Below are positions 1-64,000 of a DNA stretch of 64,000 nucleotides, piece by piece; the stretch's first letter is position 1; the number at the start of each line of letters is the position of its first letter. The stretch covers positions 1 through 64,000 of the forward strand of contig NZ_CANMRA010000024.1 in NCBI RefSeq assembly GCF_947500125.1, written 5' to 3'. Source of the DNA: an uncultured Kocuria sp. GTDB lineage: Bacteria > Actinomycetota > Actinomycetes > Actinomycetales > Micrococcaceae. Under the pieces are notes generated by a model. It saw nothing but the letters and a program-made list of their open reading frames with translations. It did no database searches and was not told the DNA's origin. The position numbers and the translations under genes are program-made.

Positions 1-375
1 GGCCCGGGTGCACGACCGGAGGCGCACCCGGAGGCACGGCCCGGCGCACGCCAGGGCGAGCCCCGGGCCGTGCCGGTCGGCACGGCCGCCCCGAGGGCGG
101 CCCCCGCCGCCCCGCAGCAGATCCCCCCGGCGGCCGCCGACCGGAACGCGCGGCTGAGCTTCCGGGAGCGCCACGCCGCCGCCATCGCCGCGGGACGGAA
201 GGCACCCGAATCCGCCGCGGCACCGCAGGACGGCGGCGTAGAATGGGACGACTCCTTCGTGCCCAGCTCGGACGACGAGGCGCTCGAGGACTCCACCCTC
301 TACGGCCGCGCCGCGATCGAGCGGATCCTCGGCGGCATGCTGATCGAGGAGCGCGATCTCCACACCGGGGAGTGA
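1..375 (+). CDS. dnaX: DNA polymerase III subunit gamma/tau, C-terminal fragment
   Basis: The reading frame is open from the first base of the window and ends in TGA at 373-375, so only the last 124 residues are present. This part would belong to the clamp-loader gamma/tau subunit, which loads the sliding clamp during replication. The fragment is a Pro/Ala-rich linker followed by an acidic tail with the motif STLYGRAAIERILGG, a typical end for actinobacterial tau proteins. The ATPase domain lies outside the window. The call rests on this tail and on recR lying 90 bases downstream, since dnaX-recR is a common bacterial pair. The ATG-type start in the ORF track at base 70 is internal and not the real start. 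Confidence 0.75.
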   Translation, partial: GPGARPEAHPEARPGARQGEPRAVPVGTAAPRAAPAAPQQIPPAAADRNARLSFRERHAAAIAAGRKAPESAAAPQDGGVEWDDSFVPSSDDEALEDSTLYGRAAIERILGGMLIEERDLHTGE

Positions 376-465
376 GCCGGGACGCCCCACGCACCGGCAC
401 CCCGGTGACGCCGTGGCCGAGGACGAGCAGGAGGGCCGCGCACCGGCCCGGAAATCGAGGGAAAC

Positions 466-1062
466 GTGTACGAAGGCGCCGTTCAGGATCTGATCGACGA
501 GCTGGGCCGGCTGCCCGGCGTGGGACCGAAGTCCGCGCAGCGGATCGCGTTCCACCTCCTCGACGCCGACAAGGAGGAGGTCCGGCGCCTGGCCGACGCC
601 ATGACGGCCGTCAAGGACAAGGTGAAGTTCTGCCGGATCTGCGGCAACGTGTCCGAGCTCGACGAGTGCGCCATCTGCCGCGACGCCCGCCGCGACGACA
701 GCGTCATCTGCGTGGTCGAGGAGTCGAAGGACGTCATGGCCATCGAGCGCACCCGCAGCTTCCGCGGCCGGTACCACGTCCTCGGCGGGGCCATCAGCCC
801 CATCCAGGGCATCGGTCCCGACCAGCTGCGCATCCGGGAGCTCATGACCCGGCTCTCGGGCGACACCGTGCAGGAGGTGGTGCTCGCGACCGACCCGAAC
901 CTGGAGGGCGAGGCCACCGCCACCTACCTCTCCCGCATGCTCAAGACGCTCGGGATCCGCGTGACCCGCCTGGCCTCCGGGCTGCCCGTGGGCGGCGATC
1001 TCGAGTACGCCGACGAGGTGACCCTCGGCCGGGCCTTCGAGGGCCGGACGGTCGTCGCCTGA
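466..1062 (+). CDS. recR: Recombination mediator protein RecR
   Basis: RecR works with RecO/RecF to load RecA at single-strand gaps. The 198-residue product has the normal family length. It opens with a helix-hairpin-helix segment ([20 protein letters not shown], about residues 10-30), followed by a four-cysteine zinc finger ([16 protein letters not shown], about residues 55-70) and a Toprim domain with [12 protein letters not shown] and the [16 protein letters not shown] motif. The start is GTG at 466, preceded by GAGGG-type purines. It follows dnaX by 90 bases, probably in one transcript. All diagnostic motifs are present. Confidence 0.97.
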
Positions 1063-1165
1063 GCGGGTCGCGCTACCATGTCCTGGTGCCCTGCCGCGGG
1101 GAGCGGGCGCACGGACCGGGCCGACCGTCGGAGCCCGGCCACCCTCGACCACAGGAGTTGAACCC

Positions 1166-2452
<1,287 letters not shown>

Positions 2453-2480
2453 TCCCCGTGCCCCGCTCCACCGGCCTGTC

Positions 2481-2516
2481 GACGACGGGGCGGGTCCCGT
2501 GACCCGCCCCGTCGTC
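2481..2516. terminator. 16-bp perfect hairpin after lysC, with the next start codon in its loop
   Basis: GACGACGGGGCGGGTC pairs perfectly with GACCCGCCCCGTCGTC around a 4-base loop. It lies 28 bases after the lysC stop and would serve as an intrinsic-type terminator, although no T-run follows. The GTG assigned as the start of the following glycosylase gene begins inside the loop. Confidence 0.6.
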
Positions 2517-3434
2517 GTCCTGCCCCGCGAGGAGTGGGCAGCGCGGGCGGACGCCCACGAGCGGCGCGCGGCGCGCTACGCCGACCCCTTCGTGGCCCGT
2601 CGCCACCGCGGGCAGAAGCACCCGGTGGAGGACTTCCTGTTCACCTACTACACGCTCAAGCCCGCCCAGCTGAAGCGCTGGCACCCCGGGGCCGGCAGCG
2701 TGCTGCTGGAGGCCGCCGAGAGGGCCGGGGACAAGTTCTACCGGCCGCTCACCGGCCCCGAGCTCGAGGACCTCGGCCTCTCCGCCCGGGACGGGGCCGT
2801 GGCCGTCGACGACGACGCCGTCCGGGACCGGCGGGCCCCCGCGATCGACTTCGCCCGGGCGGTGCTGGGCGCGCACGCGACCAACCCGGGCTTCTTCGGC
2901 TGCTTCGGCCTCCACGAGTGGGCGATGGCCTACCGCTCGGAGGACAACGACATCCGCCACGAGCAGCTGGAGCTGCGGCTCGGGGCGGCGGGCACGGACG
3001 CCGTGGTGGAGTCGGCCAGGATCCGGTGCACCCACTTCGACGCGTTCCGGTTCTTCCAGCCGCAGGCCGTGCCGCTCAACGAGCTGCGGCCCACCCGGGA
3101 GTCCCAGCGCCGGATGGAGCAGCCGGGCTGCCTGCACGCCACCATGGACCTCTACAAGTGGGCGTACAAGCTGGTCCCGGCGATCCCGTCCGAGCTGCTG
3201 CTGGACTGCTTCGAGCTGGCGTGGGACGTGCGGGCGACGGACATGCAGGCCGCACCCTACGACCTCGCCGGGTGGGGCTACGAGCCCGTGCGGATCGAGA
3301 CCCCGGAGGGCAAGGCCGAGTACGTGCGCCGGCAGCGGGAGTTCGCCCGCCGCGCGGAGCCGCTGCGCCGGCGGCTCGGCGCGGCGCTCGAGCGCCTGGA
3401 CCCTGCCCGCACCACCGACGGCGCCGCGGCGTGA
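2499..3434 (+). CDS. Putative 3-methyladenine DNA glycosylase family protein
   Basis: The product is a soluble 311-residue protein of a family conserved in Actinobacteria and usually annotated as 3-methyladenine DNA glycosylase. I recognise the family from stretches such as VEDFLFTYYTLKPAQLKRWHPG near the N-terminus and GCLHATMDLYKWAYKL in the middle. I cannot point to a helix-hairpin-helix with a catalytic Asp, so the activity is by family name only. The assigned GTG at 2499 sits in a hairpin loop, and no other start precedes the conserved region before about 2591. The stop overlaps the GTG of the next gene, so the two are probably translationally coupled. Confidence 0.55.
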   Translation: MTRPVVVLPREEWAARADAHERRAARYADPFVARRHRGQKHPVEDFLFTYYTLKPAQLKRWHPGAGSVLLEAAERAGDKFYRPLTGPELEDLGLSARDGAVAVDDDAVRDRRAPAIDFARAVLGAHATNPGFFGCFGLHEWAMAYRSEDNDIRHEQLELRLGAAGTDAVVESARIRCTHFDAFRFFQPQAVPLNELRPTRESQRRMEQPGCLHATMDLYKWAYKLVPAIPSELLLDCFELAWDVRATDMQAAPYDLAGWGYEPVRIETPEGKAEYVRRQREFARRAEPLRRRLGAALERLDPARTTDGAAA

Positions 3435-3805
3435 GCGGCCCCGGGGAGCCCACGGGCGGCTGGGAGCGGATCGTGGCGGCCTCCGCCGTGCCGGCACCGC
3501 ACGACTTCGTGACGGCCCCCTCCAGCACGGGGCAGGTGCTCGTCACCCGTGACGCCGAGGGCGCCCTGCACGTGCTGCGCAACACCTGCACCCACCAGCA
3601 GGCCACCGTGTGCCGGGAGGCGGCCGGGCGCGCCGAGACGTTCGAGTGCCCCAACCACTTCTGGGTCTTCGCTCCGGACGGGCGGTTCGTGGGGTCCCGG
3701 CTGGCCCTCGCCGCCGGCCGGGAGGCCCCGCCGGATCCCGCCAAGGACCTCCCCGCGGCGTCGGTCGACGTGGTCGACGGCTGGGTCGTGGCCCGCTTCC
3801 GCTGA
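3431..3805 (+). CDS. Small Rieske [2Fe-2S] ferredoxin-like protein
   Basis: This is a 124-residue single-domain Rieske protein. The two ligand motifs are CTH (in NTCTHQQAT) and CPNH (in FECPNHFW), giving the Cys-X-His ... Cys-X2-His pattern of a Rieske cluster. It has no membrane anchor and no catalytic oxygenase domain, so it may act as an electron carrier or as a detached Rieske domain. The GTG start at 3431 overlaps the TGA of the upstream glycosylase-like gene by 3 bases. The long ORF-track frame starting at 2534 is a shadow of that gene; only its last 124 codons are real. Its redox partner is unknown. Confidence 0.85.
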   Translation: MSGPGEPTGGWERIVAASAVPAPHDFVTAPSSTGQVLVTRDAEGALHVLRNTCTHQQATVCREAAGRAETFECPNHFWVFAPDGRFVGSRLALAAGREAPPDPAKDLPAASVDVVDGWVVARFR

Positions 3806-3843
3806 GCCGGGCCCGACCCGCGCCCGCCGCGGGGTGCACCCGC

Positions 3844-4323
3844 TCAGGAGCCGCGGTGCAATCCGTCCTCCAGCACCCGCCGCAGCGCCTCCAGGTCCTG
3901 GCGGTTGGCGCGGCGGATCTGCGCCGCGAGCACGCGCGCGCCCAGCCGCGCGAACCCGGCCGGCTCGCCGCTGTTGCGCAGGGTCATCCTGGTGCCGCCC
4001 GGGACGGGCTCCCACGTGTACGTGGTCTCCATGGGGAACGGTCCCTGCGCCGTCCGCATGACCAGCCGCTCCCCCGGGACCAGTTCGACGACCTCGTACT
4101 CGTACTCGAGCCGCCGGCCGAGGAAGTGGGCCACGAAGCCCGCCCTCGCCCCCGGCCGGAGCCCGGGTCCGGTCCTCAGCTCCACGGAGTCGATGTTCCG
4201 GTACCAGTCCGGGGCGTGGGCCGGGTCCGCGGCGTAGGCGGACACGACGTCGACGGGCCGGGCGATGACGACCTCGGTCAGCACGTCGACGCGCGCGCCG
4301 CCGGCCCGGTCGTGGCCGCTCAC
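3844..4323 (-). CDS. SRPBCC (polyketide cyclase/START-like) family protein
   Basis: The 159-residue protein has the START/Bet v 1-like fold signature seen in actinobacterial SRPBCC proteins: an N-terminal VIARPVDVVSAYAADPAHAPDWY segment, central beta strands (LEYEYEVVELVPGERLVM) and a C-terminal amphipathic helix (RANRQDLEALRRVLED). Such proteins bind hydrophobic ligands, but the ligand cannot be read from sequence. GTG at 4323 overlaps the stop of the upstream tandem-HTH gene (GTGA), so the two are translated together. This pairing suggests the DNA-binding protein controls or cooperates with it, but that is inference. Confidence 0.8.
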   Translation of the reverse strand: MSGHDRAGGARVDVLTEVVIARPVDVVSAYAADPAHAPDWYRNIDSVELRTGPGLRPGARAGFVAHFLGRRLEYEYEVVELVPGERLVMRTAQGPFPMETTYTWEPVPGGTRMTLRNSGEPAGFARLGARVLAAQIRRANRQDLEALRRVLEDGLHRGS

Positions 4324-4925
4324 GGCTGCTCCGGCGCGGGCGCGCCGTCGTCGTCGCGCCGCTGCCGCCCCGCGAGCCAGGCCTCGACGTCCGAGCGCCG
4401 GACCCGGCGGTGGCTGCCCCGGTACTGCACGGGCAGGACGCCCTCCGTGGTGAGGTTGCGCAGATAGGTGGCCGAGATCCCGGCGAGCGCCGCCGCCTGC
4501 GAGGTGGTCAGCAGGTCCGCCGGGGAGGTGGCGGCAGACCCGTCCTCGCCCTGGCGCGCGAGCCAGGCCTGGACGTCCGAGCGCCGGATCCGGCGGTGGC
4601 TGCCCCGGTACTGCACGGGCAGGACGCCCTCGGAGGTGAGGTTGCGCAGATAGGTGTGGGAGATCCCGGCGAGCGCGGCCGCCTGGGAGGTGGTCAGCAG
4701 CTCCTCGGAGCCGGTCGGCGGCACGACGGCGGACGTCACCGTGACGGCCTCCCCGCGGGTCAGCCGGGACAGGAGGTCCACGACGGCGTCGCGCGCCCCC
4801 TCCGGCAGGCGCAGGGAGGTGCCGTCCACGAAGATCGTCACGTCCCAGGACGCGAGGGCGTCCGCCAGTCGCTCGGCCTCCCGGCCGCTGAGTCCGGGGG
4901 TGGTCGTCGGAGGGTGCTGGTTCAT
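4320..4925 (-). CDS. Tandem MerR/excisionase-type helix-turn-helix protein
   Basis: The 201-residue product has an N-terminal part of about 75 residues that resembles antitoxin-like segments (DVTIFVDGTSLRLPEGARDAV), then two nearly identical excisionase-family winged HTH domains of about 50 residues. Each reads LLTTSQAAALAGIS.TYLRNLT.EGVLPVQYRGSHRR.RRSDV.AWLA. Single-copy versions are common next to PIN-domain toxins; here the copy is duplicated and the neighbour is an SRPBCC protein. ATG at 4925 is the only plausible start. The duplication probably lets one polypeptide bind a direct DNA repeat. Confidence 0.8.
   Translation of the reverse strand: MNQHPPTTTPGLSGREAERLADALASWDVTIFVDGTSLRLPEGARDAVVDLLSRLTRGEAVTVTSAVVPPTGSEELLTTSQAAALAGISHTYLRNLTSEGVLPVQYRGSHRRIRRSDVQAWLARQGEDGSAATSPADLLTTSQAAALAGISATYLRNLTTEGVLPVQYRGSHRRVRRSDVEAWLAGRQRRDDDGAPAPEQP
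4372..4700. repeat. Direct duplication of a ~142-bp HTH-coding segment
   Basis: Bases 4372-4513 and 4558-4700 are almost the same at DNA level, differing at a small minority of positions, including most wobble bases being shared. They encode the two HTH domains of the gene above. High wobble identity suggests a recent tandem duplication or gene conversion. The 44-base spacer encodes the linker. Confidence 0.85.
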
Positions 4926-4968
4926 GGGCCCATTGTTCCAGCACCGCCCGAGGTCCTCCCGCCCCTCC

Positions 4969-5040
4969 GCCGAACTCACCGCGACGCCCCGACCCGGCGG
5001 CGTGAAGGCGCCTCCCTCGGGCAGGCCCGGTGGGTTCGGC
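4969..5040. repeat. Degenerate member of the dispersed GCCGAACTCACC hairpin family
   Basis: The left end GCCGAACTCACCGCG and right end GGTGGGTTCGGC match the conserved arms of the copies at 5675, 39677 and 56425, and the total length (72 bases) is the same. The middle no longer pairs well. It lies upstream of the tandem-HTH gene. Confidence 0.55.
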
Positions 5041-5119
5041 GTGGAGCGGTGCGCTCGGGGAGGAGCGGTGCGCTCAGGGAGGGGCGGCGCGCTCGGGGAG
5101 GCCGCGGACGGTGGACCGC

Positions 5120-5620
5120 TCAGGCCGCTCCGTGCCGCCAGCGCAGGACGGCGAGCCAGAGCAGCACCCCGGCCAGGCCCATCGTCGCGGGCACGAGCAC
5201 GGGAGACGGTCCGACGGCTCCGGTGGTCGCCGCCCACAGCTGGGCCGCGCCCGGCATCGAGTCCCAGACCCCGTCGTACCGCGGGTCCACCGGACCGGCC
5301 CGCAGGTTCGCCAGGACGTGCTCGTAGACGCCGTAGGCGCTGCCGAGCACGGAGACGACCGCGGCGACCCGCACGGTGCGGGCCGTCCCGGCGGTGCGCC
5401 GCACCAGCCAGGCCACGGCGCCGACCAGGAGCACGGCCAGCACCGCCCACGGGACCAGCTGGGCGGGTCCCTGCCAGTGCCGCAGCATCGCCAGCTCGGT
5501 CAGCGCACCGAGGACGGTGCCGATCCCCACCAGCGTCAGGACCCGGCGGTAGACCGACACCAGCCGCGCGTCGTCGGAGGGGGCGTTGGAGGTGTGGGAC
5601 ACGCTGCTCATGCTCCTCAT
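5120..5620 (-). CDS. Hypothetical four-helix membrane protein
   Basis: I do not recognise the family. The 166-residue product has four hydrophobic segments: VLTLVGIGTVLGALTELAML, VPWAVLAVLLVGAVAWLV, VRVAAVVSVLGSAYGVYEHV and VPATMGLAGVLLWLAVL. It is therefore an integral membrane protein with short loops. The start is chosen at ATG 5620 (or 5611, three codons later), because the longer ORF-track version would run through the inverted repeat at 5675-5746. It stands alone, converging on nothing obvious, and purS is divergent. Confidence 0.6.
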   Translation of the reverse strand: MRSMSSVSHTSNAPSDDARLVSVYRRVLTLVGIGTVLGALTELAMLRHWQGPAQLVPWAVLAVLLVGAVAWLVRRTAGTARTVRVAAVVSVLGSAYGVYEHVLANLRAGPVDPRYDGVWDSMPGAAQLWAATTGAVGPSPVLVPATMGLAGVLLWLAVLRWRHGAA

Positions 5621-5674
5621 GGGACCACGACCGCCCGGGACGTGCCTGCATTCGGCCTGGGACGTCCCCGACCG

Positions 5675-5746
5675 GCCGAACTCACCGCGTCGGCCCGAGA
5701 GCCGGAGGTCCATGCCCCGGTCTCGGGTCGACGCGGTGAGTTCGGC
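5675..5746. repeat. Dispersed covarying hairpin, copy 1
   Basis: This is a 72-base inverted repeat whose conserved ends are GCCGAACTCACCG and CGGTGAGTTCGGC, with GCCCGAGA and TCTCGGG further in. The middle of the stem (CGTCG / TCGACG here) differs from the other copies but still pairs. The loop contains CCATG. It lies between the membrane-protein gene and the pur operon. Confidence 0.85.
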
Positions 5747-5837
5747 GTCGTGCGGGGGCGGGATCCTTCCGCGGCGGTGACTCCTACCACACCCGGCGGG
5801 CGGTCCGGGCCCGGCGCGACCGGTGTGCCCGAACCGA

Positions 5838-5843
5838 TAGAAT
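5838..5843 (+). promoter_or_regulatory. -10 box of the purSQL operon
   Basis: TAGAAT fits the actinobacterial TANNNT -10 consensus. It would start a transcript near 5850, about 46 bases before purS. No convincing -35 box is visible. Confidence 0.45.
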
Positions 5844-5895
5844 GGCTGACGTTCGCCGGATCCCGGCCCGCTGCTCGACCCTCAGGAGTTCCCCG

Positions 5896-6159
5896 ATGGC
5901 CCGCATTGTTGTCGACGTCATGCCCAAGCCCGAGATCCTTGACCCGCAGGGCAAGGCGATCGCCAACGAACTGCCCCGCATCGGCCTGGACGGCTTCGCC
6001 GGTGTCCGGCAGGGCAAGCGCTTCGAGCTGACCGTCGACGGCGAGGCCACCGAGGACGCGCTGGCACAGGCCCGTGAGGCCGCCGAGAAGCTGCTCTCCA
6101 ACCCCGTCATCGAGGACGTCGTGCGCGTGGCCGTCCTCGACGAGACCGAGGAGAACTGA
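5896..6159 (+). CDS. purS: Phosphoribosylformylglycinamidine synthase subunit PurS
   Basis: PurS is the small structural subunit of the three-part FGAM synthase that converts FGAR and glutamine to FGAM in purine synthesis. The 87-residue product starts [20 protein letters not shown] and carries [13 protein letters not shown], both typical of PurS. ATG 5896 is preceded by CAGGAG; the longer ORF in the track starts upstream of that site and is rejected. Only 2 bases separate it from purQ, so the operon is tightly coupled. Confidence 0.97.
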
Positions 6160-6161
6160 GC

Positions 6162-6956
6162 ATGCCCGGCCTCGAGACCCCTCTGATCGCGGACCTCTCC
6201 GGCCCCGCGCCGGACGCCGCGCTCGCCGGCGCCCGCGTCGGCGTCGTGACCTTCCCCGGCACCCTCGACGACCGCGACGCCGCACGGGCCGTGACGCTGG
6301 CCGGCGGCACCCCGGTGTCCCTCTGGTACGCCGACGAGGACCTGCAGGACGTCGACGCCGTGATCCTGCCCGGCGGCTTCTCCTACGGCGACTACCTGCG
6401 CGCCGGGGCCATCGCCCGGTTCGCCCCGATCATGGACCGGATCATCGCGGGCGCGAACGCCGCGGGCACCTCCGGGTCCGCTCCGCTGCCGGTCCTGGGG
6501 ATCTGCAACGGCTTCCAGATGCTCACCGAGTCGCACCTGCTGCCGGGCTCGATGATCAAGAACGAGCGCCTGAAGTTCCTCTGCCGGGACCAGCGCCTGC
6601 GCGTGGAGAACAACGCGACCGTGTGGACCACGGAGTTCGAGCAGGGTCAGGAGATCGTGGTCCCGCTCAAGAACCAGGACGGCCAGTACGTGGCGGACGA
6701 GCGGACCCTCGACGCCCTCGAGGCCGAGGGCCGCGTGGTGTTCCGCTACGTCGGGGGCAACCCCAACGGCTCCCGCCGGGACATCGCCGGGATCTGCAAC
6801 GGACGCGGCAACGTGGTGGGCCTCATGCCGCACCCGGAGCACGCGGTCGAGCCGGGCTTCGGCGCGGACTCCTCCGCCTTCGGCGAGGTCGGCATGCGCG
6901 ACGGCACGGACGGGCTGGGCCTGTTCGTCTCCGCCCTCAAGGCACTGGTCAAGTAA
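6162..6956 (+). CDS. purQ: Phosphoribosylformylglycinamidine synthase subunit PurQ (glutaminase)
   Basis: PurQ releases ammonia from glutamine and passes it to PurL. The 264-residue protein is a class I amidotransferase: nucleophile motif [11 protein letters not shown] (Cys near residue 112) and the C-terminal catalytic [11 protein letters not shown] His/Glu pair. It also has [17 protein letters not shown], characteristic of PurQ. It is slightly longer than the usual 225-230 residues because of an N-terminal extension and small insertions. It sits between purS (2-base gap) and purL (17-base gap). Confidence 0.97.
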
Positions 6957-6973
6957 GGGACACAGAACACTCC

Positions 6974-9271
6974 ATGAGCGAGAAGCACTTCAACCTGGAC
7001 ACCGTCGAGCACGCGACGGCCACCCCCGACACCGAGCTGCCCTGGGCCGAGCTGGGCCTCAAGGACAACGAGTTCGAGGAGATCAAGAAGATCCTCGGCC
7101 GCCGGCCCACGGCCGCGGAGCTGGCGATGTACTCGGTCATGTGGTCCGAGCACTGCTCCTACAAGTCCTCCAAGGTCCACCTGCGCCAGTTCGGCGAGAA
7201 GGTCACCGAGGAGATGAAGAAGGACCTGCTGGTCGGCATCGGCGAGAACGCCGGCGTCACCGACCTCGGGGACGGCTGGGCCGTGACCTTCAAGATCGAG
7301 TCCCACAACCACCCGTCCTACGTGGAGCCCTACCAGGGGGCCGCCACGGGCGTGGGCGGGATCGTGCGCGACATCATCTCGATGGGCGCCCGGCCCGTGG
7401 CCGTCATGGACCCGCTGCGCTTCGGGGCGGTCGACCACCCGGACACCGCGCGCGTGGTGCACGGCGTGGTGGCGGGCGTGGGCGGCTACGGCAACTCCCT
7501 GGGCCTGCCCAACGTGGGCGGGGAGGTCGTCTTCGACTCCTGCTACCAGGGCAACCCGCTCGTCAACGCGCTCGCCGTGGGCGTGATGCGCCACGAGGAC
7601 ATCCGCCTCGCCAACGCCTCCGGCGTGGGCAACAAGGTGGTGCTGTTCGGCGCCCGCACCGGCGGCGACGGCATCGGCGGCGCCTCCGTGCTCGCCTCGG
7701 AGTCCTTCGACGACGCCAAGCCGTCCAAGCGGCCGGCCGTGCAGGTGGGCGACCCGTTCGCGGAGAAGGTGCTCATCGAGTGCTGCCTCGAGCTGTTCAA
7801 GGGCTCCCTCGTGGAGGGCATCCAGGACCTGGGGGCGGCGGGCATCTCGTGCGCCACCTCGGAGCTGGCCTCCAACGGCGAGGGCGGCATGCACGTGGAC
7901 CTCACCCAGGTGCTCCTGCGGGACCCGACCCTGACGCCGGGCGAGATCCTCATGTCGGAGTCCCAGGAGCGCATGATGGCGGTCGTGACCCCCGAGAAGG
8001 TCGAGGCCTTCGAGGCCGTGATGGACAAGTGGGACGTCGAGCACTCCTGGATCGGCGAGGTCACCGGCACCGGCCGGCTCGTGATCGAGTGGGACGACGA
8101 GGTCATCGTCGACGTCGACCCCCGCACCGTCGCCCACGAGGGCCCCGTCTACGACCGCCCCTATCACCGCCCCGCGGACCAGGACCGGCTCCAGTCGGAC
8201 CGCTTCACCGGCTCGCCCGCCGACGCCTCCCGCCCCTCGGGGGCGGAGCTGCGCAACGCCGTCCTCGAGCTCATGGCCTCCCCGAACCTGTGCGCCAAGG
8301 ACTGGGTCACCGACCAGTACGACCGCTACGTGCAGGGCAACACCGCGATGGCCATGCCCGACGACGCCGGGGTGGTCCGCGTGGACGAGGAGACCGGCCT
8401 CGGCGTGGCCCTGTCCACCGACTGCAACGGCCGCTACGCCTACCTCGACCCGTACGCCGGCGCGCAGCTGGCCCTGGCCGAGGCCTACCGCAACGTGGCG
8501 ACCTCCGGCGCCCGCCCCGCGGCCGTCTCCGACTGCCTGAACTTCGGCTCCCCCGAGGACCCGGAGACCATGTGGCAGTTCGCCGAGGCCGTGCGCGGGC
8601 TCGCCGACGGCTGCCAGCAGCTGGGGGTGCCCGTGACGGGCGGCAACGTGTCCCTCTACAACCAGACCGGCGGGGTGGCCATCCACCCGACGCCCGTGGT
8701 GGCGATGCTGGGCGTGCTCGACGACGTCCGGCGGCGCACGCCGTCGGGCTGGCGCGAGGACGGCCAGGCGATCTACCTGCTCGGGACCACCCAGGACGAG
8801 CTGGACGGCTCCGAGTGGGCGAACCTGCGCGGGCACCTCGGCGGGCTCCCCCCGGCCGTGGACCTCGCCCAGGAGAAGCTGCTCGGGGACCTGCTGATCA
8901 ACATGTCCCGCGACGGCATGATCGACGCCGCGCACGACGTCGCCGAGGGCGGCCTCGCGGCGACCCTCGCCGAGATGGCGCTGCGCTTCGACACCGGCGC
9001 GCGCATCGGACTGGGCGAGGTCTGCGAGCGGGACGGCGTGGACCTGTTCACCATGCTCTTCTCCGAGACCCAGGGACGGGCCGTGGTGGCCGTGCCGCGC
9101 AGCGAGGAAGTACGGTTCAAGGACATGTGCACCATGCGCGCCTATCCGCACACGCGGATCGGCGTGGTGGACACCGAGAACCGTGCGCTGGACGTGCAGA
9201 GCGAGTTCGGCATCGGCCTGGACGAGCTCCGCACGGCGCACCAGGGCACGCTGCCGAAGTACTTCGGCTGA
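6974..9271 (+). CDS. purL: Phosphoribosylformylglycinamidine synthase subunit PurL
   Basis: PurL is the ATP-dependent synthase subunit that makes FGAM. The 765-residue product is the small (Gram-positive/archaeal-type) PurL. It has the early catalytic motif [15 protein letters not shown], the [24 protein letters not shown] loop, the central [22 protein letters not shown] segment and the C-terminal [19 protein letters not shown] at 6974 was chosen because it follows purQ directly; the longer ORF-track frame from 6074 is a shadow of purS/purQ. Gene order purS-purQ-purL is the standard arrangement for this type. Confidence 0.98.
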
Positions 9272-9379
9272 TCCACCGGGGGCGGCGGGGAGCCGCCCCC
9301 GGGCACACCGTTCCGCCCGGATCCCATCCGTCCATCGCCGGCACCCGCGCCTCCCGCGCACGCAGAAAGCAGCACCAGC

Positions 9380-9898
9380 ATGACTGAGGACCTCGAGGCC
9401 CTGCGCCCCGCACCCGTCCTGGAGACGGAACGACTCGTGCTCCGCCCCTTCACCGCCGAGGAGCTCGACGCCGTGGCCGCCGGCGAGCAGACGCCCCACT
9501 TCGCCCACGGCTTCCCGACCGCCGAGGACATGGACTTCGCCCGCGAGTCCCTCATGGCCGGGGGCTACTTCTTCACGGAGTCCGTGTACGCGCGGATGGC
9601 CGTCGTGGAGAAGTCGACCGGGGAGATCGTCGGCACGGCCGGATTCGTGGGCCCCCCGATCGACGCCGAGCTCGAGATCGTGGGGTCCCTCGCCGCGGAC
9701 CGCCGCAACCGTGGCTATGCCCAGGAGGGCATCACCGCGCTGCTCGGGGTCGCGTTCACGGACCCCACCGTCACGGCGGTGCGCGCCAGCGTGCCCGGGG
9801 ACAACGCCCCGGCCGAGCAGGTGCTCATCGCCGCGGGCTTCGTCCGCCGGGAGACCCCCGGCCCGGAGACGGACTACTTCCGGCCGCGCCCCGCGTAG
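9380..9898 (+). CDS. GNAT family N-acetyltransferase
   Basis: The 172-residue protein fits the RimJ/RimL-like GNAT group, which transfers acetyl groups from acetyl-CoA to amines. It opens with LETERLVLRPFTAEELDAV, typical of this group. The acetyl-CoA pyrophosphate loop is RRNRGYAQEGITALL (about residues 110-125), and the C-terminal ANxxAxxxxxxxGF pattern appears as NAPAEQVLIAAGF. The substrate is not predictable. It lies 108 bases after purL and may be cotranscribed, although the spacing allows its own promoter. Confidence 0.85.
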   Translation: MTEDLEALRPAPVLETERLVLRPFTAEELDAVAAGEQTPHFAHGFPTAEDMDFARESLMAGGYFFTESVYARMAVVEKSTGEIVGTAGFVGPPIDAELEIVGSLAADRRNRGYAQEGITALLGVAFTDPTVTAVRASVPGDNAPAEQVLIAAGFVRRETPGPETDYFRPRPA

Positions 9899-9928
9899 GC
9901 CGCGCCCCTGCGCGCGGCGGCGGATATC

Positions 9929-9943
9929 TAGACTGGCGAGGTG
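9929..9943 (+). promoter_or_regulatory. -10 box placed for leaderless transcription of the cardiolipin synthase gene
   Basis: TAGACT (9929-9934) is followed by 6 bases and then the GTG at 9941. Transcription would begin at or next to the start codon, giving a leaderless mRNA. No Shine-Dalgarno sequence is needed or seen. Confidence 0.5.
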
Positions 9944-11431
9944 ACCCCGGCCGTGTTCCCGCTCAGCAGTGTCGCGGACCTCCTCCCGGAGCCCGCGACG
10001 CTCATCGTCCTGGTGCTCGGTCTGCTCATCAACGTGGTGGCCCTGGGCTGGATCCCCCACAACCGGCGGCCCTCCGTGGCCCTGGCCTGGTTGCTCGCGA
10101 TCTTCCTGCTGCCGTACGTGGGGGTCGTGCTGTTCCTCGCCATCGGCTCCGCGAAGCTGCCGAAGAAGCGGATGGCCATGCAGGCGAAGATGAACGACGT
10201 CATCCGCGAGAACACCCCCGACTCCCACATCATGGGCAACACGGACGAGCGGCTGCCCGAGTGGGTCGACTCCACCGCGGCCCTGAACTACAAGCTCGGC
10301 GCCCTGCCCATGGTCGGCGGCAACTCCTTCGAGATCCTCACCGACAACCACGAGGCGATGCGGATCATGGCGGACGCGGTGGACCGGTCCCAGGACTACG
10401 TCCACTTCGAGTTCTACATCGTGGCCATCGACGACGCCTCACGCCCCCTGCTGGAGTCCCTCGTGCGGGCCCACCGTCGGGGCGTGCGGGTGCGGGTGCT
10501 CATCGACCACCTCGGCTCCGTGGGCTACCCGGGGTACCGGCAGATGATCAAGCGCTTCGACGAGGCCGGGCTGCCGTGGCAGCGCATGCTGCCCGTGCGC
10601 CCGTGGAAGGGCGAGTGGCAGCGGCCCGACCTGCGCAACCACCGCAAGATCCTCGTGGTCGACGGCACCCTCGCCTGGACCGGCTCGCAGAACATCATCC
10701 ACCGCTCCTACAACAAGCGCCGGAACCGCCGGAAGGGCCTCGAGTGGAAGGACCTGATGCTCGAGTGCACCGGTCCCGTGGTCGCCGAGCTCAACGCCCT
10801 CTTCACGAGCGACTGGTACTCCGAGACCGGTGACCTCCTGCTCGACGAGGCCACCCGCGACCTCCCGGACATCGAGGGTCCGGTCTTCGCCCAGGTCGTG
10901 CCCTCCGGCCCCGGGTTCGAGACGGAGAACAACCTGCGCCTGTTCAACCACCTGATCTACAACGCCAACGAGCAGATCATCATCGCCAGCCCGTACTTCG
11001 TCCCGGACGAGTCGCTGATGCACGCGCTGACCACCGAGGCCCAGTCCGGGGTGGACGTGCAGCTGTTCGTGGGCGAGACCTCGGACCACTTCCTCGCCTA
11101 CCACGCCCAGAACTCCTACTACCAGGAGCTCGTCGAGGCCGGCGTGAAGATCTACCGGTACCGCTCCCCCACCGTGCTGCACGCCAAGTTCGTGCTCGTG
11201 GACGACTACGTCTCCGTGATCGGCTCGTCCAACATGGACGAGCGCTCGTTCGCCCTGGACCTCGAGGTCTCCGTGTACATCGCGGACCGGGACTTCCGGC
11301 GGCGGATGGACGCCGTGGTCGCCGAGTTCCACGAGGCCAGCACCCTGCTGGACTTCGACGCGTGGAACCGGCGGCCGCTGTGGCACAAGTACGCCGACAA
11401 CGTGGCCCGGCTGACCTCGGCCCTGCTCTGA
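9941..11431 (+). CDS. cls: Cardiolipin synthase (phospholipase D superfamily)
   Basis: The enzyme makes cardiolipin from phosphatidyl donors at the membrane. The 496-residue protein has two N-terminal transmembrane helices (ATLIVLVLGLLINVVALGW and VALAWLLAIFLLPYVGVVLFL). Two HKD catalytic motifs follow: HRKILVVDGTLAWTGSQN (about residue 235) and HAKFVLVDDYVSVIGSSNMD (about residue 415). This matches the bacterial Cls layout and length. The start is GTG 9941, with the -10 box directly upstream. It converges on the anti-sigma gene with only 16 bases between stops. Confidence 0.95.
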   Translation: MTPAVFPLSSVADLLPEPATLIVLVLGLLINVVALGWIPHNRRPSVALAWLLAIFLLPYVGVVLFLAIGSAKLPKKRMAMQAKMNDVIRENTPDSHIMGNTDERLPEWVDSTAALNYKLGALPMVGGNSFEILTDNHEAMRIMADAVDRSQDYVHFEFYIVAIDDASRPLLESLVRAHRRGVRVRVLIDHLGSVGYPGYRQMIKRFDEAGLPWQRMLPVRPWKGEWQRPDLRNHRKILVVDGTLAWTGSQNIIHRSYNKRRNRRKGLEWKDLMLECTGPVVAELNALFTSDWYSETGDLLLDEATRDLPDIEGPVFAQVVPSGPGFETENNLRLFNHLIYNANEQIIIASPYFVPDESLMHALTTEAQSGVDVQLFVGETSDHFLAYHAQNSYYQELVEAGVKIYRYRSPTVLHAKFVLVDDYVSVIGSSNMDERSFALDLEVSVYIADRDFRRRMDAVVAEFHEASTLLDFDAWNRRPLWHKYADNVARLTSALL

Positions 11432-11447
11432 GGGAACCGGCCCGCGC

Positions 11448-12293
11448 TCAGGCCTCCAGGACGCCGCGCACGATCGAGTCCCCCGAGTGCGTCGGGTCGC
11501 CGTCGATCGGCTCGTTCGAGACGTCCACGACAGGGAACTCCCCAACGTCCAGGTTCTCGGGCAGCACGAACACGGCCTCGTCCCCGGCCATCACCCCGAG
11601 GCTGACCATCCGCTGCGCGTCGGGGGCGAGCAGCCAGACCTCCTTGAACCCGTCCACGTCGGCGGGGTCGGTCCGCACCACCAGCTGACGCGTCCCGTCC
11701 GGCCGCTCGTCCACCTCGGCCGAGCCGCGGGCGGTGTAGCCGGCCAGGGGCTCCAGCTCGGCGGTGGCCAGCACCGTGGGATCCGGCTCCAGGCCCAGCC
11801 GCTGCGCGCCCCAGACCGAGACGCCGCCCAGGACCAGGGCCGCGGCGGCGGCGGCCGCGGCCAGCGGGTACGGCACCCCGCGCCGGGGCCTGTTCCGGCG
11901 GGCATCGAGGTCGACGACGGTCGCCCCGCCGCGCCCTGCGCCGTCGCCGGCCGGCGTGCCGGTCCCGTGCCCCGTGGCGTCCTCGGGTGCGTCGTCCGAG
12001 GTGTCCTCCGCCGTGTCGTCCGGGGCGTCCTCGGGGGCGCAGTCCCGGGAGTCGGCGAGCGGGTCCGCCGCGACGTCGGCGGACAGGCCCAGCTCGGCGT
12101 GGATCGCGGCCCAGACCCCGGGGCCGGGGGCCGTCAGGGCAGGCTGCTCGGCCCGGCCGGCGCGCACGACGCGCTCCAGGGACGCGAGCTCGGCCGCGCA
12201 GTCCGGGCAGGCGGCGACATGCTGCTGGTCCTGGGGGTCGACGGCGTCACCCAGAGCCAGGAGCGTCAGCGTCTCCTCACTCAGGTGTGCCAT
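11448..12293 (-). CDS. Anti-sigma factor (RskA-like, zinc-associated)
   Basis: The 281-residue membrane protein should hold the sigma factor encoded just upstream. The N-terminus has the zinc-associated anti-sigma motif HVAACPDCAAEL (His-X3-Cys-X2-Cys). An acidic spacer (many DDxPEDA repeats) leads to one transmembrane helix near residue 155 (PLAAAAAAAALVLGGVSVWGA). The extracytoplasmic C-terminal domain resembles the RskA family (VWLLAPDAQRMVSLGVM). The gene starts inside the sigma gene's 3' end, a 17-base overlap that indicates translational coupling. Activation is presumably by regulated proteolysis of this protein. Confidence 0.85.
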   Translation of the reverse strand: MAHLSEETLTLLALGDAVDPQDQQHVAACPDCAAELASLERVVRAGRAEQPALTAPGPGVWAAIHAELGLSADVAADPLADSRDCAPEDAPDDTAEDTSDDAPEDATGHGTGTPAGDGAGRGGATVVDLDARRNRPRRGVPYPLAAAAAAAALVLGGVSVWGAQRLGLEPDPTVLATAELEPLAGYTARGSAEVDERPDGTRQLVVRTDPADVDGFKEVWLLAPDAQRMVSLGVMAGDEAVFVLPENLDVGEFPVVDVSNEPIDGDPTHSGDSIVRGVLEA

Positions 12294-12840
12294 GACCGTC
12301 TCCCAATCGTGTTCGTAGGTTCGTGAGGCCGCGCCTCAGGTGACTCTTGACCGTGCCGAGGGGCAGGTCCAGGTGCTGTGCGATCTGCTGGTGCGTGAGC
12401 TCCTCGTAGAAGGCCAGCGCCATGATCGTCGACTTCGGGGGCCCGAGCCGCTCGACCTCGGCCCGCACCACGAGCCGGTCCACCAGCAGGTCCGACTCCT
12501 CGTGCCGCGGCTCCCGGTCGGTGCGCACCGCGTCCGCCTGGCGCCGCTCCGCCTCGCGGCCGGCGGTCCGCGCGGCGTCGGCGATGCAGTTGCGCGCGAT
12601 GCCGATGAGCCAGGCGGGGGCCGAGGAGTGCTCGGGCCGGTAGCCGGAGCGGTACTTCCAGGCCCGGATGAAGACCTCCTGCACCACGTCGTCCGCGCCC
12701 GCGTCGTCGCGCAGGGCCCGGACGGCGAGACCCCGGATGACCCCGGCGCAGTGCCGGTACGCGGCACTCAGGGCCTGCTCGTCCCCCGCGGCGAACGCGG
12801 TGTCGAGCTCGGGTCCCCAGTCCGGGGGCGGCGTCGGCAT
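12277..12840 (-). CDS. ECF RNA polymerase sigma factor (SigK-like)
   Basis: The 187-residue protein has region 2 (AYRHCAGVIRGLAVRAL, then DDVVQEVFIRAWKY) and region 4 (LGPPKSTIMALAFYEELTHQQIAQHLDLPLGTVKSHLRRGL), the two DNA/core-binding regions of an extracytoplasmic-function sigma factor. The downstream RskA-like partner supports a SigK-type system. ATG 12840 has GAGGAG 10 bases upstream. An in-frame ATG at 12909 lies 7 bases after a TAGGCT -10 box and could be a leaderless alternative with a 23-residue N-terminal extension. Neighbouring sortase and DUF4397 genes are candidate targets. Confidence 0.88.
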   Translation of the reverse strand: MPTPPPDWGPELDTAFAAGDEQALSAAYRHCAGVIRGLAVRALRDDAGADDVVQEVFIRAWKYRSGYRPEHSSAPAWLIGIARNCIADAARTAGREAERRQADAVRTDREPRHEESDLLVDRLVVRAEVERLGPPKSTIMALAFYEELTHQQIAQHLDLPLGTVKSHLRRGLTNLRTRLGDGHGTPE

Positions 12841-12906
12841 CGTGGGCGGGCTCCTCGTGGGCCGGAGGTCATGGTGGCGGGCGGTCGAGCGGGGTGCGGG
12901 CGTCCG

Positions 12907-12922
12907 CATCGTGCCCAGCCTA
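12907..12922 (-). promoter_or_regulatory. -10 box upstream of the sigma factor gene
   Basis: On the minus strand TAGGCT (12917-12922) stands 7 bases before an in-frame ATG at 12909. It either produces a leaderless mRNA from that ATG or a 69-base leader to ATG 12840. I cannot decide between them from sequence. Confidence 0.35.
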
Positions 12923-12969
12923 GTGGACACCGGCCATCCGGTCATGCGCCTCTCGCCTCCCTCCGCCGC

Positions 12970-13755
12970 TCAGGGCACCGGGACCGCCCGCAGCACCACG
13001 TTGTCCTCGTAGTCCCCGATCTCCTCGAGCCACTCCCCGCCGCACGTCACGAGGTGGAGCACCGGCTCGCCGGTCCGGCGGAACAGGTCCGCGTCCGCGA
13101 GGGACTTCTTGCGGACGTGCTGGACGGACTCGGTGCGGTAGCGCTGGACGCTGCCGTCCGCGCGCTCCACCCGGACCTCCGCCCCGACCGGCACGTCCTT
13201 CAGCTGCGCCATCGGCGTGACCTCGGTGAGGGTGTCGACGTGGCCTGCGACGACCGCGGCGCCCTCGTCCGCCCCGGGGGACGGACCGTACCGGTACCAG
13301 CCCAGCTCCACGTGGTTGTCCGGTATGGTCATGGCGCCGTTGTCCTCGACCCCCACCGGGACCACCGGCATGTCGATCGGCGATCCGTCCACGACCACCC
13401 GGACCGGTGCGGGGATCTTCTCGGCGGGCGCCTGGGTGGCGGGAGCCACCGGGATCTCCGCGGGGGCCGCGGTGGACTGCGCCGCGCCCCCCGCGGGGAC
13501 CGGACGGTCGGGGCCGGCGAGCGCCGGGACCGCGTCCTCGCCCGGGTAGGGCCCTGCCGCCAGGGAGTACGCGGTCGGCGACCCCCCGTTCTCCGGGAGA
13601 GCGGTGACGGCCGCTGCCGCGAGCAGGGACACCGAGGCGACCGCCCCGGCACCCACCGCCGCCAGACGACGACGGGTGCCGGGAGCTGTTGGTCCGGGTG
13701 CGCGGTGGGCCGCAGCCCGCCGCGCACCCGGACCGGGCCTGTCAGGACGGCTCAC
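12970..13755 (-). CDS. Class F sortase
   Basis: Sortases anchor proteins to the cell wall by transpeptidation. The 261-residue protein has an N-terminal Arg-rich segment plus membrane helix (AAVGAGAVASVSLLAAAAV), a Pro/Ala linker, and a C-terminal sortase domain. Catalytic residues are visible: His in VVAGHVDT, Cys in LHLVTCGGEW and Arg in DNVVLRAV. The spacing and the absence of class A/E features fit class F. GTG 13755 overlaps the TAG of the upstream DUF4397 gene by one base (TAGTG), so the two are coupled. The DUF4397 protein is the obvious substrate candidate. Confidence 0.9.
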   Translation of the reverse strand: MSRPDRPGPGARRAAAHRAPGPTAPGTRRRLAAVGAGAVASVSLLAAAAVTALPENGGSPTAYSLAAGPYPGEDAVPALAGPDRPVPAGGAAQSTAAPAEIPVAPATQAPAEKIPAPVRVVVDGSPIDMPVVPVGVEDNGAMTIPDNHVELGWYRYGPSPGADEGAAVVAGHVDTLTEVTPMAQLKDVPVGAEVRVERADGSVQRYRTESVQHVRKKSLADADLFRRTGEPVLHLVTCGGEWLEEIGDYEDNVVLRAVPVP

Positions 13756-14573
13756 TACCGGCGGTTCCCCGCGAGCACCCGGCGGGCGCCGTACGCCGCG
13801 CCGATCAGCCCGAGCGCACCGGCGGCCGCGAGGCCGGCGGTCAGCATCGTGCGCTGCTCCTGGGCCGCGAGACCGGACTGGCCGCCCGGCACGGCCTCGG
13901 GCGCCTGCTCCATGCCCTCCAGGGTCTGGACGGCGAGGGCCAGGTTCCCGGCCTCGAGGGAGCCCCACGCGTACACGATGTTGTGGGTGCCCTCGGCCAG
14001 CTCGAGGTCGGCCGGGCCGATGACCGGCTCGGTGGTGCCCGCGGCGGCCACGGACGCCGAGACCGTGCCCGCGTCGACCGGCAGGGTCTCCTCGTTCGGG
14101 TTCTCGAGCCCGGTGATGACCGGCTGGCCGCCCGCGAGGACGTCCACGGCCGGGGCCGCGGCCACGTGCCGCACGGTGAGGCGCGACTTCCCGGCCTCGA
14201 TCTCGGACATGTCGTTGGTGAACAGGGCGGCGGTGGGGTTGCCCTCGGCGTCCAGGTGGGCCGCGGCCGTGTAGCTCATCCCGGTCTGCAGGTCCGCGGT
14301 GACGGGCCCGATGATCGGCTCCGAGGCGTCGGCGGCGTCGGGGGCCGTGATGGCCAGGTCGTAGCTGCCGGCGGGCAGCTCCAGCGGTCCGGCCAGGGTG
14401 CCCGGCTCGAAGTCGTCGAGGGTCAGCTCGCCGTTGACGTACACGTCCACGACGGTGTCGGGCACGCCGTGGAGCACGGACAGCTCGGCGTGCTCGGCGG
14501 CGAACGCCGGGCTCATGCTGAGGGCACCGGCACCGAGGCCGAGGACTGCTGCGGCGGAAAGGGTCTTGCGCAT
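13755..14573 (-). CDS. Secreted DUF4397 surface protein, putative sortase client
   Basis: The 272-residue protein starts with a clear signal peptide (MRKTLSAAAVLGLGAGALS, cleavage after AFA). It contains two DUF4397 beta-rich units (HGVPDTVVDVYVNGELTLDDF and HVAAAPAVDVLAGGQPV) and ends with a hydrophobic helix plus Arg-rich tail (ARRVLAGNRR). This layout matches a cell-wall-anchored protein, but no LPXTG is present; the stretch before the helix reads EAVPGGQSGLAAQ. The ATG at 14573 has AAGGAG upstream. The preceding intergenic region (14574-14776) contains an unusual T7 run at about 14669 next to GGAAGTTCTTCC. Confidence 0.85.
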   Translation of the reverse strand: MRKTLSAAAVLGLGAGALSMSPAFAAEHAELSVLHGVPDTVVDVYVNGELTLDDFEPGTLAGPLELPAGSYDLAITAPDAADASEPIIGPVTADLQTGMSYTAAAHLDAEGNPTAALFTNDMSEIEAGKSRLTVRHVAAAPAVDVLAGGQPVITGLENPNEETLPVDAGTVSASVAAAGTTEPVIGPADLELAEGTHNIVYAWGSLEAGNLALAVQTLEGMEQAPEAVPGGQSGLAAQEQRTMLTAGLAAAGALGLIGAAYGARRVLAGNRR

Positions 14574-14776
14574 GGTAACTGCTCCTTGAACGGGCTCCCT
14601 GGCGGAAGCGGAATCGACCTTGCACCCGTACTACCGGCGTGGACCCCTCCGTGGATGCAGCAGGTCACATTTTTTTCGGGAAGTTCTTCCGGGCCCGTTC
14701 CGCACCACAATGAAGAGGGCGGCGCCGCGGCTCGCGCGGCCCGCCGGAGCACCCCGTCGGATCTCCAGGAGGAACC

Positions 14777-15523
14777 GTGGACACCCAGCGCTTCACCGGC
14801 CGGACCGCCGTCGTGACCGGGGCGGGGTCGGGCATCGGGCGCGCCACCGCGCTGCGGCTGGCCGCCGAGGGCGCCACCGTGGTGGTGGTCGACCTGTCGG
14901 CGCGCCGGCTGGAGACCCTGGTGGCGGCGGAGCCCCGCCTGCCGCTCTTCCCCGTGGTCGCGGACCTCACGGACGAGGACGCGGTGGGCCGCGTGCTGGC
15001 CGCGGCCGAGGGGCGGCTCGACGTGCTGGTCAACAACGCCGGGATCATGGACCGCTTCGAGTCCGTCGCCGAGGTCGACGACGCGACGTGGGACCGGGTC
15101 TTCGCCGTCAACGTCGGCTCCGTGATGCGGCTGACCCGCGCGGCGATCCCGCTGCTGCGGGTCTCCGGCAGAGGGGCGATCGTCAACGTGGCGTCCGAGG
15201 CGTCGCTGCGCGGCTCCGCCGCGGGCGCGGCCTACACCGCCTCCAAGCACGCGGTGGCCGGGCTGACGAAGAGCACGGCCCTCATGCACGCGGCGGACGG
15301 CATCCGCACCAACGCGGTGGCCCCGGGGGCGACCGCCACGGCGATCGAGGCGCCCATGGGCTCGGACCTGTTCCCGGGCCGGATGGCGGCGTTCATGCAG
15401 AACATCCCCTACACGGCCACTGCGGAGCAGGTGGCCGCCGTGATCGTCTTCCTCGCGAGCGACGACGCCTCCAATGTCAACGGCGTGATCATGCCCTCGG
15501 ACGGGGGCTGGTCCGCCGTGTGA
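14777..15523 (+). CDS. Short-chain dehydrogenase/reductase (SDR)
   Basis: This is a 248-residue classical SDR with the Rossmann motif VTGAGSGIGRATAL, the NNAGIMDRF loop, catalytic Tyr/Lys in YTASKHA and a C-terminal DGGWSAV end. It should oxidise or reduce a carbonyl/alcohol with NAD(P)(H); the substrate is unknown. The start is GTG 14777 with a near-perfect AGGAGG 4 bases upstream. It is divergent from the DUF4397 gene and ends at a strong shared terminator. Confidence 0.92.
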   Translation: MDTQRFTGRTAVVTGAGSGIGRATALRLAAEGATVVVVDLSARRLETLVAAEPRLPLFPVVADLTDEDAVGRVLAAAEGRLDVLVNNAGIMDRFESVAEVDDATWDRVFAVNVGSVMRLTRAAIPLLRVSGRGAIVNVASEASLRGSAAGAAYTASKHAVAGLTKSTALMHAADGIRTNAVAPGATATAIEAPMGSDLFPGRMAAFMQNIPYTATAEQVAAVIVFLASDDASNVNGVIMPSDGGWSAV

Positions 15524-15527
15524 CGCC

Positions 15528-15553
15528 CGCGCGAGGGCGTGCGCCCTCGCGCG
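15528..15553. terminator. Bidirectional terminator hairpin
   Basis: CGCGCGAGGGC pairs with GCCCTCGCGCG (11 bp, 4-base loop). It lies between the convergent SDR gene and the small acidic protein gene and can serve both. Confidence 0.7.
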
Positions 15554-15562
15554 AGCCCCGGC

Positions 15563-15781
15563 TCACTCCTCCTCGAGCGTGGACGTCTCCTGCGGCTCGT
15601 CGAGGACGACCTCCTGGTCCTGCTCCACGAGGTCGTCGGGATTCGCCTCGAGGGAGGACGCCTCCGAGCGGTCGTGCTCGTGCGCCGGAGCCTCGTCGTC
15701 CTGGTCGTCCAGCTCCGGCCGCTCGGCGTCCATCGACTGCTCGAGCCGGTCGGCCTCGTCGTACTCGGGGACGTCGCTCAT
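15563..15781 (-). CDS. Small acidic hypothetical protein
   Basis: I do not recognise a named family. The 72-residue product is extremely acidic (about one third Asp/Glu) with no hydrophobic segment, beginning MSDVPEYDEADRLEQSM and ending LEEE. It is likely soluble and intrinsically disordered. ATG 15781 has a good GGAGG ribosome-binding site. Similar short acidic proteins are common as lone genes in Micrococcaceae. Confidence 0.65.
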   Translation of the reverse strand: MSDVPEYDEADRLEQSMDAERPELDDQDDEAPAHEHDRSEASSLEANPDDLVEQDQEVVLDEPQETSTLEEE

Positions 15782-15893
15782 GCCTGCCTCCTGCGTCGTG
15801 GGACCAACGGGACCACCGGTCGCGCGACCGGTCGTGTGCCTCCGACCCTACTCGTTCGGCCGTCTGTTCCCAGCCCCCTGACGGTCGGATAAC

Positions 15894-15907
15894 GTGGTCT
15901 GTACCAC
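15894..15907. promoter_or_regulatory. Short palindrome in the promoter of the Vms1-like gene
   Basis: GTGGTCTGTACCAC is a 5-bp inverted repeat with a 4-base spacer, directly after a GATAACGT -10-like sequence. Its position near the expected transcription start suggests an operator. No regulator is known. Confidence 0.25.
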
Positions 15908-15941
15908 AGGAAGCACCGCTCAACAGCAGGAGTTGTCCACC

Positions 15942-17072
15942 ATGACGAGCCGATTCCACCGCTACGCCGAACTGTTCAAGAGCAAGGGCCCCTGGTGCAC
16001 CGTCTACACGGACATCAGCACGGGGACCGTCGACTCGTTGCACGCCATCGACGTCCTTCCCGAGAACATCTGCCGAGAGCTGGAGCGCCAGGGCGCGAGC
16101 AAGGCCGACCTCACCGCCGTGGAGGCCGCCGTGCGGCCGGCCGAGGGCGTGCCGGACCCGGTGTGCCGGTACCTGCTGGTGCGGGGCGGCACCGTGGAGA
16201 TCGACGAGGTCCTTCCCGGCCCCCGCGCCGGCCGCGGTGTCATCCAGGTGGAGGAGGTCCCCGACCTCACTCCCCTGTTCCGCCACCGCCCGGACGACTT
16301 CCCCTACGTGGTCGCCGAGGTGGGCCGGGACGGCGGCGAGATCTGCCTGCAGTACGCCAGCCGTGTCCGTGCCACGGACGAGCAGCAGATCGAGGGCGAG
16401 ACCGAGCACCTGAAGAAGTTCCCCGGCGGCGGCTGGTCGCAGGGACGCTGGCAGCGGCACACCGAGGACGTGTGGCGGCGCAACACCGAGCAGGTGGCCG
16501 ACCAGATCGACAAAGTCGTCGCCGAGAGCGGGGCGCAGCTCGTGGTCCTGGCGGGGGACATGCGGGCCCGGGGTCTGGTCGAGGAGCAGCTGTCCAAGGC
16601 GAGCCGGGCGATGCTGAGCGTCGTCGACGCGAACACCCGCGCAGAGGGCAGCCAGTCCGCCGACTTCGACCACCAGGTCGAGGACCGCGTGGCGGAGGTC
16701 GTGGCCCACCGCCAGCAGGAGCTGCTCGAGCGGCTCGCGGAGCAGCAGGGGCGGCCCGATCCCACCGCCGTCTCGGGGATGGGACCCGTCGTCTCGGCCC
16801 TGCAGCAGGCGCAGGCGGAGACGCTGCTCATCGACGACACCCACCTGGACACGGAGCAGGAGCTCATCGCCCTGGACGCCGAGCCGTGGATCGCCGTGCA
16901 GGAGTCGGAGGCCGTGGGCGCCGGCGTGCTCGGCCGGGTCTCCGCCGACGCCGCGCTGGTGCGCGCCGCCGTGCTGACCGACGCCCGCCCCGTCTTCGTG
17001 CCGCCGGGGGCGCTGCCCCACGGCACGGACGTGGCGGCCCTGCTGCGCTGGGGCGCCACGCCGGCGTCCTGA
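15942..17072 (+). CDS. Vms1/eRF1-like (Rv2629 family) protein, putative peptidyl-tRNA hydrolase
   Basis: The 376-residue protein belongs to the actinobacterial Rv2629 family, which has an eRF1/Vms1-like fold and may release peptides from stalled ribosomes. Visible support includes the N-terminal WCTVYTDISTGTVDSLHAID and the central EVGRDGGEICLQY segment. A GGGWSQGRWQRH loop corresponds to the catalytic loop of baeRF-type proteins, where a Gln follows Gly-Trp-Ser. The C-terminal part (LIDDTHLD) resembles the L7Ae-like third domain. ATG 15942 follows CAGGAG; the ORF-track start at 15894 is less likely. It ends at a strong terminator. Confidence 0.75.
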   Translation: MTSRFHRYAELFKSKGPWCTVYTDISTGTVDSLHAIDVLPENICRELERQGASKADLTAVEAAVRPAEGVPDPVCRYLLVRGGTVEIDEVLPGPRAGRGVIQVEEVPDLTPLFRHRPDDFPYVVAEVGRDGGEICLQYASRVRATDEQQIEGETEHLKKFPGGGWSQGRWQRHTEDVWRRNTEQVADQIDKVVAESGAQLVVLAGDMRARGLVEEQLSKASRAMLSVVDANTRAEGSQSADFDHQVEDRVAEVVAHRQQELLERLAEQQGRPDPTAVSGMGPVVSALQQAQAETLLIDDTHLDTEQELIALDAEPWIAVQESEAVGAGVLGRVSADAALVRAAVLTDARPVFVPPGALPHGTDVAALLRWGATPAS

Positions 17073-17080
17073 CCAGGACC

Positions 17081-17118
17081 GGACGAGGGGCCCCCGCCGG
17101 CGCGGGGGCCCCTCGTCC
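17081..17118. terminator. 17-bp perfect terminator hairpin
   Basis: GGACGAGGGGCCCCCGC pairs perfectly with its complement around a CGGC loop, 9 bases after the Vms1-like stop. The convergent monooxygenase gene ends at 17200, so it may serve both. Confidence 0.8.
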
Positions 17119-17199
17119 GTGCCCGGCCCCGGAGCGGGCACCGTGGCGCCGGCAGGGCTCCGGGGTCACGGCCCCCGGTTCAGGTACAGGGGCCGTGGC

Positions 17200-18618
17200 T
17201 CAGGAGATCAGTTCGCGGGCCGGAGTGTCCGCGGCGGAGGGCTTGCCCGCGTAGGCGCCGCGGTACGCGGCGGCCGGGTGGGTGCCGAGCACCTTGGTCT
17301 GCCCGGCGCCGTAGAGGTTCTCGCGCAGCGTGGTGCCCTCGTACCCGGTCCGGTAGCGGCCGCGCTTCTGCAGCTCCGGCACGACCCACTCCACGAAGTC
17401 CTCGAACGAGCCCGGGGACACGTGGTAGGCGAGGTTGATGCCGTCCAGTCCGCCGTCGTCGATCCACCGCTCGAGCTCGTCGGCCACGGTCTGCGGGGAG
17501 CCGACGATCGGCACGCCCATGCCGCCCATCGAGATGTGCTTGGCGACCTCCTTGACCGTCCACTTCTTGTGCGGGTCCGCCGTGGTGAAGGGGGTGAGGA
17601 AGGACTGGATCGAGTCGGTCTTGATGTACTCCAGCACGTCGTTCTCGTCGTAGCGGCCCAGGTCCACCCCGGACCAGCCGCCCACGAGGCCCAGCGCGCC
17701 GTCGGTGTCCGCGTACCGCTCGTAGTCGCGGCGCTTCTGCTCGGCCTTCGCGTCGGTCTCGTCGACGATCACGTGCAGCATGGCGAAGATCTTGAGGTCG
17801 TCCCGGCCCCGGCCCTGGGCCTCGGCCTCGTCGCGCAGCTTGTCGGTGACCACGCGGGTGAGGTCCGGGCGGATGCCGCCCACGAACACCGCCTCGGCGT
17901 GGCGGCCGGCGAACGCGCGCCCGCGGGACGAGGCCCCGGCCTGGAAGATCAGCGGCGTGCGCTGCGGGGAGGGCTCGGTCAGCCCGATGCCCGGGACGTC
18001 GAAGTACTTGCCGTGGTGCTGGATGGGGTGGACGAGTGCCGGGTCGGCGAAGACCCCGTTGACCCGGTCGCGCTTGACCGCGCCGTCCTCCCACGAGCCC
18101 TCCCAGAGCTTGTAGCAGACCTCCATGAACTCCTCGGCGATCTCGTAGCGCTCGTCGTGGGAGATCTGCTCCGTCAGCCCGTGGTTCTCGGCCGCGGACT
18201 TCAGGTAGGACGTGACCACGTTGAAGCCCATCCGGCCCTTCGTCAGGTGGTCCAGGGTCGCGAACTTCCGGGCCAGCGGGTACGGCTGCTCGTAGGTGAT
18301 CGCGCTGGTCACGCCGAAGCCGAGGTGCTTCGTCACGGCCGCCATCGCGGAGATCTGCATGAAGGGGTCGTTGACCGGGATCTGGGTGGCGTCCCGGATC
18401 ACCGGGGCCGCGGAGTTCTGGTAGACGTCGTAGTAGCCGACGACGTCCGCGAGGAACAGCGCGTCGAAGAGCCCCTTCTCCAGGACCTGGGCGACGTCCG
18501 TCCAGTACTCGAGGGTGTTGTACTCGTCCGCCCGGGAGCGGGGGTGCTTCCACAGGCCGGGGGCCTGGTGGCCCACGCAGGTCATGTCGAAGGCGTTCAG
18601 GGCGATGCGCTTGCTCAT
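17200..18618 (-). CDS. NtaA/SnaA/DszA-family FMN-dependent monooxygenase (LLM class)
   Basis: The 472-residue enzyme is a bacterial-luciferase-like monooxygenase that uses reduced flavin from a partner reductase. Family signs are WTDVAQVLEKGLFDALFLADV, FGVTSAITYEQPYPLARKFATLDHLTKGRMGFNVVTS and FQAGASSRGRAFAGRHAE. Members degrade chelators or desulfurise organosulfur compounds. The nearby SAM-riboswitch ABC transporter makes an organosulfur substrate plausible, but this is inference. ATG 18618 has GGGAGG upstream and a structured leader (18631-18689). Confidence 0.88.
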   Translation of the reverse strand: MSKRIALNAFDMTCVGHQAPGLWKHPRSRADEYNTLEYWTDVAQVLEKGLFDALFLADVVGYYDVYQNSAAPVIRDATQIPVNDPFMQISAMAAVTKHLGFGVTSAITYEQPYPLARKFATLDHLTKGRMGFNVVTSYLKSAAENHGLTEQISHDERYEIAEEFMEVCYKLWEGSWEDGAVKRDRVNGVFADPALVHPIQHHGKYFDVPGIGLTEPSPQRTPLIFQAGASSRGRAFAGRHAEAVFVGGIRPDLTRVVTDKLRDEAEAQGRGRDDLKIFAMLHVIVDETDAKAEQKRRDYERYADTDGALGLVGGWSGVDLGRYDENDVLEYIKTDSIQSFLTPFTTADPHKKWTVKEVAKHISMGGMGVPIVGSPQTVADELERWIDDGGLDGINLAYHVSPGSFEDFVEWVVPELQKRGRYRTGYEGTTLRENLYGAGQTKVLGTHPAAAYRGAYAGKPSAADTPARELIS

Positions 18619-18630
18619 GGGTGTTCCTCC

Positions 18631-18689
18631 CGGGTCGATGCCGACCCGCGCCCGTGCGTCGTGGAGACCTGCTCGCGGGTCCGACGCAC
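18631..18689 (-). ncRNA. Structured 5' leader of the LLM monooxygenase gene (two hairpins)
   Basis: Reading the minus strand, a bipartite hairpin (GTGCGTCG with CGACGCAC outside, GACCTGC with GCGGGTC inside; 18654-18689) is followed by a second hairpin (CGGGTCG with CGACCCG; 18631-18648) that touches the ribosome-binding site. It does not match the SAM-I consensus. It may be a regulatory leader of unknown ligand or a simple structure. The rest of 18619-18894 shows no gene. Confidence 0.35.
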
Positions 18690-18894
18690 TGCTGGGCGCC
18701 GTACTTGCCGCGGAGCGTGTGCACCCGCGGCCCGATGTTCATCTGGGGCACCCCGCTACGGGAGAGGGTTGCCGCCCGACCAGCCAGAGCTTCGCGTCGG
18801 GACTCGTCATCGTCGTCGGGGAACAGCTTAGCGGGTCGCCCCGGACCCGGCGCAAGCCTGTCCGCCCAGGCCGGTGCCGGCCCGGGCGGGCGGC

Positions 18895-19359
18895 TCAGGC
18901 GGGCGGGGCGAGCGGCGGGGTGCGGCTCGGGTCCAGGGTCCAGCCCCTCCGGAGCAGGGCGCGGAGCTCGATCAGGGGGCAGGTGTCCATGACCACGTCG
19001 AGGCCGGCCCGCTCCGCCCGGGCGGCCGCGTCCTCGTCGACGACGCCCAGCTGCAGCCACACCGCCGCGGCGCCCGCGGCGATGGCCTGGTCCACGACCG
19101 CACCCACGCGGCGGGAGTTGACGAAGCAGTCCACCACGTCGATCGGTCCCGGGACCTCGGCGAGCGTGCGGAAGCCGGGCTCACCGTGCACCGGCTCGCC
19201 CTTCGGGTTCACCGGGACGATCGTCATGCCGAGGTCGTCCCGGATCTGCTTCGCGACCGAGTGCGCCGGACGGGTCGTGGTGCCGGTCAGTCCCACCACG
19301 GCCCACCGGCCGGGCCGGGTCATGAGGCGCTCGATGACGGCGGGGTCGTTGCGGGTCAT
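18895..19359 (-). CDS. CoA-binding (YccU-like) protein
   Basis: The 154-residue protein is a single Rossmann-type CoA-binding domain, related to the N-terminal domain of succinyl-CoA ligase alpha. It has WAVVGLTGTTTRPAHSVAKQIRDDLG at the nucleotide loop, IVPVNPKGEPVHGEPGFRTLAEVP, and VWLQLGVVDEDAAARAERAGLDVVMDTCP. ATG 19359 was chosen over longer frames. Its function is unknown. A paralogue follows metY at 33224, hinting at a role in sulfur metabolism. Confidence 0.85.
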   Translation of the reverse strand: MTRNDPAVIERLMTRPGRWAVVGLTGTTTRPAHSVAKQIRDDLGMTIVPVNPKGEPVHGEPGFRTLAEVPGPIDVVDCFVNSRRVGAVVDQAIAAGAAAVWLQLGVVDEDAAARAERAGLDVVMDTCPLIELRALLRRGWTLDPSRTPPLAPPA

Positions 19360-19422
19360 GGCACCAGCCTGGCACGGACCCCGTTCCTCCGCACGGCCCC
19401 TCCCCCCTTCCGCCCCGAAGTC

Positions 19423-19462
19423 GCACGTGTCGGCGACCTCGGGCGAGGTCGCCGACACGTGC
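19423..19462. terminator. 19-bp perfect inverted repeat
   Basis: GCACGTGTCGGCGACCTCG pairs perfectly with its complement around a 2-base loop. It sits after the mycothiol-type gene (minus strand) and before the CoA-binding gene, so it most likely terminates the former. It contains a CACGTG core but shares no sequence with the dispersed hairpin family. Confidence 0.55.
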
Positions 19463-19516
19463 AACGTCGCGGGAAGAAAGCGTCACGGGAAGAAACAGCG
19501 GAGAGAGAGCAGAGGG

Positions 19517-20197
19517 TCAGGAGAAGAGGGGCAGGAGGTCCGCGTGCGCACCCAGCTCCGCGCGCTCCTGGGCGGTCAGCTCCGCCCGGCCGGTGCCCAC
19601 GCGCGCGAAGTGCTCGTCGCTCCAGTGCTCGAGCGGTTCCCGCTCCCACAGGTCGGTGAGGACCCGGCGGACCTCGGCGAGCCCGTCCACGGCGGGGCCC
19701 GGGGAGCCGTCCAGGTGCTGGATCAGGTCCAGGTGGTGCACCGTGGCCTCCACCGTGAGGGTGCTCAGCAGGTCCTCGACGCGCAGCACGTGCCCCTCGG
19801 TGCGGACCGCACCGCCGCCGCCGCAGTGCTGCGCCGCGTGCACGAGGGCCCGGGAGGTCTCACGGTAGAGCTCGCGCACCGGCTCCCAGTCCAGGACCAT
19901 GGACGCGGCCACGCGGGCGCGGCGCCGCTCCTCGGCCGCCTCCACGGGGTCGCCGCCCCAGTCCGTCCAGTAGGTCGCGGCGTCCCGGTCGGGGCGGGCG
20001 GTCGTGGGCGTGTGCAGGGCGACCAGCCCCCGCAGCGCGTCCGTCGTGCAGTGATGGGTGAGGTCCCGGACCGACCACCCCGTGCACCCCGTGGCGGCCC
20101 AGGAGTCGTCGTCGCCGAGCCCGTCGAGGACCGCGCCGAACGCCGCGCAGGCGTCGCGCACCAGGTCCGCCCGGGCCGGGGGTCTGCGGCTCGTCAT
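19517..20197 (-). CDS. Maleylpyruvate isomerase-type mycothiol-dependent enzyme (DinB-like)
   Basis: The 226-residue protein fits the actinobacterial MDMPI/DinB family, metal-dependent enzymes that often use mycothiol. The first helix region contains WAATGCTGWSVRDLTHHCTTD, with the His characteristic of metal binding. Further His residues occur in ATVHHLDLIQHLDG, forming the expected three-His site. ATG 20197 is used; an in-frame upstream ATG (20233) is less likely. The reaction is unknown. It is divergent from the riboswitch-controlled transporter. Confidence 0.75.
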   Translation of the reverse strand: MTSRRPPARADLVRDACAAFGAVLDGLGDDDSWAATGCTGWSVRDLTHHCTTDALRGLVALHTPTTARPDRDAATYWTDWGGDPVEAAEERRRARVAASMVLDWEPVRELYRETSRALVHAAQHCGGGGAVRTEGHVLRVEDLLSTLTVEATVHHLDLIQHLDGSPGPAVDGLAEVRRVLTDLWEREPLEHWSDEHFARVGTGRAELTAQERAELGAHADLLPLFS

Positions 20198-20266
20198 GGG
20201 TCCATGGTGAGGCACGAAGGGCTCCCGTGCCACCGATGTGTCGCCACGACCGCGGATGCGACGGAT

Positions 20267-20296
20267 TTGCCAGGGAACAGGCCGAGGACGTTCAAT
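20267..20296 (+). promoter_or_regulatory. Promoter of the SAM-riboswitch ABC transporter
   Basis: TTGCCA and TTCAAT are separated by 18 bases, just upstream of the riboswitch. The transcript would start near 20303. Confidence 0.45.
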
Positions 20297-20302
20297 GGGC
20301 GC

Positions 20303-20408
20303 GTAACCATCCGGAGCGGCTGAGAGACCTGGCTCGTCGACGTCGCAGCAACCGGCACGGATCCGTCTGATCCTCCGTGCGAGGTGCTAATGCCAGGACC
20401 GATGGAGT
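20303..20408 (+). ncRNA. SAM-I (S-box) riboswitch
   Basis: The conserved blocks of the class I SAM aptamer are present in order: GAGCGGCTGAGAGACCTGGC, GTCGCAGCAACC, a variable hairpin (GGCACGGA/TCCGTGC), GGTGCTAATGCCA and the closing GATGG pairing with CCATC. The closing strand abuts the GGAG ribosome-binding site of the ATP-binding gene, with ATG 6 bases later. Control is therefore probably at translation. It should switch the transporter off when SAM is abundant. Confidence 0.93.
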
Positions 20409-20413
20409 TGATC

Positions 20414-21247
20414 ATGAGCACTTCTCAGCTGAGCCCTGCGCCGCCCACCGCCCCGGACACCTCGAAGCGCGCCTTCGCCGTGGCCTTCGAGCACGTCGGC
20501 AAGGCCTTCCCGGCCGGCCGCGAGACGCACCACGTCCTGCAGGACGTCGACGTCACGGCCCGGCCCGGCGAGGTCCTGGCGATCCTCGGGCCCTCGGGAT
20601 GCGGCAAGTCCACCCTGCTGCGGGCCGCGGCGGGGCTCGACACCGCCTCGGCGGGCCGGGTGCTCATCGACGGCACCCCCGTGGCCGGGATCGACCCGCG
20701 CTGCGCGGTCGCGTTCCAGGAGCCCCGCCTGCTGCCGTGGCGCTCCGTGCGCGAGAACGTCCGGCTGGGCCTGCCCCGCGGACTCCCCCGGCCCGAGGGG
20801 GACGCCGCGATCGACGACCTGCTGCGCCTGGTCGGGCTCACCGCGCACGCGGACCACCGTCCGCGCGCGATCTCCGGCGGCATGGCCCAGCGCGCGTCCC
20901 TGGCCCGGGCGCTGGCCCGCAACCCCGGGGTCCTGCTGCTCGACGAGCCCTTCGGCGCGCTCGACGCCCTGACCCGCCTGCAGATGCAGGACCTCCTGCT
21001 CACGATCCACGCGGCCCAGCCCACCACCGTCCTGCTCGTCACCCACGACGTCGACGAGGCGCTGCAGCTCGCGGACCGGATCGTGGTCCTGGGCCGGACC
21101 GGGCCCACCGCTCCCGCCTCGATCAGCACGGTCCTCGCCGTCCCCGGCGAACGCCCCCGGGACCGGGCCTCCGAGGTCCTCGCCGAGCTGCGCGTGCAGC
21201 TCCTCGGCCACCTGGGCGTCGACGCCCACCACCCCGCGACCCGCTGA
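20414..21247 (+). CDS. Sulfonate/nitrate-type ABC transporter ATP-binding protein
   Basis: The 277-residue ATPase belongs to the SsuB/TauB group. Walker A is ILGPSGCGKSTLLRAAAG, the signature is AISGGMAQRASLARAL and Walker B is VLLLDEPFGALD, with LVTHDVDEAL after it. ATG 20414 immediately follows the riboswitch; upstream ATGs in the ORF track fall within the aptamer. It is the first gene of an ATPase-binding protein-permease operon. The riboswitch points to uptake of a sulfur source such as a sulfonate. ssuB is a possible name but the substrate is unproven. Confidence 0.93.
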   Translation: MSTSQLSPAPPTAPDTSKRAFAVAFEHVGKAFPAGRETHHVLQDVDVTARPGEVLAILGPSGCGKSTLLRAAAGLDTASAGRVLIDGTPVAGIDPRCAVAFQEPRLLPWRSVRENVRLGLPRGLPRPEGDAAIDDLLRLVGLTAHADHRPRAISGGMAQRASLARALARNPGVLLLDEPFGALDALTRLQMQDLLLTIHAAQPTTVLLVTHDVDEALQLADRIVVLGRTGPTAPASISTVLAVPGERPRDRASEVLAELRVQLLGHLGVDAHHPATR

Positions 21248-21347
21248 CGCGGCCCGCAACCGTCCTCCTCCCGCTCCGACCACCGGAGCGGTGGCGGCAC
21301 CCGCCCGCGCCGCCCGGCCCCGTCCGCTCACCACGAAAGGCTCCTCC

Positions 21348-22391
21348 ATGCCCCTGTCCCACCGTTCCGTCCGCACGATCCCCGCGCTCGCCGCCGTCCT
21401 GGCCCTCGGCCTGACCGGGTGCATGGCCGGTGAGGGCTCCGGCGAGGCCCCCGCCGAGGCCGCCGGTGGCGGCACCGTCCGCGTGGACTGGGCCACCTAC
21501 AACCCGCTCTCCGTGGTGATCAAGGAGAAGGGCTGGCTCGAGGCCGCGTTCGCCGAGGAGGGCACCGAGGTGGAGTGGGTGCAGTCCGCCGGGTCGAACA
21601 AGGCCAACGAGGCGCTGCGCGCGGAGGCGGTCGACATCGGCTCCACCGCGGGCTCCGCGGCGCTGCTGACCCGCAGCAACGGCACCCCGATCCAGGTGAT
21701 CGACCTCTACTCGCAGCCGGAGTGGTCCGCCCTGGTCACCACCCCCGGCACCGGGGTGCAGGAGGTCACGGACCTCGAGGGCCGCACCGTGGCCGCGACC
21801 AAGGGCACCGACCCGTACTTCTTCCTGCTCCAGGCCCTCGACGAGGCCGGGGTGCCCGCCGAGGACGTCACGATCCAGAACCTGCAGCACGCCGACGGCC
21901 GCGCCGCCCTGGAGAACGGCCAGGTGGACGCCTGGGCCGGGCTCGACCCGATCATGGCCGCCGCGGAGGAGAACGGCGCGGAGCTGTTCTACCGCAACGT
22001 CGACTTCAACACCTACGGCTTCCTGAACGCCCACGAGAGCTTCCTCGAGGAGCGGCCCGAGGCCGCCCAGACCGTGGTGGACGTCTACGCCTATGCCCGG
22101 GAGTGGGCGCAGGAGAACACCGCGGAGACCGCGCAGCTGCTGTCCGAGGCGGCCGGGATCGAGCTGTCCGTGGCCGAGGCGGTGCTCGAGCGCACCAACC
22201 TGGACATCAACCACGTGCCCGGCGACCAGCAGCTGACGGTCCTCGAGAAGGTCGGTCCGATCTTCGTCGAGTCCGACGACGTCGCCGACCAGGAGCAGAT
22301 CGACGAGGCGCTCGCGAGCATCGTGGAGAGCTCCTACGCGGAGAACGCCGACGCGTCCCGCGGGGCCGAGCTGGTCGGGGGCCAGGAGTGA
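21348..22391 (+). CDS. ABC transporter substrate-binding lipoprotein (SsuA-like)
   Basis: The 347-residue protein has a lipoprotein signal peptide with lipobox LGLTGC (Cys near residue 25). The mature part follows the SsuA/NMT1 pattern: RVDWATYNPLSVVIKEKGWLEAAF, VDIGSTAGSAALL and VAATKGTDPYFFL. It captures the substrate outside the membrane and delivers it to the permease. It starts 100 bases after the ATPase gene, and its TGA overlaps the permease GTG. The sulfonate assignment rests on family resemblance and the SAM riboswitch. Confidence 0.92.
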   Translation: MPLSHRSVRTIPALAAVLALGLTGCMAGEGSGEAPAEAAGGGTVRVDWATYNPLSVVIKEKGWLEAAFAEEGTEVEWVQSAGSNKANEALRAEAVDIGSTAGSAALLTRSNGTPIQVIDLYSQPEWSALVTTPGTGVQEVTDLEGRTVAATKGTDPYFFLLQALDEAGVPAEDVTIQNLQHADGRAALENGQVDAWAGLDPIMAAAEENGAELFYRNVDFNTYGFLNAHESFLEERPEAAQTVVDVYAYAREWAQENTAETAQLLSEAAGIELSVAEAVLERTNLDINHVPGDQQLTVLEKVGPIFVESDDVADQEQIDEALASIVESSYAENADASRGAELVGGQE

Positions 22392-23218
22392 GGCAGCCGC
22401 TGCCCCCCGCCGAGGAGGCGGAGCGCGCCGACGGCGCGCCCGCCCCCGCCGTGGCGGCGCCCCGGCGGCGGCCGCTGCTGCGCGCCGTGCTGGGCCTGCT
22501 GCTGCCCGCGGCGCTGCTGGTGCTGTGGCACGTGCTGTCCACCGCCGGGGTCTTCAGCGCCGTGCAGCTCCCGGCCCCGCTCGCGGTGCTCGAGGCCGGG
22601 ATCGGCCTGCTGGCCGGCGGGGACCTCTGGACCCACGTGGGCATCTCGACCCAGCGGGTGCTGATCGGCTTCGTGGTCGGCGCCGGGCTCGGACTCGTGG
22701 CCGGGTCCTTCATCGGCCTCTCCCGCTGGGGCTCCACGCTGGTGGGCCCCACGATCGGGGCGTTCCGCGCGGTGCCGTCCCTGGCGTGGGTGCCGCTGCT
22801 GCTGCTGTGGATCGGTCTCGGCGAGGACTCGAAGGTCACGCTGGTGGCCATCGGCGCGTTCTTCCCCGTCTACACCACCGTCTCCGCGGCCCTGCAGCAC
22901 GTGGACCGCAACCTCATCGAGGCGGCGCGGGCCTTCGGGCTCCACGGGCTGCGGCTGCTCACCACGGTGCAGCTGCCGGCCGTCATGCCGTCGGTCATCT
23001 CGGGGCTGCGCCTGGCCCTGGCCCAGGCGTGGCTGTTCCTCGTGGCCGCCGAGCTGCTGGGGGCCTCCATGGGTCTGGGCTGGCTGCTCACCGACTCGCA
23101 GAACAACGGTCGCACCGACCGCCTGCTGCTGGCGATCGTCCTGCTGGCGGTGCTCGGCAAGATCTCGGACGCGCTGCTGGGCGTGTTCGAGAAGTGGGCC
23201 GTGAAGAAATGGGCCTGA
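22388..23218 (+). CDS. ABC transporter permease (SsuC-like)
   Basis: This 276-residue membrane protein has about six transmembrane helices, starting with LLRAVLGLLLPAALLVLWHVL. The cytoplasmic coupling motif EAARAFGLHGLRLLTTVQLPAVMPSVISGLRLAL is the binding-protein-dependent permease signature. GTG 22388 overlaps the binding-protein stop (GTGA); the longer ORF-track frame is a shadow. It completes the riboswitch-controlled importer. Confidence 0.93.
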   Translation: MRQPLPPAEEAERADGAPAPAVAAPRRRPLLRAVLGLLLPAALLVLWHVLSTAGVFSAVQLPAPLAVLEAGIGLLAGGDLWTHVGISTQRVLIGFVVGAGLGLVAGSFIGLSRWGSTLVGPTIGAFRAVPSLAWVPLLLLWIGLGEDSKVTLVAIGAFFPVYTTVSAALQHVDRNLIEAARAFGLHGLRLLTTVQLPAVMPSVISGLRLALAQAWLFLVAAELLGASMGLGWLLTDSQNNGRTDRLLLAIVLLAVLGKISDALLGVFEKWAVKKWA

Positions 23219-23277
23219 CACGTGCGCCTGGCACAGTGGACCCGTCGTCCGTGCCGGCAGGAAAGGACCGCAGCACC

Positions 23278-25404
23278 GTGAGCTTCAGCTGGAGCAACCC
23301 CTTCTCCCCCACCCCCGACCCCGCACTGGTCTCCGACGAGGCCCGGATCGCGTTCTGGGAGGGTCAGGCCTCCCGGTTGGACTGGGCCGCGCCGTGGACG
23401 ACGGCCCACCGTTTCGAGAAGCCGCGGCGGATCGGCGAGGACGAGGAGCGCAACCCCACCTGGTCGGTCCCCGAGATCGCGTGGTTCGAGGGCGGGAAGC
23501 TCAACGTGGCCCACAACTGCGTGGACCGCCACGTCGAGGCCGGCCGCGGCGCCCACGTGGCCCTGTACTTCGAGGGCGAGCCCGGGGACCAGCTGGTCTA
23601 CACCTACGCCGACCTGCAGCGGGAGGTCTCCCGCGCCGCCAACGCCCTGCTCGCGCTGGGGGTGGAGCAGGGCGACCGGGTGGTGATCTACCTCCCCGTC
23701 ATCCCGGAGACCGTCATCATCACGCTGGCCTGCGCCCGCATCGGCGCCGTGCACTCGCTGGTCTTCGGCGGGTTCTCCGCCGAGGCGCTGAGGTTCCGCG
23801 TCGAGGACACCGGCGCCAAGGTCCTCGTGACCACGGACGGGCAGCACCGGCGCGGGGCCGTGGTGCCCGTGAAGGCCGTGGCCGACGAGGCCTGCGGCGG
23901 CGACAACGCGATCGAGCACGTCGTCGTCGTGCGCCGCACCTCCCGGCCCGGCCGCACGGACCTGCCCCGGGGCACCCGGGGAACGCATTCCAAGGACGAG
24001 GACGCGGTCCCGTGGACCCGCGGGCGCGACGTGTGGTGGCACGAGCTGATCGCCGAGCAGTCCGACGTGCACGTGGCGCAGGCGTTCGACGCCGAGACGC
24101 CGCTGTTCATCATCTACACCTCCGGGACCACGGGGAGGCCCAAGGGCCTGGTGCACACGATGGGCGGCTACCTCGTGCAGACCGCGTACACGCACGCCCT
24201 GCTCTTCGACCTGCTGCCCGACGTCGAGGACGCGGACGGCGAGCTGCGCCCCGACGAGCTGGCCACCGTCAACGACCCCGCGAAGGTGGACTCGACCGTC
24301 CACTGGTGCACCGCCGACCTCGCGTGGGTCACCGCGCACACCTACGAGATCTACGGTCCCCTGGTCAACGGCGTCTCCGAGGTGATCTACGAGGGCACCC
24401 CGAACACCCCGCACTGGGGCCGGCACTTCGAGGTGATCGAGCGCTACGGCGTCACCACCTACTACACGGCGCCCACGCTGATCCGCTCCCTCATGGGCGC
24501 GTTCCCGAAGGGTGTCCCGCCGCTCTACAACCTCAACTCCATCCGGCTGCTCGGCTCCGTGGGCGAGTCGATCAACCCCGAGGCCTGGCGCTGGCTGCGC
24601 GCGCAGCTGGGCCGGGACGAGGTCCCGTTCGTGGACACGTGGTGGCAGTCCGAGACCGGCGCCACCGTGATGTCCCCGCGTCCGCACGACCCCCAGTTCG
24701 CGCCCCCGGGGACGTTCGACGACGGAGCCCCGCGCACCGCGCTCAAGCCCGGCTGCGCGACCCGGGCGGTCCCGGGGATCTCCACCCGCGTGGTGGACGA
24801 GGCCGGGGAGACGGTCCCGCCCGGGGTGCAGGGCTTCGTGGTGGTGGACCGGACCGGCCCCTCGATGGCCCGCACCGTGTGGGGCGACCCGCAGCGCTAC
24901 CTCTCCTCCTACTGGCAGGCCTACGCCGAGCAGGGCTGGTTCCTGGCCGGGGACGGCGCCCGCTACGACGAGGAGGGGGACATCTACATCCTGGGGCGGG
25001 TCGACGACGTCATCAACGTCTCCGGGCACCGGCTGTCCACCATCGAGATCGAGTCGGCGCTCGTCACCCACCCGTGGGTCCTGGAGGCCGGCGCGGCGCC
25101 CGTGCGCGACGAGCTGACCGGGCACGCGGTGCTCGCCTGCGTGGTGCTGACCCCCGAGGCCGCGCGGGTCCCGGCGGAGGAGCTGACCGCGGCGCTGCGC
25201 GAGCACGTGGCGCACGAGATCGGCCCCATCGCCAAGCCGCGGGCGGTCGTGGCGGTCCCGGACCTGCCGAAGACCCGGTCGGGGAAGATCACCCGGCGCC
25301 TGCTCGCGCAGCTGTGGGAGGGCACCCCCCTCGGTGACCGGTCCTCGCTGCAGAACGAGGAGGCGCTGGAGCACATCGCCGCGGTCCTGGCCGCGCGGCG
25401 GTAG
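23278..25404 (+). CDS. Acetyl-CoA synthetase-type acyl-CoA ligase
   Basis: The enzyme activates acetate or a related short acid with ATP and CoA. The 708-residue protein has the AMP-binding motif IIYTSGTTGRPKGLVHT, DTWWQSETGATVM, the ILGRVDDVINVSGHRLSTIEIE hinge and the C-terminal acetylatable Lys in RSGKITRRLL. It is about 50 residues longer than standard Acs, with insertions near residues 215-240 and 310-330. GTG 23278 follows GGAAAGGA. It may be transcribed with the transporter (59-base gap), but no functional link is evident. Propionate is an alternative substrate. Confidence 0.9.
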   Translation: MSFSWSNPFSPTPDPALVSDEARIAFWEGQASRLDWAAPWTTAHRFEKPRRIGEDEERNPTWSVPEIAWFEGGKLNVAHNCVDRHVEAGRGAHVALYFEGEPGDQLVYTYADLQREVSRAANALLALGVEQGDRVVIYLPVIPETVIITLACARIGAVHSLVFGGFSAEALRFRVEDTGAKVLVTTDGQHRRGAVVPVKAVADEACGGDNAIEHVVVVRRTSRPGRTDLPRGTRGTHSKDEDAVPWTRGRDVWWHELIAEQSDVHVAQAFDAETPLFIIYTSGTTGRPKGLVHTMGGYLVQTAYTHALLFDLLPDVEDADGELRPDELATVNDPAKVDSTVHWCTADLAWVTAHTYEIYGPLVNGVSEVIYEGTPNTPHWGRHFEVIERYGVTTYYTAPTLIRSLMGAFPKGVPPLYNLNSIRLLGSVGESINPEAWRWLRAQLGRDEVPFVDTWWQSETGATVMSPRPHDPQFAPPGTFDDGAPRTALKPGCATRAVPGISTRVVDEAGETVPPGVQGFVVVDRTGPSMARTVWGDPQRYLSSYWQAYAEQGWFLAGDGARYDEEGDIYILGRVDDVINVSGHRLSTIEIESALVTHPWVLEAGAAPVRDELTGHAVLACVVLTPEAARVPAEELTAALREHVAHEIGPIAKPRAVVAVPDLPKTRSGKITRRLLAQLWEGTPLGDRSSLQNEEALEHIAAVLAARR

Positions 25405-25412
25405 ACCCCGCC

Positions 25413-25530
25413 GCGAGGGGTCGCTTCCGGTCGGAATGAGCTGCTCACACCGGCGGGAAACGACCCCTCGCACCGGCGAGGAGGCCGGCGCGGAGGCCGG
25501 TGAAGGCCGAGAACGACCCCTCGGCGCGGC
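25413..25530. repeat. Nested inverted repeats with CGAGGGGTCG / CGACCCCTCG arms
   Basis: GCGAGGGGTCGCTTCCGGT pairs imperfectly with ACCGGCGGGAAACGACCCCTCGC (25413 to about 25473). A third arm, GAACGACCCCTCGGCG, follows at about 25511. The first pair probably terminates the acyl-CoA synthetase transcript. The extra arm allows an alternative hairpin before sdhC. Confidence 0.5.
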
Positions 25531-25598
25531 TCCGTGACGGTCCGCAACCCCCTCCGCAAGGACGTTGAGACTTGTGACGTCCCAGTCCGCACCGCCCC

Positions 25599-25614
25599 TA
25601 GGATGAATGCCGTG
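25599..25614 (+). promoter_or_regulatory. -10 box for leaderless sdhC transcription
   Basis: TAGGAT (25599-25604) lies 7 bases before GTG 25612. The in-frame ATG at 25603 overlaps the -10 box and cannot be within a transcript from it, so GTG 25612 is the favoured start. Confidence 0.5.
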
Positions 25615-26361
25615 AACGTGTCCCCCCGCCCCGCCGGCACCGCCCGCCCCGCGCCGGACGGGCTGCTGCCTGCCCTGCCGAACACCGACCTCAAGCTCGC
25701 GATGGCCGGCTCCGGCGCCCTGTTCTCGGGCTACGTGCTGGTGCACCTGCTCGGGAACCTGAAGGTCTACCAGGGCGAGGAGAAGTTCGACGCCTACGCC
25801 GCGTTCCTCCGCACCGCCGGCGCGCCCGTGCTGCCGCACGGCACGGTGCTCTGGACGGCACGCGGCGTGCTCGCCACCGGCCTGGTCGTCCACGCGGGCG
25901 CCGCCGCGGTGCTCACCGCGCGGTCCTGGGCGGCGAACGGGACGCTGCTGCCGCGCACCGGCCGTCGCCCGCGGGGGCGCCGGCGCTCCCCGTGGGAGGT
26001 GGCGAAACGCTCGATGCGCAGCACGGGCGGCGTGCTCGGACTGTTCACGGTCTTCCACGTCCTGGACCTGACCCTGGGCGCCCGGCCCGCCGCGGCCCGG
26101 GGGTTCGAGCACGGCAGCGCCTACGCCAACCTCGTGGCCAGCCTCTCCCGGCCGCCCGTGGCCGCGGCCTACGCCGTCTCCATGGCGGCGCTGGCCGCCC
26201 ACTTGGTGCACGGCATCCCGGAGATCGCCAACGACGTCGGCGTGAGCGGCGACCAGCGGTTCCAGCGGCGGCTGCGGGTCGCCGCGAACGCCTTCGGCGC
26301 CGCGGTGGCCGCCGGCAACACCACGATCCCGGTGGCCGTGCTGACCCGCGCGGTGCGCTGA
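25612..26361 (+). CDS. sdhC: Succinate dehydrogenase cytochrome b subunit
   Basis: The 249-residue membrane subunit resembles the five-helix cytochrome b of the actinobacterial/epsilon-type (B-type) succinate:quinone reductases. Helices include LAMAGSGALFSGYVLVHLLGNL (heme-ligand His in VLVHLLGN), GVLATGLVVHAGAAAVLTA, GGVLGLFTVFHVLDLTLG and a C-terminal pair with AALAAHLVHGIPEIANDVG. It should carry heme b and reduce quinone. Normally sdhA follows directly; here a 138-base repeat stretch follows and then sdhB. Confidence 0.85.
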   Translation: MNVSPRPAGTARPAPDGLLPALPNTDLKLAMAGSGALFSGYVLVHLLGNLKVYQGEEKFDAYAAFLRTAGAPVLPHGTVLWTARGVLATGLVVHAGAAAVLTARSWAANGTLLPRTGRRPRGRRRSPWEVAKRSMRSTGGVLGLFTVFHVLDLTLGARPAAARGFEHGSAYANLVASLSRPPVAAAYAVSMAALAAHLVHGIPEIANDVGVSGDQRFQRRLRVAANAFGAAVAAGNTTIPVAVLTRAVR

Positions 26362-26365
26362 CCCC

Positions 26366-26503
26366 GTGGTGGCCCTCCCCCGGCGTCGGGACGGCCGTCC
26401 TCCGGACGACCTGCTGCGGGCCGGCCTTCTGCGAGACGACATCCTGCGAGACGACCTTCTGCGAGCCGACATTCTTCGAGACGACAAGGACCCGAGCGAG
26501 TGA
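26366..26503 (+). CDS. Possible 45-residue pentapeptide-repeat micro-ORF between sdhC and sdhB
   Basis: This ORF is too short for the track. GTG 26366 lies 4 bases after the sdhC stop, and the frame runs to TGA 26501-26503, which overlaps the GTG of sdhB (GTGA). The product has an Arg/Pro-rich start and then pentapeptide repeats of the form DDLLR, AGLLR, DDILR, DDLLR, ADILR. They come from a 15-bp DNA repeat. It exactly fills the space where the flavoprotein gene sdhA is expected and shows no similarity to SdhA that I can see. It may be a coding spacer that couples translation, or non-coding repeat DNA. Confidence 0.35.
   Translation: MVALPRRRDGRPPDDLLRAGLLRDDILRDDLLRADILRDDKDPSE
26402..26490. 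repeat. 15-bp tandem repeat (about six units) in the sdhC-sdhB gap
   Basis: Units such as CGAGACGACATCCTG, CGAGACGACCTTCTG and CGAGCCGACATTCTT follow each other at exact 15-base spacing from 26402, ending in a partial unit at 26490. The period keeps a reading frame open. Confidence 0.85.
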
Positions 26504-27222
26504 GCACCTTCTCCCTGACCGTGGACGTGTGGCGCCAGCCCTCCCCGGAGGAGCCCGGGGACTTCACGGCCTACGACGTCCCGGACGCGAGCCCGGAGAT
26601 GACCGTGCTCGAGCTGCTCGACCGGATCAACGCGCAGCTGGCGGCCGCCGGCGAGGGCCCGGTGGTCTTCGACGACGGCTGCCGCGAGGGGATCTGCGGC
26701 AAGTGCGGAGTGACGGTCGACGGCGTGGCGCACGGCCCCGAGCGCAACGCCGCGAGCTGCATGCAGCACCTGGGGGCCTACCGGGACGGGGACCGGGTGC
26801 GCATCGAGCCGCTGCGGGCCTCGTCCTTCCCGGTCAAGCAGGACCTCTCGGTGGACAAGAAGGCGCTGCGCATGGTGACGAAGGCGGCCAAGTTCCCGGT
26901 GGGCATGAAGGCCCTCGCCAACGGCGGCTGCATCAGCTGCGGGGCGTGCGTGGCCTCCTGCCCCAACGGCTCCGGCCAGCTCTTCGTGGGCACCCTGCTC
27001 AAGGAGCTGCCCCCGCTGGCCACGGACGACGCCGAGCGCCGGGAGCGTTCCGCCAAGGTGATCGACGCGGCCGAGGAGCAGTTCGGGCCCTGCTCCCTGC
27101 TCGGCGACTGCGTGGAGGTCTGCCCCGCCGGGCTGCCGATCGAGAACCTCTCCGCGGTGGCGCGGGAGAACCTGCGCAACCGCTTCCCGCGCCGGAGCGG
27201 GGACACGCCGCGCCCGCAGTGA
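26500..27222 (+). CDS. sdhB: Succinate dehydrogenase iron-sulfur subunit
   Basis: The 240-residue protein carries electrons from the flavoprotein to the membrane subunit. The [2Fe-2S] ligands are CREGICGKCGV and a later Cys (AASCMQH). The C-terminal domain has CISCGACVASCPNGSG and CSLLGDCVEVCPAGLP for the [4Fe-4S] and [3Fe-4S] clusters. This matches the B-type actinobacterial SdhB. GTG 26500 has AAGGA 10 bases upstream. No sdhA is present in the window, so the partner flavoprotein must be encoded elsewhere or has been lost. Confidence 0.93.
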   Translation: MSTFSLTVDVWRQPSPEEPGDFTAYDVPDASPEMTVLELLDRINAQLAAAGEGPVVFDDGCREGICGKCGVTVDGVAHGPERNAASCMQHLGAYRDGDRVRIEPLRASSFPVKQDLSVDKKALRMVTKAAKFPVGMKALANGGCISCGACVASCPNGSGQLFVGTLLKELPPLATDDAERRERSAKVIDAAEEQFGPCSLLGDCVEVCPAGLPIENLSAVARENLRNRFPRRSGDTPRPQ

Positions 27223-27302
27223 CTCCGCCCGGCGTACCTTGCCGCCCGGGGGCGTGACTGCTACTTTTCGGGCACGTCCTACAGACCCGTGAGGTGGATC
27301 AC

Positions 27303-28922
27303 ATGAACGAGCGCCCCGGCAGGATCGTCCCGGAGCAGGGCGAGTTCGACTACGAGCCGGAGGACCGCGAACCCCCCCGTCCCGCGGGGAAGACCTGGCT
27401 CTTCCGCGGCCTCGGCGTGCTCCTGGCCCTGCTCGTCTGGTTCCTGCTCGGCGGCGCGGACGTCTCGGCCGACGCCCGCGTGGTGGGCGCGGTCGCCGCG
27501 CTGATGGCGGTCTGGTGGATGACGGAGGCGGTGCCGCTGTCCATCACCTCGCTGCTGCCGATCGTGCTCTTCCCGGTGCTCACCGCGCTCGAGGTGTCCG
27601 AGGTCACGGCGCCCTACGCCAATCCGATCGTCTTCCTGTTCCTCGGCGGCTTCCTGATCGCGATCGCCATGCAGAAGTGGAACCTGCACCGCCGGATCGC
27701 GCTGCTGACCCTGCGCCGCGTGGGCACCCACCCGCGGCAGATCATCCTGGGCCTGATGATCTCCACGGCCTTCCTCTCGATGTGGGTGTCCAACACCGCG
27801 ACCACGCTGATGATGCTGCCCATCGGGCTGTCCGTGCTGACCCTGGTGGTCGAGAACAGCCGCAACGCCGGCACCCGGGCGGAGACCGAGACCATGGGCG
27901 ACGACATCCGCTCCGGCAAGGCCATCAGCGACGTCATCGACGACCGCGACGTGCGCCTGTTCGGCGTGGCCCTGGTCCTGGCGATCGCCTGGGCCGCCAC
28001 CATCGGCGGTCTGGGCACCCTGCTCGGCAGCCCACCCAACGCCATCGTGGCCGGCTACATCAGCGAGGAGCTGGGCCGCACCGTGGGCTTCGCGCAGTGG
28101 ATGATGCTCGGCGTGCCCATCGTGATCGTCTTCATCGGGCTCGCGTGGCTGATCATCACCCGCGTGGTCTTCCGGTTCCACCTGGACGAGGTGCCGGGCG
28201 GCAAGGAGCTCATCAATGAGGAGATCGCCGCCCTGGGGCCGATGAGCAAGGGCGAGAAGACGGTCCTCGCCGTGTTCGTCACCGCGGCGTTCTTCTGGAT
28301 CGTCCCGGGACTGCTCGCCGGCATCGGCGACATCGGCGAGCAGCTGCCCTGGCTGGACCTCTTCGACGACACGGTGGTCGCCATCGGCGCCGGCGTGCTG
28401 CTCTTCCTGCTCCCCGGCGACAAGCAGGGGAACATGACCCTGGAGTGGAACGACGCCGAGGAGGGCCTGCCCTGGGGCGTGCTCCTGCTCTTCGGCGGCG
28501 GTCTGTCCCTGGCCGCCGCCGTGGCCGGCACCGGTCTCGACGCCTGGTTCGGCGCACAGGTCAGCGGACTCGGCGCCCTGCCGATCGTCCTGCTCCTGGC
28601 CGCGGTCGTGCTGATCGTCCTGCTCCTGACCGAGATCACGTCCAACACCGCCACGGCCGCCACGTTCATCCCGATCCTGGGCGGGGTCGCCGTCGGGATC
28701 GGGGTGGACCCCATGACCTTGCTCATCCCGGCGGCGCTCGCGGCCACCTGCGCGTTCATGCTCCCCGTGGGCACCCCGCCCAACGCCATCGTCTTCGCCA
28801 CCGGCCAGGTCAAGATCGCCGAGATGGTGCGCGGCGGCGTCGTGCTCAACATCGTGGGCGTCATCCTGATCACGATCTTCACCGTGCTCATCGGGCCGTT
28901 CGCGCTGGGCCTGGTGATCTAG
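27303..28922 (+). CDS. SLC13/DASS-family sodium:anion symporter
   Basis: The 539-residue transporter imports di- or tricarboxylates or sulfate with sodium. It has about a dozen transmembrane helices. The two family repeat motifs with SNTATT-type loops are visible: MWVSNTATTLMMLPIGLSV and LTEITSNTATAATFIPILGG, plus GTLLGSPPNAIVAG and LPVGTPPNAIVFATGQV. The N-terminal 35 residues are charged and cytoplasmic. ATG 27303 has GAGGTGG 5 bases upstream. Dicarboxylates (succinate) would suit its place after the sdh genes, but sulfate is also possible. Its stop overlaps the convergent ATPase stop by 4 bases. Confidence 0.9.
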   Translation: MNERPGRIVPEQGEFDYEPEDREPPRPAGKTWLFRGLGVLLALLVWFLLGGADVSADARVVGAVAALMAVWWMTEAVPLSITSLLPIVLFPVLTALEVSEVTAPYANPIVFLFLGGFLIAIAMQKWNLHRRIALLTLRRVGTHPRQIILGLMISTAFLSMWVSNTATTLMMLPIGLSVLTLVVENSRNAGTRAETETMGDDIRSGKAISDVIDDRDVRLFGVALVLAIAWAATIGGLGTLLGSPPNAIVAGYISEELGRTVGFAQWMMLGVPIVIVFIGLAWLIITRVVFRFHLDEVPGGKELINEEIAALGPMSKGEKTVLAVFVTAAFFWIVPGLLAGIGDIGEQLPWLDLFDDTVVAIGAGVLLFLLPGDKQGNMTLEWNDAEEGLPWGVLLLFGGGLSLAAAVAGTGLDAWFGAQVSGLGALPIVLLLAAVVLIVLLLTEITSNTATAATFIPILGGVAVGIGVDPMTLLIPAALAATCAFMLPVGTPPNAIVFATGQVKIAEMVRGGVVLNIVGVILITIFTVLIGPFALGLVI

Positions 28923-31609
28923 CGGGCCCTCCGGCGCCGGGACCAGCGGCGGACGAGCTTCTCCGCCTCCACGACGACCAGCACGCTGGAGCCGACCAGC
29001 ACGGCGAGCAGCCATTCGGAGGCGTCCAGGGGCGCCAGCCCCATGAGCCCGGCCGAGACCGGCCACGCCAGGACGCCCCAGTGCAGCGCCAGGGCGGCGA
29101 ACGAGGTGAGCACCAGGGGCTTGTTGCCCAGCAGGTCGAGCTGGAACAGGGACTTGTGCTCGGCACGGGCACTCATGACCTGGAAGAAGCTGAACAGCAC
29201 GAACGTGGTCAGGGCGAGGGACCGGGCGTGGACCTCGTCGGCGCCGGTCCCCAGTGCCGCGCCGAAGACGGCCAGCACGCCCAGCGCCATCCACACGGCG
29301 GTGATGCCCGCCCGGAACCACAGGGTGCGGGACAGCACGCCCTCGGACCGGGGCCGGGGCGGCCGGGCCAGCTCGTCGCCCTCCGCGGCTTCGAGGGTGA
29401 GCGCGATGTCCTGCACCCCGTTCGTGACGAGGTTGATCCACAGCAGCTGGACGGGCAGGAAGAGCAGCGGCTGGTCGACCACCACGCTCAGCGACACCGC
29501 GAGCAGCGCCGCGGCCCCCGTGGAGAGCAGGAAGAACGTGGCCTTGCGGATGGCCGCGAACGTGACCCTGCCCTGCCGCACGGCGTGGACGATGGTGACG
29601 AAGTTGTCGTCGGTCAGCACGAGGTCGGCTGCCTCCCGGGCCACGTCGGTCCCGGACCTGCCCATGGCCACGCCGATGGAGGCGGCCTTCAGGGCGGGGG
29701 CGTCGTTGACCCCGTCGCCGGTCACGGCCACGACGTGGTCCCGGTCCTGCAGGACCTGGACGATGCGCAGCTTGTCCTGCGGGGCGACCCGGGCCGCCAC
29801 GCTGGTCTGCTCCAGCCGGGCGGCGAGCCCGTGGTCGTCGAGCCCCGCCATCTCGGCTCCGGTCAGGGCGGCGGCGTCGGTGGGCAGCCCCAGCCGCTCG
29901 GCCACGGCCATCGCCGTCACGGGGTGGTCCCCGGTGATCATCTTCACCTGGATCCCGGCCCGCAGGCACTCCGCGATGGCCTCCGCCACCCCCGGGCGCG
30001 GCGGATCCGCCATGCCCTCCATGCCCAGCAGCAGCAGCCCGCTCGGCGGCGGCAGGGGATCGAGCAGCTCCTCGTCGTCGTCGAGGACGCGGACGCCGGT
30101 CGCGATGACCCGCAGCCCGTCGCGGCCCATCTCCTCGTTGGCGGCCAGGACCAGGTCCTCGTCCAGCGGCCCCGGCCCCCCGGCCCGGGCGAGCGCCACC
30201 GAGTGCTCCAGGACGGCCTCGGGGGAACCCTTGACGTGCAGGATCCGCCGGCCCTGCGCGTCGCGGCGGACCGTCTGGCAGTACCGCAGGTGCGGTTCGT
30301 ACGGCTGGTGCGCCACGGGCGGCGTCCCCCGCTCCTCCTCGGTGAGCGCGCCGAGGGACACGGCGACCGCGGCCATGGCGGCGTCGACCGCGTCCCCGAC
30401 GTACGCGGAGCCGCCGTCCCCGTCCGCGGCCCCGGCCCGGGGCACGGCCTCGTTGGTCAGCGCCCCGGTCCGCAGCACGGCGCGGAGCAGGTCGGAGTCC
30501 ACCCCTCCGGGTTCCTCCTCGACGAGGTCGGCCCCCGCGTCCGCGGCCCAGAGCCGTTCCACGGTGAGCCGGTTCTGGGTCAGGGTGCCGGTCTTGTCGG
30601 AGCCGATCGTGCTCGTGGAGCCCAGCGTCTCCACCGCCGGCAGCGTGCGGACGATGGCGTGGTGCCGGGCCATCCGGGAGACCCCGACGCTCATCGCCAC
30701 GGTCAGCACGATCGGCAGCGACTCCGGGACCGTGGCCACCGCCAGCGCCACCGCGGTGCGGAACATCTGCGACGGCTCGTTGCCCAGGAGCAGCCCCACC
30801 AGGAAGACCACGACCACGGACACCAGGACCACCAGCCCGATCCGGCGCTCCAGCGAGTGGGTGAGCACCTGCAGCGGGCTCTGCCCGGAGGGCCCCTGCA
30901 CGAGCTCGTTGATGGCCCCCAGCTCGGTCCGTTGCCCGGTGGCGACGACCACGCCCCGGCCGCGGCCGCTGGTGACGAAGGTGCCGCTGAACGCCATGTC
31001 CGTCCGGTCCGCCGTTCCGGCGGCCTCCGGCACCGGCTCCGTCCGCTTGGTCGCGGCGTGGGACTCCCCGGTGAGCATGGACTCGTCGACCTGCAGGCCG
31101 TTGGCCTCCAGCAGCCGCAGATCGGCCGGCACCCGTTCACCGCTCTCCAGCAGCACGACGTCCCCGGGCACGACGTCCGGGCCGGGCACCGTGTGCTCCT
31201 GCCCGTCCCGCAGCGCACGGCAGGACGGGGTGGACAGCGAGCGCAGGGCGCGCACGTCCCGCTCCGCCTTGCGCTCCTGGTAGAACCCCAGGGACGCGTT
31301 GACCAGCAGCACCACGAAGATGGCGCCCGCGTCCACCCAGTGCCGCTGGACCGCGGTGACGGCCCCGGCGAGCAGGAGCACGACGATGATGGGGCTCACG
31401 AACTGGCGCAGCAGGACCGCCCACCACGGCGCCGCCTCGGTGACGGGCAGGACGTTGGGCCCGAACTCGGCCAGCCTCCCGGCCGCCTGCCCCGCGCTGA
31501 GTCCGCCGGCCGGGGCCGACAGGCCCTCCAGGACCTCGCGGGCGCTCAGCGCGTGCCACGGAGCGCTCCGCGGCGTGCCCGTCCTGGCCGGTCGTGGGGC
31601 GGAGCGCAT
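28919..31609 (-). CDS. P2-type cation-transporting ATPase
   Basis: The 896-residue ATPase pumps a cation, most likely calcium (P2A/P2B-like), across the membrane. It has the N-terminal cation ATPase domain (WHALSAREVLEGL), the actuator TGESHAA motif, the M4 segment VATVPESLPIVLTVAMSVGVSRMA and the phosphorylation site SDKTGTLTQNRL. The hinge is TGDGVNDAPALKAASIGVAMG, and a full C-terminal set of helices ends in an Arg-rich tail. ATG 31609 has GAGAAGG upstream, with a TAGACT -10 box about 40 bases before. It stands alone, divergent from metY. Sodium or other cations cannot be excluded. Confidence 0.92.
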   Translation of the reverse strand: MRSAPRPARTGTPRSAPWHALSAREVLEGLSAPAGGLSAGQAAGRLAEFGPNVLPVTEAAPWWAVLLRQFVSPIIVVLLLAGAVTAVQRHWVDAGAIFVVLLVNASLGFYQERKAERDVRALRSLSTPSCRALRDGQEHTVPGPDVVPGDVVLLESGERVPADLRLLEANGLQVDESMLTGESHAATKRTEPVPEAAGTADRTDMAFSGTFVTSGRGRGVVVATGQRTELGAINELVQGPSGQSPLQVLTHSLERRIGLVVLVSVVVVFLVGLLLGNEPSQMFRTAVALAVATVPESLPIVLTVAMSVGVSRMARHHAIVRTLPAVETLGSTSTIGSDKTGTLTQNRLTVERLWAADAGADLVEEEPGGVDSDLLRAVLRTGALTNEAVPRAGAADGDGGSAYVGDAVDAAMAAVAVSLGALTEEERGTPPVAHQPYEPHLRYCQTVRRDAQGRRILHVKGSPEAVLEHSVALARAGGPGPLDEDLVLAANEEMGRDGLRVIATGVRVLDDDEELLDPLPPPSGLLLLGMEGMADPPRPGVAEAIAECLRAGIQVKMITGDHPVTAMAVAERLGLPTDAAALTGAEMAGLDDHGLAARLEQTSVAARVAPQDKLRIVQVLQDRDHVVAVTGDGVNDAPALKAASIGVAMGRSGTDVAREAADLVLTDDNFVTIVHAVRQGRVTFAAIRKATFFLLSTGAAALLAVSLSVVVDQPLLFLPVQLLWINLVTNGVQDIALTLEAAEGDELARPPRPRSEGVLSRTLWFRAGITAVWMALGVLAVFGAALGTGADEVHARSLALTTFVLFSFFQVMSARAEHKSLFQLDLLGNKPLVLTSFAALALHWGVLAWPVSAGLMGLAPLDASEWLLAVLVGSSVLVVVEAEKLVRRWSRRRRAR

Positions 31610-31667
31610 GACGGACCTTCTCGTCGTCGGGGAGGCTGTCCTCCCAGTCTAGAGACGCCACGCCCGG

Positions 31668-31697
31668 TTGGCGCGGGGCGGCCCGGGGCAGCACAAT
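31668..31697 (+). promoter_or_regulatory. Promoter of the metY riboswitch transcript
   Basis: TTGGCG and CACAAT are spaced by 18 bases, ending just before the aptamer. Confidence 0.4.
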
Positions 31698-31704
31698 GGG
31701 AGGC

Positions 31705-31802
31705 AGCCATCCCGAGCGGCCGAGAGACCTGGATCGACGACGCCGCAGCAACCGTGGTCGACGTCGCAGACCGCACGGTGCTACCGCCAGGACCGATGGA
31801 GC
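31705..31802 (+). ncRNA. SAM-I (S-box) riboswitch upstream of metY
   Basis: The blocks GAGCGGCCGAGAGACCTGG, GCCGCAGCAACC, a variable arm, GGTGCTACCGCCAGGACC and a closing GATGG/CCATC pair are all present. The metY ATG is about 80 bases further down. The intervening leader contains GGTCC/GGACC complementary segments that could form an expression-platform hairpin. Confidence 0.93.
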
Positions 31803-31883
31803 AGCGCACCCCCGGCCCGCTCGCCCGGGTCCGTCTCCGCCCGGGACCGTCCAGCGGCACCACTCGCACGAGGAGTTCTCCCC

Positions 31884-33227
31884 ATGGCCGACCACCAGTT
31901 CGGGTTCCGCACCCGCGCCCTGCACGCCGGGGGCACCCCCGACGCCGAGCACGGCGCCCGCGCGGTGCCGATCTACCAGAGCACCTCGTTCGTCTTCAAG
32001 GACGCCGACGACGCCGCCAACCTGTTCGCCCTGCAGAAGTACGGCAACATCTACTCCCGCATCGGCAACCCGACGGTCGCGGCGTTCGAGGAGCGCATCG
32101 CCTCCCTCGAGGGCGGCATCGGCGCCGTGGCCACCGCCTCCGGGATGTCCGCCGAGTTCCTCGTGTTCGCCGCGCTCGCCCAGGCCGGGGACCACATCGT
32201 GGCCTCTGCCCAGCTCTACGGGGGGACGGTCACCCAGCTGGACGTCACCCTCCGCCGCTTCGGGATCGAGACCACGTTCGTGCCCGGCACCGACCCCGCC
32301 GACTACCGGGCCGCGGTGCGCCCGGGTACCAAGGCCGTCTACACGGAGGTCGTGGCCAACCCGTCCGGGGAGATCGCCGACCTGGAGGGCCTCGCCGCGG
32401 TCGCGCACGAGGCCGGCGTCCCGCTGGTCGTCGACTCGACCATGACCCCGCCGTACCTGATCCGTCCGTTCGAGCACGGGGCGGACATCGTCATCCACTC
32501 CGCCACCAAGTTCCTGGGCGGCCACGGCACCACCCTGGGCGGCGTCGTCGTCGAGTCCGGCCGTTTCGACTGGGCGAACGGCAACTTCCCGTCCATGACG
32601 GAGCCGGTGCCGACGTACAACGACGTCACCTGGTGGGGGAACTTCGGGGAGTACGGGTTCCTGACCCGGCTGCGCACCGAGCAGCTGCGGGACATCGGCC
32701 CCGCCCTGGCCCCCCAGTCCGCGTGGAACCTGCTCCAGGGCGTCGAGACGCTGCCGCAGCGCATGGACGCGCACCTGGCCAACGCGCAGGTCGTCGCGCG
32801 GTGGCTCGAGGAGGACCCGCGCGTCTCCTACGTCAACTACGCGGGCCTGCCGAGCCACCCCCACCACGACCGGGCGCGGAAGTACCTGCCCCTCGGCCCG
32901 GGCGCCGTGTTCGCGTTCGGGGTCTCCCCCACGGAGCGGCTCGGAGGGCGGGAGGTCGGCGCCCGCTTCATCGAGAACCTGCAGCTGGCCAGCCACCTCG
33001 CCAACATCGGCGACGCCCGCACCCTCGTCCTGCACCCGGCCTCGACCACCCACCAGCAGCTGTCAGCCGAGCAGCTGCTCCGGGCCGGGGTCCGGGAGGA
33101 CCTCATCCGCCTGTCGGTGGGCCTCGAGGACGCCGAGGACATCCTCTGGGACCTGGACCAGGCCCTCACCGCGGCGACCGGGCTCACCCGGGAGTCCGCC
33201 CCGACCGTCGAAGGAGCGCTCCGATGA
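31884..33227 (+). CDS. metY: O-acetylhomoserine aminocarboxypropyltransferase (sulfhydrylase)
   Basis: The PLP enzyme joins O-acetyl- (or succinyl-) homoserine with sulfide to give homocysteine. The 447-residue protein starts FGFRTRALHAGGTPDAEHGARAVPIYQSTSF and has YSRIGNPTVAAFEERIASLEGG. The Schiff-base Lys lies in IVIHSATKFLGGHGTTLGG, and the C-terminal HPASTTHQQL is the Cys/Met PLP family end. ATG 31884 has GAGGAG upstream. The stop overlaps the next gene's start (ATGA). The SAM riboswitch supports a methionine role. Confidence 0.97.
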   Translation: MADHQFGFRTRALHAGGTPDAEHGARAVPIYQSTSFVFKDADDAANLFALQKYGNIYSRIGNPTVAAFEERIASLEGGIGAVATASGMSAEFLVFAALAQAGDHIVASAQLYGGTVTQLDVTLRRFGIETTFVPGTDPADYRAAVRPGTKAVYTEVVANPSGEIADLEGLAAVAHEAGVPLVVDSTMTPPYLIRPFEHGADIVIHSATKFLGGHGTTLGGVVVESGRFDWANGNFPSMTEPVPTYNDVTWWGNFGEYGFLTRLRTEQLRDIGPALAPQSAWNLLQGVETLPQRMDAHLANAQVVARWLEEDPRVSYVNYAGLPSHPHHDRARKYLPLGPGAVFAFGVSPTERLGGREVGARFIENLQLASHLANIGDARTLVLHPASTTHQQLSAEQLLRAGVREDLIRLSVGLEDAEDILWDLDQALTAATGLTRESAPTVEGALR

Positions 33228-33718
33228 CCGCCGAGACCCGCACCTGGACGGGGCCGAGCGCGCCCGAGCGGCTGCGCATCCTGCACGGCACCGAGTCGAT
33301 CGCCATCGTGGGCGCGTCCGACAAGCCGTCCCGCGCCTCCTACTTCGTCTCGACCTACCTGCTGTCCTCCTCGCCGTACCGGGTGTACTTCGTCAACCCG
33401 GTGCTGGACGAGATCATGGGCCGGCCCGTCTACCCGTCCCTCGCGGACCTGCCGGAGGTCCCCGACCTCGTCGACGCGTTCCGGCGCCACGAGGACCTCC
33501 CCGGTGTGGCCCGCGACGCCGTGGCCGTCGGGGCGAGGACCCTGTGGCTGCAGCTGGGCTCCTGGCACGAGGAGGCCGCCGGAATCGCCGAGGAGGGCGG
33601 GCTCGACGTGGTCATGGACCGCTGCGTGAAGATCGAGCACGCCCGCTTCCACGGCGGTCTCCACCTGGCCGGCTTCAACACCGGGGTCATCTCGGCGAAG
33701 CGGCAGGTCCTGGCCTGA
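33224..33718 (+). CDS. CoA-binding (YccU-like) protein coupled to metY
   Basis: The 164-residue single-domain protein is a paralogue of the gene at 18895. It shares the nucleotide loop (IAIVGASDKPSRASYFVSTYLL), VYFVNPVLDEIMGRPVYPSLADLPEVP and TLWLQLGSWHEEAAGIAEEGGLDVVMDRC. The C-terminal FNTGVISAKRQ extension is absent from the paralogue. ATG 33224 overlaps the metY TGA, so it is translationally coupled and riboswitch-controlled. A role with homocysteine synthesis is inferred from position. It ends at a terminator. Confidence 0.88.
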   Translation: MTAETRTWTGPSAPERLRILHGTESIAIVGASDKPSRASYFVSTYLLSSSPYRVYFVNPVLDEIMGRPVYPSLADLPEVPDLVDAFRRHEDLPGVARDAVAVGARTLWLQLGSWHEEAAGIAEEGGLDVVMDRCVKIEHARFHGGLHLAGFNTGVISAKRQVLA

Positions 33719-33726
33719 CCCGGGGG

Positions 33727-33760
33727 AACGGCCCCGGAAGCCTGGGCTTCCGGGGCCGTT
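33727..33760. terminator. 16-bp bidirectional terminator
   Basis: AACGGCCCCGGAAGCC pairs perfectly with GGCTTCCGGGGCCGTT around a TG loop. It lies between the convergent CoA-binding and OsmC genes. Confidence 0.85.
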
Positions 33761-33782
33761 GCCCGTCCTGAGCAGCAGGTCG

Positions 33783-34304
33783 CTACATGCGCTCGAGGAC
33801 GAACTTCACGTCGGCCTTCAGGCTCTGGCTGACCACGCAGTACCGCTCCGTGGCTCGCGCGAGGCGCCCCAGGGCGGTGTCGTCGAGGTCCGCGTCCACC
33901 CGGGCGGTCACGACGACGTCCTGGACCCCGACGGGCACGGACCGGTCGACGCCCAGGGTGCCGCGGGCGTCGAACATGCCGTCGGCGGTCAGCTCGGCCG
34001 AGCGAACCTCCACGCCCATGGCGGTGGCGACGCTGCGCAGGGTCACCCCGGCGCAGGCCAGGAGCGCGTCGAGGAGCATGTCCCCGGAGCAGGCGTCGCT
34101 GCCGTCACCGCCGGTGGCGGAGTGCGGACCGCCCCGCACGGGGCCCGCCCAGCTGTCGACCGTGCAGGTCAGTCCGGGGTCCCGGAAGTCGCCGTGGGAG
34201 TGCAGGGGCGTGCGGGCCGCCTCCGGGTCCTCCCGGTAGCGGTCCTTGAGGGGCGCCTGGAGCTGTCGGAGTTCCGTGGCGGTCATCTGGGTGCGAGATT
34301 CCAT
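33783..34304 (-). CDS. OsmC family protein
   Basis: The 173-residue protein fits the OsmC/Ohr fold, thiol-dependent enzymes or stress proteins. The two redox-type cysteines are in ACSGDMLLDALLACAGVTL, and RSVATAMGVEV follows. It resembles the OsmC branch more than Ohr. The start is ATG 34304, placed 6 bases after a TACAGT -10 box. It stands alone between a terminator and the symporter gene. Confidence 0.85.
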   Translation of the reverse strand: MESRTQMTATELRQLQAPLKDRYREDPEAARTPLHSHGDFRDPGLTCTVDSWAGPVRGGPHSATGGDGSDACSGDMLLDALLACAGVTLRSVATAMGVEVRSAELTADGMFDARGTLGVDRSVPVGVQDVVVTARVDADLDDTALGRLARATERYCVVSQSLKADVKFVLERM

Positions 34305-34316
34305 GGTGTCACTGTA
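34302..34316 (-). promoter_or_regulatory. -10 box for leaderless osmC-type transcript
   Basis: On the minus strand TACAGT (34311-34316) is followed by 6 bases and ATG 34304. No Shine-Dalgarno sequence precedes the ATG. Confidence 0.5.
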
Positions 34317-34364
34317 GGACGTCCGGCGGGCACGGCACCACGCGGGGCGCCCGGAGCGGGCCGT

Positions 34365-35843
34365 TCAGCGGGCGCGCTCGGCCACCTGCTCCTCCCAGTA
34401 GGCGCGGGTGGTCACCACGTCCGTGCCGTCCCACGCGCCGAGCCCGGACAGGCCCGGGACGTCGCCGCTGTGGAAGATCGGCTCGACGCCCTGCTTGCGC
34501 TGGGCCTCGTAGTTCTTGAGCACCCGGACGGCCACACCGGAGAGCAGGACCAGGGCCACCAGGTTGATGGTGGCCATGACCGCCATGAACAGGTCGGCCA
34601 GGGACCAGACGAGGTCCAGGGCCAGCACCGCGCCGCCGAAGACGAACACCAGCACGAGCACGCGGTAGCCGGTCATCGCCGCGGGCGAGCCCGTGAGGAA
34701 GCGGATGTTGGACTCGCCGTAGTAGTAGTTCCCGATCACGGACGTGAACGCGAACAGGAAGATCGCCACGGTCAGGAAGTGCACCGCCCAGCCGCCCAGC
34801 TGCAGGGCCAGCGCGGACTGGGTCAGGGACGCCCCCTCCCGGCCGCCGAACTCGGGGTCGGAGAGGAGCACGATGAACGCGGTGATCGAGCAGATCAGCC
34901 AGGTGTCGAAGTACACGCCGAGCGCCTGCAGGAAGCCCTGCTTGGCGGGGTGGGACACGGACGCGGTGGCGCCGGCGTTGGGGGCCGAGCCCATCCCCGC
35001 CTCGTTGGAGAACAGGCCGCGCTTCATGCCCTGGATGATGACGCCGATCAGCCCGCCGGTGACGAACTCGCGGATGCCGAAGGCGCCTTCCAGGATCTGG
35101 CCGAGCACCGTGGGGACCTCGCCGACGTTCAGGACGACCACGAGCAGGCCGAGCAGGACGTAGAGCACCGCCATGACCGGGACGACGATCTCGGAGACCG
35201 CAGAGATCCTGCGGATGCCCCCGAAGATGATCGCCGCGGTCAGCCCGACGAGCACGGCGCCGACCAGGATCCGGAACCACAGCGCCTCCGCGGCGGCGAT
35301 GTCCACGCCGAGCGAGCCGCCCAGCGCGTCGACGATCGAGTTGGACTGCACGGAGTTGAACACGAACCCGTAGGTCAGGGTGATGACGACCGCGAAGAGC
35401 AGCCCCATCCAGCGCGCGCCGATGCCGCGCTCCATGTAGTAGGCGGGACCGCCCACGTATCCGGTGGGGGCCTTGATCTTGTACAGCTGGCCCAGCAGGG
35501 ACTCCGTGAACGCGCTCGCGGCGCCGATGCCGGCGATCACCCACATCCAGAACACGGCGCCCGGCCCGCCCAGGCTGATGGCGATCGCGACGCCGGCGAT
35601 GTTGCCGGTGCCCACGCGGGACGCGGCGGAGACGGTGAAGGCCCGGAACGCGGAGATGCCCTTCTTGCCGTCCTCGGCCATGCCGGGCTTGTCGTTGAGC
35701 ACCCGGAACATCTCCGGGACCAGCCGCAGCTGCACCACGCCGGTGCGGACGGTCAGGTAGAGGCCGACCCCGATGAGGATGGCGAAGACCACGTTCCACA
35801 CCCAGCCGCCGAGGGTGCCGACGAGATCGGTGACGAGTTCCAT
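34365..35843 (-). CDS. AGCS-family sodium:alanine/glycine symporter
   Basis: This 492-residue protein imports alanine or glycine with sodium. Family motifs are LVPEMFRVL near helix 1, ISAFRAFTVSAASRVGTGNIAGVAIAISLGGPGAVFWMW and GLFSNEAGMGSAPNAGATA. It has about ten helices and a short cytoplasmic tail. ATG 35843 has GGAG upstream. It is monocistronic, downstream of a strong hairpin that separates it from ilvD. Confidence 0.92.
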   Translation of the reverse strand: MELVTDLVGTLGGWVWNVVFAILIGVGLYLTVRTGVVQLRLVPEMFRVLNDKPGMAEDGKKGISAFRAFTVSAASRVGTGNIAGVAIAISLGGPGAVFWMWVIAGIGAASAFTESLLGQLYKIKAPTGYVGGPAYYMERGIGARWMGLLFAVVITLTYGFVFNSVQSNSIVDALGGSLGVDIAAAEALWFRILVGAVLVGLTAAIIFGGIRRISAVSEIVVPVMAVLYVLLGLLVVVLNVGEVPTVLGQILEGAFGIREFVTGGLIGVIIQGMKRGLFSNEAGMGSAPNAGATASVSHPAKQGFLQALGVYFDTWLICSITAFIVLLSDPEFGGREGASLTQSALALQLGGWAVHFLTVAIFLFAFTSVIGNYYYGESNIRFLTGSPAAMTGYRVLVLVFVFGGAVLALDLVWSLADLFMAVMATINLVALVLLSGVAVRVLKNYEAQRKQGVEPIFHSGDVPGLSGLGAWDGTDVVTTRAYWEEQVAERAR

Positions 35844-35983
35844 TGCAGCTCCGAACTGTGACGGACGCGGGTCCCCGGCAGGGGGTCTCTGCGGGGCCCG
35901 CGTGAACGACCGGGCGCAGCGGTCGCGCGCCCTGACGGAACTCTAGTGGAGGTGACCGGCGTCTCGTTCCCCTCCGGGTGCGC

Positions 35984-36040
35984 CGAGGTCGCTGCCGACG
36001 GCGACCGGACGGTGCCCGGGCGCCGTCGGCCGCGACCTCG
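35984..36040. terminator. 20-bp hairpin after ilvD
   Basis: CGAGGTCGCTGCCGACGGCG pairs with CGCCGTCGGCCGCGACCTCG with one mismatch. It lies 19 bases beyond the ilvD stop and in front of the symporter gene. Confidence 0.7.
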
Positions 36041-36058
36041 CGGAACGGACGGACCGGG

Positions 36059-37891
36059 TCAGATCACGCGCACGGCGCCCTTGTCCGCGGAGGTGACCAT
36101 CGAGGCGTAGGCCCGCAGCGCCTTGGAGACCTGGCGCTCGCGCGGCTTCACGGGGTACCAGGGCGCCGGGCCCATGGCCTGCCGGCGGGCGGCGAGCGTG
36201 GCGTCGTCCACGTTGACGCGCAGCACGCGCCGGGCGACGTCGATCTCGATCTCATCGCCGGTCTCGACGAGGCCCACGGCGCCGCCGGCGGCGGCCTCCG
36301 GGGAGATGTGCCCGATGGAGAGGCCCGAGGTGCCGCCGGAGAAGCGGCCGTCGGTGATGAGCGCGCACTCCCGCCCGAGGCCGAGGCCCTTGAGGTAGGA
36401 GGTCGGGTAGAGCATCTCCTGCATGCCCGGGCCGCCCTTGGGGCCCTCGTGGGTGATGACCACGATGTCGCCGGGCTGCACGTTCTTGGAGAGGATCTCG
36501 AACACGGCCTCGTCCTGGGACTCGACCACGAAGGCCCTGCCCACGAAGTGGAACAGCTCCTCGTCGATGCCGGCGGTCTTGATGACCGCCCCGTCCTCGG
36601 CGATGTTGCCGTAGAGGATCGCGAGACCCCCGTCCTGCGTGTAGGCGTGCTCCACGGAGCGGATGCAGCCGTCCTCGCCGTCGAGGTCGAGGGACTCGAA
36701 CGTGTTGGCCGTGGAGAACGCCTGCGTGGTGCGCACGCCGCCGGGCGCGGCGTGGAAGAGCATCCGGGCGCGCTCCGAGGACCGGCCGCTGCGGACGTCC
36801 CACTCATCCAGCCACGTGGCCAGGTCCGGGGCGTGCACCGCGTGCACGTCCTCGTTGAGCAGGCCCGCGCGGCGCAGCTCGCCGAGGAGCGCGGGGATGC
36901 CGCCGGCGCGGTGCACGTGCTCGATGTGGAACCGCGTGGAGTTCGGCGCGACCTTGCACAGGCAGGGCACCCGGCGGGACAGGGCGTCGATGTCCGGGAG
37001 GGTGAAGTCCACCTCGCCCTCCTGGGCGGCGGCGAGGATGTGCAGGATCGTGTTGGTGGACCCGCCCATGGCGATGTCGAGGGCCATGGCGTTCTCGAAC
37101 GCCGCCTTGGTGGCGATGTTGCGCGGCAGCACGGACTCGTCGTCCTGCTCGTAGTAGCGGCAGCACAGGTCCACCACCCGGCGGCCGGCCTCGAGGAAGA
37201 GCTCCTTGCGGGCCACCTGGGTGGCCAGCGTGGTGCCGTTGCCGGGCAGGGACAGGCCGAGGGCCTCGGTGAGGCAGTTCATGGAGTTGGCGGTGAACAT
37301 GCCCGAGCAGGACCCGCAGGTGGGGCAGGCGTTGCGCTCGATCTGGCCCAGCTGCTCGTCGGTGACGGACTCGTCGACGGCCATGGACATCGCGTCCACG
37401 AGGTCCAGGCGGTGCTCCACGACGCCCTCGACGGCCTCGCCGGACTCCATGGGCCCGCCGGAGACGAAGACCACCGGGATGTTGAGCCGCAGCGCGGCCA
37501 GCAGCATGCCCGGCGTGATCTTGTCGCAGTTGGAGATGCAGACCAGGGCATCGGCCCGGTGGGCGTTGACCATGTACTCCACGGAGTCCGCGATGATGTC
37601 GCGGGAGGGCAGCGAGTAGAGCATGCCGTCGTGGCCCATCGCGATGCCGTCGTCCACCGCGATGGTGTTGAACTCCTTCGCCACGCCCCCGGCCTCCTGC
37701 ACCGCGGAGGCCACGAGGTCGCCCATGTCCTTGAGGTGCACGTGGCCCGGCACGAACTGCGTGTAGGAGTTCGCGATCGCGACGATCGGCTTCCCGAAAT
37801 CGTCGTCGCCCATGCCGGTGGCCCGCCACAGGGCGCGGGCGCCGGCCATGTTGCGGCCGTGGGTCGAGGTGCGGGAGCGGAGGTGGGGCAT
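36059..37891 (-). CDS. ilvD: Dihydroxy-acid dehydratase
   Basis: IlvD dehydrates dihydroxy acids in valine, leucine and isoleucine synthesis. The 610-residue protein starts [35 protein letters not shown]. Iron-sulfur ligands are in [12 protein letters not shown] and [21 protein letters not shown], and [14 protein letters not shown] and [21 protein letters not shown] are also present. ATG 37891 was chosen from the conserved start; the ORF track's longer version runs into the leader repeats. The leader (minus strand) contains a 13-14 bp repeat. It is alone, not with ilvBNC. Confidence 0.96.
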
Positions 37892-37922
37892 GACGGAGCT
37901 GCGTCTCCTTGGTCGAGGAAGT

Positions 37923-37968
37923 CCGGAGTGGAAGTCCGGGGTTGGATTTCCGGGGTGGAAGTCCGGTG
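37923..37968. repeat. 13-14 bp tandem repeats in the ilvD leader
   Basis: Units CCGGAGTGGAAGT, CCGGGGTTGGATTT, CCGGGGTGGAAGT and a partial CCGGTGGCGG follow one another. They lie between ilvD and the divergent kinase gene, within the probable ilvD 5' leader. Confidence 0.6.
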
Positions 37969-38147
37969 GCGGGGCGGGCGGCCCGTGGGGGGCGGAGCAC
38001 CCGGGTCGACCGCCGGCGGTCCGCCGTCCAGAATACGCTTCTCCCCCGCAACGTCCTGATGGGCGGACTCGCGTCTCAGCATGTGACCCTCCGGAGCGGC
38101 ACGCTCCTACACTGGGGCCACGACACGACCCGCCGGAGGATGGGCCC

Positions 38148-39674
38148 ATGAGCAAGCACTCGACACCCCCGCGTCCGGACGACGGCGCCGACTTCAGCGT
38201 GGACCTGCAGGACGCCGTCGACCCGCTGGTGATGGCCCTCGACGTCGGCTCGACGGGCAGCCGGGGCGGTCTGCACGACGCCACGGGGACCCCGGTGCTC
38301 GGCTACCGGCACAAGATCGAGCACCAGTTCCGCACGGCGGCCGACGGCACCTCCGTGATCGACCCCGACCAGGTCACCGAGGAGCTGGCGAGGATCCTCG
38401 ACCTCGTCCTGGCCGACCCCGCGCTGGCCGGCCGGGTGACCGGGGTGGCCCTGGACACCTTCGCGTCCTCGCTCGTGGGCGTCGGGGCCGACGACGAGGC
38501 TGTCACCCCCTGCTTCACCTACGCCGATTCCCGGTGCGCCGAACAGCTGGCCGGGCTGCGCGCCGAGCTCGACGAGCCCGCCGCCCTGCAGCGCACCGGC
38601 GCCCGCCTGCACACCTCGTACCTGGCCCCGCGGCTGCGCTGGATCCGGGAGACGGACCCGCGGACGTGGGAGCGGGCCCGGCGGTGGATGTCCCTCGGCG
38701 AGTACGTGCACCTGCGCCTGCTCGGCACCGCACGCGCCGGGACCGCCACGGCCGCCTGGACCGGCATGCTGGACCGGCGCACGGGCCGGTGGGACGAGCC
38801 GCTGCTGCTGGCCTGCGGCCTGGACGCCGGGCAGCTCAGCCCCGTCCTCGACCCGCACGAGCCGATCCCGGACGTCGCGGCCTCCGTGGCCGAGCGGTGG
38901 CCCGCCCTCGAGGGGGCGCACTGGTTCGCGCCCGTGGCCGACGGGCTGAGCGCCAGCCTGGGCTCCGGCGGCGCCGACGCCTCGACTCTGGTGGTCTCGG
39001 CCGCCACCTCCGGCGCCGCGCGCGTGCTGCTGCACGAGAGCCCGGAGCGGGTGCCGAGCGGACTGTGGTGCTACCGCATCGACGCGCAACGGTGCCTGCT
39101 GGGCGGGGCCCTCAACGACGTCGGACGGGCGATCAGCTGGCTCGAGCACACGGTCGCCCTGCCGGAGGGCACCACGCTGCAGGACGTCGCCGAGGCCGAG
39201 GTCGCCGAGGGCACCCCGGTGGTGCTGCCGTTCTTCACCGGTGAGCGCTCGACCGGCTGGGCGGGCGGGGCCCGGGCGGTGCTGGCCGACGTGACCGCCT
39301 CCTCCACCGGCGCGGACCTGGCGCGGGGCGTGCTGGAGGGCGTCGCGGCCTCCTACGCGCGCGTGGCCGACCAACTCGAGGGCGTCGCGGGCGGCGTGGA
39401 GCGCGTGGTGGCCTCGGGCAGCGCGTCCCAGGACGTGCCCGGGCTGATGCAGATCCTGGCCGACACCCTGGGCAGGCCCGTGGCGCGGGCGGAGTTCAAG
39501 CGCGCGACGCTGCGCGGCACGGCGCTGCTCGCCCTCGAGACGCTGGCCCCGGACGTCGAGCGGGCCCGCCCGCCCTACGGGCCCGCGCACGAGCCGGTGC
39601 CCGGGCGCGCGGAGCACTACCGCACCGTCCGCGCCCGCTTCGAGGAGCTCTACGGAGCGCTCCTCGCCCCCTGA
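38148..39674 (+). CDS. FGGY-family carbohydrate kinase (gluconokinase-like)
   Basis: The 508-residue kinase phosphorylates a sugar or sugar acid. The ATPase phosphate-1 motif is [20 protein letters not shown], the sugar-binding TYADSRC follows, and the FGGY C-terminal signature is [19 protein letters not shown] with [21 protein letters not shown]. The general layout resembles gluconokinases of this family, but the substrate is uncertain. ATG 38148 has GGAGG upstream and a TACACT -10 box about 35 bases before. It ends directly before a dispersed hairpin. Confidence 0.82.
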
Positions 39675-39676
39675 CC

Positions 39677-39748
39677 GCCGAACTCACCGCTCCCGCCCGA
39701 GATGCCCGGACATGTCGCCCGGTCTCGGGCGGGAGCGGTGAGTTCGGC
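39677..39748. repeat. Dispersed covarying hairpin, copy 2
   Basis: The ends GCCGAACTCACCG and CGGTGAGTTCGGC and the inner GCCCGAGA/TCTCGGGC match copies 1 and 3. The variable stem segment is CTCCC/GGGAG and pairs perfectly. The loop includes GGACATG. It starts 3 bases after the kinase stop, so here it can act as its terminator. The next 200 bases hold no gene. Confidence 0.9.
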
Positions 39749-39961
39749 GCGGGCAGGGCGCCGTCGTGCGGAGGGGGCTCGGTGGCACCTGGGAGCGAGC
39801 CGGACGTTTCCTCACACGGAGACACAATGGTGTACCTCCGCTAATAGCGTGGCTCCGGCGCGGCCGCTTTCCTAGCGTGGAGCCCGTGGGGAGGGGTGCA
39901 CGCTCCGCCCGGTGCACGAGCACCCGGTCCCACGCCCCCGCACCGCACGGAAGGAACCACG

Positions 39962-40255
39962 ATGGACGACTCCCTGGGCCGGGAACAGGCCGTCAGACTG
40001 CACCAGGCGCTCGAGCGGGCGTCGATCAAGCACCGCCGGCTCTGGGTCCGCTACCTCAGCCTCGGCGGTAGGGCCGACGAGCTCGAGGTCGGCGCGTACC
40101 TGCACCAGTGCCTGGAGCTGCCCCCGCGGGAGCGGGACCTGCTGTCCTGGGCGGCCAACACCCTGCTCGACCGCCGCTACCACCCGCACGTGCCCTCGAG
40201 CGCCGACCTGCTGCGCCCGGGCAGCGACCGCGGCGTCCCGGAGCGCACCGCGTGA
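39962..40255 (+). CDS. Small conserved hypothetical protein (LWVRY...LGG family), copy 1
   Basis: I do not know a name for this family. The 97-residue soluble protein contains RRLWVRYLSLGGRADELEVG, AYLHQCLELPPRERDLLSWAANTLL and an ending PSSADLL. A paralogue at 52557 shares LWLRYVHLGGEVGELELDAYLH and LPPRHRDGL. Conserved acidic and aromatic positions suggest an all-helical fold. ATG 39962 follows AAGGA. It is alone between the hairpin repeat and the convergent thiolase gene. Confidence 0.7.
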   Translation: MDDSLGREQAVRLHQALERASIKHRRLWVRYLSLGGRADELEVGAYLHQCLELPPRERDLLSWAANTLLDRRYHPHVPSSADLLRPGSDRGVPERTA

Positions 40256-40283
40256 GCGGCCGGCCCGCCGGGCGCGGCAGGGG

Positions 40284-41474
40284 TCAGTCGCGGTAGAGCA
40301 GCAGCGCCTCGCCCTGGCCGCCGCCGCCGCACAGGGAGACCGCGGCCTTGCCGGACCCGCGGCGGGAGAGCTCGAACGCCGCGTGCAGCGCCAGGCGCGC
40401 CCCGGAGGCACCGATCGGGTGGCCGACGGCCACGGCGCCGCCGTGGATGTTGGCCTTCTCCACCGGGTAGTCGAGGTCCCGCAGCGACTGGATCAGCACG
40501 GACGCGAACGCCTCGTTGATCTCGATGAAGTCCAGGTCCTGCACGGACCAGCCGGCCTTCTCGAGGGCGGCCTCGATCGCCCGGGACGGCTGGGAGTGCA
40601 GCGAGGTGTCGGGCCCGGCCACCTGGCCGGGGGATCCGACCACGGCCAGGTACTCGAGGCCGTGGCGCTCGGCGTACTCCCGGCTGGTCAGGACCACGGC
40701 GGCCGCGCCGTCCGACAGCGGTGAGGAGTTGCCGGCCGTGATGGTGCCGTCCTTCGCGAAGGCCGGGCGCAGCCTCGCCATCGACTCCGCCGTGGACTCC
40801 GGCCGGACGCCCTGGTCGGTGTCGACGACCAGCGGCTCGCCCTTGCGCTGCGGGACGGTGACCGGGGCGATCTCGTCGCGGAAGACGCCGTCCTCCGCGG
40901 CGCGGGCCGCGCGCTGGTGGCTCTGGGCGGCGACCTGGTCCTGCTCCTCCCGGGAGATCGAGCGCTCGCCGTTGCCGGACTCTGTGAGGGAGCCCATGGA
41001 CACGCACGCGGCGACGTCGACGAGCCCGTCCTTGGCCACGGCGTCCTCGAGCTTGAGGTCGCCGTAGCTCTTGCCCTGCCGCACGCCCATCGCGAGGTGC
41101 GGGGTGTTGGTCATGGACTCCTGGCCGCCGGCCACGACGATCTCGGCCTCGCCCGCGCGGATCATGCGGGCGGCGTTGGTGATGGCCACGAGCCCGGAGA
41201 GGCAGACCTTGTTGACGGTCTCGGCGGGCACGTCCAGCGGGATGCCCGCGGTGACGGCGGCCTGGCGGGCCGGGTTCTGCCCGGCGCCGGCCTGCAGGAC
41301 GTGGCCCATGACCACGTAGTCCACCTGCTCGGGGGCGATCCCGGCGCGCTCGAGCGCGGCCCGGATGGCGTGGGCGCCCAGTTCGGCCGCGGTGAAGGAC
41401 GCCAGGTGGCCCAGGATCTTGCCCTGGGGCGTGCGGGCGCCGGACAGGACGACGACGTCGGTGGCGGTGCTCAT
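40284..41474 (-). CDS. Acetyl-CoA acetyltransferase (thiolase)
   Basis: The enzyme cleaves acetoacetyl-CoA into two acetyl-CoA (or the reverse). The 396-residue protein shows the active-site Cys in [12 protein letters not shown], His in [13 protein letters not shown] and the second Cys in [15 protein letters not shown] 41474 overlaps the scoB stop (ATGA). The gene order scoA-scoB-thiolase with a nearby 3-hydroxybutyrate dehydrogenase makes ketone-body catabolism the likely job. atoB or phaA are possible names. Confidence 0.95.
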
Positions 41475-42175
41475 CGGTTCTCCTCAGCGCCGCCGGGGAC
41501 GGCGGCGGTCTCGGTGGGGACGGTGTCGGGGGTGACGTCCTGCAGGTCGGTGCGGAAGGACGCCTCGGTCTTCTCCCGGATCTCCTCCTCGGTGACCCCG
41601 GGGGCGAGGCTGCGCAGCACGAGGCCGCCGTCCTCGACGTCGAAGACGCACAGGTCCGTGACGATGCGGTCGACCACGCGCACGCCGGTGAGCGGGAGGT
41701 CGCACTCGATCTTGATCTTGGCGGAGCCGTCCTTGGTCACGTGTTCGGTCAGCACGACGACGCGCGGGGTGCCGGCCACCAGGTCCATGGCGCCGCCCAT
41801 CCCCTTGACCATCTTGCCGGGGATCATCCAGTTGGCGAGGTCGCCGGTGCCGGAGACCTGCATGGCGCCGAGGATCGCGATCTTGACGTGGCCGCCGCGG
41901 ATCATCCCGAAGGACGTGGCGGAGTCGAAGATCGAGGCCCCGGGCAGCAGCGTGATGGTCTGCTTGCCGGCGTTGATGAGGTCCGGGTCCTCGTCGCCCT
42001 CGTAGGGGAACGGGCCCATGCCGAGCACGCCGTTCTCGGACTGCAGCACCACGTTCACGCCCTCGGGCAGGTTGTTGGCCACGAGGGTGGGGATGCCGAT
42101 GCCGAGGTTGACGTAGTCGCCGTCGGAGAGCTCGACGGCGGCGATCGCCGCCATCTCGTCGCGGGTCCAGCTCAT
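41471..42175 (-). CDS. scoB: 3-oxoacid CoA-transferase subunit B
   Basis: Subunit B of a 3-oxoacid CoA-transferase activates acetoacetate using succinyl-CoA. The 234-residue protein has the catalytic Glu in [13 protein letters not shown] and the glycine-rich [14 protein letters not shown]. PcaJ (3-oxoadipate) is a close alternative, but the thiolase and hydroxybutyrate dehydrogenase nearby favour Sco. ATG 42175 overlaps the subunit A stop. The C-terminus has a short acidic/Pro tail beyond the conserved domain. Confidence 0.9.
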
Positions 42176-42909
42176 GCCTGGTCTCCGTTCTGCTGGTCGG
42201 CCCGCCCGGCCGGGCGGGGGCGGACGGTGCGCTGCTCGATGTCCTTGGGCGCGCCGCTGTACTGCGCGACGTGCTGGACGTAGACGCCCGGGGTCACGAC
42301 GTGGTCCGGGTGGATCTGCCCGACCTCCACGAGGTGCTCGACCTCGGCGAAGGTGACCTTCCCGGCGGTCGCGACGATCGGGTTGAAGTTGCGCGCGGTG
42401 TAGCGGTACACGAGGTTGCCGTCGGAGTCGCCGGTGTGGGCGTGGACCAGGGCGATGTCGGCGACGATGCCGCGCTCCTGCACGTAGGTCTCGCCGTCGA
42501 ACTCGGCGTGCGGCTTGCCCTCGGCCACGAGGGTGCCGACCCCGGTCCTCGTGTAGAAGGCGGGGATGCCCGCGCCGCCGGCCCGGAGCCGCTCGGCCAG
42601 GGTGCCCTGCGGGTTGAACTCGACCTCGAGCTCGCCGTCCAGGTACTGCTGGGCGAACAGCTTGTTCTCGCCCACGTAGGAGGCGAGGACCTTCTTGACC
42701 TGGCGGTTCTCGAGCAGGACGCCGAGGCCCTTGCCGTCCACGCCCATGTTGTTGGAGACCACCGTGAGGTCCGTGACCCCGGAGTCCCGCACCGCGTCGA
42801 TGAGATCCCGCGGGATCCCGCTGAGCCCGAACCCGCCCACGGCGAGCGTCATGCCGTCCCGCAGGCTCTCCGCCAGCAGCTCGGCGGCGTTGTCCCTGAC
42901 CTTGGACAC
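42172..42909 (-). CDS. scoA: 3-oxoacid CoA-transferase subunit A
   Basis: Subunit A pairs with scoB. The 245-residue protein has [33 protein letters not shown] and [16 protein letters not shown], characteristic of this subunit. The start is GTG 42909, with AAAGGGA before it. A strong promoter (TTGACC-17-TAGATT) lies 40 bases upstream, in the region shared with the divergent IclR gene. It is the first gene of the scoA-scoB-thiolase operon. Confidence 0.93.
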
Positions 42910-42948
42910 CCTTGTCCCTTTCTCTCGTGCGACTGTGACTCAGACCTC

Positions 42949-42977
42949 AATCTAAGGAGCCTCCACATGTCGGTCAA
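42949..42977 (-). promoter_or_regulatory. Promoter of the scoAB-thiolase operon
   Basis: On the minus strand TTGACC (42972-42977) and TAGATT (42949-42954) are separated by exactly 17 bases, the best canonical promoter in the window. The IclR gene transcribed the other way is the probable regulator. Confidence 0.7.
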
Positions 42978-43039
42978 CAGAACCGGCGGAACGCCAGTAC
43001 TTCTCCTCAGCATCCGGCCATTCGTGCGCCGAGTGTCCA

Positions 43040-43054
43040 TATAGTGGAGCCATG
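43040..43054 (+). promoter_or_regulatory. -10 box for leaderless iclR transcription
   Basis: TATAGT (43040-43045), 6 bases and ATG 43052. GGAG within the gap could also be read as a Shine-Dalgarno sequence, but it is too close to the ATG to work as one. Confidence 0.55.
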
Positions 43055-43831
43055 GGACAGGAGCGGACGGCGGGTTCGGGCACCCAGGTGGTCCACCGGG
43101 TGGCGCGGCTGCTGCGCGCCGTGGCCGGACAGGAGCAGGGCAGCACCGTGGCGGAGCTCGCGGCCGAGACCGGACTGACCCGCCCCACCGTGCACCGGCT
43201 GCTCACGGGCCTGGCCGAGGAGGGTCTCGTGGACCGCGCCGCGGGGACGGGGACCTGGCAGCTGGGCCCCGAGCTGTACGTGCTGGGCGCGGTCGCGGCC
43301 CACCGCTATCCGATCCGCGAGCTGGCCGGGCCCTCGCTGCGCCGGCTGGCGGAGGCCACCGGCGAGAGCGCGTTCCTGTCGGTCCGCCGCGGGCTCGAGA
43401 CCGTCTGCCTGGCGCGCGTGGAGGGTGCGTTCCCGATCCGCTCCCACGTCCTCTACGAGGGGCTGCGGCTGCCGCTGGGCGTGGCCTCGGCGGGGCTGGC
43501 GATCCTGGCCCACCTCCCGGACGCTGAGGTGGAGCGGGTCCTCGCGGCCACGACCGGGGCCCGCGCCGGCTGGGGTCCGGGTCACACGCCCGAGCGGATC
43601 CGGGACCTGCTCGCGGACGTCCGGCGGGAGGGCTTCGCCGTGAACCCCGGGCTGATCGTCGAGGGCAGCTGGGGCATGGCCGCCGCGGTCTTCGACGCGA
43701 CGGGGGCGCCGGTCTACGCGCTGAGCCTCACGGGCATCGAGCCCCGGTTCACCGGCGAGCGCCGGCAGCCCCTGGGGCGGGCCCTGCTCACGGAGGCCCA
43801 CCGGCTCTCCCGGGAGCTGGGCCACCGCTGA
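43052..43831 (+). CDS. IclR-family transcriptional regulator
   Basis: The 259-residue protein has an N-terminal winged HTH (LAAETGLTRPTVHRLLTGLAEEGLVDR, about residues 35-60). The C-terminal IclR effector domain contains GESAFLSVRRGLETVCLARVEG, LGVASAGLAILA and the GFAVNPGLIVEGSWGMAAAVFD signature. It is divergent from scoAB and next to bdhA, so acetoacetate or a related acid may be the effector. PcaR/PobR-like roles are a known alternative for this family. Confidence 0.9.
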   Translation: MGQERTAGSGTQVVHRVARLLRAVAGQEQGSTVAELAAETGLTRPTVHRLLTGLAEEGLVDRAAGTGTWQLGPELYVLGAVAAHRYPIRELAGPSLRRLAEATGESAFLSVRRGLETVCLARVEGAFPIRSHVLYEGLRLPLGVASAGLAILAHLPDAEVERVLAATTGARAGWGPGHTPERIRDLLADVRREGFAVNPGLIVEGSWGMAAAVFDATGAPVYALSLTGIEPRFTGERRQPLGRALLTEAHRLSRELGHR

Positions 43832-43954
43832 GCGGCCCGGGCCGGCGGCAGACCGTCCGGGCGGCCGGGCCCGTCCGGACCGGCAGCGGGCGGTCCGGGC
43901 CGCCGGGCTGTCCGGACGCGGCACCGCAGCCCACCGCCGCGGCGTGGGGCGGGC
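43832..43954. other. GC-rich self-complementary spacer between iclR and bdhA
   Basis: This 123-base convergent spacer holds two related GTCCGG...CCGGAC inverted repeats (near 43854-43882 and 43889-43918). They probably act as the terminator for both genes. No reading frame of interest was seen. Confidence 0.4.
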
Positions 43955-44719
43955 TCAGCGCGCCGTCCAGCCGCCGTCCATCGTGTAGGAGGCCCCGGTG
44001 ACCATGGACGCATGCGGTCCGGCCAGCCACGCGACCAGGCTGCCGACGTCCTCCGGGTCCACGAGCTTCTTGATCGGCGTCTCGCCGAGCATGATCCGCT
44101 CCACCACCTCGGACTCGGGGATCCCGTGCACCCTCGCCTGGTCGGTGATCTGCTTCTCGACGAGCGGAGTGCGCACGTAGCCGGGGTTGATGCAGTTGCT
44201 CGTCACCCCGTGGGCCGCGCCCTCGACCGCGACGGTCTTGGACAGCCCCTCCAGGCCGTGCTTCGCCGAGACGTAGGCGCTCTTGTAGGGGGACGCCCGC
44301 AGCCCGTGCACGGAGGAGACGTTGATGACGCGCCCCCAGCCCCTCTCGTACATGTGCGGCAGCGCGGCGCGCACCAGCAGGAACGGGGACTCCAGCATCA
44401 GCACCAGGATCCGGTGGAAGTCCGCGGGGTCGAACTCCTGGAGGGGGGCGACCTTCTGGATGCCGGCGTTGTTGACCAGCACGTCGACCTCGAGACTCAG
44501 CTCGGCGAGCGCCGCGGTGTCGAGCAGGTCGACGGCCCACGCGCGGCCGCCGAGCTCGTCCGCGATGCGCCGCGCCCCGGCCTCGTCGACGTCGGCCACG
44601 ACCACGTGCGCGCCGGAGCCGGCGAGGGCCCGGGCGGCGGCCAGGCCGATGCCGCTCGCGCCACCGGTGACGAGCGCCGTGCGGCCCTCGAGGTCCTGCT
44701 GCTGGGGCGTCGGGGACAT
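43955..44719 (-). CDS. 3-hydroxybutyrate dehydrogenase (SDR)
   Basis: The enzyme oxidises 3-hydroxybutyrate to acetoacetate, feeding the scoAB transferase. The 254-residue SDR has VTGGASGIGLAAARAL, LVNNAGIQKVAPLQEFD, catalytic Tyr/Lys in AYVSAKHGLEGLSKT and NCINPGYVRTPLVEKQI, the last being very typical of bacterial BdhA. The end is YTMDGGWTAR. ATG 44719 was chosen over the longer frame. bdhA is a reasonable name. Confidence 0.9.
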   Translation of the reverse strand: MSPTPQQQDLEGRTALVTGGASGIGLAAARALAGSGAHVVVADVDEAGARRIADELGGRAWAVDLLDTAALAELSLEVDVLVNNAGIQKVAPLQEFDPADFHRILVLMLESPFLLVRAALPHMYERGWGRVINVSSVHGLRASPYKSAYVSAKHGLEGLSKTVAVEGAAHGVTSNCINPGYVRTPLVEKQITDQARVHGIPESEVVERIMLGETPIKKLVDPEDVGSLVAWLAGPHASMVTGASYTMDGGWTAR

Positions 44720-44914
44720 GGGGGTCCTTCCTCTGGTCCGTCGTGCCCGCGGGGTGAGGGGCACGGATCACCGCCACGGTATGTGATCCAGGCCATGTTC
44801 GCGAAGGACAGAGCCGCCCGGGAGCGCGCGCCGGGTCGTGTCACACGGCGTCATGTCCGTCATCCGGGCGCCGAATGGCGCAGCGCGCACGGGTGCGCTT
44901 GGATGACAGGGTCA

Positions 44915-45013
44915 CCATCCAGAGCGGCCGAGAGATCTGGCTCGACGACGCCGCAGCAACCCGGGCGACGGTTCCCCGTCCCGCCTCCGGTGCTACCGCC
45001 AGGACCGATGGAA
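44915..45013 (+). ncRNA. SAM-I (S-box) riboswitch upstream of the metE-like pair
   Basis: GAGCGGCCGAGAGATCTGGC, GCCGCAGCAACCC, a variable arm, CGGTGCTACCGCCAGGACC and GATGG closing with CCATC are in order. GAAAGGA, the ribosome-binding site of the next gene, directly follows the closing strand, so control is probably translational. The remainder of 44720-45027 has no gene. Confidence 0.93.
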
Positions 45014-45027
45014 AGGACGTACGACCC

Positions 45028-45357
45028 GTGCTGCACAGCGCCGACCGCATCCGCACGACCCACGCCGGATCCCTCCCCCGGACGCCCGCCCTGCTCGAGG
45101 CGAACCGGGCGAAGGGCGGCGTCCCGGAGGCCGAGTACGACCGGCTCCTGCAGGACTCGGTGATCGACGTGGTCCGCCGGCAGGACGAGCTCGTGGCCGA
45201 CCGGATCGAGCGCTTCGCCCGCCAGGTGGGCCGCGAGAACGTCATCGCCTCCACCGACTGCGGGCTGGGCGGGCGGATCCACCCGCAGATCGCGTGGGCC
45301 GAGCTCGAGACCCTCGCCCGCGGCGCCGAGCTCGCCTCCCGCCGGCTCTGGCTTTGA
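45028..45357 (+). pseudogene. Internally deleted cobalamin-independent methionine synthase-like gene
   Basis: The 109-residue product joins the N-terminal strand-helix of a MetE-like protein (RIRTTHAGSLPRTPALLEANRA, ending VVRRQ) directly to the C-terminal piece (ELVADRIERFA, then GRENVIASTDCGLGG). Both halves match the intact gene at 45462 closely. The missing central 290 or so residues contain the zinc ligands His-X-Cys (FHLCWGS), so it cannot be a normal methyltransferase. The reading frame is intact, with GTG 45028 and a good GAAAGGA site under the SAM riboswitch. It may be a decaying duplicate or a retained small protein. Confidence 0.75.
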
Positions 45358-45389
45358 CCGGCACCGGCCCCCTCCGGCGCTCCCCGACC

Positions 45390-45449
45390 TTCCCGCCGTT
45401 CCCGCCGTCCCCGCCGTCCCCGCCGTCCCCGCCGTCCCCGCCGTCCCCG
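45390..45449. repeat. 9-bp tandem repeat (CCCCGCCGT)n
   Basis: About six to seven units of CCCCGCCGT (first ones slightly varied) run up to the GGAGG ribosome-binding site of the intact metE-like gene. The C-rich array lacks start or stop codons of interest and looks like a variable-number repeat. Confidence 0.8.
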
Positions 45450-45461
45450 AGGAGGACACCC

Positions 45462-46679
45462 ATGACCATGCAGAACACCGACCACGTGCAGACCACCCAC
45501 GTGGGCTCCCTGCCGCGCACCCCGCGGCTGCTCGAGGCCAACCAGCAGCACGCCGACGGCGCCATCACGTTCGAGCAGCTCACCGCCGAGCTCGCCACGG
45601 GCGTCGAGGACGTGGTGCGCCGGCAGCGCGAGATCGGCCTGGACGTCGTCAACGACGGCGAGTACGGGCACACCATGTCCAGCGCGGTCGACTACGGCGC
45701 GTGGTGGAACTACTCCTTCTCCCGCCTCGGCGGCCTCACCCCCTCCGACGAGGACCGCTGGGCGTCGACGGAGAAGAAGCGCTCCTCGCCCGGCCACATC
45801 GTGCTCACCAGCTTCCCGGACCGCCGGGACCGCGAGCGCTTCCGGGAGGCGTACGAGGACCCGGCGTCGGGCATCCTCACCGGGCGCTCCTCGACCAAGC
45901 AACCCAAGATCACCGGGCCGCTCCGCTACACCGGCCAGGAGGCGGTGGCCTCGGACGTCCGCAACCTCCGGGCCGCCCTGGAGGCCACCGGGGCGGAGAC
46001 CGGATTCGTCGCCGCCCTGTCCCCCGGCTCCGCGGCGCGGGTGACGAACGAGTACTACGGGACCGACGAGGAGCTCGTGTACGCGTGCGCCGACGCGATG
46101 CGCGAGGAGTACCTGGCGATCACGGACGGCGGGCTGACCGTGCAGATCGACGACCCCTCCATCGCGGAGTCCTGGGACCAGATCAACCCCGAGCCCACGG
46201 TCGAGGACTACCTGGCGTTCACGCGGCTGCGCGTCGAGGCGCTCAACCACGCGCTGCGCGGGATCCCCGAGGAGCAGGTCCGGTTCCACCTGTGCTGGGG
46301 CTCCTGGCACGGCCCGCACACCACGGACCTCGAGCTGAAGCACTTCGTGGACCTGATGCTGACCATCAACGCCGGCGGCTACACCTTCGAGGGCGCCTCG
46401 GCCCGGCACGCCCACGAGTGGAAGGTCTGGAAGGACCACGAGCTGCCCGAGGGCCGGGTCATCATCCCCGGGGTGGTCTCGCACTCGACGAACGTCGTGG
46501 AGCACCCCGAGCTCGTCGCGGACCGGATCGAGCAGTTCGCCTCGGTCGTGGGCCGCGAGAACGTCATCGCGTCGACCGACTGCGGGCTGGGCGGGCGCCT
46601 GCACCCGCAGATCGCGTGGGCCAAGCTCGAGTCCCTCGTCGAAGGCGCCCGCCTGGCCTCGGAGCGGCTCTACCGCTGA
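45462..46679 (+). CDS. Cobalamin-independent methionine synthase II family protein
   Basis: The 405-residue protein is a short MetE C-terminal-domain homologue that probably methylates homocysteine; its methyl donor is uncertain. Features are TTHVGSLPRTPRLLEANQ, DVVNDGEYGHTMS, the zinc ligands in RFHLCWGSWHGPH, a later Glu (FEGASARHAHEW) and Cys in ASTDCGLGGRLHPQIAWAKL. The ATG at 45462 has GAGGAGG upstream. It follows the deleted paralogue and is probably in the same SAM-controlled transcript, which supports a methionine role. It lacks the N-terminal folate domain of full MetE. Confidence 0.88.
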   Translation: MTMQNTDHVQTTHVGSLPRTPRLLEANQQHADGAITFEQLTAELATGVEDVVRRQREIGLDVVNDGEYGHTMSSAVDYGAWWNYSFSRLGGLTPSDEDRWASTEKKRSSPGHIVLTSFPDRRDRERFREAYEDPASGILTGRSSTKQPKITGPLRYTGQEAVASDVRNLRAALEATGAETGFVAALSPGSAARVTNEYYGTDEELVYACADAMREEYLAITDGGLTVQIDDPSIAESWDQINPEPTVEDYLAFTRLRVEALNHALRGIPEEQVRFHLCWGSWHGPHTTDLELKHFVDLMLTINAGGYTFEGASARHAHEWKVWKDHELPEGRVIIPGVVSHSTNVVEHPELVADRIEQFASVVGRENVIASTDCGLGGRLHPQIAWAKLESLVEGARLASERLYR

Positions 46680-46706
46680 GCCGTCGCTGTCGACACCCCC
46701 GCCGCA

Positions 46707-46745
46707 CCGCCGGGCCCGGTCCTCTTCGAGGGCCGGGCCCGGCGG
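46707..46745. terminator. Terminator after the metE-like gene
   Basis: CCGCCGGGCCCGG pairs perfectly with CCGGGCCCGGCGG (13 bp) around a 13-base loop. It begins 28 bases after the stop codon. Confidence 0.75.
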
Positions 46746-46870
46746 CGTTCCGGCGGGCGCGGTCCCGGCAGGCGCGGCTCCGAGCGGTCCGCGGCGGGCG
46801 TCCGCCGCCGGGCCCCCACAGGTGCGGTGCGTCACATTGACGACGGACGAGTTGATCGTTCCGCACGGAT

Positions 46871-46928
46871 GGTGACAGGTATCACTTTCATCCGTAGTAT
46901 CGTCCTGAACTACCGAACGTTCGGTCAT
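46871..46928 (+). promoter_or_regulatory. Promoter and PaaR-type operator of the MFS transporter gene
   Basis: GGTGAC and TAGTAT (46895-46900) form a promoter with 18-base spacing. ACCGAACGTTCGGT (46912-46925), a perfect 14-base palindrome followed by CA, lies just past the expected transcription start. A possible second half-site CCGTTCGGTTC follows. The box matches those before the thiolase gene and paaZ, so TetR repression is expected. Confidence 0.7.
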
Positions 46929-46982
46929 AATCCGTTCGGTTCCGCCGAGGACGTCGCCGTCCCCGACCACACTGGAGATCCC

Positions 46983-48392
46983 ATGGCGCACACTTCATCC
47001 GCCCCGGCCGGGCGGCACGAGATGTCACGCGAGGAGCGCAAGGTCCTCGCCGGCACCCTCGTGGGCACCACCATCGAGTGGTACGACTTCTTCATCTACG
47101 CCCAGGCCGCGGCCTTCGTCCTGGCCCCGCTGTACTTCGCGCCGCTGTCCGAGGAGAACGCCGGCCTCGCCCAGGTCGTCGCGTGGGCCTCCCTGGGCAT
47201 CAGCTTCCTGTTCCGCCCGCTCGGCGCGGTGGTCGCCGGCCACCTCGGCGACAAGTACGGCCGCAAGATCGTCCTGGTCCTCACCCTCGTGGGCATGGGC
47301 ACGGCGACGATGCTGATCGGCCTGCTGCCCACCTACGCCACGATCGGCATCTGGGCCCCCGTCTTCCTGGTGCTCCTGCGCATCATGCAGGGCTTCTCGG
47401 CGGGCGGTGAGTGGGGCGGCGCGGCTTTGATGTCCGTCGAGCACGCTCCGCGGAACAAGCGCGGGCTCTTCGGCGCCTACCCGCAGATCGGCGTGCCGCT
47501 GGGCATGCTGCTCGCCACGGGCTTCATGTTCGCCGTCACCTCCGCCATGTCGCCCGAGGACTTCCAGGCCTGGGGCTGGCGCATCCCGTTCATCTCCTCC
47601 GTGGTGCTCATCGTGGTCGGCTACCTGATCCGCAAGACCGTGGACGAGTCCCCGGTGTTCAAGGAGATGCAGCTGCGCAAGAAGGAGTCCTCCGCTCCCC
47701 TGGGCCAGCTGTTCAAGCACAACTCCAAGGAGGTCACCCTCGCGGCCCTGATCTTCGCCGCCAACAACGCCGCCGGCTACCTGGTCATCGCGTTCTTCGC
47801 CTCCTATGGCTCCAACGTGCTGGGGATGCCCCGGTCCCAGACCCTCGTCGCCTCCCTCATCGGCGGCGTGGGCTGGCTCGTGTTCACGATGTTCGGCGGC
47901 TGGATCTCGGACAAGATCGGGCGCGTGCGCACCTTCCAGATCGGCTACGGGATCATCATCCTGTGGGCCGTGCCGATGTGGTTCCTGCTCGACACCGCGT
48001 CCCTGCCGCTGTTCGCCCTGTCCATCGTGATCCTCACCGTGGGCCTCGGCCCGTCCTACGGCCCGCAGTCGGCGCTCTACGCCGAGATGTTCCCGGCCCG
48101 GGTGCGCTACTCGGGCGTCTCGATCGGCTACGCGTTCGGCTCCATCATCGGCGGCGCGTTCGCCCCGATGATCGCCCAGCTGCTGCTCAACGAGACCGGG
48201 ATGTCCTGGACCATCGGCGTCTACATCGCCGGCATCGCGATCGTCTCCTTCATCGCCGTGTCCATGGTCCCGAAGGACATCCAGGAGATCGACCTGCACG
48301 TCCAGGACGTGCACGAGGACTACGTCTCCGAGCACCCCGAGGCCGCGGAGATCCTCGCCGCCGCGGAGGCCGCCGAGAAGCAGCGCGACTGA
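46983..48392 (+). CDS. MFS transporter, metabolite:proton symporter (MHS) family
   Basis: The 469-residue transporter has twelve transmembrane helices. MHS-family motifs are VGTTIEWYDFFIYAQAAAF at helix 1, FRPLGAVVAGHLGDKYGRK between helices 2 and 3, and LRIMQGFSAGGEWGGAALM in helix 4. Members take up dicarboxylates, osmolytes or aromatic acids. The PaaR-type box upstream suggests uptake of phenylacetate or a precursor such as phenylpyruvate. The C-terminal tail is acidic and cytoplasmic. ATG 46983 is used. Confidence 0.9.
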   Translation: MAHTSSAPAGRHEMSREERKVLAGTLVGTTIEWYDFFIYAQAAAFVLAPLYFAPLSEENAGLAQVVAWASLGISFLFRPLGAVVAGHLGDKYGRKIVLVLTLVGMGTATMLIGLLPTYATIGIWAPVFLVLLRIMQGFSAGGEWGGAALMSVEHAPRNKRGLFGAYPQIGVPLGMLLATGFMFAVTSAMSPEDFQAWGWRIPFISSVVLIVVGYLIRKTVDESPVFKEMQLRKKESSAPLGQLFKHNSKEVTLAALIFAANNAAGYLVIAFFASYGSNVLGMPRSQTLVASLIGGVGWLVFTMFGGWISDKIGRVRTFQIGYGIIILWAVPMWFLLDTASLPLFALSIVILTVGLGPSYGPQSALYAEMFPARVRYSGVSIGYAFGSIIGGAFAPMIAQLLLNETGMSWTIGVYIAGIAIVSFIAVSMVPKDIQEIDLHVQDVHEDYVSEHPEAAEILAAAEAAEKQRD

Positions 48393-48416
48393 CCTCGGCC
48401 CCGGCACGCACGACCG

Positions 48417-48454
48417 AGCCGCCCGCCGGCACCCACGGGTGCCGGCGGGCGGCT
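48417..48454. terminator. 18-bp perfect hairpin between the MFS and ThDP genes
   Basis: AGCCGCCCGCCGGCACCC pairs perfectly with its complement around a 2-base loop. It starts 25 bases after the MFS stop. It may attenuate or end the transcript; no T-run follows, so read-through into the ThDP gene is possible. Confidence 0.6.
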
Positions 48455-48536
48455 CCGCCCGTGCCGGACCCGCCCCGAGCACACCCCGCTCCCACCCCGG
48501 GGGCTCTCACCGGAGCCCCACCGAAAGGACTCCTCC

Positions 48537-50225
48537 ATGACCACCGACACGACCACCGGCACGACCACCGACCACCTGCTCCCCACGGTCTCGACGGCGG
48601 TGGCGGACGTGCTGGCCGAGCGCACCGAGCACCTGTTCGGGCTGATGGGCAACGGCAACGCGCACCTCATCAGCTCGCTGACCTCCCGCGGCTTCGGCTT
48701 CACCTCCGCCCGGCACGAGGCCGCCACCGTCGCCATGGCCGACGCCTACCACCGGGCCACCGGCCGGACCGGGGCCGCGACGACCACCTACGGGGCCGGG
48801 TTCACCAACACCTACACCGCCCTGGCCGAGGCCCGGATGGCCCGCATCCCCCTGGTCCTCGTCGTGGGCGACGCCCCCACCACGGGCGCCCGCGCCTTCG
48901 ACATCGACCAGACCGGAGCGGCCGCCGCCGTGGGGGTCACCACCCTCGTCGCCGGCCCCGACAACGCCGCCGCGATCACCCACCGGGCCTTCGACCTGGC
49001 CGCCCAGACGGTCCAGCCCGTGGTGCTGGCGATCCCCTACGACCACGCCACCGCCGCACTGGTGGACCCGGTGGAGCTGGACCCGCTGCCGGGCAAGCCG
49101 GCCTGGCACGCCCCGGCCGAGGACCTCGACCGCATCGCCGCCCTGCTGCGCGGCGCCGCCCGCCCGCTGATCCTGGCCGGGCGCGGGGTGCTGCTGGCCG
49201 GGGCCGCCACCGCCCTCACCGAGCTCGGGGACCGCCTCGGGGCGCTGTTCATGACCTCGGCGATGGCCACCGGGATCTTCGACTCCCCCTGGGACCTGGG
49301 CATCGCCGGGGGCTTCACCCGCGCCCACCGCCTGGACCTGGCCCGGCAGGCCGACCTCGTGCTGGTCGCCGGGGCCTCGCTGAACGCCTTCCAGCTGCGC
49401 TACGGCACCCTCTTCGGCGAGGGCACCCGGGTGATCCGCATCGACAACGAGCCCGAGGACCGCACGCCCCCGGTCACCGACTACGTTCGCGCGGACCTGG
49501 GCCCGGCCCTGGAGGCCCTCACCGGCCGGATCCCGGCCGCCGACCCGCAGCGCACCTGGCGGGCGGCCGCCCCCGAGGTCGCCACCGAGGACTTCCGCGG
49601 CTCCGCCCCCGTGGAGGACCCGGCCGAGTTCGGCCCCGACGGCCGGCTCAACCCCCGCGCCGTCGTCGCGGCCCTCGAGCACATCCTGCCGGAGGAACGC
49701 TCGGTGGTGATGGACGGGGGCCACTTCATCGGCTGGGCCCCCATGTACCTGAGCGTGCCCGACCCGCAGGCCATGGTCCTGGTCGGCACCGCCTTCCAGT
49801 CCATCGGCCTGGGCTTCGGCTCCGCCGCCGGGGTCTCGGTCGCCCGCCCCGAGCGCACCACCGTGTTCGTCTCCGGTGACGGGGGCGGGCTGATGGGTCT
49901 GGCCGACCTCGAGACCTTCCTGCGCGCCACCCGTCACGGGGTGATCGTGGTGCTCAACGACTCCGCCTACGGCGCCGAGCTGCACCAGTACGCCTCCAAG
50001 GGCCTGGACCCCACCGCGATGCTCATCGACGAGGTCGACTTCGCCGCCCTGGGCCGGGCCATGGGCGCGGCCGGGACCAAGGCCACCACCCTGGCCGACC
50101 TCCAGCACCTGCAGGACTGGCTGGACACCCACGACGAGGGCGTCTTCGTCCTCGACGTGGCCATCTCCCAGCAGGTCGTCGCCGAGTTCATGTCCGCCTC
50201 CCTCACCGCCGGCCGCCGGCTCTGA
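48537..50225 (+). CDS. Thiamine diphosphate-dependent enzyme (decarboxylase/acetolactate synthase-like)
   Basis: The 562-residue protein has the three-domain layout of ThDP decarboxylases. The catalytic Glu is in SARHEAATVAMADAYHR, the central domain contains AARPLILAGRGVLLAGAA, and the ThDP/Mg motif is VFVSGDGGGLMGLADLETF with ND at VVLNDSAYGAE. It is unlike IlvB in detail. Benzoylformate or phenylpyruvate decarboxylase activity would suit its place after a PaaR-controlled transporter and near the paa genes, but other 2-oxo acids are possible. ATG 48537 follows AAAGGA. It lies 144 bases after the MFS gene. Confidence 0.82.
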   Translation: MTTDTTTGTTTDHLLPTVSTAVADVLAERTEHLFGLMGNGNAHLISSLTSRGFGFTSARHEAATVAMADAYHRATGRTGAATTTYGAGFTNTYTALAEARMARIPLVLVVGDAPTTGARAFDIDQTGAAAAVGVTTLVAGPDNAAAITHRAFDLAAQTVQPVVLAIPYDHATAALVDPVELDPLPGKPAWHAPAEDLDRIAALLRGAARPLILAGRGVLLAGAATALTELGDRLGALFMTSAMATGIFDSPWDLGIAGGFTRAHRLDLARQADLVLVAGASLNAFQLRYGTLFGEGTRVIRIDNEPEDRTPPVTDYVRADLGPALEALTGRIPAADPQRTWRAAAPEVATEDFRGSAPVEDPAEFGPDGRLNPRAVVAALEHILPEERSVVMDGGHFIGWAPMYLSVPDPQAMVLVGTAFQSIGLGFGSAAGVSVARPERTTVFVSGDGGGLMGLADLETFLRATRHGVIVVLNDSAYGAELHQYASKGLDPTAMLIDEVDFAALGRAMGAAGTKATTLADLQHLQDWLDTHDEGVFVLDVAISQQVVAEFMSASLTAGRRL

Positions 50226-50246
50226 ACCCGGCGGGCTCCGCCCGGT

Positions 50247-51044
50247 TCAGGAGGCGGCCCCGGCCCGCCGCTCCACCTCCCGCACGAAGTCCGCGCACCG
50301 CCGCGGCCACTCGGCCAGCTCTCCGGGACTGCCGGCCACGTACAGGGCGGCCCCGGGGAGGGCCTCGCGCAGCGCCTCGGCCGTGGACAGCGGGTGCGCG
50401 TCGTCACCGGCCCATGCCAGCAGCAGGGTCGGCACGCCGATCCGGGTCAGCTCCTCGAGCGGCGGGAGATCGGTGGCGGCGGCACCGCGCAGCACGGCGG
50501 GCAGCAGCCGGGGGTCGACGCGCGGCGGGTGCGGAGGGCGGTCCGCCACCGCCGGCGGCCGGGTCGCGGCCCGGCCGGCCCGGAGGTAGGCCTCGAGTCC
50601 GCGGCGCTCCACGAGCTCCGCGCTCCCCCGGTACGTCCTCGCCTGGGCGCGGCGGGAGTCCCAGGCCGTCGACGGCACGCACAGCGTGAGCGAGCGGAAC
50701 CGCCCGGGCCGGGCCAGGGCGGCGTGCAGCAGCGTGGCCGCGCCCATGGACGGGCCGATGCCGTGCACCGGTTCGCCGGGGGCCACGGCGTCCAGCAGGT
50801 GCAGCAGGTCCTCGGCCAGTCGCGGCCAGGCCCAGTCCCCGGGCGCCGGCTCCGCCGAGGAGCGGCCGTGCCCGCGGGCGTCGTAGCGCACCGTCCGGTG
50901 CCCGGTCAGCCCGGACGCCAGGTCCAGGCCGCCGGCGGTGTTGGCGTCCCGGTCGGAGAGCAGCCCGTGCAGCTGGACGACCGGCGGGCCCGAGCCGGTC
51001 ACGTCGTAGGACAGTCGGCAGCGGGGCAGGTCGAGCGTCGGCAT
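50247..51044 (-). CDS. Alpha/beta hydrolase
   Basis: The 265-residue hydrolase has the oxyanion segment VVQLHGLLSDRD, the nucleophile elbow GIGPSMGAATLL (Ser near residue 98) and a C-terminal lid/acid region (LLLAWAGDDAHPLS) in which Asp precedes a likely His. Substrate unknown. ATG 51044 is placed 6 bases after TACCGT, suggesting a leaderless mRNA; the ORF-track start ten codons upstream would include that box. It converges on the ThDP gene and is divergent from the condensation-like gene. Confidence 0.82.
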   Translation of the reverse strand: MPTLDLPRCRLSYDVTGSGPPVVQLHGLLSDRDANTAGGLDLASGLTGHRTVRYDARGHGRSSAEPAPGDWAWPRLAEDLLHLLDAVAPGEPVHGIGPSMGAATLLHAALARPGRFRSLTLCVPSTAWDSRRAQARTYRGSAELVERRGLEAYLRAGRAATRPPAVADRPPHPPRVDPRLLPAVLRGAAATDLPPLEELTRIGVPTLLLAWAGDDAHPLSTAEALREALPGAALYVAGSPGELAEWPRRCADFVREVERRAGAAS

Positions 51045-51056
51045 GCCGCCACGGTA
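51042..51056 (-). promoter_or_regulatory. -10 box for leaderless hydrolase transcription
   Basis: On the minus strand TACCGT (51051-51056), 6 bases, then ATG 51044. On the plus strand TAGATT (51061-51066) nearby may serve the divergent condensation-like gene. Confidence 0.45.
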
Positions 51057-51133
51057 CGCGTAGATTGTGACCACCGGTGGACCGGGCGCGTCCTCGGCGG
51101 CCGGACCGCTCCCCGCCCGACCAGGAGATGCGC

Positions 51134-52432
51134 ATGCGGCTGACCAGCATCACGCACGCCCGGCTGCCCGAGGGCCGCCTGTCCAGCTGCACGGTCCCCG
51201 CCACGGGCACCGGCCGTCCGCTGCCGGTGTCCTTCGACCAGGGCATGCACGTCGGCGCCGGCGCCCGCCCGGGGTCCTGGATGGCGGTGGCCGTGGAGCT
51301 CTCCGCGCCGGTGACCGGCGCGGAGCTCGGAGCGGCCTGGGCCGGGGTCGTGGAACGGCACCACACGCTGCGCACCGTGTTCTCCGCCGGCGAGGACGGC
51401 CGCGTCCGGCTGCACGAGATCGCCGACCCCGTGCAGCCGGTGTGGACCCGTCACGAGGTCGGCGCCGAGGGCACCCGGGCGGCTCTGCAGACCGTGGCCG
51501 ACGACGCCTGCTCCCCGCTGGCCCGGCCCTCGCACCGGCTGTGCCTGATCGAGCCCGCGGACGGGCCCGTCGTCGTCGTGCTCGCGGCCGACCACGCCCA
51601 CGTGGACGCCTGGTCCCTGCCCCTGCTCGCCCGGGACCTGCTCGACGGGCTGGACGACCTCCGCGCCGGCCGCCCGGTCGGTGCGGACCGGGCGCCCGCG
51701 GCGTCCTTCGCCGAGCACACGCGGGAGCTCGCGGCGCGCCCCGCGGCCCCGCCGCACGTCGCGCGACGCTGGGCGCGGATCCTCGCGGACGGCGGCGGCG
51801 CGATGCCCGTCTTCCCCCTCCCCCTGGGCGACCTCGGCGACCCGGGGCCCGAGACGGTGACCACGCGCGACGTCCTCGACGCCGACGGCCTCGCCCGCCT
51901 GGAGGCCCGGGCCGACGCGCTCCGCGTCCGGCTGCTGGTCCTGGTGGTCTCGGTGCTGACCCGTGCGACCGCCGAGCTGGCCGCCCGGCCCCTGCGCGCG
52001 GTGCTGCCCGTGCACAGCCGCACCGAGCCGCGCTGGCGCGACGCCGTGGGCTGGTTCATCACCAACTCGGTGCTCGAGTGCTCGGACCCCGATCCCCGGG
52101 TCTGCCGGGCCGCCGTGCGCGAGACCCTGGAGCTCGGCTCGCACGCCCTGGAACCGATCCTGCGTCCCCACGGGGGCATGCCCGTCCCGCCGGGCATGTT
52201 CATGCTCTCCTACCTCGACTACCGGCGGCTGCCCGCCACGCTGGCGCCCGAGCTGCGGGCGCAGCACATCTCCGCCTCGGCGCCGACGACCGGGGTGCAG
52301 GTGTGGTTCGTGGTGGGCGAGGGCGGTCTGCACCTGCGCGCCCGCTGTCCGGGCACCGAGGAAGCCCGCCGGTCGGTGCGGGCGTGGCTGGACGCCGTCG
52401 CCGCGGGGCTGCGCGCCGCGGCGCGCCCGTAG
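51134..52432 (+). CDS. Stand-alone condensation-domain (PapA/NRPS C-like) protein
   Basis: The 432-residue protein resembles a free NRPS condensation domain or acyltransferase. The N-terminal half has VVERHHTLRTVF and the active-site pattern LAADHAHVDAWSLPLLARDLL, which keeps the second His and the Asp of HHxxxDG (as H-AHV-DA). The C-terminal half has GWFITNSVLECSD and the latch-like SASAPTTGVQVWF. No adenylation or carrier domain is encoded nearby, so it may acylate a lipid, amine or amino acid. ATG 51134 lies 6 bases after AGGAG. The partner substrates are unknown. Confidence 0.75.
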   Translation: MRLTSITHARLPEGRLSSCTVPATGTGRPLPVSFDQGMHVGAGARPGSWMAVAVELSAPVTGAELGAAWAGVVERHHTLRTVFSAGEDGRVRLHEIADPVQPVWTRHEVGAEGTRAALQTVADDACSPLARPSHRLCLIEPADGPVVVVLAADHAHVDAWSLPLLARDLLDGLDDLRAGRPVGADRAPAASFAEHTRELAARPAAPPHVARRWARILADGGGAMPVFPLPLGDLGDPGPETVTTRDVLDADGLARLEARADALRVRLLVLVVSVLTRATAELAARPLRAVLPVHSRTEPRWRDAVGWFITNSVLECSDPDPRVCRAAVRETLELGSHALEPILRPHGGMPVPPGMFMLSYLDYRRLPATLAPELRAQHISASAPTTGVQVWFVVGEGGLHLRARCPGTEEARRSVRAWLDAVAAGLRAAARP

Positions 52433-52556
52433 CCGCGGCGCGGACCGCGGTCCCTGCGGCCCAGGCCGCAGACGGGGGCTCCGCCCGTGTCCCCGGGCGG
52501 CCCGCCTCCGGCCCGGGCCCGCGGCTATCCTGGTGGCAGCGGGCAGAAGGGGTCAG

Positions 52557-52829
52557 ATGGACGATCGGACGGTCGCCAGGACGCAGGCCAGGATGATCCG
52601 CACCGCGCTGACGAGCTCCGGGCTGGGAGCCCGCGACCTGTGGCTGCGGTACGTCCACCTGGGCGGCGAGGTCGGGGAGCTGGAGCTCGACGCCTACCTG
52701 CACCACGCCCTGTACCTGCCGCCCCGGCACCGGGACGGCCTCGCGCGGGCCGCCAACCAGCTGGCGCCCGGCCACCGCGTGCCGTGCAGCCGTGACCTGC
52801 GCCCGGAGGAGTACCCGCCCGAGGTCTGA
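52557..52829 (+). CDS. Small conserved hypothetical protein (LWLRY...LGG family), copy 2
   Basis: The 90-residue paralogue of the gene at 39962 shares the core LWLRYVHLGGEVGELELDAYLHHALYLPPRHRDGLARAANQL, with a different ending (CSRDLRPEEYPPEV). It is soluble and probably helical. ATG 52557 has AAGGGG upstream, and TATCCT at 52526 is a likely -10 box. It may be transcribed with the condensation-like gene. I cannot assign a function. Confidence 0.75.
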   Translation: MDDRTVARTQARMIRTALTSSGLGARDLWLRYVHLGGEVGELELDAYLHHALYLPPRHRDGLARAANQLAPGHRVPCSRDLRPEEYPPEV

Positions 52830-52858
52830 CCGCCCGGACGGGACCCGGCAGGCAGGCC

Positions 52859-53239
52859 CTACCCGGCCCGCTCGGGCAGCGGAGCGGACGGCTCGTGCAC
52901 CTTCTGCCACGGCCACCGCCCCGTGATCTCGAGCTCGAGGGACCAGCTGAGGAACGTGCGCACGAGCACGATGAGCGCCAGCACCCCCACCGACTCGAAC
53001 GTGGGGGTGATGGCCACGGTCTTGATGATGTCCGCGGCCACGAGCAGCTCCAGGCCCAGCAGGATCGAGCGGCCGAGCCGCTGCCGGTAGCTCTCGTAGG
53101 TGTCGCGGTCCCCGCCCCGGCGGCCCAGCAGCTCCCTGAGGGCCAGGAGGCTCGCCACCACCGTCCCGATGACGATGGCGACGACGCCGGCGACGTCGAC
53201 GGCCTCCCCGACGAGCTCCATGGACTCCTGGAACGACAT
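52859..53239 (-). CDS. DUF1622 family membrane protein
   Basis: The 126-residue protein has three hydrophobic segments: VDVAGVVAIVIGTVVASLLAL, GRSILLGLELLVAADIIKTVA and SVGVLALIVLVRTFLSWSLELEI. The motif YRQRLGRSILLGLELLVAADIIKT is the DUF1622 signature. Function is unknown; it is an inner-membrane protein. ATG 53239 has GGAGGTG upstream. The region from 53240 to 53531 has no gene and contains the PaaR-type operator. Confidence 0.88.
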   Translation of the reverse strand: MSFQESMELVGEAVDVAGVVAIVIGTVVASLLALRELLGRRGGDRDTYESYRQRLGRSILLGLELLVAADIIKTVAITPTFESVGVLALIVLVRTFLSWSLELEITGRWPWQKVHEPSAPLPERAG

Positions 53240-53423
53240 CCTGCACCTCCGGTGACCCCGGCGGACGCGCCGGCTCGTGTCTGCGATGAGGACGCCAGGA
53301 TCTCACGGGCCCGCGGTCCGGCGACGGCTTCCTGGGAGACGGCGTCCGGCCCGGAGCCCCCGGCTCCTGCTCCTGCTCCTGCTCCTGGGAGCACACCACG
53401 GGCCATTGCGGCGGCGCGCTCTG

Positions 53424-53472
53424 TTGACCCCGCGGGCGCCCGCGTGGGAAGGTTTGATGAACGATCGGTCAG
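53424..53472 (+). promoter_or_regulatory. Promoter region and PaaR-type operator of the paaJ-F-H operon
   Basis: TTGACC at 53424 and GATGAACGATCGGTCAG (53456-53472) precede the thiolase gene by 60 bases. The right half ATCGGTCA is identical to the other boxes, the left half (GATGAACG) is weaker. Confidence 0.6.
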
Positions 53473-53531
53473 TAAATTCGGGCGACGATGCCCGGACGCA
53501 GGCCGCTCCCCGTCGCGACAGGAGCCCACCC

Positions 53532-54740
53532 ATGCCCTCAACCCCTCAGGCCCTCCTCGTCGGCGGGGCCCGCACCCCGGTGGGCCGCTACGGCGGCGCG
53601 CTGGCGAGCGTGCGCCCCGACGACCTCGCCGCCCTCGTGGTCAAGCACGCGGTGACCGACGCCGGGATCGACCCCCACGACGTCGACGAGGTGATCCTCG
53701 GCAACGCCAACGGCGCCGGCGAGGAGAACCGCAACGTCGCCCGCATGGCCTGGCTGCTCGCCGGCTTCCCCGACACCGTCCCCGGCATCACCGTCAACCG
53801 GCTGTGCGCCTCCGGGCTCTCGGCCATCATCATGGCCTCGCACATGATCAAGGCCGGGGCCGCGGACATCGTCGTCGCCGGCGGAGTGGAGTCCATGTCC
53901 CGCGCCCCCTGGGTGATGGAAAAGCCGGCCAAGGCGTACGCGAAGCCCGGGGACGTCTTCGACACCTCCATCGGCTGGCGCTTCACCAACCCCGAGTTCA
54001 AGAAGCACGACAAGATGACCTACTCGATGCCGGAGACGGCCGAGGAGGTCGCGATCGTCGACAGCATCTCGCGCGAGGACGCCGACGCCTTCGCCGTGGC
54101 CTCCCACGAGAAGGCGATCGCCGCGATCGACGCCGGGCGCTTCGCCCCCGAGATCGTCCCCGTGACCATCACGGGCCGCAAGGGTGCGACGACCGTCGTG
54201 GACACCGACGAGGGCCCCCGCCCGGGCACCACGATGGACGCCCTCGCCAAGCTGCGCCCCGTGGTCGACCACGGCACGGTCGTCACCGCCGGCAACGCCT
54301 CCTCCCTCAACGACGGCGCCTCGGCGATCCTCGTGGTCTCCGAGCGCGCCGCCGAGAAGTACGGACTGACCCCCCGGGCCCGGATCGTCGACGGCGCCTC
54401 CGCCGGCGTGCCCCCGGAGATCATGGGCATCGGTCCCGTCCCCGCCACCCAGAAGGTGCTCGGGCGCACCGGGTGGGGCGTCGGCGACCTCGGGGCGGTC
54501 GAGCTCAACGAGGCGTTCGCCAGCCAGTCGCTCGCCTGCATCCGCCGCCTCGGCCTCGACGCGGGCACCGTGAACAACGACGGCGGGGCCATCGCGCTCG
54601 GCCACCCGCTGGGCTCCTCTGGCTCCCGCCTGGTCGTGACGCTGCTGGGCCGGATGGAGCGCGAGAGCGCCGACCGCGGCCTCGCCACCATGTGCGTGGG
54701 CGTGGGCCAGGGCACCGCGATGCTCGTGGAGAAGCTCTGA
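53532..54740 (+). CDS. paaJ: Thiolase (acetyl-CoA acetyltransferase), PaaJ-like
   Basis: PaaJ cleaves 3-oxoadipyl-CoA, and an earlier intermediate, to yield acetyl-CoA and succinyl-CoA. The 402-residue thiolase has VNRLCASGLSAI (active-site Cys), GHPLGSSGSRL (His) and CVGVGQGTAML (second Cys), plus RTPVGRYGGAL at the start. The coupled enoyl-CoA hydratase and 3-hydroxyacyl-CoA dehydrogenase, together with the operator, make the paa assignment likely, though a general FadA/PcaF is possible. ATG 53532 is used. Its stop overlaps the next ATG (TGATG). Confidence 0.8.
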   Translation: MPSTPQALLVGGARTPVGRYGGALASVRPDDLAALVVKHAVTDAGIDPHDVDEVILGNANGAGEENRNVARMAWLLAGFPDTVPGITVNRLCASGLSAIIMASHMIKAGAADIVVAGGVESMSRAPWVMEKPAKAYAKPGDVFDTSIGWRFTNPEFKKHDKMTYSMPETAEEVAIVDSISREDADAFAVASHEKAIAAIDAGRFAPEIVPVTITGRKGATTVVDTDEGPRPGTTMDALAKLRPVVDHGTVVTAGNASSLNDGASAILVVSERAAEKYGLTPRARIVDGASAGVPPEIMGIGPVPATQKVLGRTGWGVGDLGAVELNEAFASQSLACIRRLGLDAGTVNNDGGAIALGHPLGSSGSRLVVTLLGRMERESADRGLATMCVGVGQGTAMLVEKL

Positions 54741-55525
54741 TGGTGGGCCCCAGCGAGATCCTGGGCGGGGAGTTCGCTGCGCTGCGGCTCGAGGAGCGAG
54801 AGGACCGCCTGCACGTGGTCCTGGACCGCCCCGCCGTGCGCAACGCCATCGACGCGACCATGGTCGAGGAGCTGCACACCGTGTGCGGCTACCTGGAGCA
54901 CCACCCCAAGGTCCTGATCGTCTCCGGCACCGAGGTGAACGGCAAGGGAGTCTTCGCCTCCGGCGCCGACATCGCGCAGCTGCGCGAGCGCCGCCGTGAC
55001 GACGCCCTGGCCGGGATCAACTCCCAGATCTTCGATCGGATCCACAAGCTGCCCATGCCCGTGATCGCCGCGATCGACGGCTACGCCCTGGGCGGCGGCG
55101 CGGAGCTGGCCTACGCGGCCGACTTCCGCATCGCCACCCCGCACCTGAGGATCGGCCAGCCGGAGACGAACCTGGGGATCATCGCCGCCGCCGGCGGGCT
55201 GTGGCGGCTCAAGGAGCTGGTCGGCGAGGCGGTCGCCCTGGACATCCTGCTCGCCGGCCGGATCCTCGACGCGGACGAGGCCCTGGCCCTGCATCTCGTC
55301 ACCGAGCTGCACGAGCCCGCGGAGCTCGTCGGCGCCGCGCACGCGCTCGCCGACCGGATCGGCGCCCAGGACCCCCTGGCCGTGCGGATCTCCAAGCGGG
55401 TCTTCGCCGCCCCGCCGTCCGCCCACCCGCACATTGACGAGCTGGCCCAGGCCGTGCTCTTCGAGTCGCAGGCGAAGTTCGACCGCATGCAGGCCTTCCT
55501 GGACCGCAAGAAGAACAAGAAGTAG
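54740..55525 (+). CDS. paaF: Enoyl-CoA hydratase/isomerase, PaaF-like
   Basis: The 261-residue crotonase would hydrate 2,3-dehydroadipyl-CoA in the phenylacetate pathway. Crotonase motifs are SGADIAQL (oxyanion loop, about residues 73-80) and IDGYALGGGAELAYAADFRIA; GQPETNLGIIAAAGGLWRL holds the catalytic Glu. ATG 54740 overlaps the thiolase stop. The Lys-rich C-terminus (DRKKNKK) is short. It is part of the paaJ-F-H operon. Confidence 0.82.
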   Translation: MVGPSEILGGEFAALRLEEREDRLHVVLDRPAVRNAIDATMVEELHTVCGYLEHHPKVLIVSGTEVNGKGVFASGADIAQLRERRRDDALAGINSQIFDRIHKLPMPVIAAIDGYALGGGAELAYAADFRIATPHLRIGQPETNLGIIAAAGGLWRLKELVGEAVALDILLAGRILDADEALALHLVTELHEPAELVGAAHALADRIGAQDPLAVRISKRVFAAPPSAHPHIDELAQAVLFESQAKFDRMQAFLDRKKNKK

Positions 55526-55538
55526 GAGCACCCCGACC

Positions 55539-56408
55539 ATGACCGAGAAGCACGCACTGGCCGTTCCCGCCGTCGTCGGCGTCCTGGGCGGAGGCCGCAT
55601 GGGCGCGGGCATCGCCCACGCCTTCCTGCTCGCCGGGGCGACGGTGACCGTGGTGGAGCGCGACGGGCAGGCCGCCGAGGCCGCCCGGGAGCGGATCGAG
55701 CGGGACCTGGCCAAGTCGCTGGAGCGCGGGAGCGTGGACGGCAACCTGGACGAGTGGGCGGAGAAGCTGACCGTCTCCCTCGACCACGCCGACTTCGCCG
55801 GCTGCGAGCTCGTCGTCGAGGCCGTCCCCGAGATGTGGGACCTGAAGGTCTCCGCCCTCCAGGAGGTCGAGCGCCACCTGGCCGGGACCGCGTGGCTGGC
55901 CACCAACACGTCGTCGCTGTCCGTGGACGGGCTGGCCGAGCAGCTGGCCCGCCCCGAGCGGTTCTGCGGGCTGCACTTCTTCAACCCGGTGCCGGCCTCG
56001 AAGCTCGTGGAGGTCGTGAACTCGAAGCACACCGGCGAGGAGCTCAAGCGGCTCTCCGTGCAGTGGGTCGAGGGCCTCGGCAAGACCGCGGTGGTCGTCA
56101 ACGACGCCCCCGGCTTCGCCTCCTCACGGCTGGGCGTGGCGATCGCGCTCGAGGCCATCCGGATGGTCGAGGAGGGCGTGGCCTCGCCCGCGGACATCGA
56201 CAACGCCATGGTGCTGGGCTACAAGTTCCCGGTCGGTCCCCTGGCGCTGACGGACATCGTGGGCCTGGACGTGCGCCTGGGCATCGCCGAGTACCTCGCC
56301 TCGGAGCTCGGGCCGCGTTTCGAGCCCCCGCAGCTGATGCGCGACATGGTGGCCCGGGGCGAGCTGGGCCGCAAGACCGGCCGGGGCTTCTTCACCTACG
56401 ACCAGTAG
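55539..56408 (+). CDS. paaH: 3-hydroxyacyl-CoA dehydrogenase, PaaH-like
   Basis: The enzyme oxidises 3-hydroxyadipyl-CoA to the 3-oxo form with NAD. The 289-residue protein starts with the Rossmann motif VVGVLGGGRMGAGIAHAFLLAGA, then LVVEAVPEMWDLK, ATNTSSLSVDGLA, the catalytic His in CGLHFFNPVPASKLVEVV, and GFASSRLGVAIALEAIRMVEEG. It is the single-dehydrogenase type (no hydratase domain). It follows paaF by 13 bases and ends before a dispersed hairpin. Confidence 0.88.
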   Translation: MTEKHALAVPAVVGVLGGGRMGAGIAHAFLLAGATVTVVERDGQAAEAARERIERDLAKSLERGSVDGNLDEWAEKLTVSLDHADFAGCELVVEAVPEMWDLKVSALQEVERHLAGTAWLATNTSSLSVDGLAEQLARPERFCGLHFFNPVPASKLVEVVNSKHTGEELKRLSVQWVEGLGKTAVVVNDAPGFASSRLGVAIALEAIRMVEEGVASPADIDNAMVLGYKFPVGPLALTDIVGLDVRLGIAEYLASELGPRFEPPQLMRDMVARGELGRKTGRGFFTYDQ

Positions 56409-56424
56409 CACCCGCCGTCCTGCC

Positions 56425-56495
56425 GCCGAACTCACCGGTTCGGCCCGAGACCGTCCGGGACATGCCGGCGTCTCGGGCCGAACCGGTGAGTTCGC
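56425..56495. repeat. Dispersed covarying hairpin, copy 3
   Basis: The ends GCCGAACTCACCG and CGGTGAGTTCG and the inner GGCCCGAGA/TCTCGGGCC match the other copies. The variable segment GTTCG/CGAAC pairs perfectly, and the loop again has GGACATG. It lies 16 bases after paaH and can act as its terminator. The last base of the right arm diverges (TTCGC). Confidence 0.88.
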
Positions 56496-56529
56496 GTGCG
56501 GAGGAGGGGGCGCCGTCGGAGGCGGGTCC

Positions 56530-56544
56530 TATCGTGGGGGCATG
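56530..56544 (+). promoter_or_regulatory. -10 box for leaderless phosphatase transcription
   Basis: TATCGT (56530-56535), 6 bases and ATG 56542; the GGGGG between them is too close to serve as a ribosome-binding site. Confidence 0.5.
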
Positions 56545-57252
56545 CACACACAGCCCGGCGCCCCCGCCACCTGGGACGGCGCGCTCAACGCCCGGCGCCT
56601 GGCGGGCGACGTGTGGCGGATGGGCCGCTCCGAGCGGCTGAGCCCGGCGGGCTGGCGCGCCGCCGCGGCGGACGGCGTGCGCACGGTCGTGGACCTGCGC
56701 AACGCCGACGAGCGGCGCCGCCGGCCCACGGACCCCGTGGACGAACCGGCCGCCCGCGCCGGCATCACGGTGCTGCACCGCCCCACCGAGGACCCCGCCC
56801 ACCCGCAGTTCCCGCTGGTGGGCACGCCCTACCTCAACCACCCGCGCGGCTACCGCGACTACCTGCGGCTGTTCCCGGGACTCCTCGTCGAGGCCGTGCG
56901 GACGGTGGCGAGCGCCGAGGGCGCGGTGGTGGTGCACTGCTCGGCCGGCCGCGACCGCACCGGGGTGCTCGCCCTGCTGCTCCTGGGCGTGGCCGGGGCG
57001 CCCCCGGAGCGCCTCCTCGCGGAGGACGAGGCCGCCGCGCGCGGGATCAACGAGTGGCACCGCGTCGCACCCGTTCCCCACCCCGTGGAGCGCCATCACC
57101 CGGAGCACGAGCTCACCGCGCTGCTGGCGGAGCGCCGGGCGGCCCTCGCGGAGCTGCTGACCGGGTTCGACGCCTCGCGCTGGCTCGTGGAGGCCGGGCT
57201 GGCCCCCGAGGAGCTGGCGGCCCTGCGCCGGCGGCTCGGCCGCGCGTCCTGA
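56542..57252 (+). CDS. Tyrosine-specific protein phosphatase (dual-specificity-like)
   Basis: This 236-residue phosphatase belongs to the PtpB/Y_phosphatase3-like group. The P-loop is VVHCSAGRDRTGVLALLLLG (Cys-X5-Arg, about residues 133-140). It has VRTVVDLRNADERRRRP as the general motif near residue 55. Such enzymes can dephosphorylate proteins or inositol lipids. It is separate from the paa genes by direction and promoter, and converges on paaI. Confidence 0.88.
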   Translation: MHTQPGAPATWDGALNARRLAGDVWRMGRSERLSPAGWRAAAADGVRTVVDLRNADERRRRPTDPVDEPAARAGITVLHRPTEDPAHPQFPLVGTPYLNHPRGYRDYLRLFPGLLVEAVRTVASAEGAVVVHCSAGRDRTGVLALLLLGVAGAPPERLLAEDEAAARGINEWHRVAPVPHPVERHHPEHELTALLAERRAALAELLTGFDASRWLVEAGLAPEELAALRRRLGRAS

Positions 57253-57274
57253 TCCGCTCCTGATCAGGTTCCCC

Positions 57275-57346
57275 GCCGGGTTCCCGGCCTACTTCTCCGC
57301 CCGGTTCCCGGCCTGCAGCTCCGCCGGGTTCCCGGCCTGCTGCGGC
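57275..57346. repeat. 24-bp tandem repeat (three units) crossing the paaI stop codon
   Basis: Units GCCGGGTTCCCGGCCTACTTC, GCCCGGTTCCCGGCCTGCAG and GCCGGGTTCCCGGCCTGCTG each extend to 24 bases (57275-57298, 57299-57322, 57323-57346). The paaI stop (57289-57291) lies in the first unit. Confidence 0.8.
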
Positions 57347-57750
57347 CTGTCCTTGAGGAAGTTCGTGATCCGCACGGTGCACAGCCGCGTGCCGTCCTCG
57401 TGCTCGATGACCACCTCGTGGCACGTGAGGGACCGGCCGAGCTGCAGGGCGGTGGCCGTGGCCGTCACGGTGCCCGTGCGGGAGGACCGGTGGTGGGTGG
57501 CGTTGACGTCCACGCCCACGGCGACCTTGCCCATGGTGGACGCGTGGATCACCGCCGCCCAGGAGCCCACGGCCTCCCCGAGAGCGACCATGGCCCCGCC
57601 GTGGAGCAGGCCCAGCGACTGACGGTTGCCCTCGACAGGCATGGAGGCGACCACGCGCTCGGCCGACTCCTCGAGGACGGTGACGCCCATCTTCTCGTCC
57701 AGCTCGCCAAGGACGATGCGCCAGGGCTCATGGGTCTCGGTCGTGGTCAT
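57289..57750 (-). CDS. paaI: Hotdog-fold thioesterase PaaI
   Basis: PaaI hydrolyses hydroxyphenylacetyl-CoA-type dead-end intermediates to recycle CoA. The 153-residue hotdog protein has the motif QSLGLLHGGAMVALGEAVGSWAA and VGVDVNATHHRSSRTGTVTATA, typical of PaaI. Its last 16 or so residues (QQAGNPAELQAGNRAEK) come from a 24-bp tandem repeat and extend beyond the fold. ATG 57750 has GGAGGAG upstream. It is divergent from paaZ and may share the operator region. Confidence 0.88.
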   Translation of the reverse strand: MTTTETHEPWRIVLGELDEKMGVTVLEESAERVVASMPVEGNRQSLGLLHGGAMVALGEAVGSWAAVIHASTMGKVAVGVDVNATHHRSSRTGTVTATATALQLGRSLTCHEVVIEHEDGTRLCTVRITNFLKDRPQQAGNPAELQAGNRAEK

Positions 57751-57761
57751 GGTGCTCCTCC

Positions 57762-57793
57762 GGGGCTCGGGGACGTGGGGGCTCGGGGACGTG
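57762..57793. repeat. 16-bp direct repeat upstream of paaI
   Basis: GGGGCTCGGGGACGTG occurs twice in tandem (57762-57777 and 57778-57793) in the paaI-paaZ intergenic region. Confidence 0.75.
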
Positions 57794-57826
57794 GCGCGGG
57801 AGCACCGCGGGGCGGTGGTCCCGGAG

Positions 57827-57870
57827 TGTGACGTAGGTTATCGTGGTCATAATACCGAACGATCGGTCAG
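57827..57870 (+). promoter_or_regulatory. Promoter and PaaR-type operator of paaZ
   Basis: TGTGAC and TAATAC (17-base spacing) precede ACCGAACGATCGGTCAG (57854-57870). The box overlaps the expected transcription start. It differs by one base from the MFS box. Confidence 0.7.
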
Positions 57871-57925
57871 GATGCGGGCGACGGACCGTCCGCCCGCACG
57901 CACCCGAGCGAAAGGACCACGCACC

Positions 57926-60016
57926 GTGGCAGCACAGACCCAGACCATCCTCCCCAGCTACCTGCGGGGCCGGTGGTGGACGCCGGAGAACCCCCAGAAG
58001 GTCACGGAGGTGGCCGACGCCTCAACCGGCGAGGTCATGGCGCGCGTGTCCACGGACGGCATCGACATCGCCTCCGCCGTGGACTACGGCCGCACCGTGG
58101 GCCAGCGCGCCCTCGGGGAGCTCACCATCCACGAGCGGGCCCTCAAGCTCAAGCAGCTCGCCCAGTACCTCGACGAGCACAAGCAGGAGCTCTACGACCT
58201 CTCCTACTCGACCGGGGCCACCCTGAAGGACCACTTCTTCGACGTGGACGGCGGCATCGGCACCCTCTTCACGTTCTCCTCGAAGGGCCGACGCGAGCTG
58301 CCCAACGCCAACGTCATCGTGGACGGCGCCGTGGAGCAGCTCTCCAAGGACGGGTCCTTCCTGGGCGAGCACATCTACACCCGCATGCCCGGTGTCGCCG
58401 TGCAGATCAACGCGTTCAACTTCCCGGTGTGGGGCATGCTCGAGAAGTTCGCCCCGGCCTTTCTCGCCGGCATGCCGACCGTGGTGAAGCCGGCGACGCC
58501 CACCGGCTACGTCACGGCCGCCTGCGTGCGCCTGATGATCGACTCCGGCATCCTGCCCGAGGGCTCCCTCCAGCTGGTCTCCGGCTCCGCCCGCGACCTG
58601 CTCGACCACCTGGACTACCGCGACCACGTGGCCTTCACCGGCTCCGCCGGCACTGCGCAGTCGCTGCGCCACCACGAGAACGTCATCAACGGCGGGGTGC
58701 GCTTCACCGCCGAGACGGACTCCCTCAACGCCGCGATCCTCGGCCCCGACGCCACCCCGGAGACCCCGGAGTTCGAGGCGTTCGTGAAGGCGGTGTTCAC
58801 CGAGATCACCTCCAAGGCCGGGCAGAAGTGCACGGCCATCCGGCGCGTCATCGTCCCGCAGGATCGTGTGGAGGACGTCGTGGCGGCCGTCGCCGAGCGG
58901 GTGCAGCAGCGCGTGGTCATCGGCGACCCCCGCACCGAGGGCGTCACCATGGGCGCCCTGGCCTCCAAGGAGCAGCAGGGCGAGGTGCGCAAGGCCGTGG
59001 AGCGCCTGATCGCCGCCGGCGGCACCGTCCGCCTGGGCGGACCGGACGCCTCCGTGGGCGACGCCGACACCGAGGCGGGCGCGTTCTTCCCCGTCACGGT
59101 GCTGTCCTTCGAGGACCCGGACACCCCCGAGGTGCACTTCGTCGAGGCCTTCGGCCCCGTGACCTCCGTCCTCGGCTACACCGACGTCGACGACGCCGTG
59201 CGGCTGGCCGCGCTCGGCGGCGGCTCGCTCGTGGCGACCGTGTGCACGAACGACGGCGCGACCGCCGCCCGGTTCATCGCGGGCATCGGCTCGCACCACG
59301 GGCGCGTGCACTTCCTCAACCGCCAGGACGCGAAGACCTCCACCGGTCACGGCTCTCCGATGCCGCACCTGATCCACGGCGGCCCCGGCCGCGCCGGCGG
59401 CGGCGAGGAGCTGGGCGGCGTGCGCGGCGTCAAGCACTACATGCAGCGCACCGCGATCCAGGGCCCCCCGGACATCCTCACGGCCGTGACCGGCGTGTGG
59501 CACCGGGGCGCCGCGGCGCAGACCGTGACCCGCGAGGCGGTCGAGAACGGCACCGGCGAGCACCCGTTCCGCAAGTCCCTGGAGACCCTGCGGATCGGCG
59601 ACCAGTTCGCCTCCGAGCTGCGCACCGTGACCCTCGAGGACATCACCGAGTTCGCCGAGAAGACCGGCGACACCTTCTACGCGCACACCGACGAGGAGGC
59701 CGCCACGGCCAACCCGTTCTTCCCGCGCCGGGTGGCCCACGGTTACCTGCTGGTCTCCTGGGCGGCCGGACTGTTCGTGGAGCCGGCCCCCGGCCCCGTG
59801 CTGGCCAACTACGGACTGGAGAACCTGCGGTTCATCACGCCGGTGACCTACGACGACCACATCCGGGTGACCCTCACCGCCAAGCAGATCACCCCGCGGG
59901 TCACCGACGAGTACGGCGAGGTCTGCTGGGACGCGATCCTGCACAACCAGCACGACGAGATCGTCGCGACCTACGACGTGCTGACCCTGGTCGCGAAGAC
60001 CTGGCCCACCGCCTGA
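57926..60016 (+). CDS. paaZ: Bifunctional oxepin-CoA hydrolase / aldehyde dehydrogenase PaaZ
   Basis: PaaZ opens the oxepin-CoA ring and oxidises the resulting aldehyde. The 696-residue protein has an N-terminal aldehyde dehydrogenase domain: INAFNFPVWGMLEKFAPAF, FTGSAGTA, active-site Cys in KAGQKCTAIRR. A C-terminal MaoC-like hydratase domain follows from about residue 545 (GDQFASELRTV, FARKTGDTF-type AEKTGDTFYAHTDEEAA, VAHGYLLVSWAAG). GTG 57926 has GAAAGGA upstream. The length matches the full fusion, so it supplies both steps. It is controlled by the box at 57854. Confidence 0.95.
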   Translation: MAAQTQTILPSYLRGRWWTPENPQKVTEVADASTGEVMARVSTDGIDIASAVDYGRTVGQRALGELTIHERALKLKQLAQYLDEHKQELYDLSYSTGATLKDHFFDVDGGIGTLFTFSSKGRRELPNANVIVDGAVEQLSKDGSFLGEHIYTRMPGVAVQINAFNFPVWGMLEKFAPAFLAGMPTVVKPATPTGYVTAACVRLMIDSGILPEGSLQLVSGSARDLLDHLDYRDHVAFTGSAGTAQSLRHHENVINGGVRFTAETDSLNAAILGPDATPETPEFEAFVKAVFTEITSKAGQKCTAIRRVIVPQDRVEDVVAAVAERVQQRVVIGDPRTEGVTMGALASKEQQGEVRKAVERLIAAGGTVRLGGPDASVGDADTEAGAFFPVTVLSFEDPDTPEVHFVEAFGPVTSVLGYTDVDDAVRLAALGGGSLVATVCTNDGATAARFIAGIGSHHGRVHFLNRQDAKTSTGHGSPMPHLIHGGPGRAGGGEELGGVRGVKHYMQRTAIQGPPDILTAVTGVWHRGAAAQTVTREAVENGTGEHPFRKSLETLRIGDQFASELRTVTLEDITEFAEKTGDTFYAHTDEEAATANPFFPRRVAHGYLLVSWAAGLFVEPAPGPVLANYGLENLRFITPVTYDDHIRVTLTAKQITPRVTDEYGEVCWDAILHNQHDEIVATYDVLTLVAKTWPTA

Positions 60017-60049
60017 CCGGCTGACCCGGGCGAGGCCCGTCCCGGACCG

Positions 60050-60119
60050 CCGAGCCCCCACGGCGCACGCAGTCCCCCACGCCACAGCATGGGGGACTGC
60101 GCTGTGCCTGGGGGCTCGG
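60050..60119. terminator. Long imperfect hairpin after paaZ
   Basis: CCGAGCCCCCA and CGCAGTCCCCCA on the left pair with TGGGGGACTGCG and TGGGGGCTCGG on the right, with an unpaired stretch between (arms of 30 bases). It starts 33 bases past the paaZ stop and probably ends its transcript. Confidence 0.75.
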
Positions 60120-60271
60120 CAGGTGGCAGAGGCGGGACCGGGAGACCGGAGCGGCCTGTTCGCGGCGGGGTGCCCGGTGCTAGCCTGACCAGCACGCTGC
60201 CCAGACCCTCGCGCGTGCCGGCGCCCCGCCGCGCAGGACCGCCGTCGGACGCCACGGCCGGAGGAGACGCG

Positions 60272-62119
60272 ATGCGCCGGATCTCGAGCCCCGCTCACCG
60301 GAAGGCCGCCGTCGCGCTGTCCCTCCTGCTCGGGCTCACGGGGTGCGCACCGGACGCGGAGCCCGCCGCGGGGACCCCGTCGGGGCCGACCGGGACCGCG
60401 GCCTCCGCCCCGGCCTCGCCCGCGGAGACGCCGGGGCCGGCCACGACGACCGCGCCGGACGCAGCCGAGGAGCCCGCCCCGCACGTCCAGGCGGTGGTGT
60501 CCTCGCACGAGCTGGCCACCGCCGCGGGCACGGAGATCCTCGAGGCCGGCGGCACCGCCGCCGATGCCGCGGTCGCGGTCGCCGCCGTGCTGAGCGTGGT
60601 GGAGCCCTACTACTCGAGCGTGCTCGGCGGCGGCACGTGGGCGCTGTACTACGACGCGGACAGCGACGACGTGACGAGCCTGAACGGCGTGGGGCCGGTC
60701 GGCGGCGCGGCGACGCTCGAGGACTACCGCCCCCGCGCCGGCGACTTCGGCATGCACCAGGCGATCCTCCCCGGCGCCTGGGACGGATGGATGCTCTGGC
60801 TCGACGAGTACGGCGAGCTGGGACTGGGCGAGGTCCTCGCGCCGGCGATCGCGGTGGCCCGCGAGGGGTATCCCGCGAGCTCGGAGATGGTCTACTGGCT
60901 GACCCGGGAGGAGGCGAACATCCGGCAGAGCCCGGTCATGACGGAGCTCTACACCCGCGACGGCGCCCTGCTGGAGGCGGGCGACACCGTGCACCAGTGG
61001 GACATGGCCGGCACCTTCGAGGACCTGGTGGCCGCCTACGACGGCGAGGCCGACGGCGGGGCCGACCGCGCCGCCGGGATCCGGGCGGCACGGGACCACT
61101 TCTACCGCGGGCCCGTCGCGGAGGCCGTCGTCGCCTTCTCGGAGCAGGACGACGGATACCTCACCCTGGAGGACTTCAGCGGCTACTCGGCACAGATCGT
61201 CGAGCCGATCTCCATCGACTACGGAGCGGACGTGACGGTCCACCAGAACCCGCCCAACAGCCAGGGCATCGCGATGCTGCAGGCCCTCAACATCCTGGAC
61301 GAGGACGACTTCTCCGGCCGCTCCCCCGAGGACCCCGACGTGGTCCACCGGCAGGTGGAGGCCGTCAAGCTGGCCTTCGCCGACCGGTACGCGCGTGTGG
61401 GCGATCCCGAGCGCACCGACGTGCCCGTGGCGCGGCTGCTGTCGGACGAGTACGCCCGGGCCCAGCGGGCGCGCATCGACGACGACCGCGCCGCGCGGTG
61501 GCCGATCGACAGCGGGCTCGACCGGCAGGCCTCGGACACCACCACGTTCCATCTCACCGACCGCTCCGGCAACGCCGCGGCCGTGACCACGAGCCTGGGC
61601 GGGCAGTTCCTGGTGGTGGGGGACACCGGGATCCACATCAACGAGCGCATGAGCTTCCTGTCGCTCGACGAGGACAACGTCAACGCCGTGGCGCCCGGGG
61701 CCACGGTGCGGCACACCTCCGCCCCCTTCATGGCCCTGCGCGACGGCCGGCCCTACCTGCTCGGCGGCAACACCGGGATCGACACCCAGCCGCAGGGGCA
61801 GCTGCAGCAGTTCATGAACGTGGTGGACTTCGGCATGACGCCCCAGGAGGCGGTGGCGCAGCCGCGCTTCGTCAGCACGGCCTTCCCCGCGTCCAACCAC
61901 CCCCACGGGGCCGGCAACACCCTGCAGGTGGAGTCGGACTTCTCGGCAGCGGCCGTCCAGGAGCTGCGCCGCCGGGGCCACGACGTCACCGTGGGCGCGG
62001 GCATCTTCGGCACGGCGAACATGCTCGCCGTGGACGAGGACGGCAGGGGGGCCCGGCTGGGCGTGGAGCCCCGGAACGAGACCGCCGACGGGACGGTGCT
62101 GCCCGCCCCGGACCGGTAG
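60272..62119 (+). CDS. ggt: Gamma-glutamyltransferase lipoprotein
   Basis: GGT transfers or hydrolyses gamma-glutamyl groups, for example from glutathione-like thiols, outside the membrane. The 615-residue proenzyme has a lipoprotein signal with lipobox LGLTGC, a Pro/Ala/Thr linker, and the large-subunit motif SSHELATAAGTEILEAGGTAADAAVA. The autocatalytic Thr site is DTTTFHLTDRSGNAAAVTTSL, where the nucleophile is likely the Thr before TFHLTD. The His of the usual TTHF motif is Thr here. The C-terminal MLAVDEDGRGARLGVEPR is typical. ATG 60272 has GAGGAG upstream. It is not part of the paa operon. Confidence 0.88.
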   Translation: MRRISSPAHRKAAVALSLLLGLTGCAPDAEPAAGTPSGPTGTAASAPASPAETPGPATTTAPDAAEEPAPHVQAVVSSHELATAAGTEILEAGGTAADAAVAVAAVLSVVEPYYSSVLGGGTWALYYDADSDDVTSLNGVGPVGGAATLEDYRPRAGDFGMHQAILPGAWDGWMLWLDEYGELGLGEVLAPAIAVAREGYPASSEMVYWLTREEANIRQSPVMTELYTRDGALLEAGDTVHQWDMAGTFEDLVAAYDGEADGGADRAAGIRAARDHFYRGPVAEAVVAFSEQDDGYLTLEDFSGYSAQIVEPISIDYGADVTVHQNPPNSQGIAMLQALNILDEDDFSGRSPEDPDVVHRQVEAVKLAFADRYARVGDPERTDVPVARLLSDEYARAQRARIDDDRAARWPIDSGLDRQASDTTTFHLTDRSGNAAAVTTSLGGQFLVVGDTGIHINERMSFLSLDEDNVNAVAPGATVRHTSAPFMALRDGRPYLLGGNTGIDTQPQGQLQQFMNVVDFGMTPQEAVAQPRFVSTAFPASNHPHGAGNTLQVESDFSAAAVQELRRRGHDVTVGAGIFGTANMLAVDEDGRGARLGVEPRNETADGTVLPAPDR

Positions 62120-62191
62120 CACCGGACCCGGCCGGCGACGCCCCGGGCGGGTGCCGCGGGCCCGGGTCAGCCCCTGCGGGCTGCGCCCGGA

Positions 62192-62815
62192 TCAGGGGAC
62201 CCGCAGCCCCGAGAACGCGAGCACGACGACGGTCTCGGCCAGCTCCTCCCAGGGCTGGCCCGCATCGGGCCGGTACCAGTCGACGATCGAGTTGATCATG
62301 CCCAGGAGCAGCCGGGAGGCCGACCGCCCGCTGAGGTCGCGGCGCAGGTCCCCCTCCGCCTGGGCCTGCTCGATGAGCGCGCCTACCCGGCGGGTGACCG
62401 TGCGACGGCGCTCGAGCGCCCGGGTCTCGACCTCCGAGTTGCCCCGCAGCCGCAGCAGCAGCGTCACGTAGGGCATCTGCTCCACGAGCACGCGCACGGT
62501 GCCCCGGATCACCTGCTCGAGCCGCTGGACCGCGGGGGCCTCGGTCCGCTCCGCGGAGGCCAGGACCTCCTCGAGCGCGTCCAGGGCCCGGCCGAGCGCC
62601 TGCTCGAGGATCTCCTCCTTGGACTCCACGTGGTGGTAGATCGCGGACTTCGAGATGCCCAGGTGCTTGGAGAGCGTGCCCATCGACGTGGCGTCGTAGC
62701 CGTGGACGTTGAAGACCTCCACGCACACGGCGAGCAGCGTCTCGCGGTCGTAGCCGGGCCGGCCGCGGCGCGGGGCCGCGCCGGCCGGGAGAGCGGTCGC
62801 CGGTGCGTGCGTCAT
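62192..62815 (-). CDS. paaR: TetR-family regulator, probable phenylacetate repressor PaaR
   Basis: The 207-residue TetR protein has the N-terminal HTH (MGTLSKHLGISKSAIYHHVESKEEILEQAL, residues about 40-68) and a variable effector domain. Its position next to paaK and the three TetR-type boxes before the MFS gene, the thiolase gene and paaZ make it the likely repressor relieved by phenylacetyl-CoA, as known for TetR-type PaaR. Its own promoter (TAGGAT at 62853-62858) has no such box. ATG 62815 is used. Confidence 0.8.
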   Translation of the reverse strand: MTHAPATALPAGAAPRRGRPGYDRETLLAVCVEVFNVHGYDATSMGTLSKHLGISKSAIYHHVESKEEILEQALGRALDALEEVLASAERTEAPAVQRLEQVIRGTVRVLVEQMPYVTLLLRLRGNSEVETRALERRRTVTRRVGALIEQAQAEGDLRRDLSGRSASRLLLGMINSIVDWYRPDAGQPWEELAETVVVLAFSGLRVP

Positions 62816-62920
62816 GAGGACCTCGATCTCGGTGGGGAGGGACAGGACAACGATCCTATGACGCGACGAGCCCCCGAGCGGTCTCGGGGGCTGGTCACGG
62901 CAGGGCCGGCGAGCGGGACG

Positions 62921-64000
62921 TCACGCGTCTTTGCGGTGGTCGTAGACGCGGCGCAGCTTGCCGGAGGACCGGGCGAGGGTTCCCGGCTCGGCGATCCGGA
63001 TCGAGGCGGAGGAACCGATCTTCGTCTTGATCGCGTGCAGGAGCTTCTGGCCGCCGGCCTCGGCGGCCTCGACGGTCACCTGCTCGCGCCGCTCGATGTT
63101 GATGGTCATCTGGTCCATCCGGTGCGGGCGGGTGATCTCGAGCGTGAAGTGCGGGCTCAGCTCCGGCACCTGGAGGGCGAGCTCCTCGATCTGGGAGGGG
63201 AACAGGTTGACCCCGCGCAGGATGATCATGTCGTCGGAGCGGCCCGTGATCCGGCCCATCCGCCGGTGCCCGGGCCGGTCCGTGCCGGGGAGCAGGCGGG
63301 TCAGGTCATGGGTGCGGTAGCGGATGATCGGCAGGGCCTCCTTGGTGAGCGCCGTGAACACGAGCTCGCCGGGCCGGCCGGTCTCCTGCACCTCGTCCGT
63401 GAACGGGTCGATGATCTCGGGGCGGAAGTGGTCCTCCCAGATGTGCGAGCCGTCCTTGGACGCGGCGGACTCCCCGGCCACCCCGGGGCCCATGACCTCC
63501 GAGAGTCCGTAGATGTCGCACGCGTCGACGTCGAAGGCCGTCTCGATCTCCCGGCGCATCTCCTCGGTCCAGGGCTCCGCCCCGAGCACCGCGGTGCGCA
63601 GCGACGTCTCCCGCGGGTCCAGGCCGAGCTTCCTGAAGCCGTCCGCGATGGTCAGCAGGTAGGTGGGGGTCGAGAGGATGGCCTCGGGCTCGAAGTCCCG
63701 AATCATCTGGACCTGCTTCTCGGTCTGCCCGCCGGACATGGGGATGACGGCGCAGCCCAGGCGCTCGGCGCCGTAGTGGGCCCCGAGCCCGCCCGTGAAC
63801 AGGCCGTAGCCGTAGGCGTTGTGCACCTTGTCGCCGGGCCGCACGCCCGAAAGCCGGAAGCAGCGGGCCACGAGGCCCGCCCAGGTGTCGATGTCGTTCT
63901 GGGTGTAGGCCACCACGGTGGGCTGCCCGGTGGTGCCGGAGGAGGCGTGGATCCGCCGGACCTCGCTCATCGGCACCGCGAGGGACTTGAACGGGTACGC
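62921..64000 (-). CDS. paaK: Phenylacetate-CoA ligase, C-terminal part (runs off right edge)
   Basis: PaaK activates phenylacetate to phenylacetyl-CoA. The frame is open through base 64000, so the N-terminus is outside the window and the ORF-track ATG is internal. Visible motifs are YPFKSLAVPMSEVRRIHAS-type start, HASSGTTGQPTVVAYT (AMP binding), GAERLGCAVIPMSGGQT, DIYGLSEVMGPGVA and GRSDDMIILRGVNLFPSQIE, then a C-terminal domain with RSSGKLRRVYDHRKDA. All are PaaK-specific. It is followed by paaR in the same direction. Confidence 0.94.
   Translation of the reverse strand, partial: AYPFKSLAVPMSEVRRIHASSGTTGQPTVVAYTQNDIDTWAGLVARCFRLSGVRPGDKVHNAYGYGLFTGGLGAHYGAERLGCAVIPMSGGQTEKQVQMIRDFEPEAILSTPTYLLTIADGFRKLGLDPRETSLRTAVLGAEPWTEEMRREIETAFDVDACDIYGLSEVMGPGVAGESAASKDGSHIWEDHFRPEIIDPFTDEVQETGRPGELVFTALTKEALPIIRYRTHDLTRLLPGTDRPGHRRMGRITGRSDDMIILRGVNLFPSQIEELALQVPELSPHFTLEITRPHRMDQMTINIERREQVTVEAAEAGGQKLLHAIKTKIGSSASIRIAEPGTLARSSGKLRRVYDHRKDA

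Follow-up and report, generated by a model that had tools for sequence, protein, structure and literature searches.

A conserved SdhC–SdhB pair without sdhA in the genus Kocuria

The stretch of DNA that we analysed (the window, of 64,000 nucleotides) belongs to a Kocuria genome whose nearest relative is K. polaris, with an SdhB 93% identical to its own. The forward strand of this window carries an sdhC (25603..26361; TGA stop at 26359–26361) that encodes a cytochrome b558-family membrane subunit of 252 aa, followed by an sdhB (26500..27222; GTG start at 26500) that encodes a three-cluster iron–sulfur subunit of 240 aa. In profile searches both products exceeded the cut-offs of their families, with 108.2 bits against TIGR02046 for SdhC (cut-off, 96) and 256.5 bits against NF005746 for SdhB (cut-off, 243). 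The best structural match of SdhB was chain B of PDB 9LAY (E = 4.9e-65), and the structure predicted by AlphaFold for this subunit was too poor for use (pLDDT, 53.5). Downstream on the same strand lies a gene for a DASS-type Na+/dicarboxylate or sulfate symporter (27303..28922; PF00939, 5.8e-75). A preliminary description of this DNA had stated that sdhA is absent between sdhC and sdhB, and such is the case: the two genes are separated by 138 bp (26362..26499) with no sdhA inside, which absence turned out to be genus-wide.

The subunits of complex II normally occur together. Following a suggestion in the same description, we searched the rest of the genome for a B-type sdhA by means of profiles of the B-type models and found none, the matches being the A-type SdhA on contig C33, which is part of a complete sdhCDAB operon, the L-aspartate oxidase on contig C21, and one 20-bit fragment. 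A KstD-like flavoprotein of this genome that matched PF00890 was also considered as the missing SdhA, and was discarded as an unrelated protein. No B-type sdhA was found, either, in G003, a single-contig genome whose SdhB is 92% identical to that of the window, nor in any of 11 near-complete Kocuria genomes, among which are the genome studied here and two single-contig ones; these statements of genome-wide absence come from sequence searches of the genomes.

The arrangement proved to be common to the genus. In the comparison with related genomes, sdhC was directly upstream of sdhB, with no sdhA, at 26 of the 26 loci of this type (hereafter CB), each one from a Kocuria genome where the pair was found; a 350-contig draft, G023, contained the sdhCAB type only and is outside those 26. 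As the same junction recurs in another 25 genomes, of which several are assembled as a single contig, we could rule out the assembly error contemplated in the preliminary description, and the adjacency at all 26 loci equally rules out a recent local loss. When 72 SdhB proteins were placed in a tree, the CB SdhB from the 26 genomes constituted one clade with a support of 100 and a long branch of 1.27, and at all 33 non-Kocuria, order-level outgroup SdhB loci examined sdhA was directly upstream of sdhB. Among the 396 genomes of the order and 395 of the class that we sampled, no CB was seen outside Kocuria, the presence of sdhA having been checked at the top order-level loci only; the other order- and class-level SdhB matches reached at most 270 bits, versus 456, and spanned longer DNA, as would be expected if the segment between the two Fe–S domains were present. 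Within the rosea clade, omega was approximately 0.01–0.36 for the pair. The dS estimates for this GC-rich genome were close to saturation or depended on the method, and in distant pairs the omega of sdhC rose up to 0.7. Even with dS poorly estimated, these sequence comparisons indicate that the CB proteins are under purifying selection within the rosea clade and are being maintained. To judge from the sequences, then, CB is a conserved sdhA-less SdhCB module across Kocuria.

The residues expected to bind cofactors are retained. All 11 Fe–S cysteines were kept in the 26 aligned CB SdhB proteins, and His 48, 97, 152, and 200 of SdhC, which align with the heme ligands of class B, were present in every complete CB sequence as well as in the SdhC of the sdhCAB type (CAB). 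As in class-B complex II (sdhCAB or frdCAB), of which the QFR of Wolinella succinogenes (2BS2) is an example, CB would accordingly comprise one b558-family membrane subunit with four putative heme-ligand histidines, and an iron–sulfur subunit with the cysteine motifs of a 2Fe-2S, a 4Fe-4S, and a 3Fe-4S cluster. Unlike that complex, CB lacks the flavoprotein gene from the operon at 26/26 loci, forms a separate clade, and has an SdhB from which 17–18 residues are deleted between the two Fe–S domains, again in 26/26 proteins. Between the D-x-x-V-D and 4Fe-4S motifs lie 24–25 residues in all the CB SdhB proteins, as opposed to 42 in every measurable CAB SdhB (38 of 46 proteins; the remaining 8 were not recognised by the motif pattern) and 41 in the A-type SdhB of the same genome, so that the standard inter-domain segment of a class-B SdhB is not present in CB. 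Among the proteins measured, this deletion and the sdhA-less locus coincide without exception. Of the 76 alignment columns that hardly vary among SdhA-linked SdhB proteins, moreover, 18 are altered in CB SdhB. With respect to SdhC, we observed an RPRGRRR motif that is CB-specific and nearly invariant, and that in one Kocuria clade (L163, L164, and L167) is preceded by an insertion of up to ~60 residues.

Full sdhCAB operons with an SdhA above the cut-off occur in 13 Kocuria genomes, to which may be added one in pieces (G002) and a fragment in G023. These operons are composed of the same subunit families as CB, but include sdhA, possess an SdhB only ~50% identical to that of CB with the spacing of 42, and are sporadic in their distribution. 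On the CB tree, sdhCAB switches between present and absent at least six times, with CB retained throughout; this pattern, together with the absence of sdhCAB from the 11 near-complete genomes, indicates that CB and sdhCAB are separable units; both the SdhB deletion and the cofactor-ligand residues are the same in Kocuria with or without sdhCAB. We found no gene that was a constant neighbour of the CB pair across the Kocuria loci. The DASS-type symporter is downstream of sdhB in six rosea-clade genomes, which position gives a faint hint at dicarboxylates. In four genomes (G001, G007, G017, and G024) CB is located just downstream of sdhCAB, with a DASS symporter between the two. In four species (L165, L168, L169, and L170) we noted the order sdhCAB, a convergent DASS symporter, a small ORF, a membrane protein, and then CB, with the sdh units ~5 kb apart.

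The spacer itself contains a tandem repeat (26398..26486) with a TRF score of 127 for a 45-bp period and of 94 for a 15-bp period, which makes it the highest-scoring array of the whole window; the control, a set of 20 order-3 Markov sequences of 64 kb each, gave best scores of 51–84 per sequence. The approximately six 15-bp units noticed beforehand correspond to five full ones, which from 26405 read DDLLR, AGLLR, DDILR, DDLLR, and ADILR, plus a sixth, DDKDP, that passes over into the leader of sdhB and bears the ribosome-binding site, AAGGA (26486..26490), 9 nt upstream of the GTG. Across the 26 Kocuria, sdhC and sdhB overlap at TGATG in some genomes and are separated in others by ~25–74 bp, or by as many as 138 bp, as observed here. 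Within the rosea clade, the spacers measure 25–52 bp in five species and are expanded in three (the genome of the window, K. polaris, and G003), and every one of them, irrespective of length, has AAGGA or GAGGA at its end, ~9 nt away from the start codon of sdhB. It had been proposed that sdhA was lost at this site and the gap healed by repeat expansion; nevertheless, the junction is repeat-free in the Kocuria clades other than rosea, where there is a TGATG overlap or a short plain spacer, for which reason we reject the repeat as a scar of the loss. Elsewhere in the genome the repeat gave scattered single-unit matches only, with 2–3 mismatches, and we found neither a plasmid copy of the spacer nor a promoter or terminator within it. 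The spacer RNA is less stable than shuffled sequence (z = +2.35), which low degree of structure fits an accessible ribosome site. Intergenic minisatellites with short in-frame tandem units, of lengths that differ between close species, are found in GC-rich actinobacteria; the present repeat is like them, and differs in that its end coincides with the sdhB ribosome-binding site. Apparently, then, we are dealing with a neutral minisatellite that expanded recently upstream of that site, without a separate function.

The repeat is spanned by a frame of 45 codons (26366..26503, forward strand), which, exactly as the preliminary description had it, begins at a GTG 4 bases past the stop codon of sdhC and, at its own stop, overlaps the start of sdhB (GTGA). 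That position, which recurs in G003, and the preservation of the frame by the 15-bp units are what might be expected of a translated small subunit or of a translational coupler between sdhC and sdhB. Yet the frame is open in only two of the eight rosea-clade genomes, the one studied here and G003; in K. polaris it continues into sdhB, and the five species with spacers of 25–52 bp lack it, so that the conservation of frame, start, and stop that a small-protein gene should exhibit is lacking. Furthermore, no Shine–Dalgarno sequence precedes its GTG, and its product has no match in Pfam with an E up to 10, hence none to the pentapeptide repeats of PF00805 either. Besides, a 15-bp unit preserves any frame by simple arithmetic. 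We therefore abandon the idea that it encodes a new small partner: a translated role is highly improbable, the frame is probably no gene, and its best reading is that of an incidental one.

As regards other arrays, the nadB gene for the L-aspartate oxidase on contig C21 contains an in-frame 21-bp/63-bp tandem array (L005:2874–3051; TRF, 166), which suggests that this genome forms in-frame minisatellites more generally. Two more strong tandem arrays are located in the window at 45381–45449 (9 bp × 7.7) and 57273–57340 (24 bp × 2.8).

Since the pair is intact throughout the genus, it probably operates together with another enzyme. We consider it probable, from the sequences compared, that CB is a vertically inherited SdhCB electron-transfer module whose own flavoprotein gene was shed before the Kocuria radiation and whose partner is encoded elsewhere. 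A class-B sdhCAB copy would have lost the flavoprotein gene before Kocuria radiated, and the remaining pair would from then on have been inherited vertically. SdhC and SdhB would constitute a two-subunit, membrane-bound module similar to that of class B, with SdhB holding three Fe–S clusters and SdhC two b hemes. The module would shuttle electrons between menaquinone, at SdhC, and a redox partner, whether a flavoprotein or of another kind, whose gene lies at a different locus; and that partner would dock on SdhB without needing the deleted segment. The cofactors bound, the reaction with the quinone, and the existence of a partner in trans are all predicted features of this scheme. With less assurance, we put forward that CB might be a class-B complex II core that, upon losing the SdhA-linked segment of SdhB, was re-purposed as an SdhA-independent quinone oxidoreductase with a partner from outside the SdhA family.

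The nature of that partner is the point at which the alternatives diverge. In three small genomes (G004, G016, and G026), a single strong PF00890 (FAD_binding_2) protein, the A-type SdhA, was the sole SdhA-family flavoprotein detected, which leaves as the partner either that protein or one not of the SdhA family. The former option would imply a hybrid complex II, in which CB would borrow the A-type SdhA of sdhCDAB to function as a succinate:menaquinone oxidoreductase or a fumarate reductase via the diheme class-B anchor, a role with which the dicarboxylate-type symporter downstream in six rosea-clade genomes would be in keeping. We regard such a hybrid as rather unlikely, however, for every SdhA-partnered SdhB measured, including the A-type protein of the same genome, maintains the spacing of 41–42 residues that CB has reduced to 24–25, and the CAB-invariant columns lost by CB point in the same direction; the deletion thus makes a partner of a non-SdhA family preferable. 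If CB served instead as another anchor to which the B-type SdhA encoded by sdhCAB could attach, to become a mere leftover wherever sdhCAB was lost, its location directly downstream of sdhCAB in four genomes would be readily understood; but CB is intact in the 11 near-complete genomes without a B-type SdhA, despite the repeated changes in sdhCAB, and the deletion and the ligands are alike whether sdhCAB is present or not, all of which renders that role improbable. As to the notion that CB is the decaying remnant of an operon after the loss of sdhA, the absence of the catalytic subunit might invite it, but intact frames, invariant cofactor residues in 26 species, and purifying selection in the rosea clade make it barely credible. 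The reading that we maintain, accordingly, is that the Kocuria CB is a real, genus-wide, SdhA-less variant of the class-B complex II core, to which the repeat and the micro-ORF are incidental.

With respect to known systems, the L-aspartate oxidase is a soluble SDHA-only homologue, that is, a flavoprotein without SdhB and SdhC. In a 2023 review on complex II, six classes and such soluble SDHA-only homologues are described, and a search of that text by terms retrieved no SdhA-less SdhB–SdhC form (PMC10238741). The flavocytochrome c fumarate reductase treated in that review likewise illustrates that the subunits of complex II are separable in evolution, though as the reverse of CB, with a flavoprotein without SdhB or SdhC (PMC10238741). 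Nor did we find in the open-access literature an SdhC–SdhB module without SdhA, in Kocuria or in general. The genus-wide presence of CB with its diagnostic SdhB deletion offers a way of testing which portion of SdhB is required for SdhA, and likewise whether respiratory modules can be re-used with new electron donors; it further serves as a warning that the two genes, although labelled succinate dehydrogenase by automatic annotation, are not sufficient to encode that enzyme. Finally, as to the sdhCAB operons, the SdhB of seven Kocuria (L105, L107, L108, L111, L114, L116, and L117) grouped with its counterpart from a different genus of the same family (G029, L033) and apart from the other Kocuria sdhCAB, which grouping suggests a horizontal transfer or a separate inheritance.
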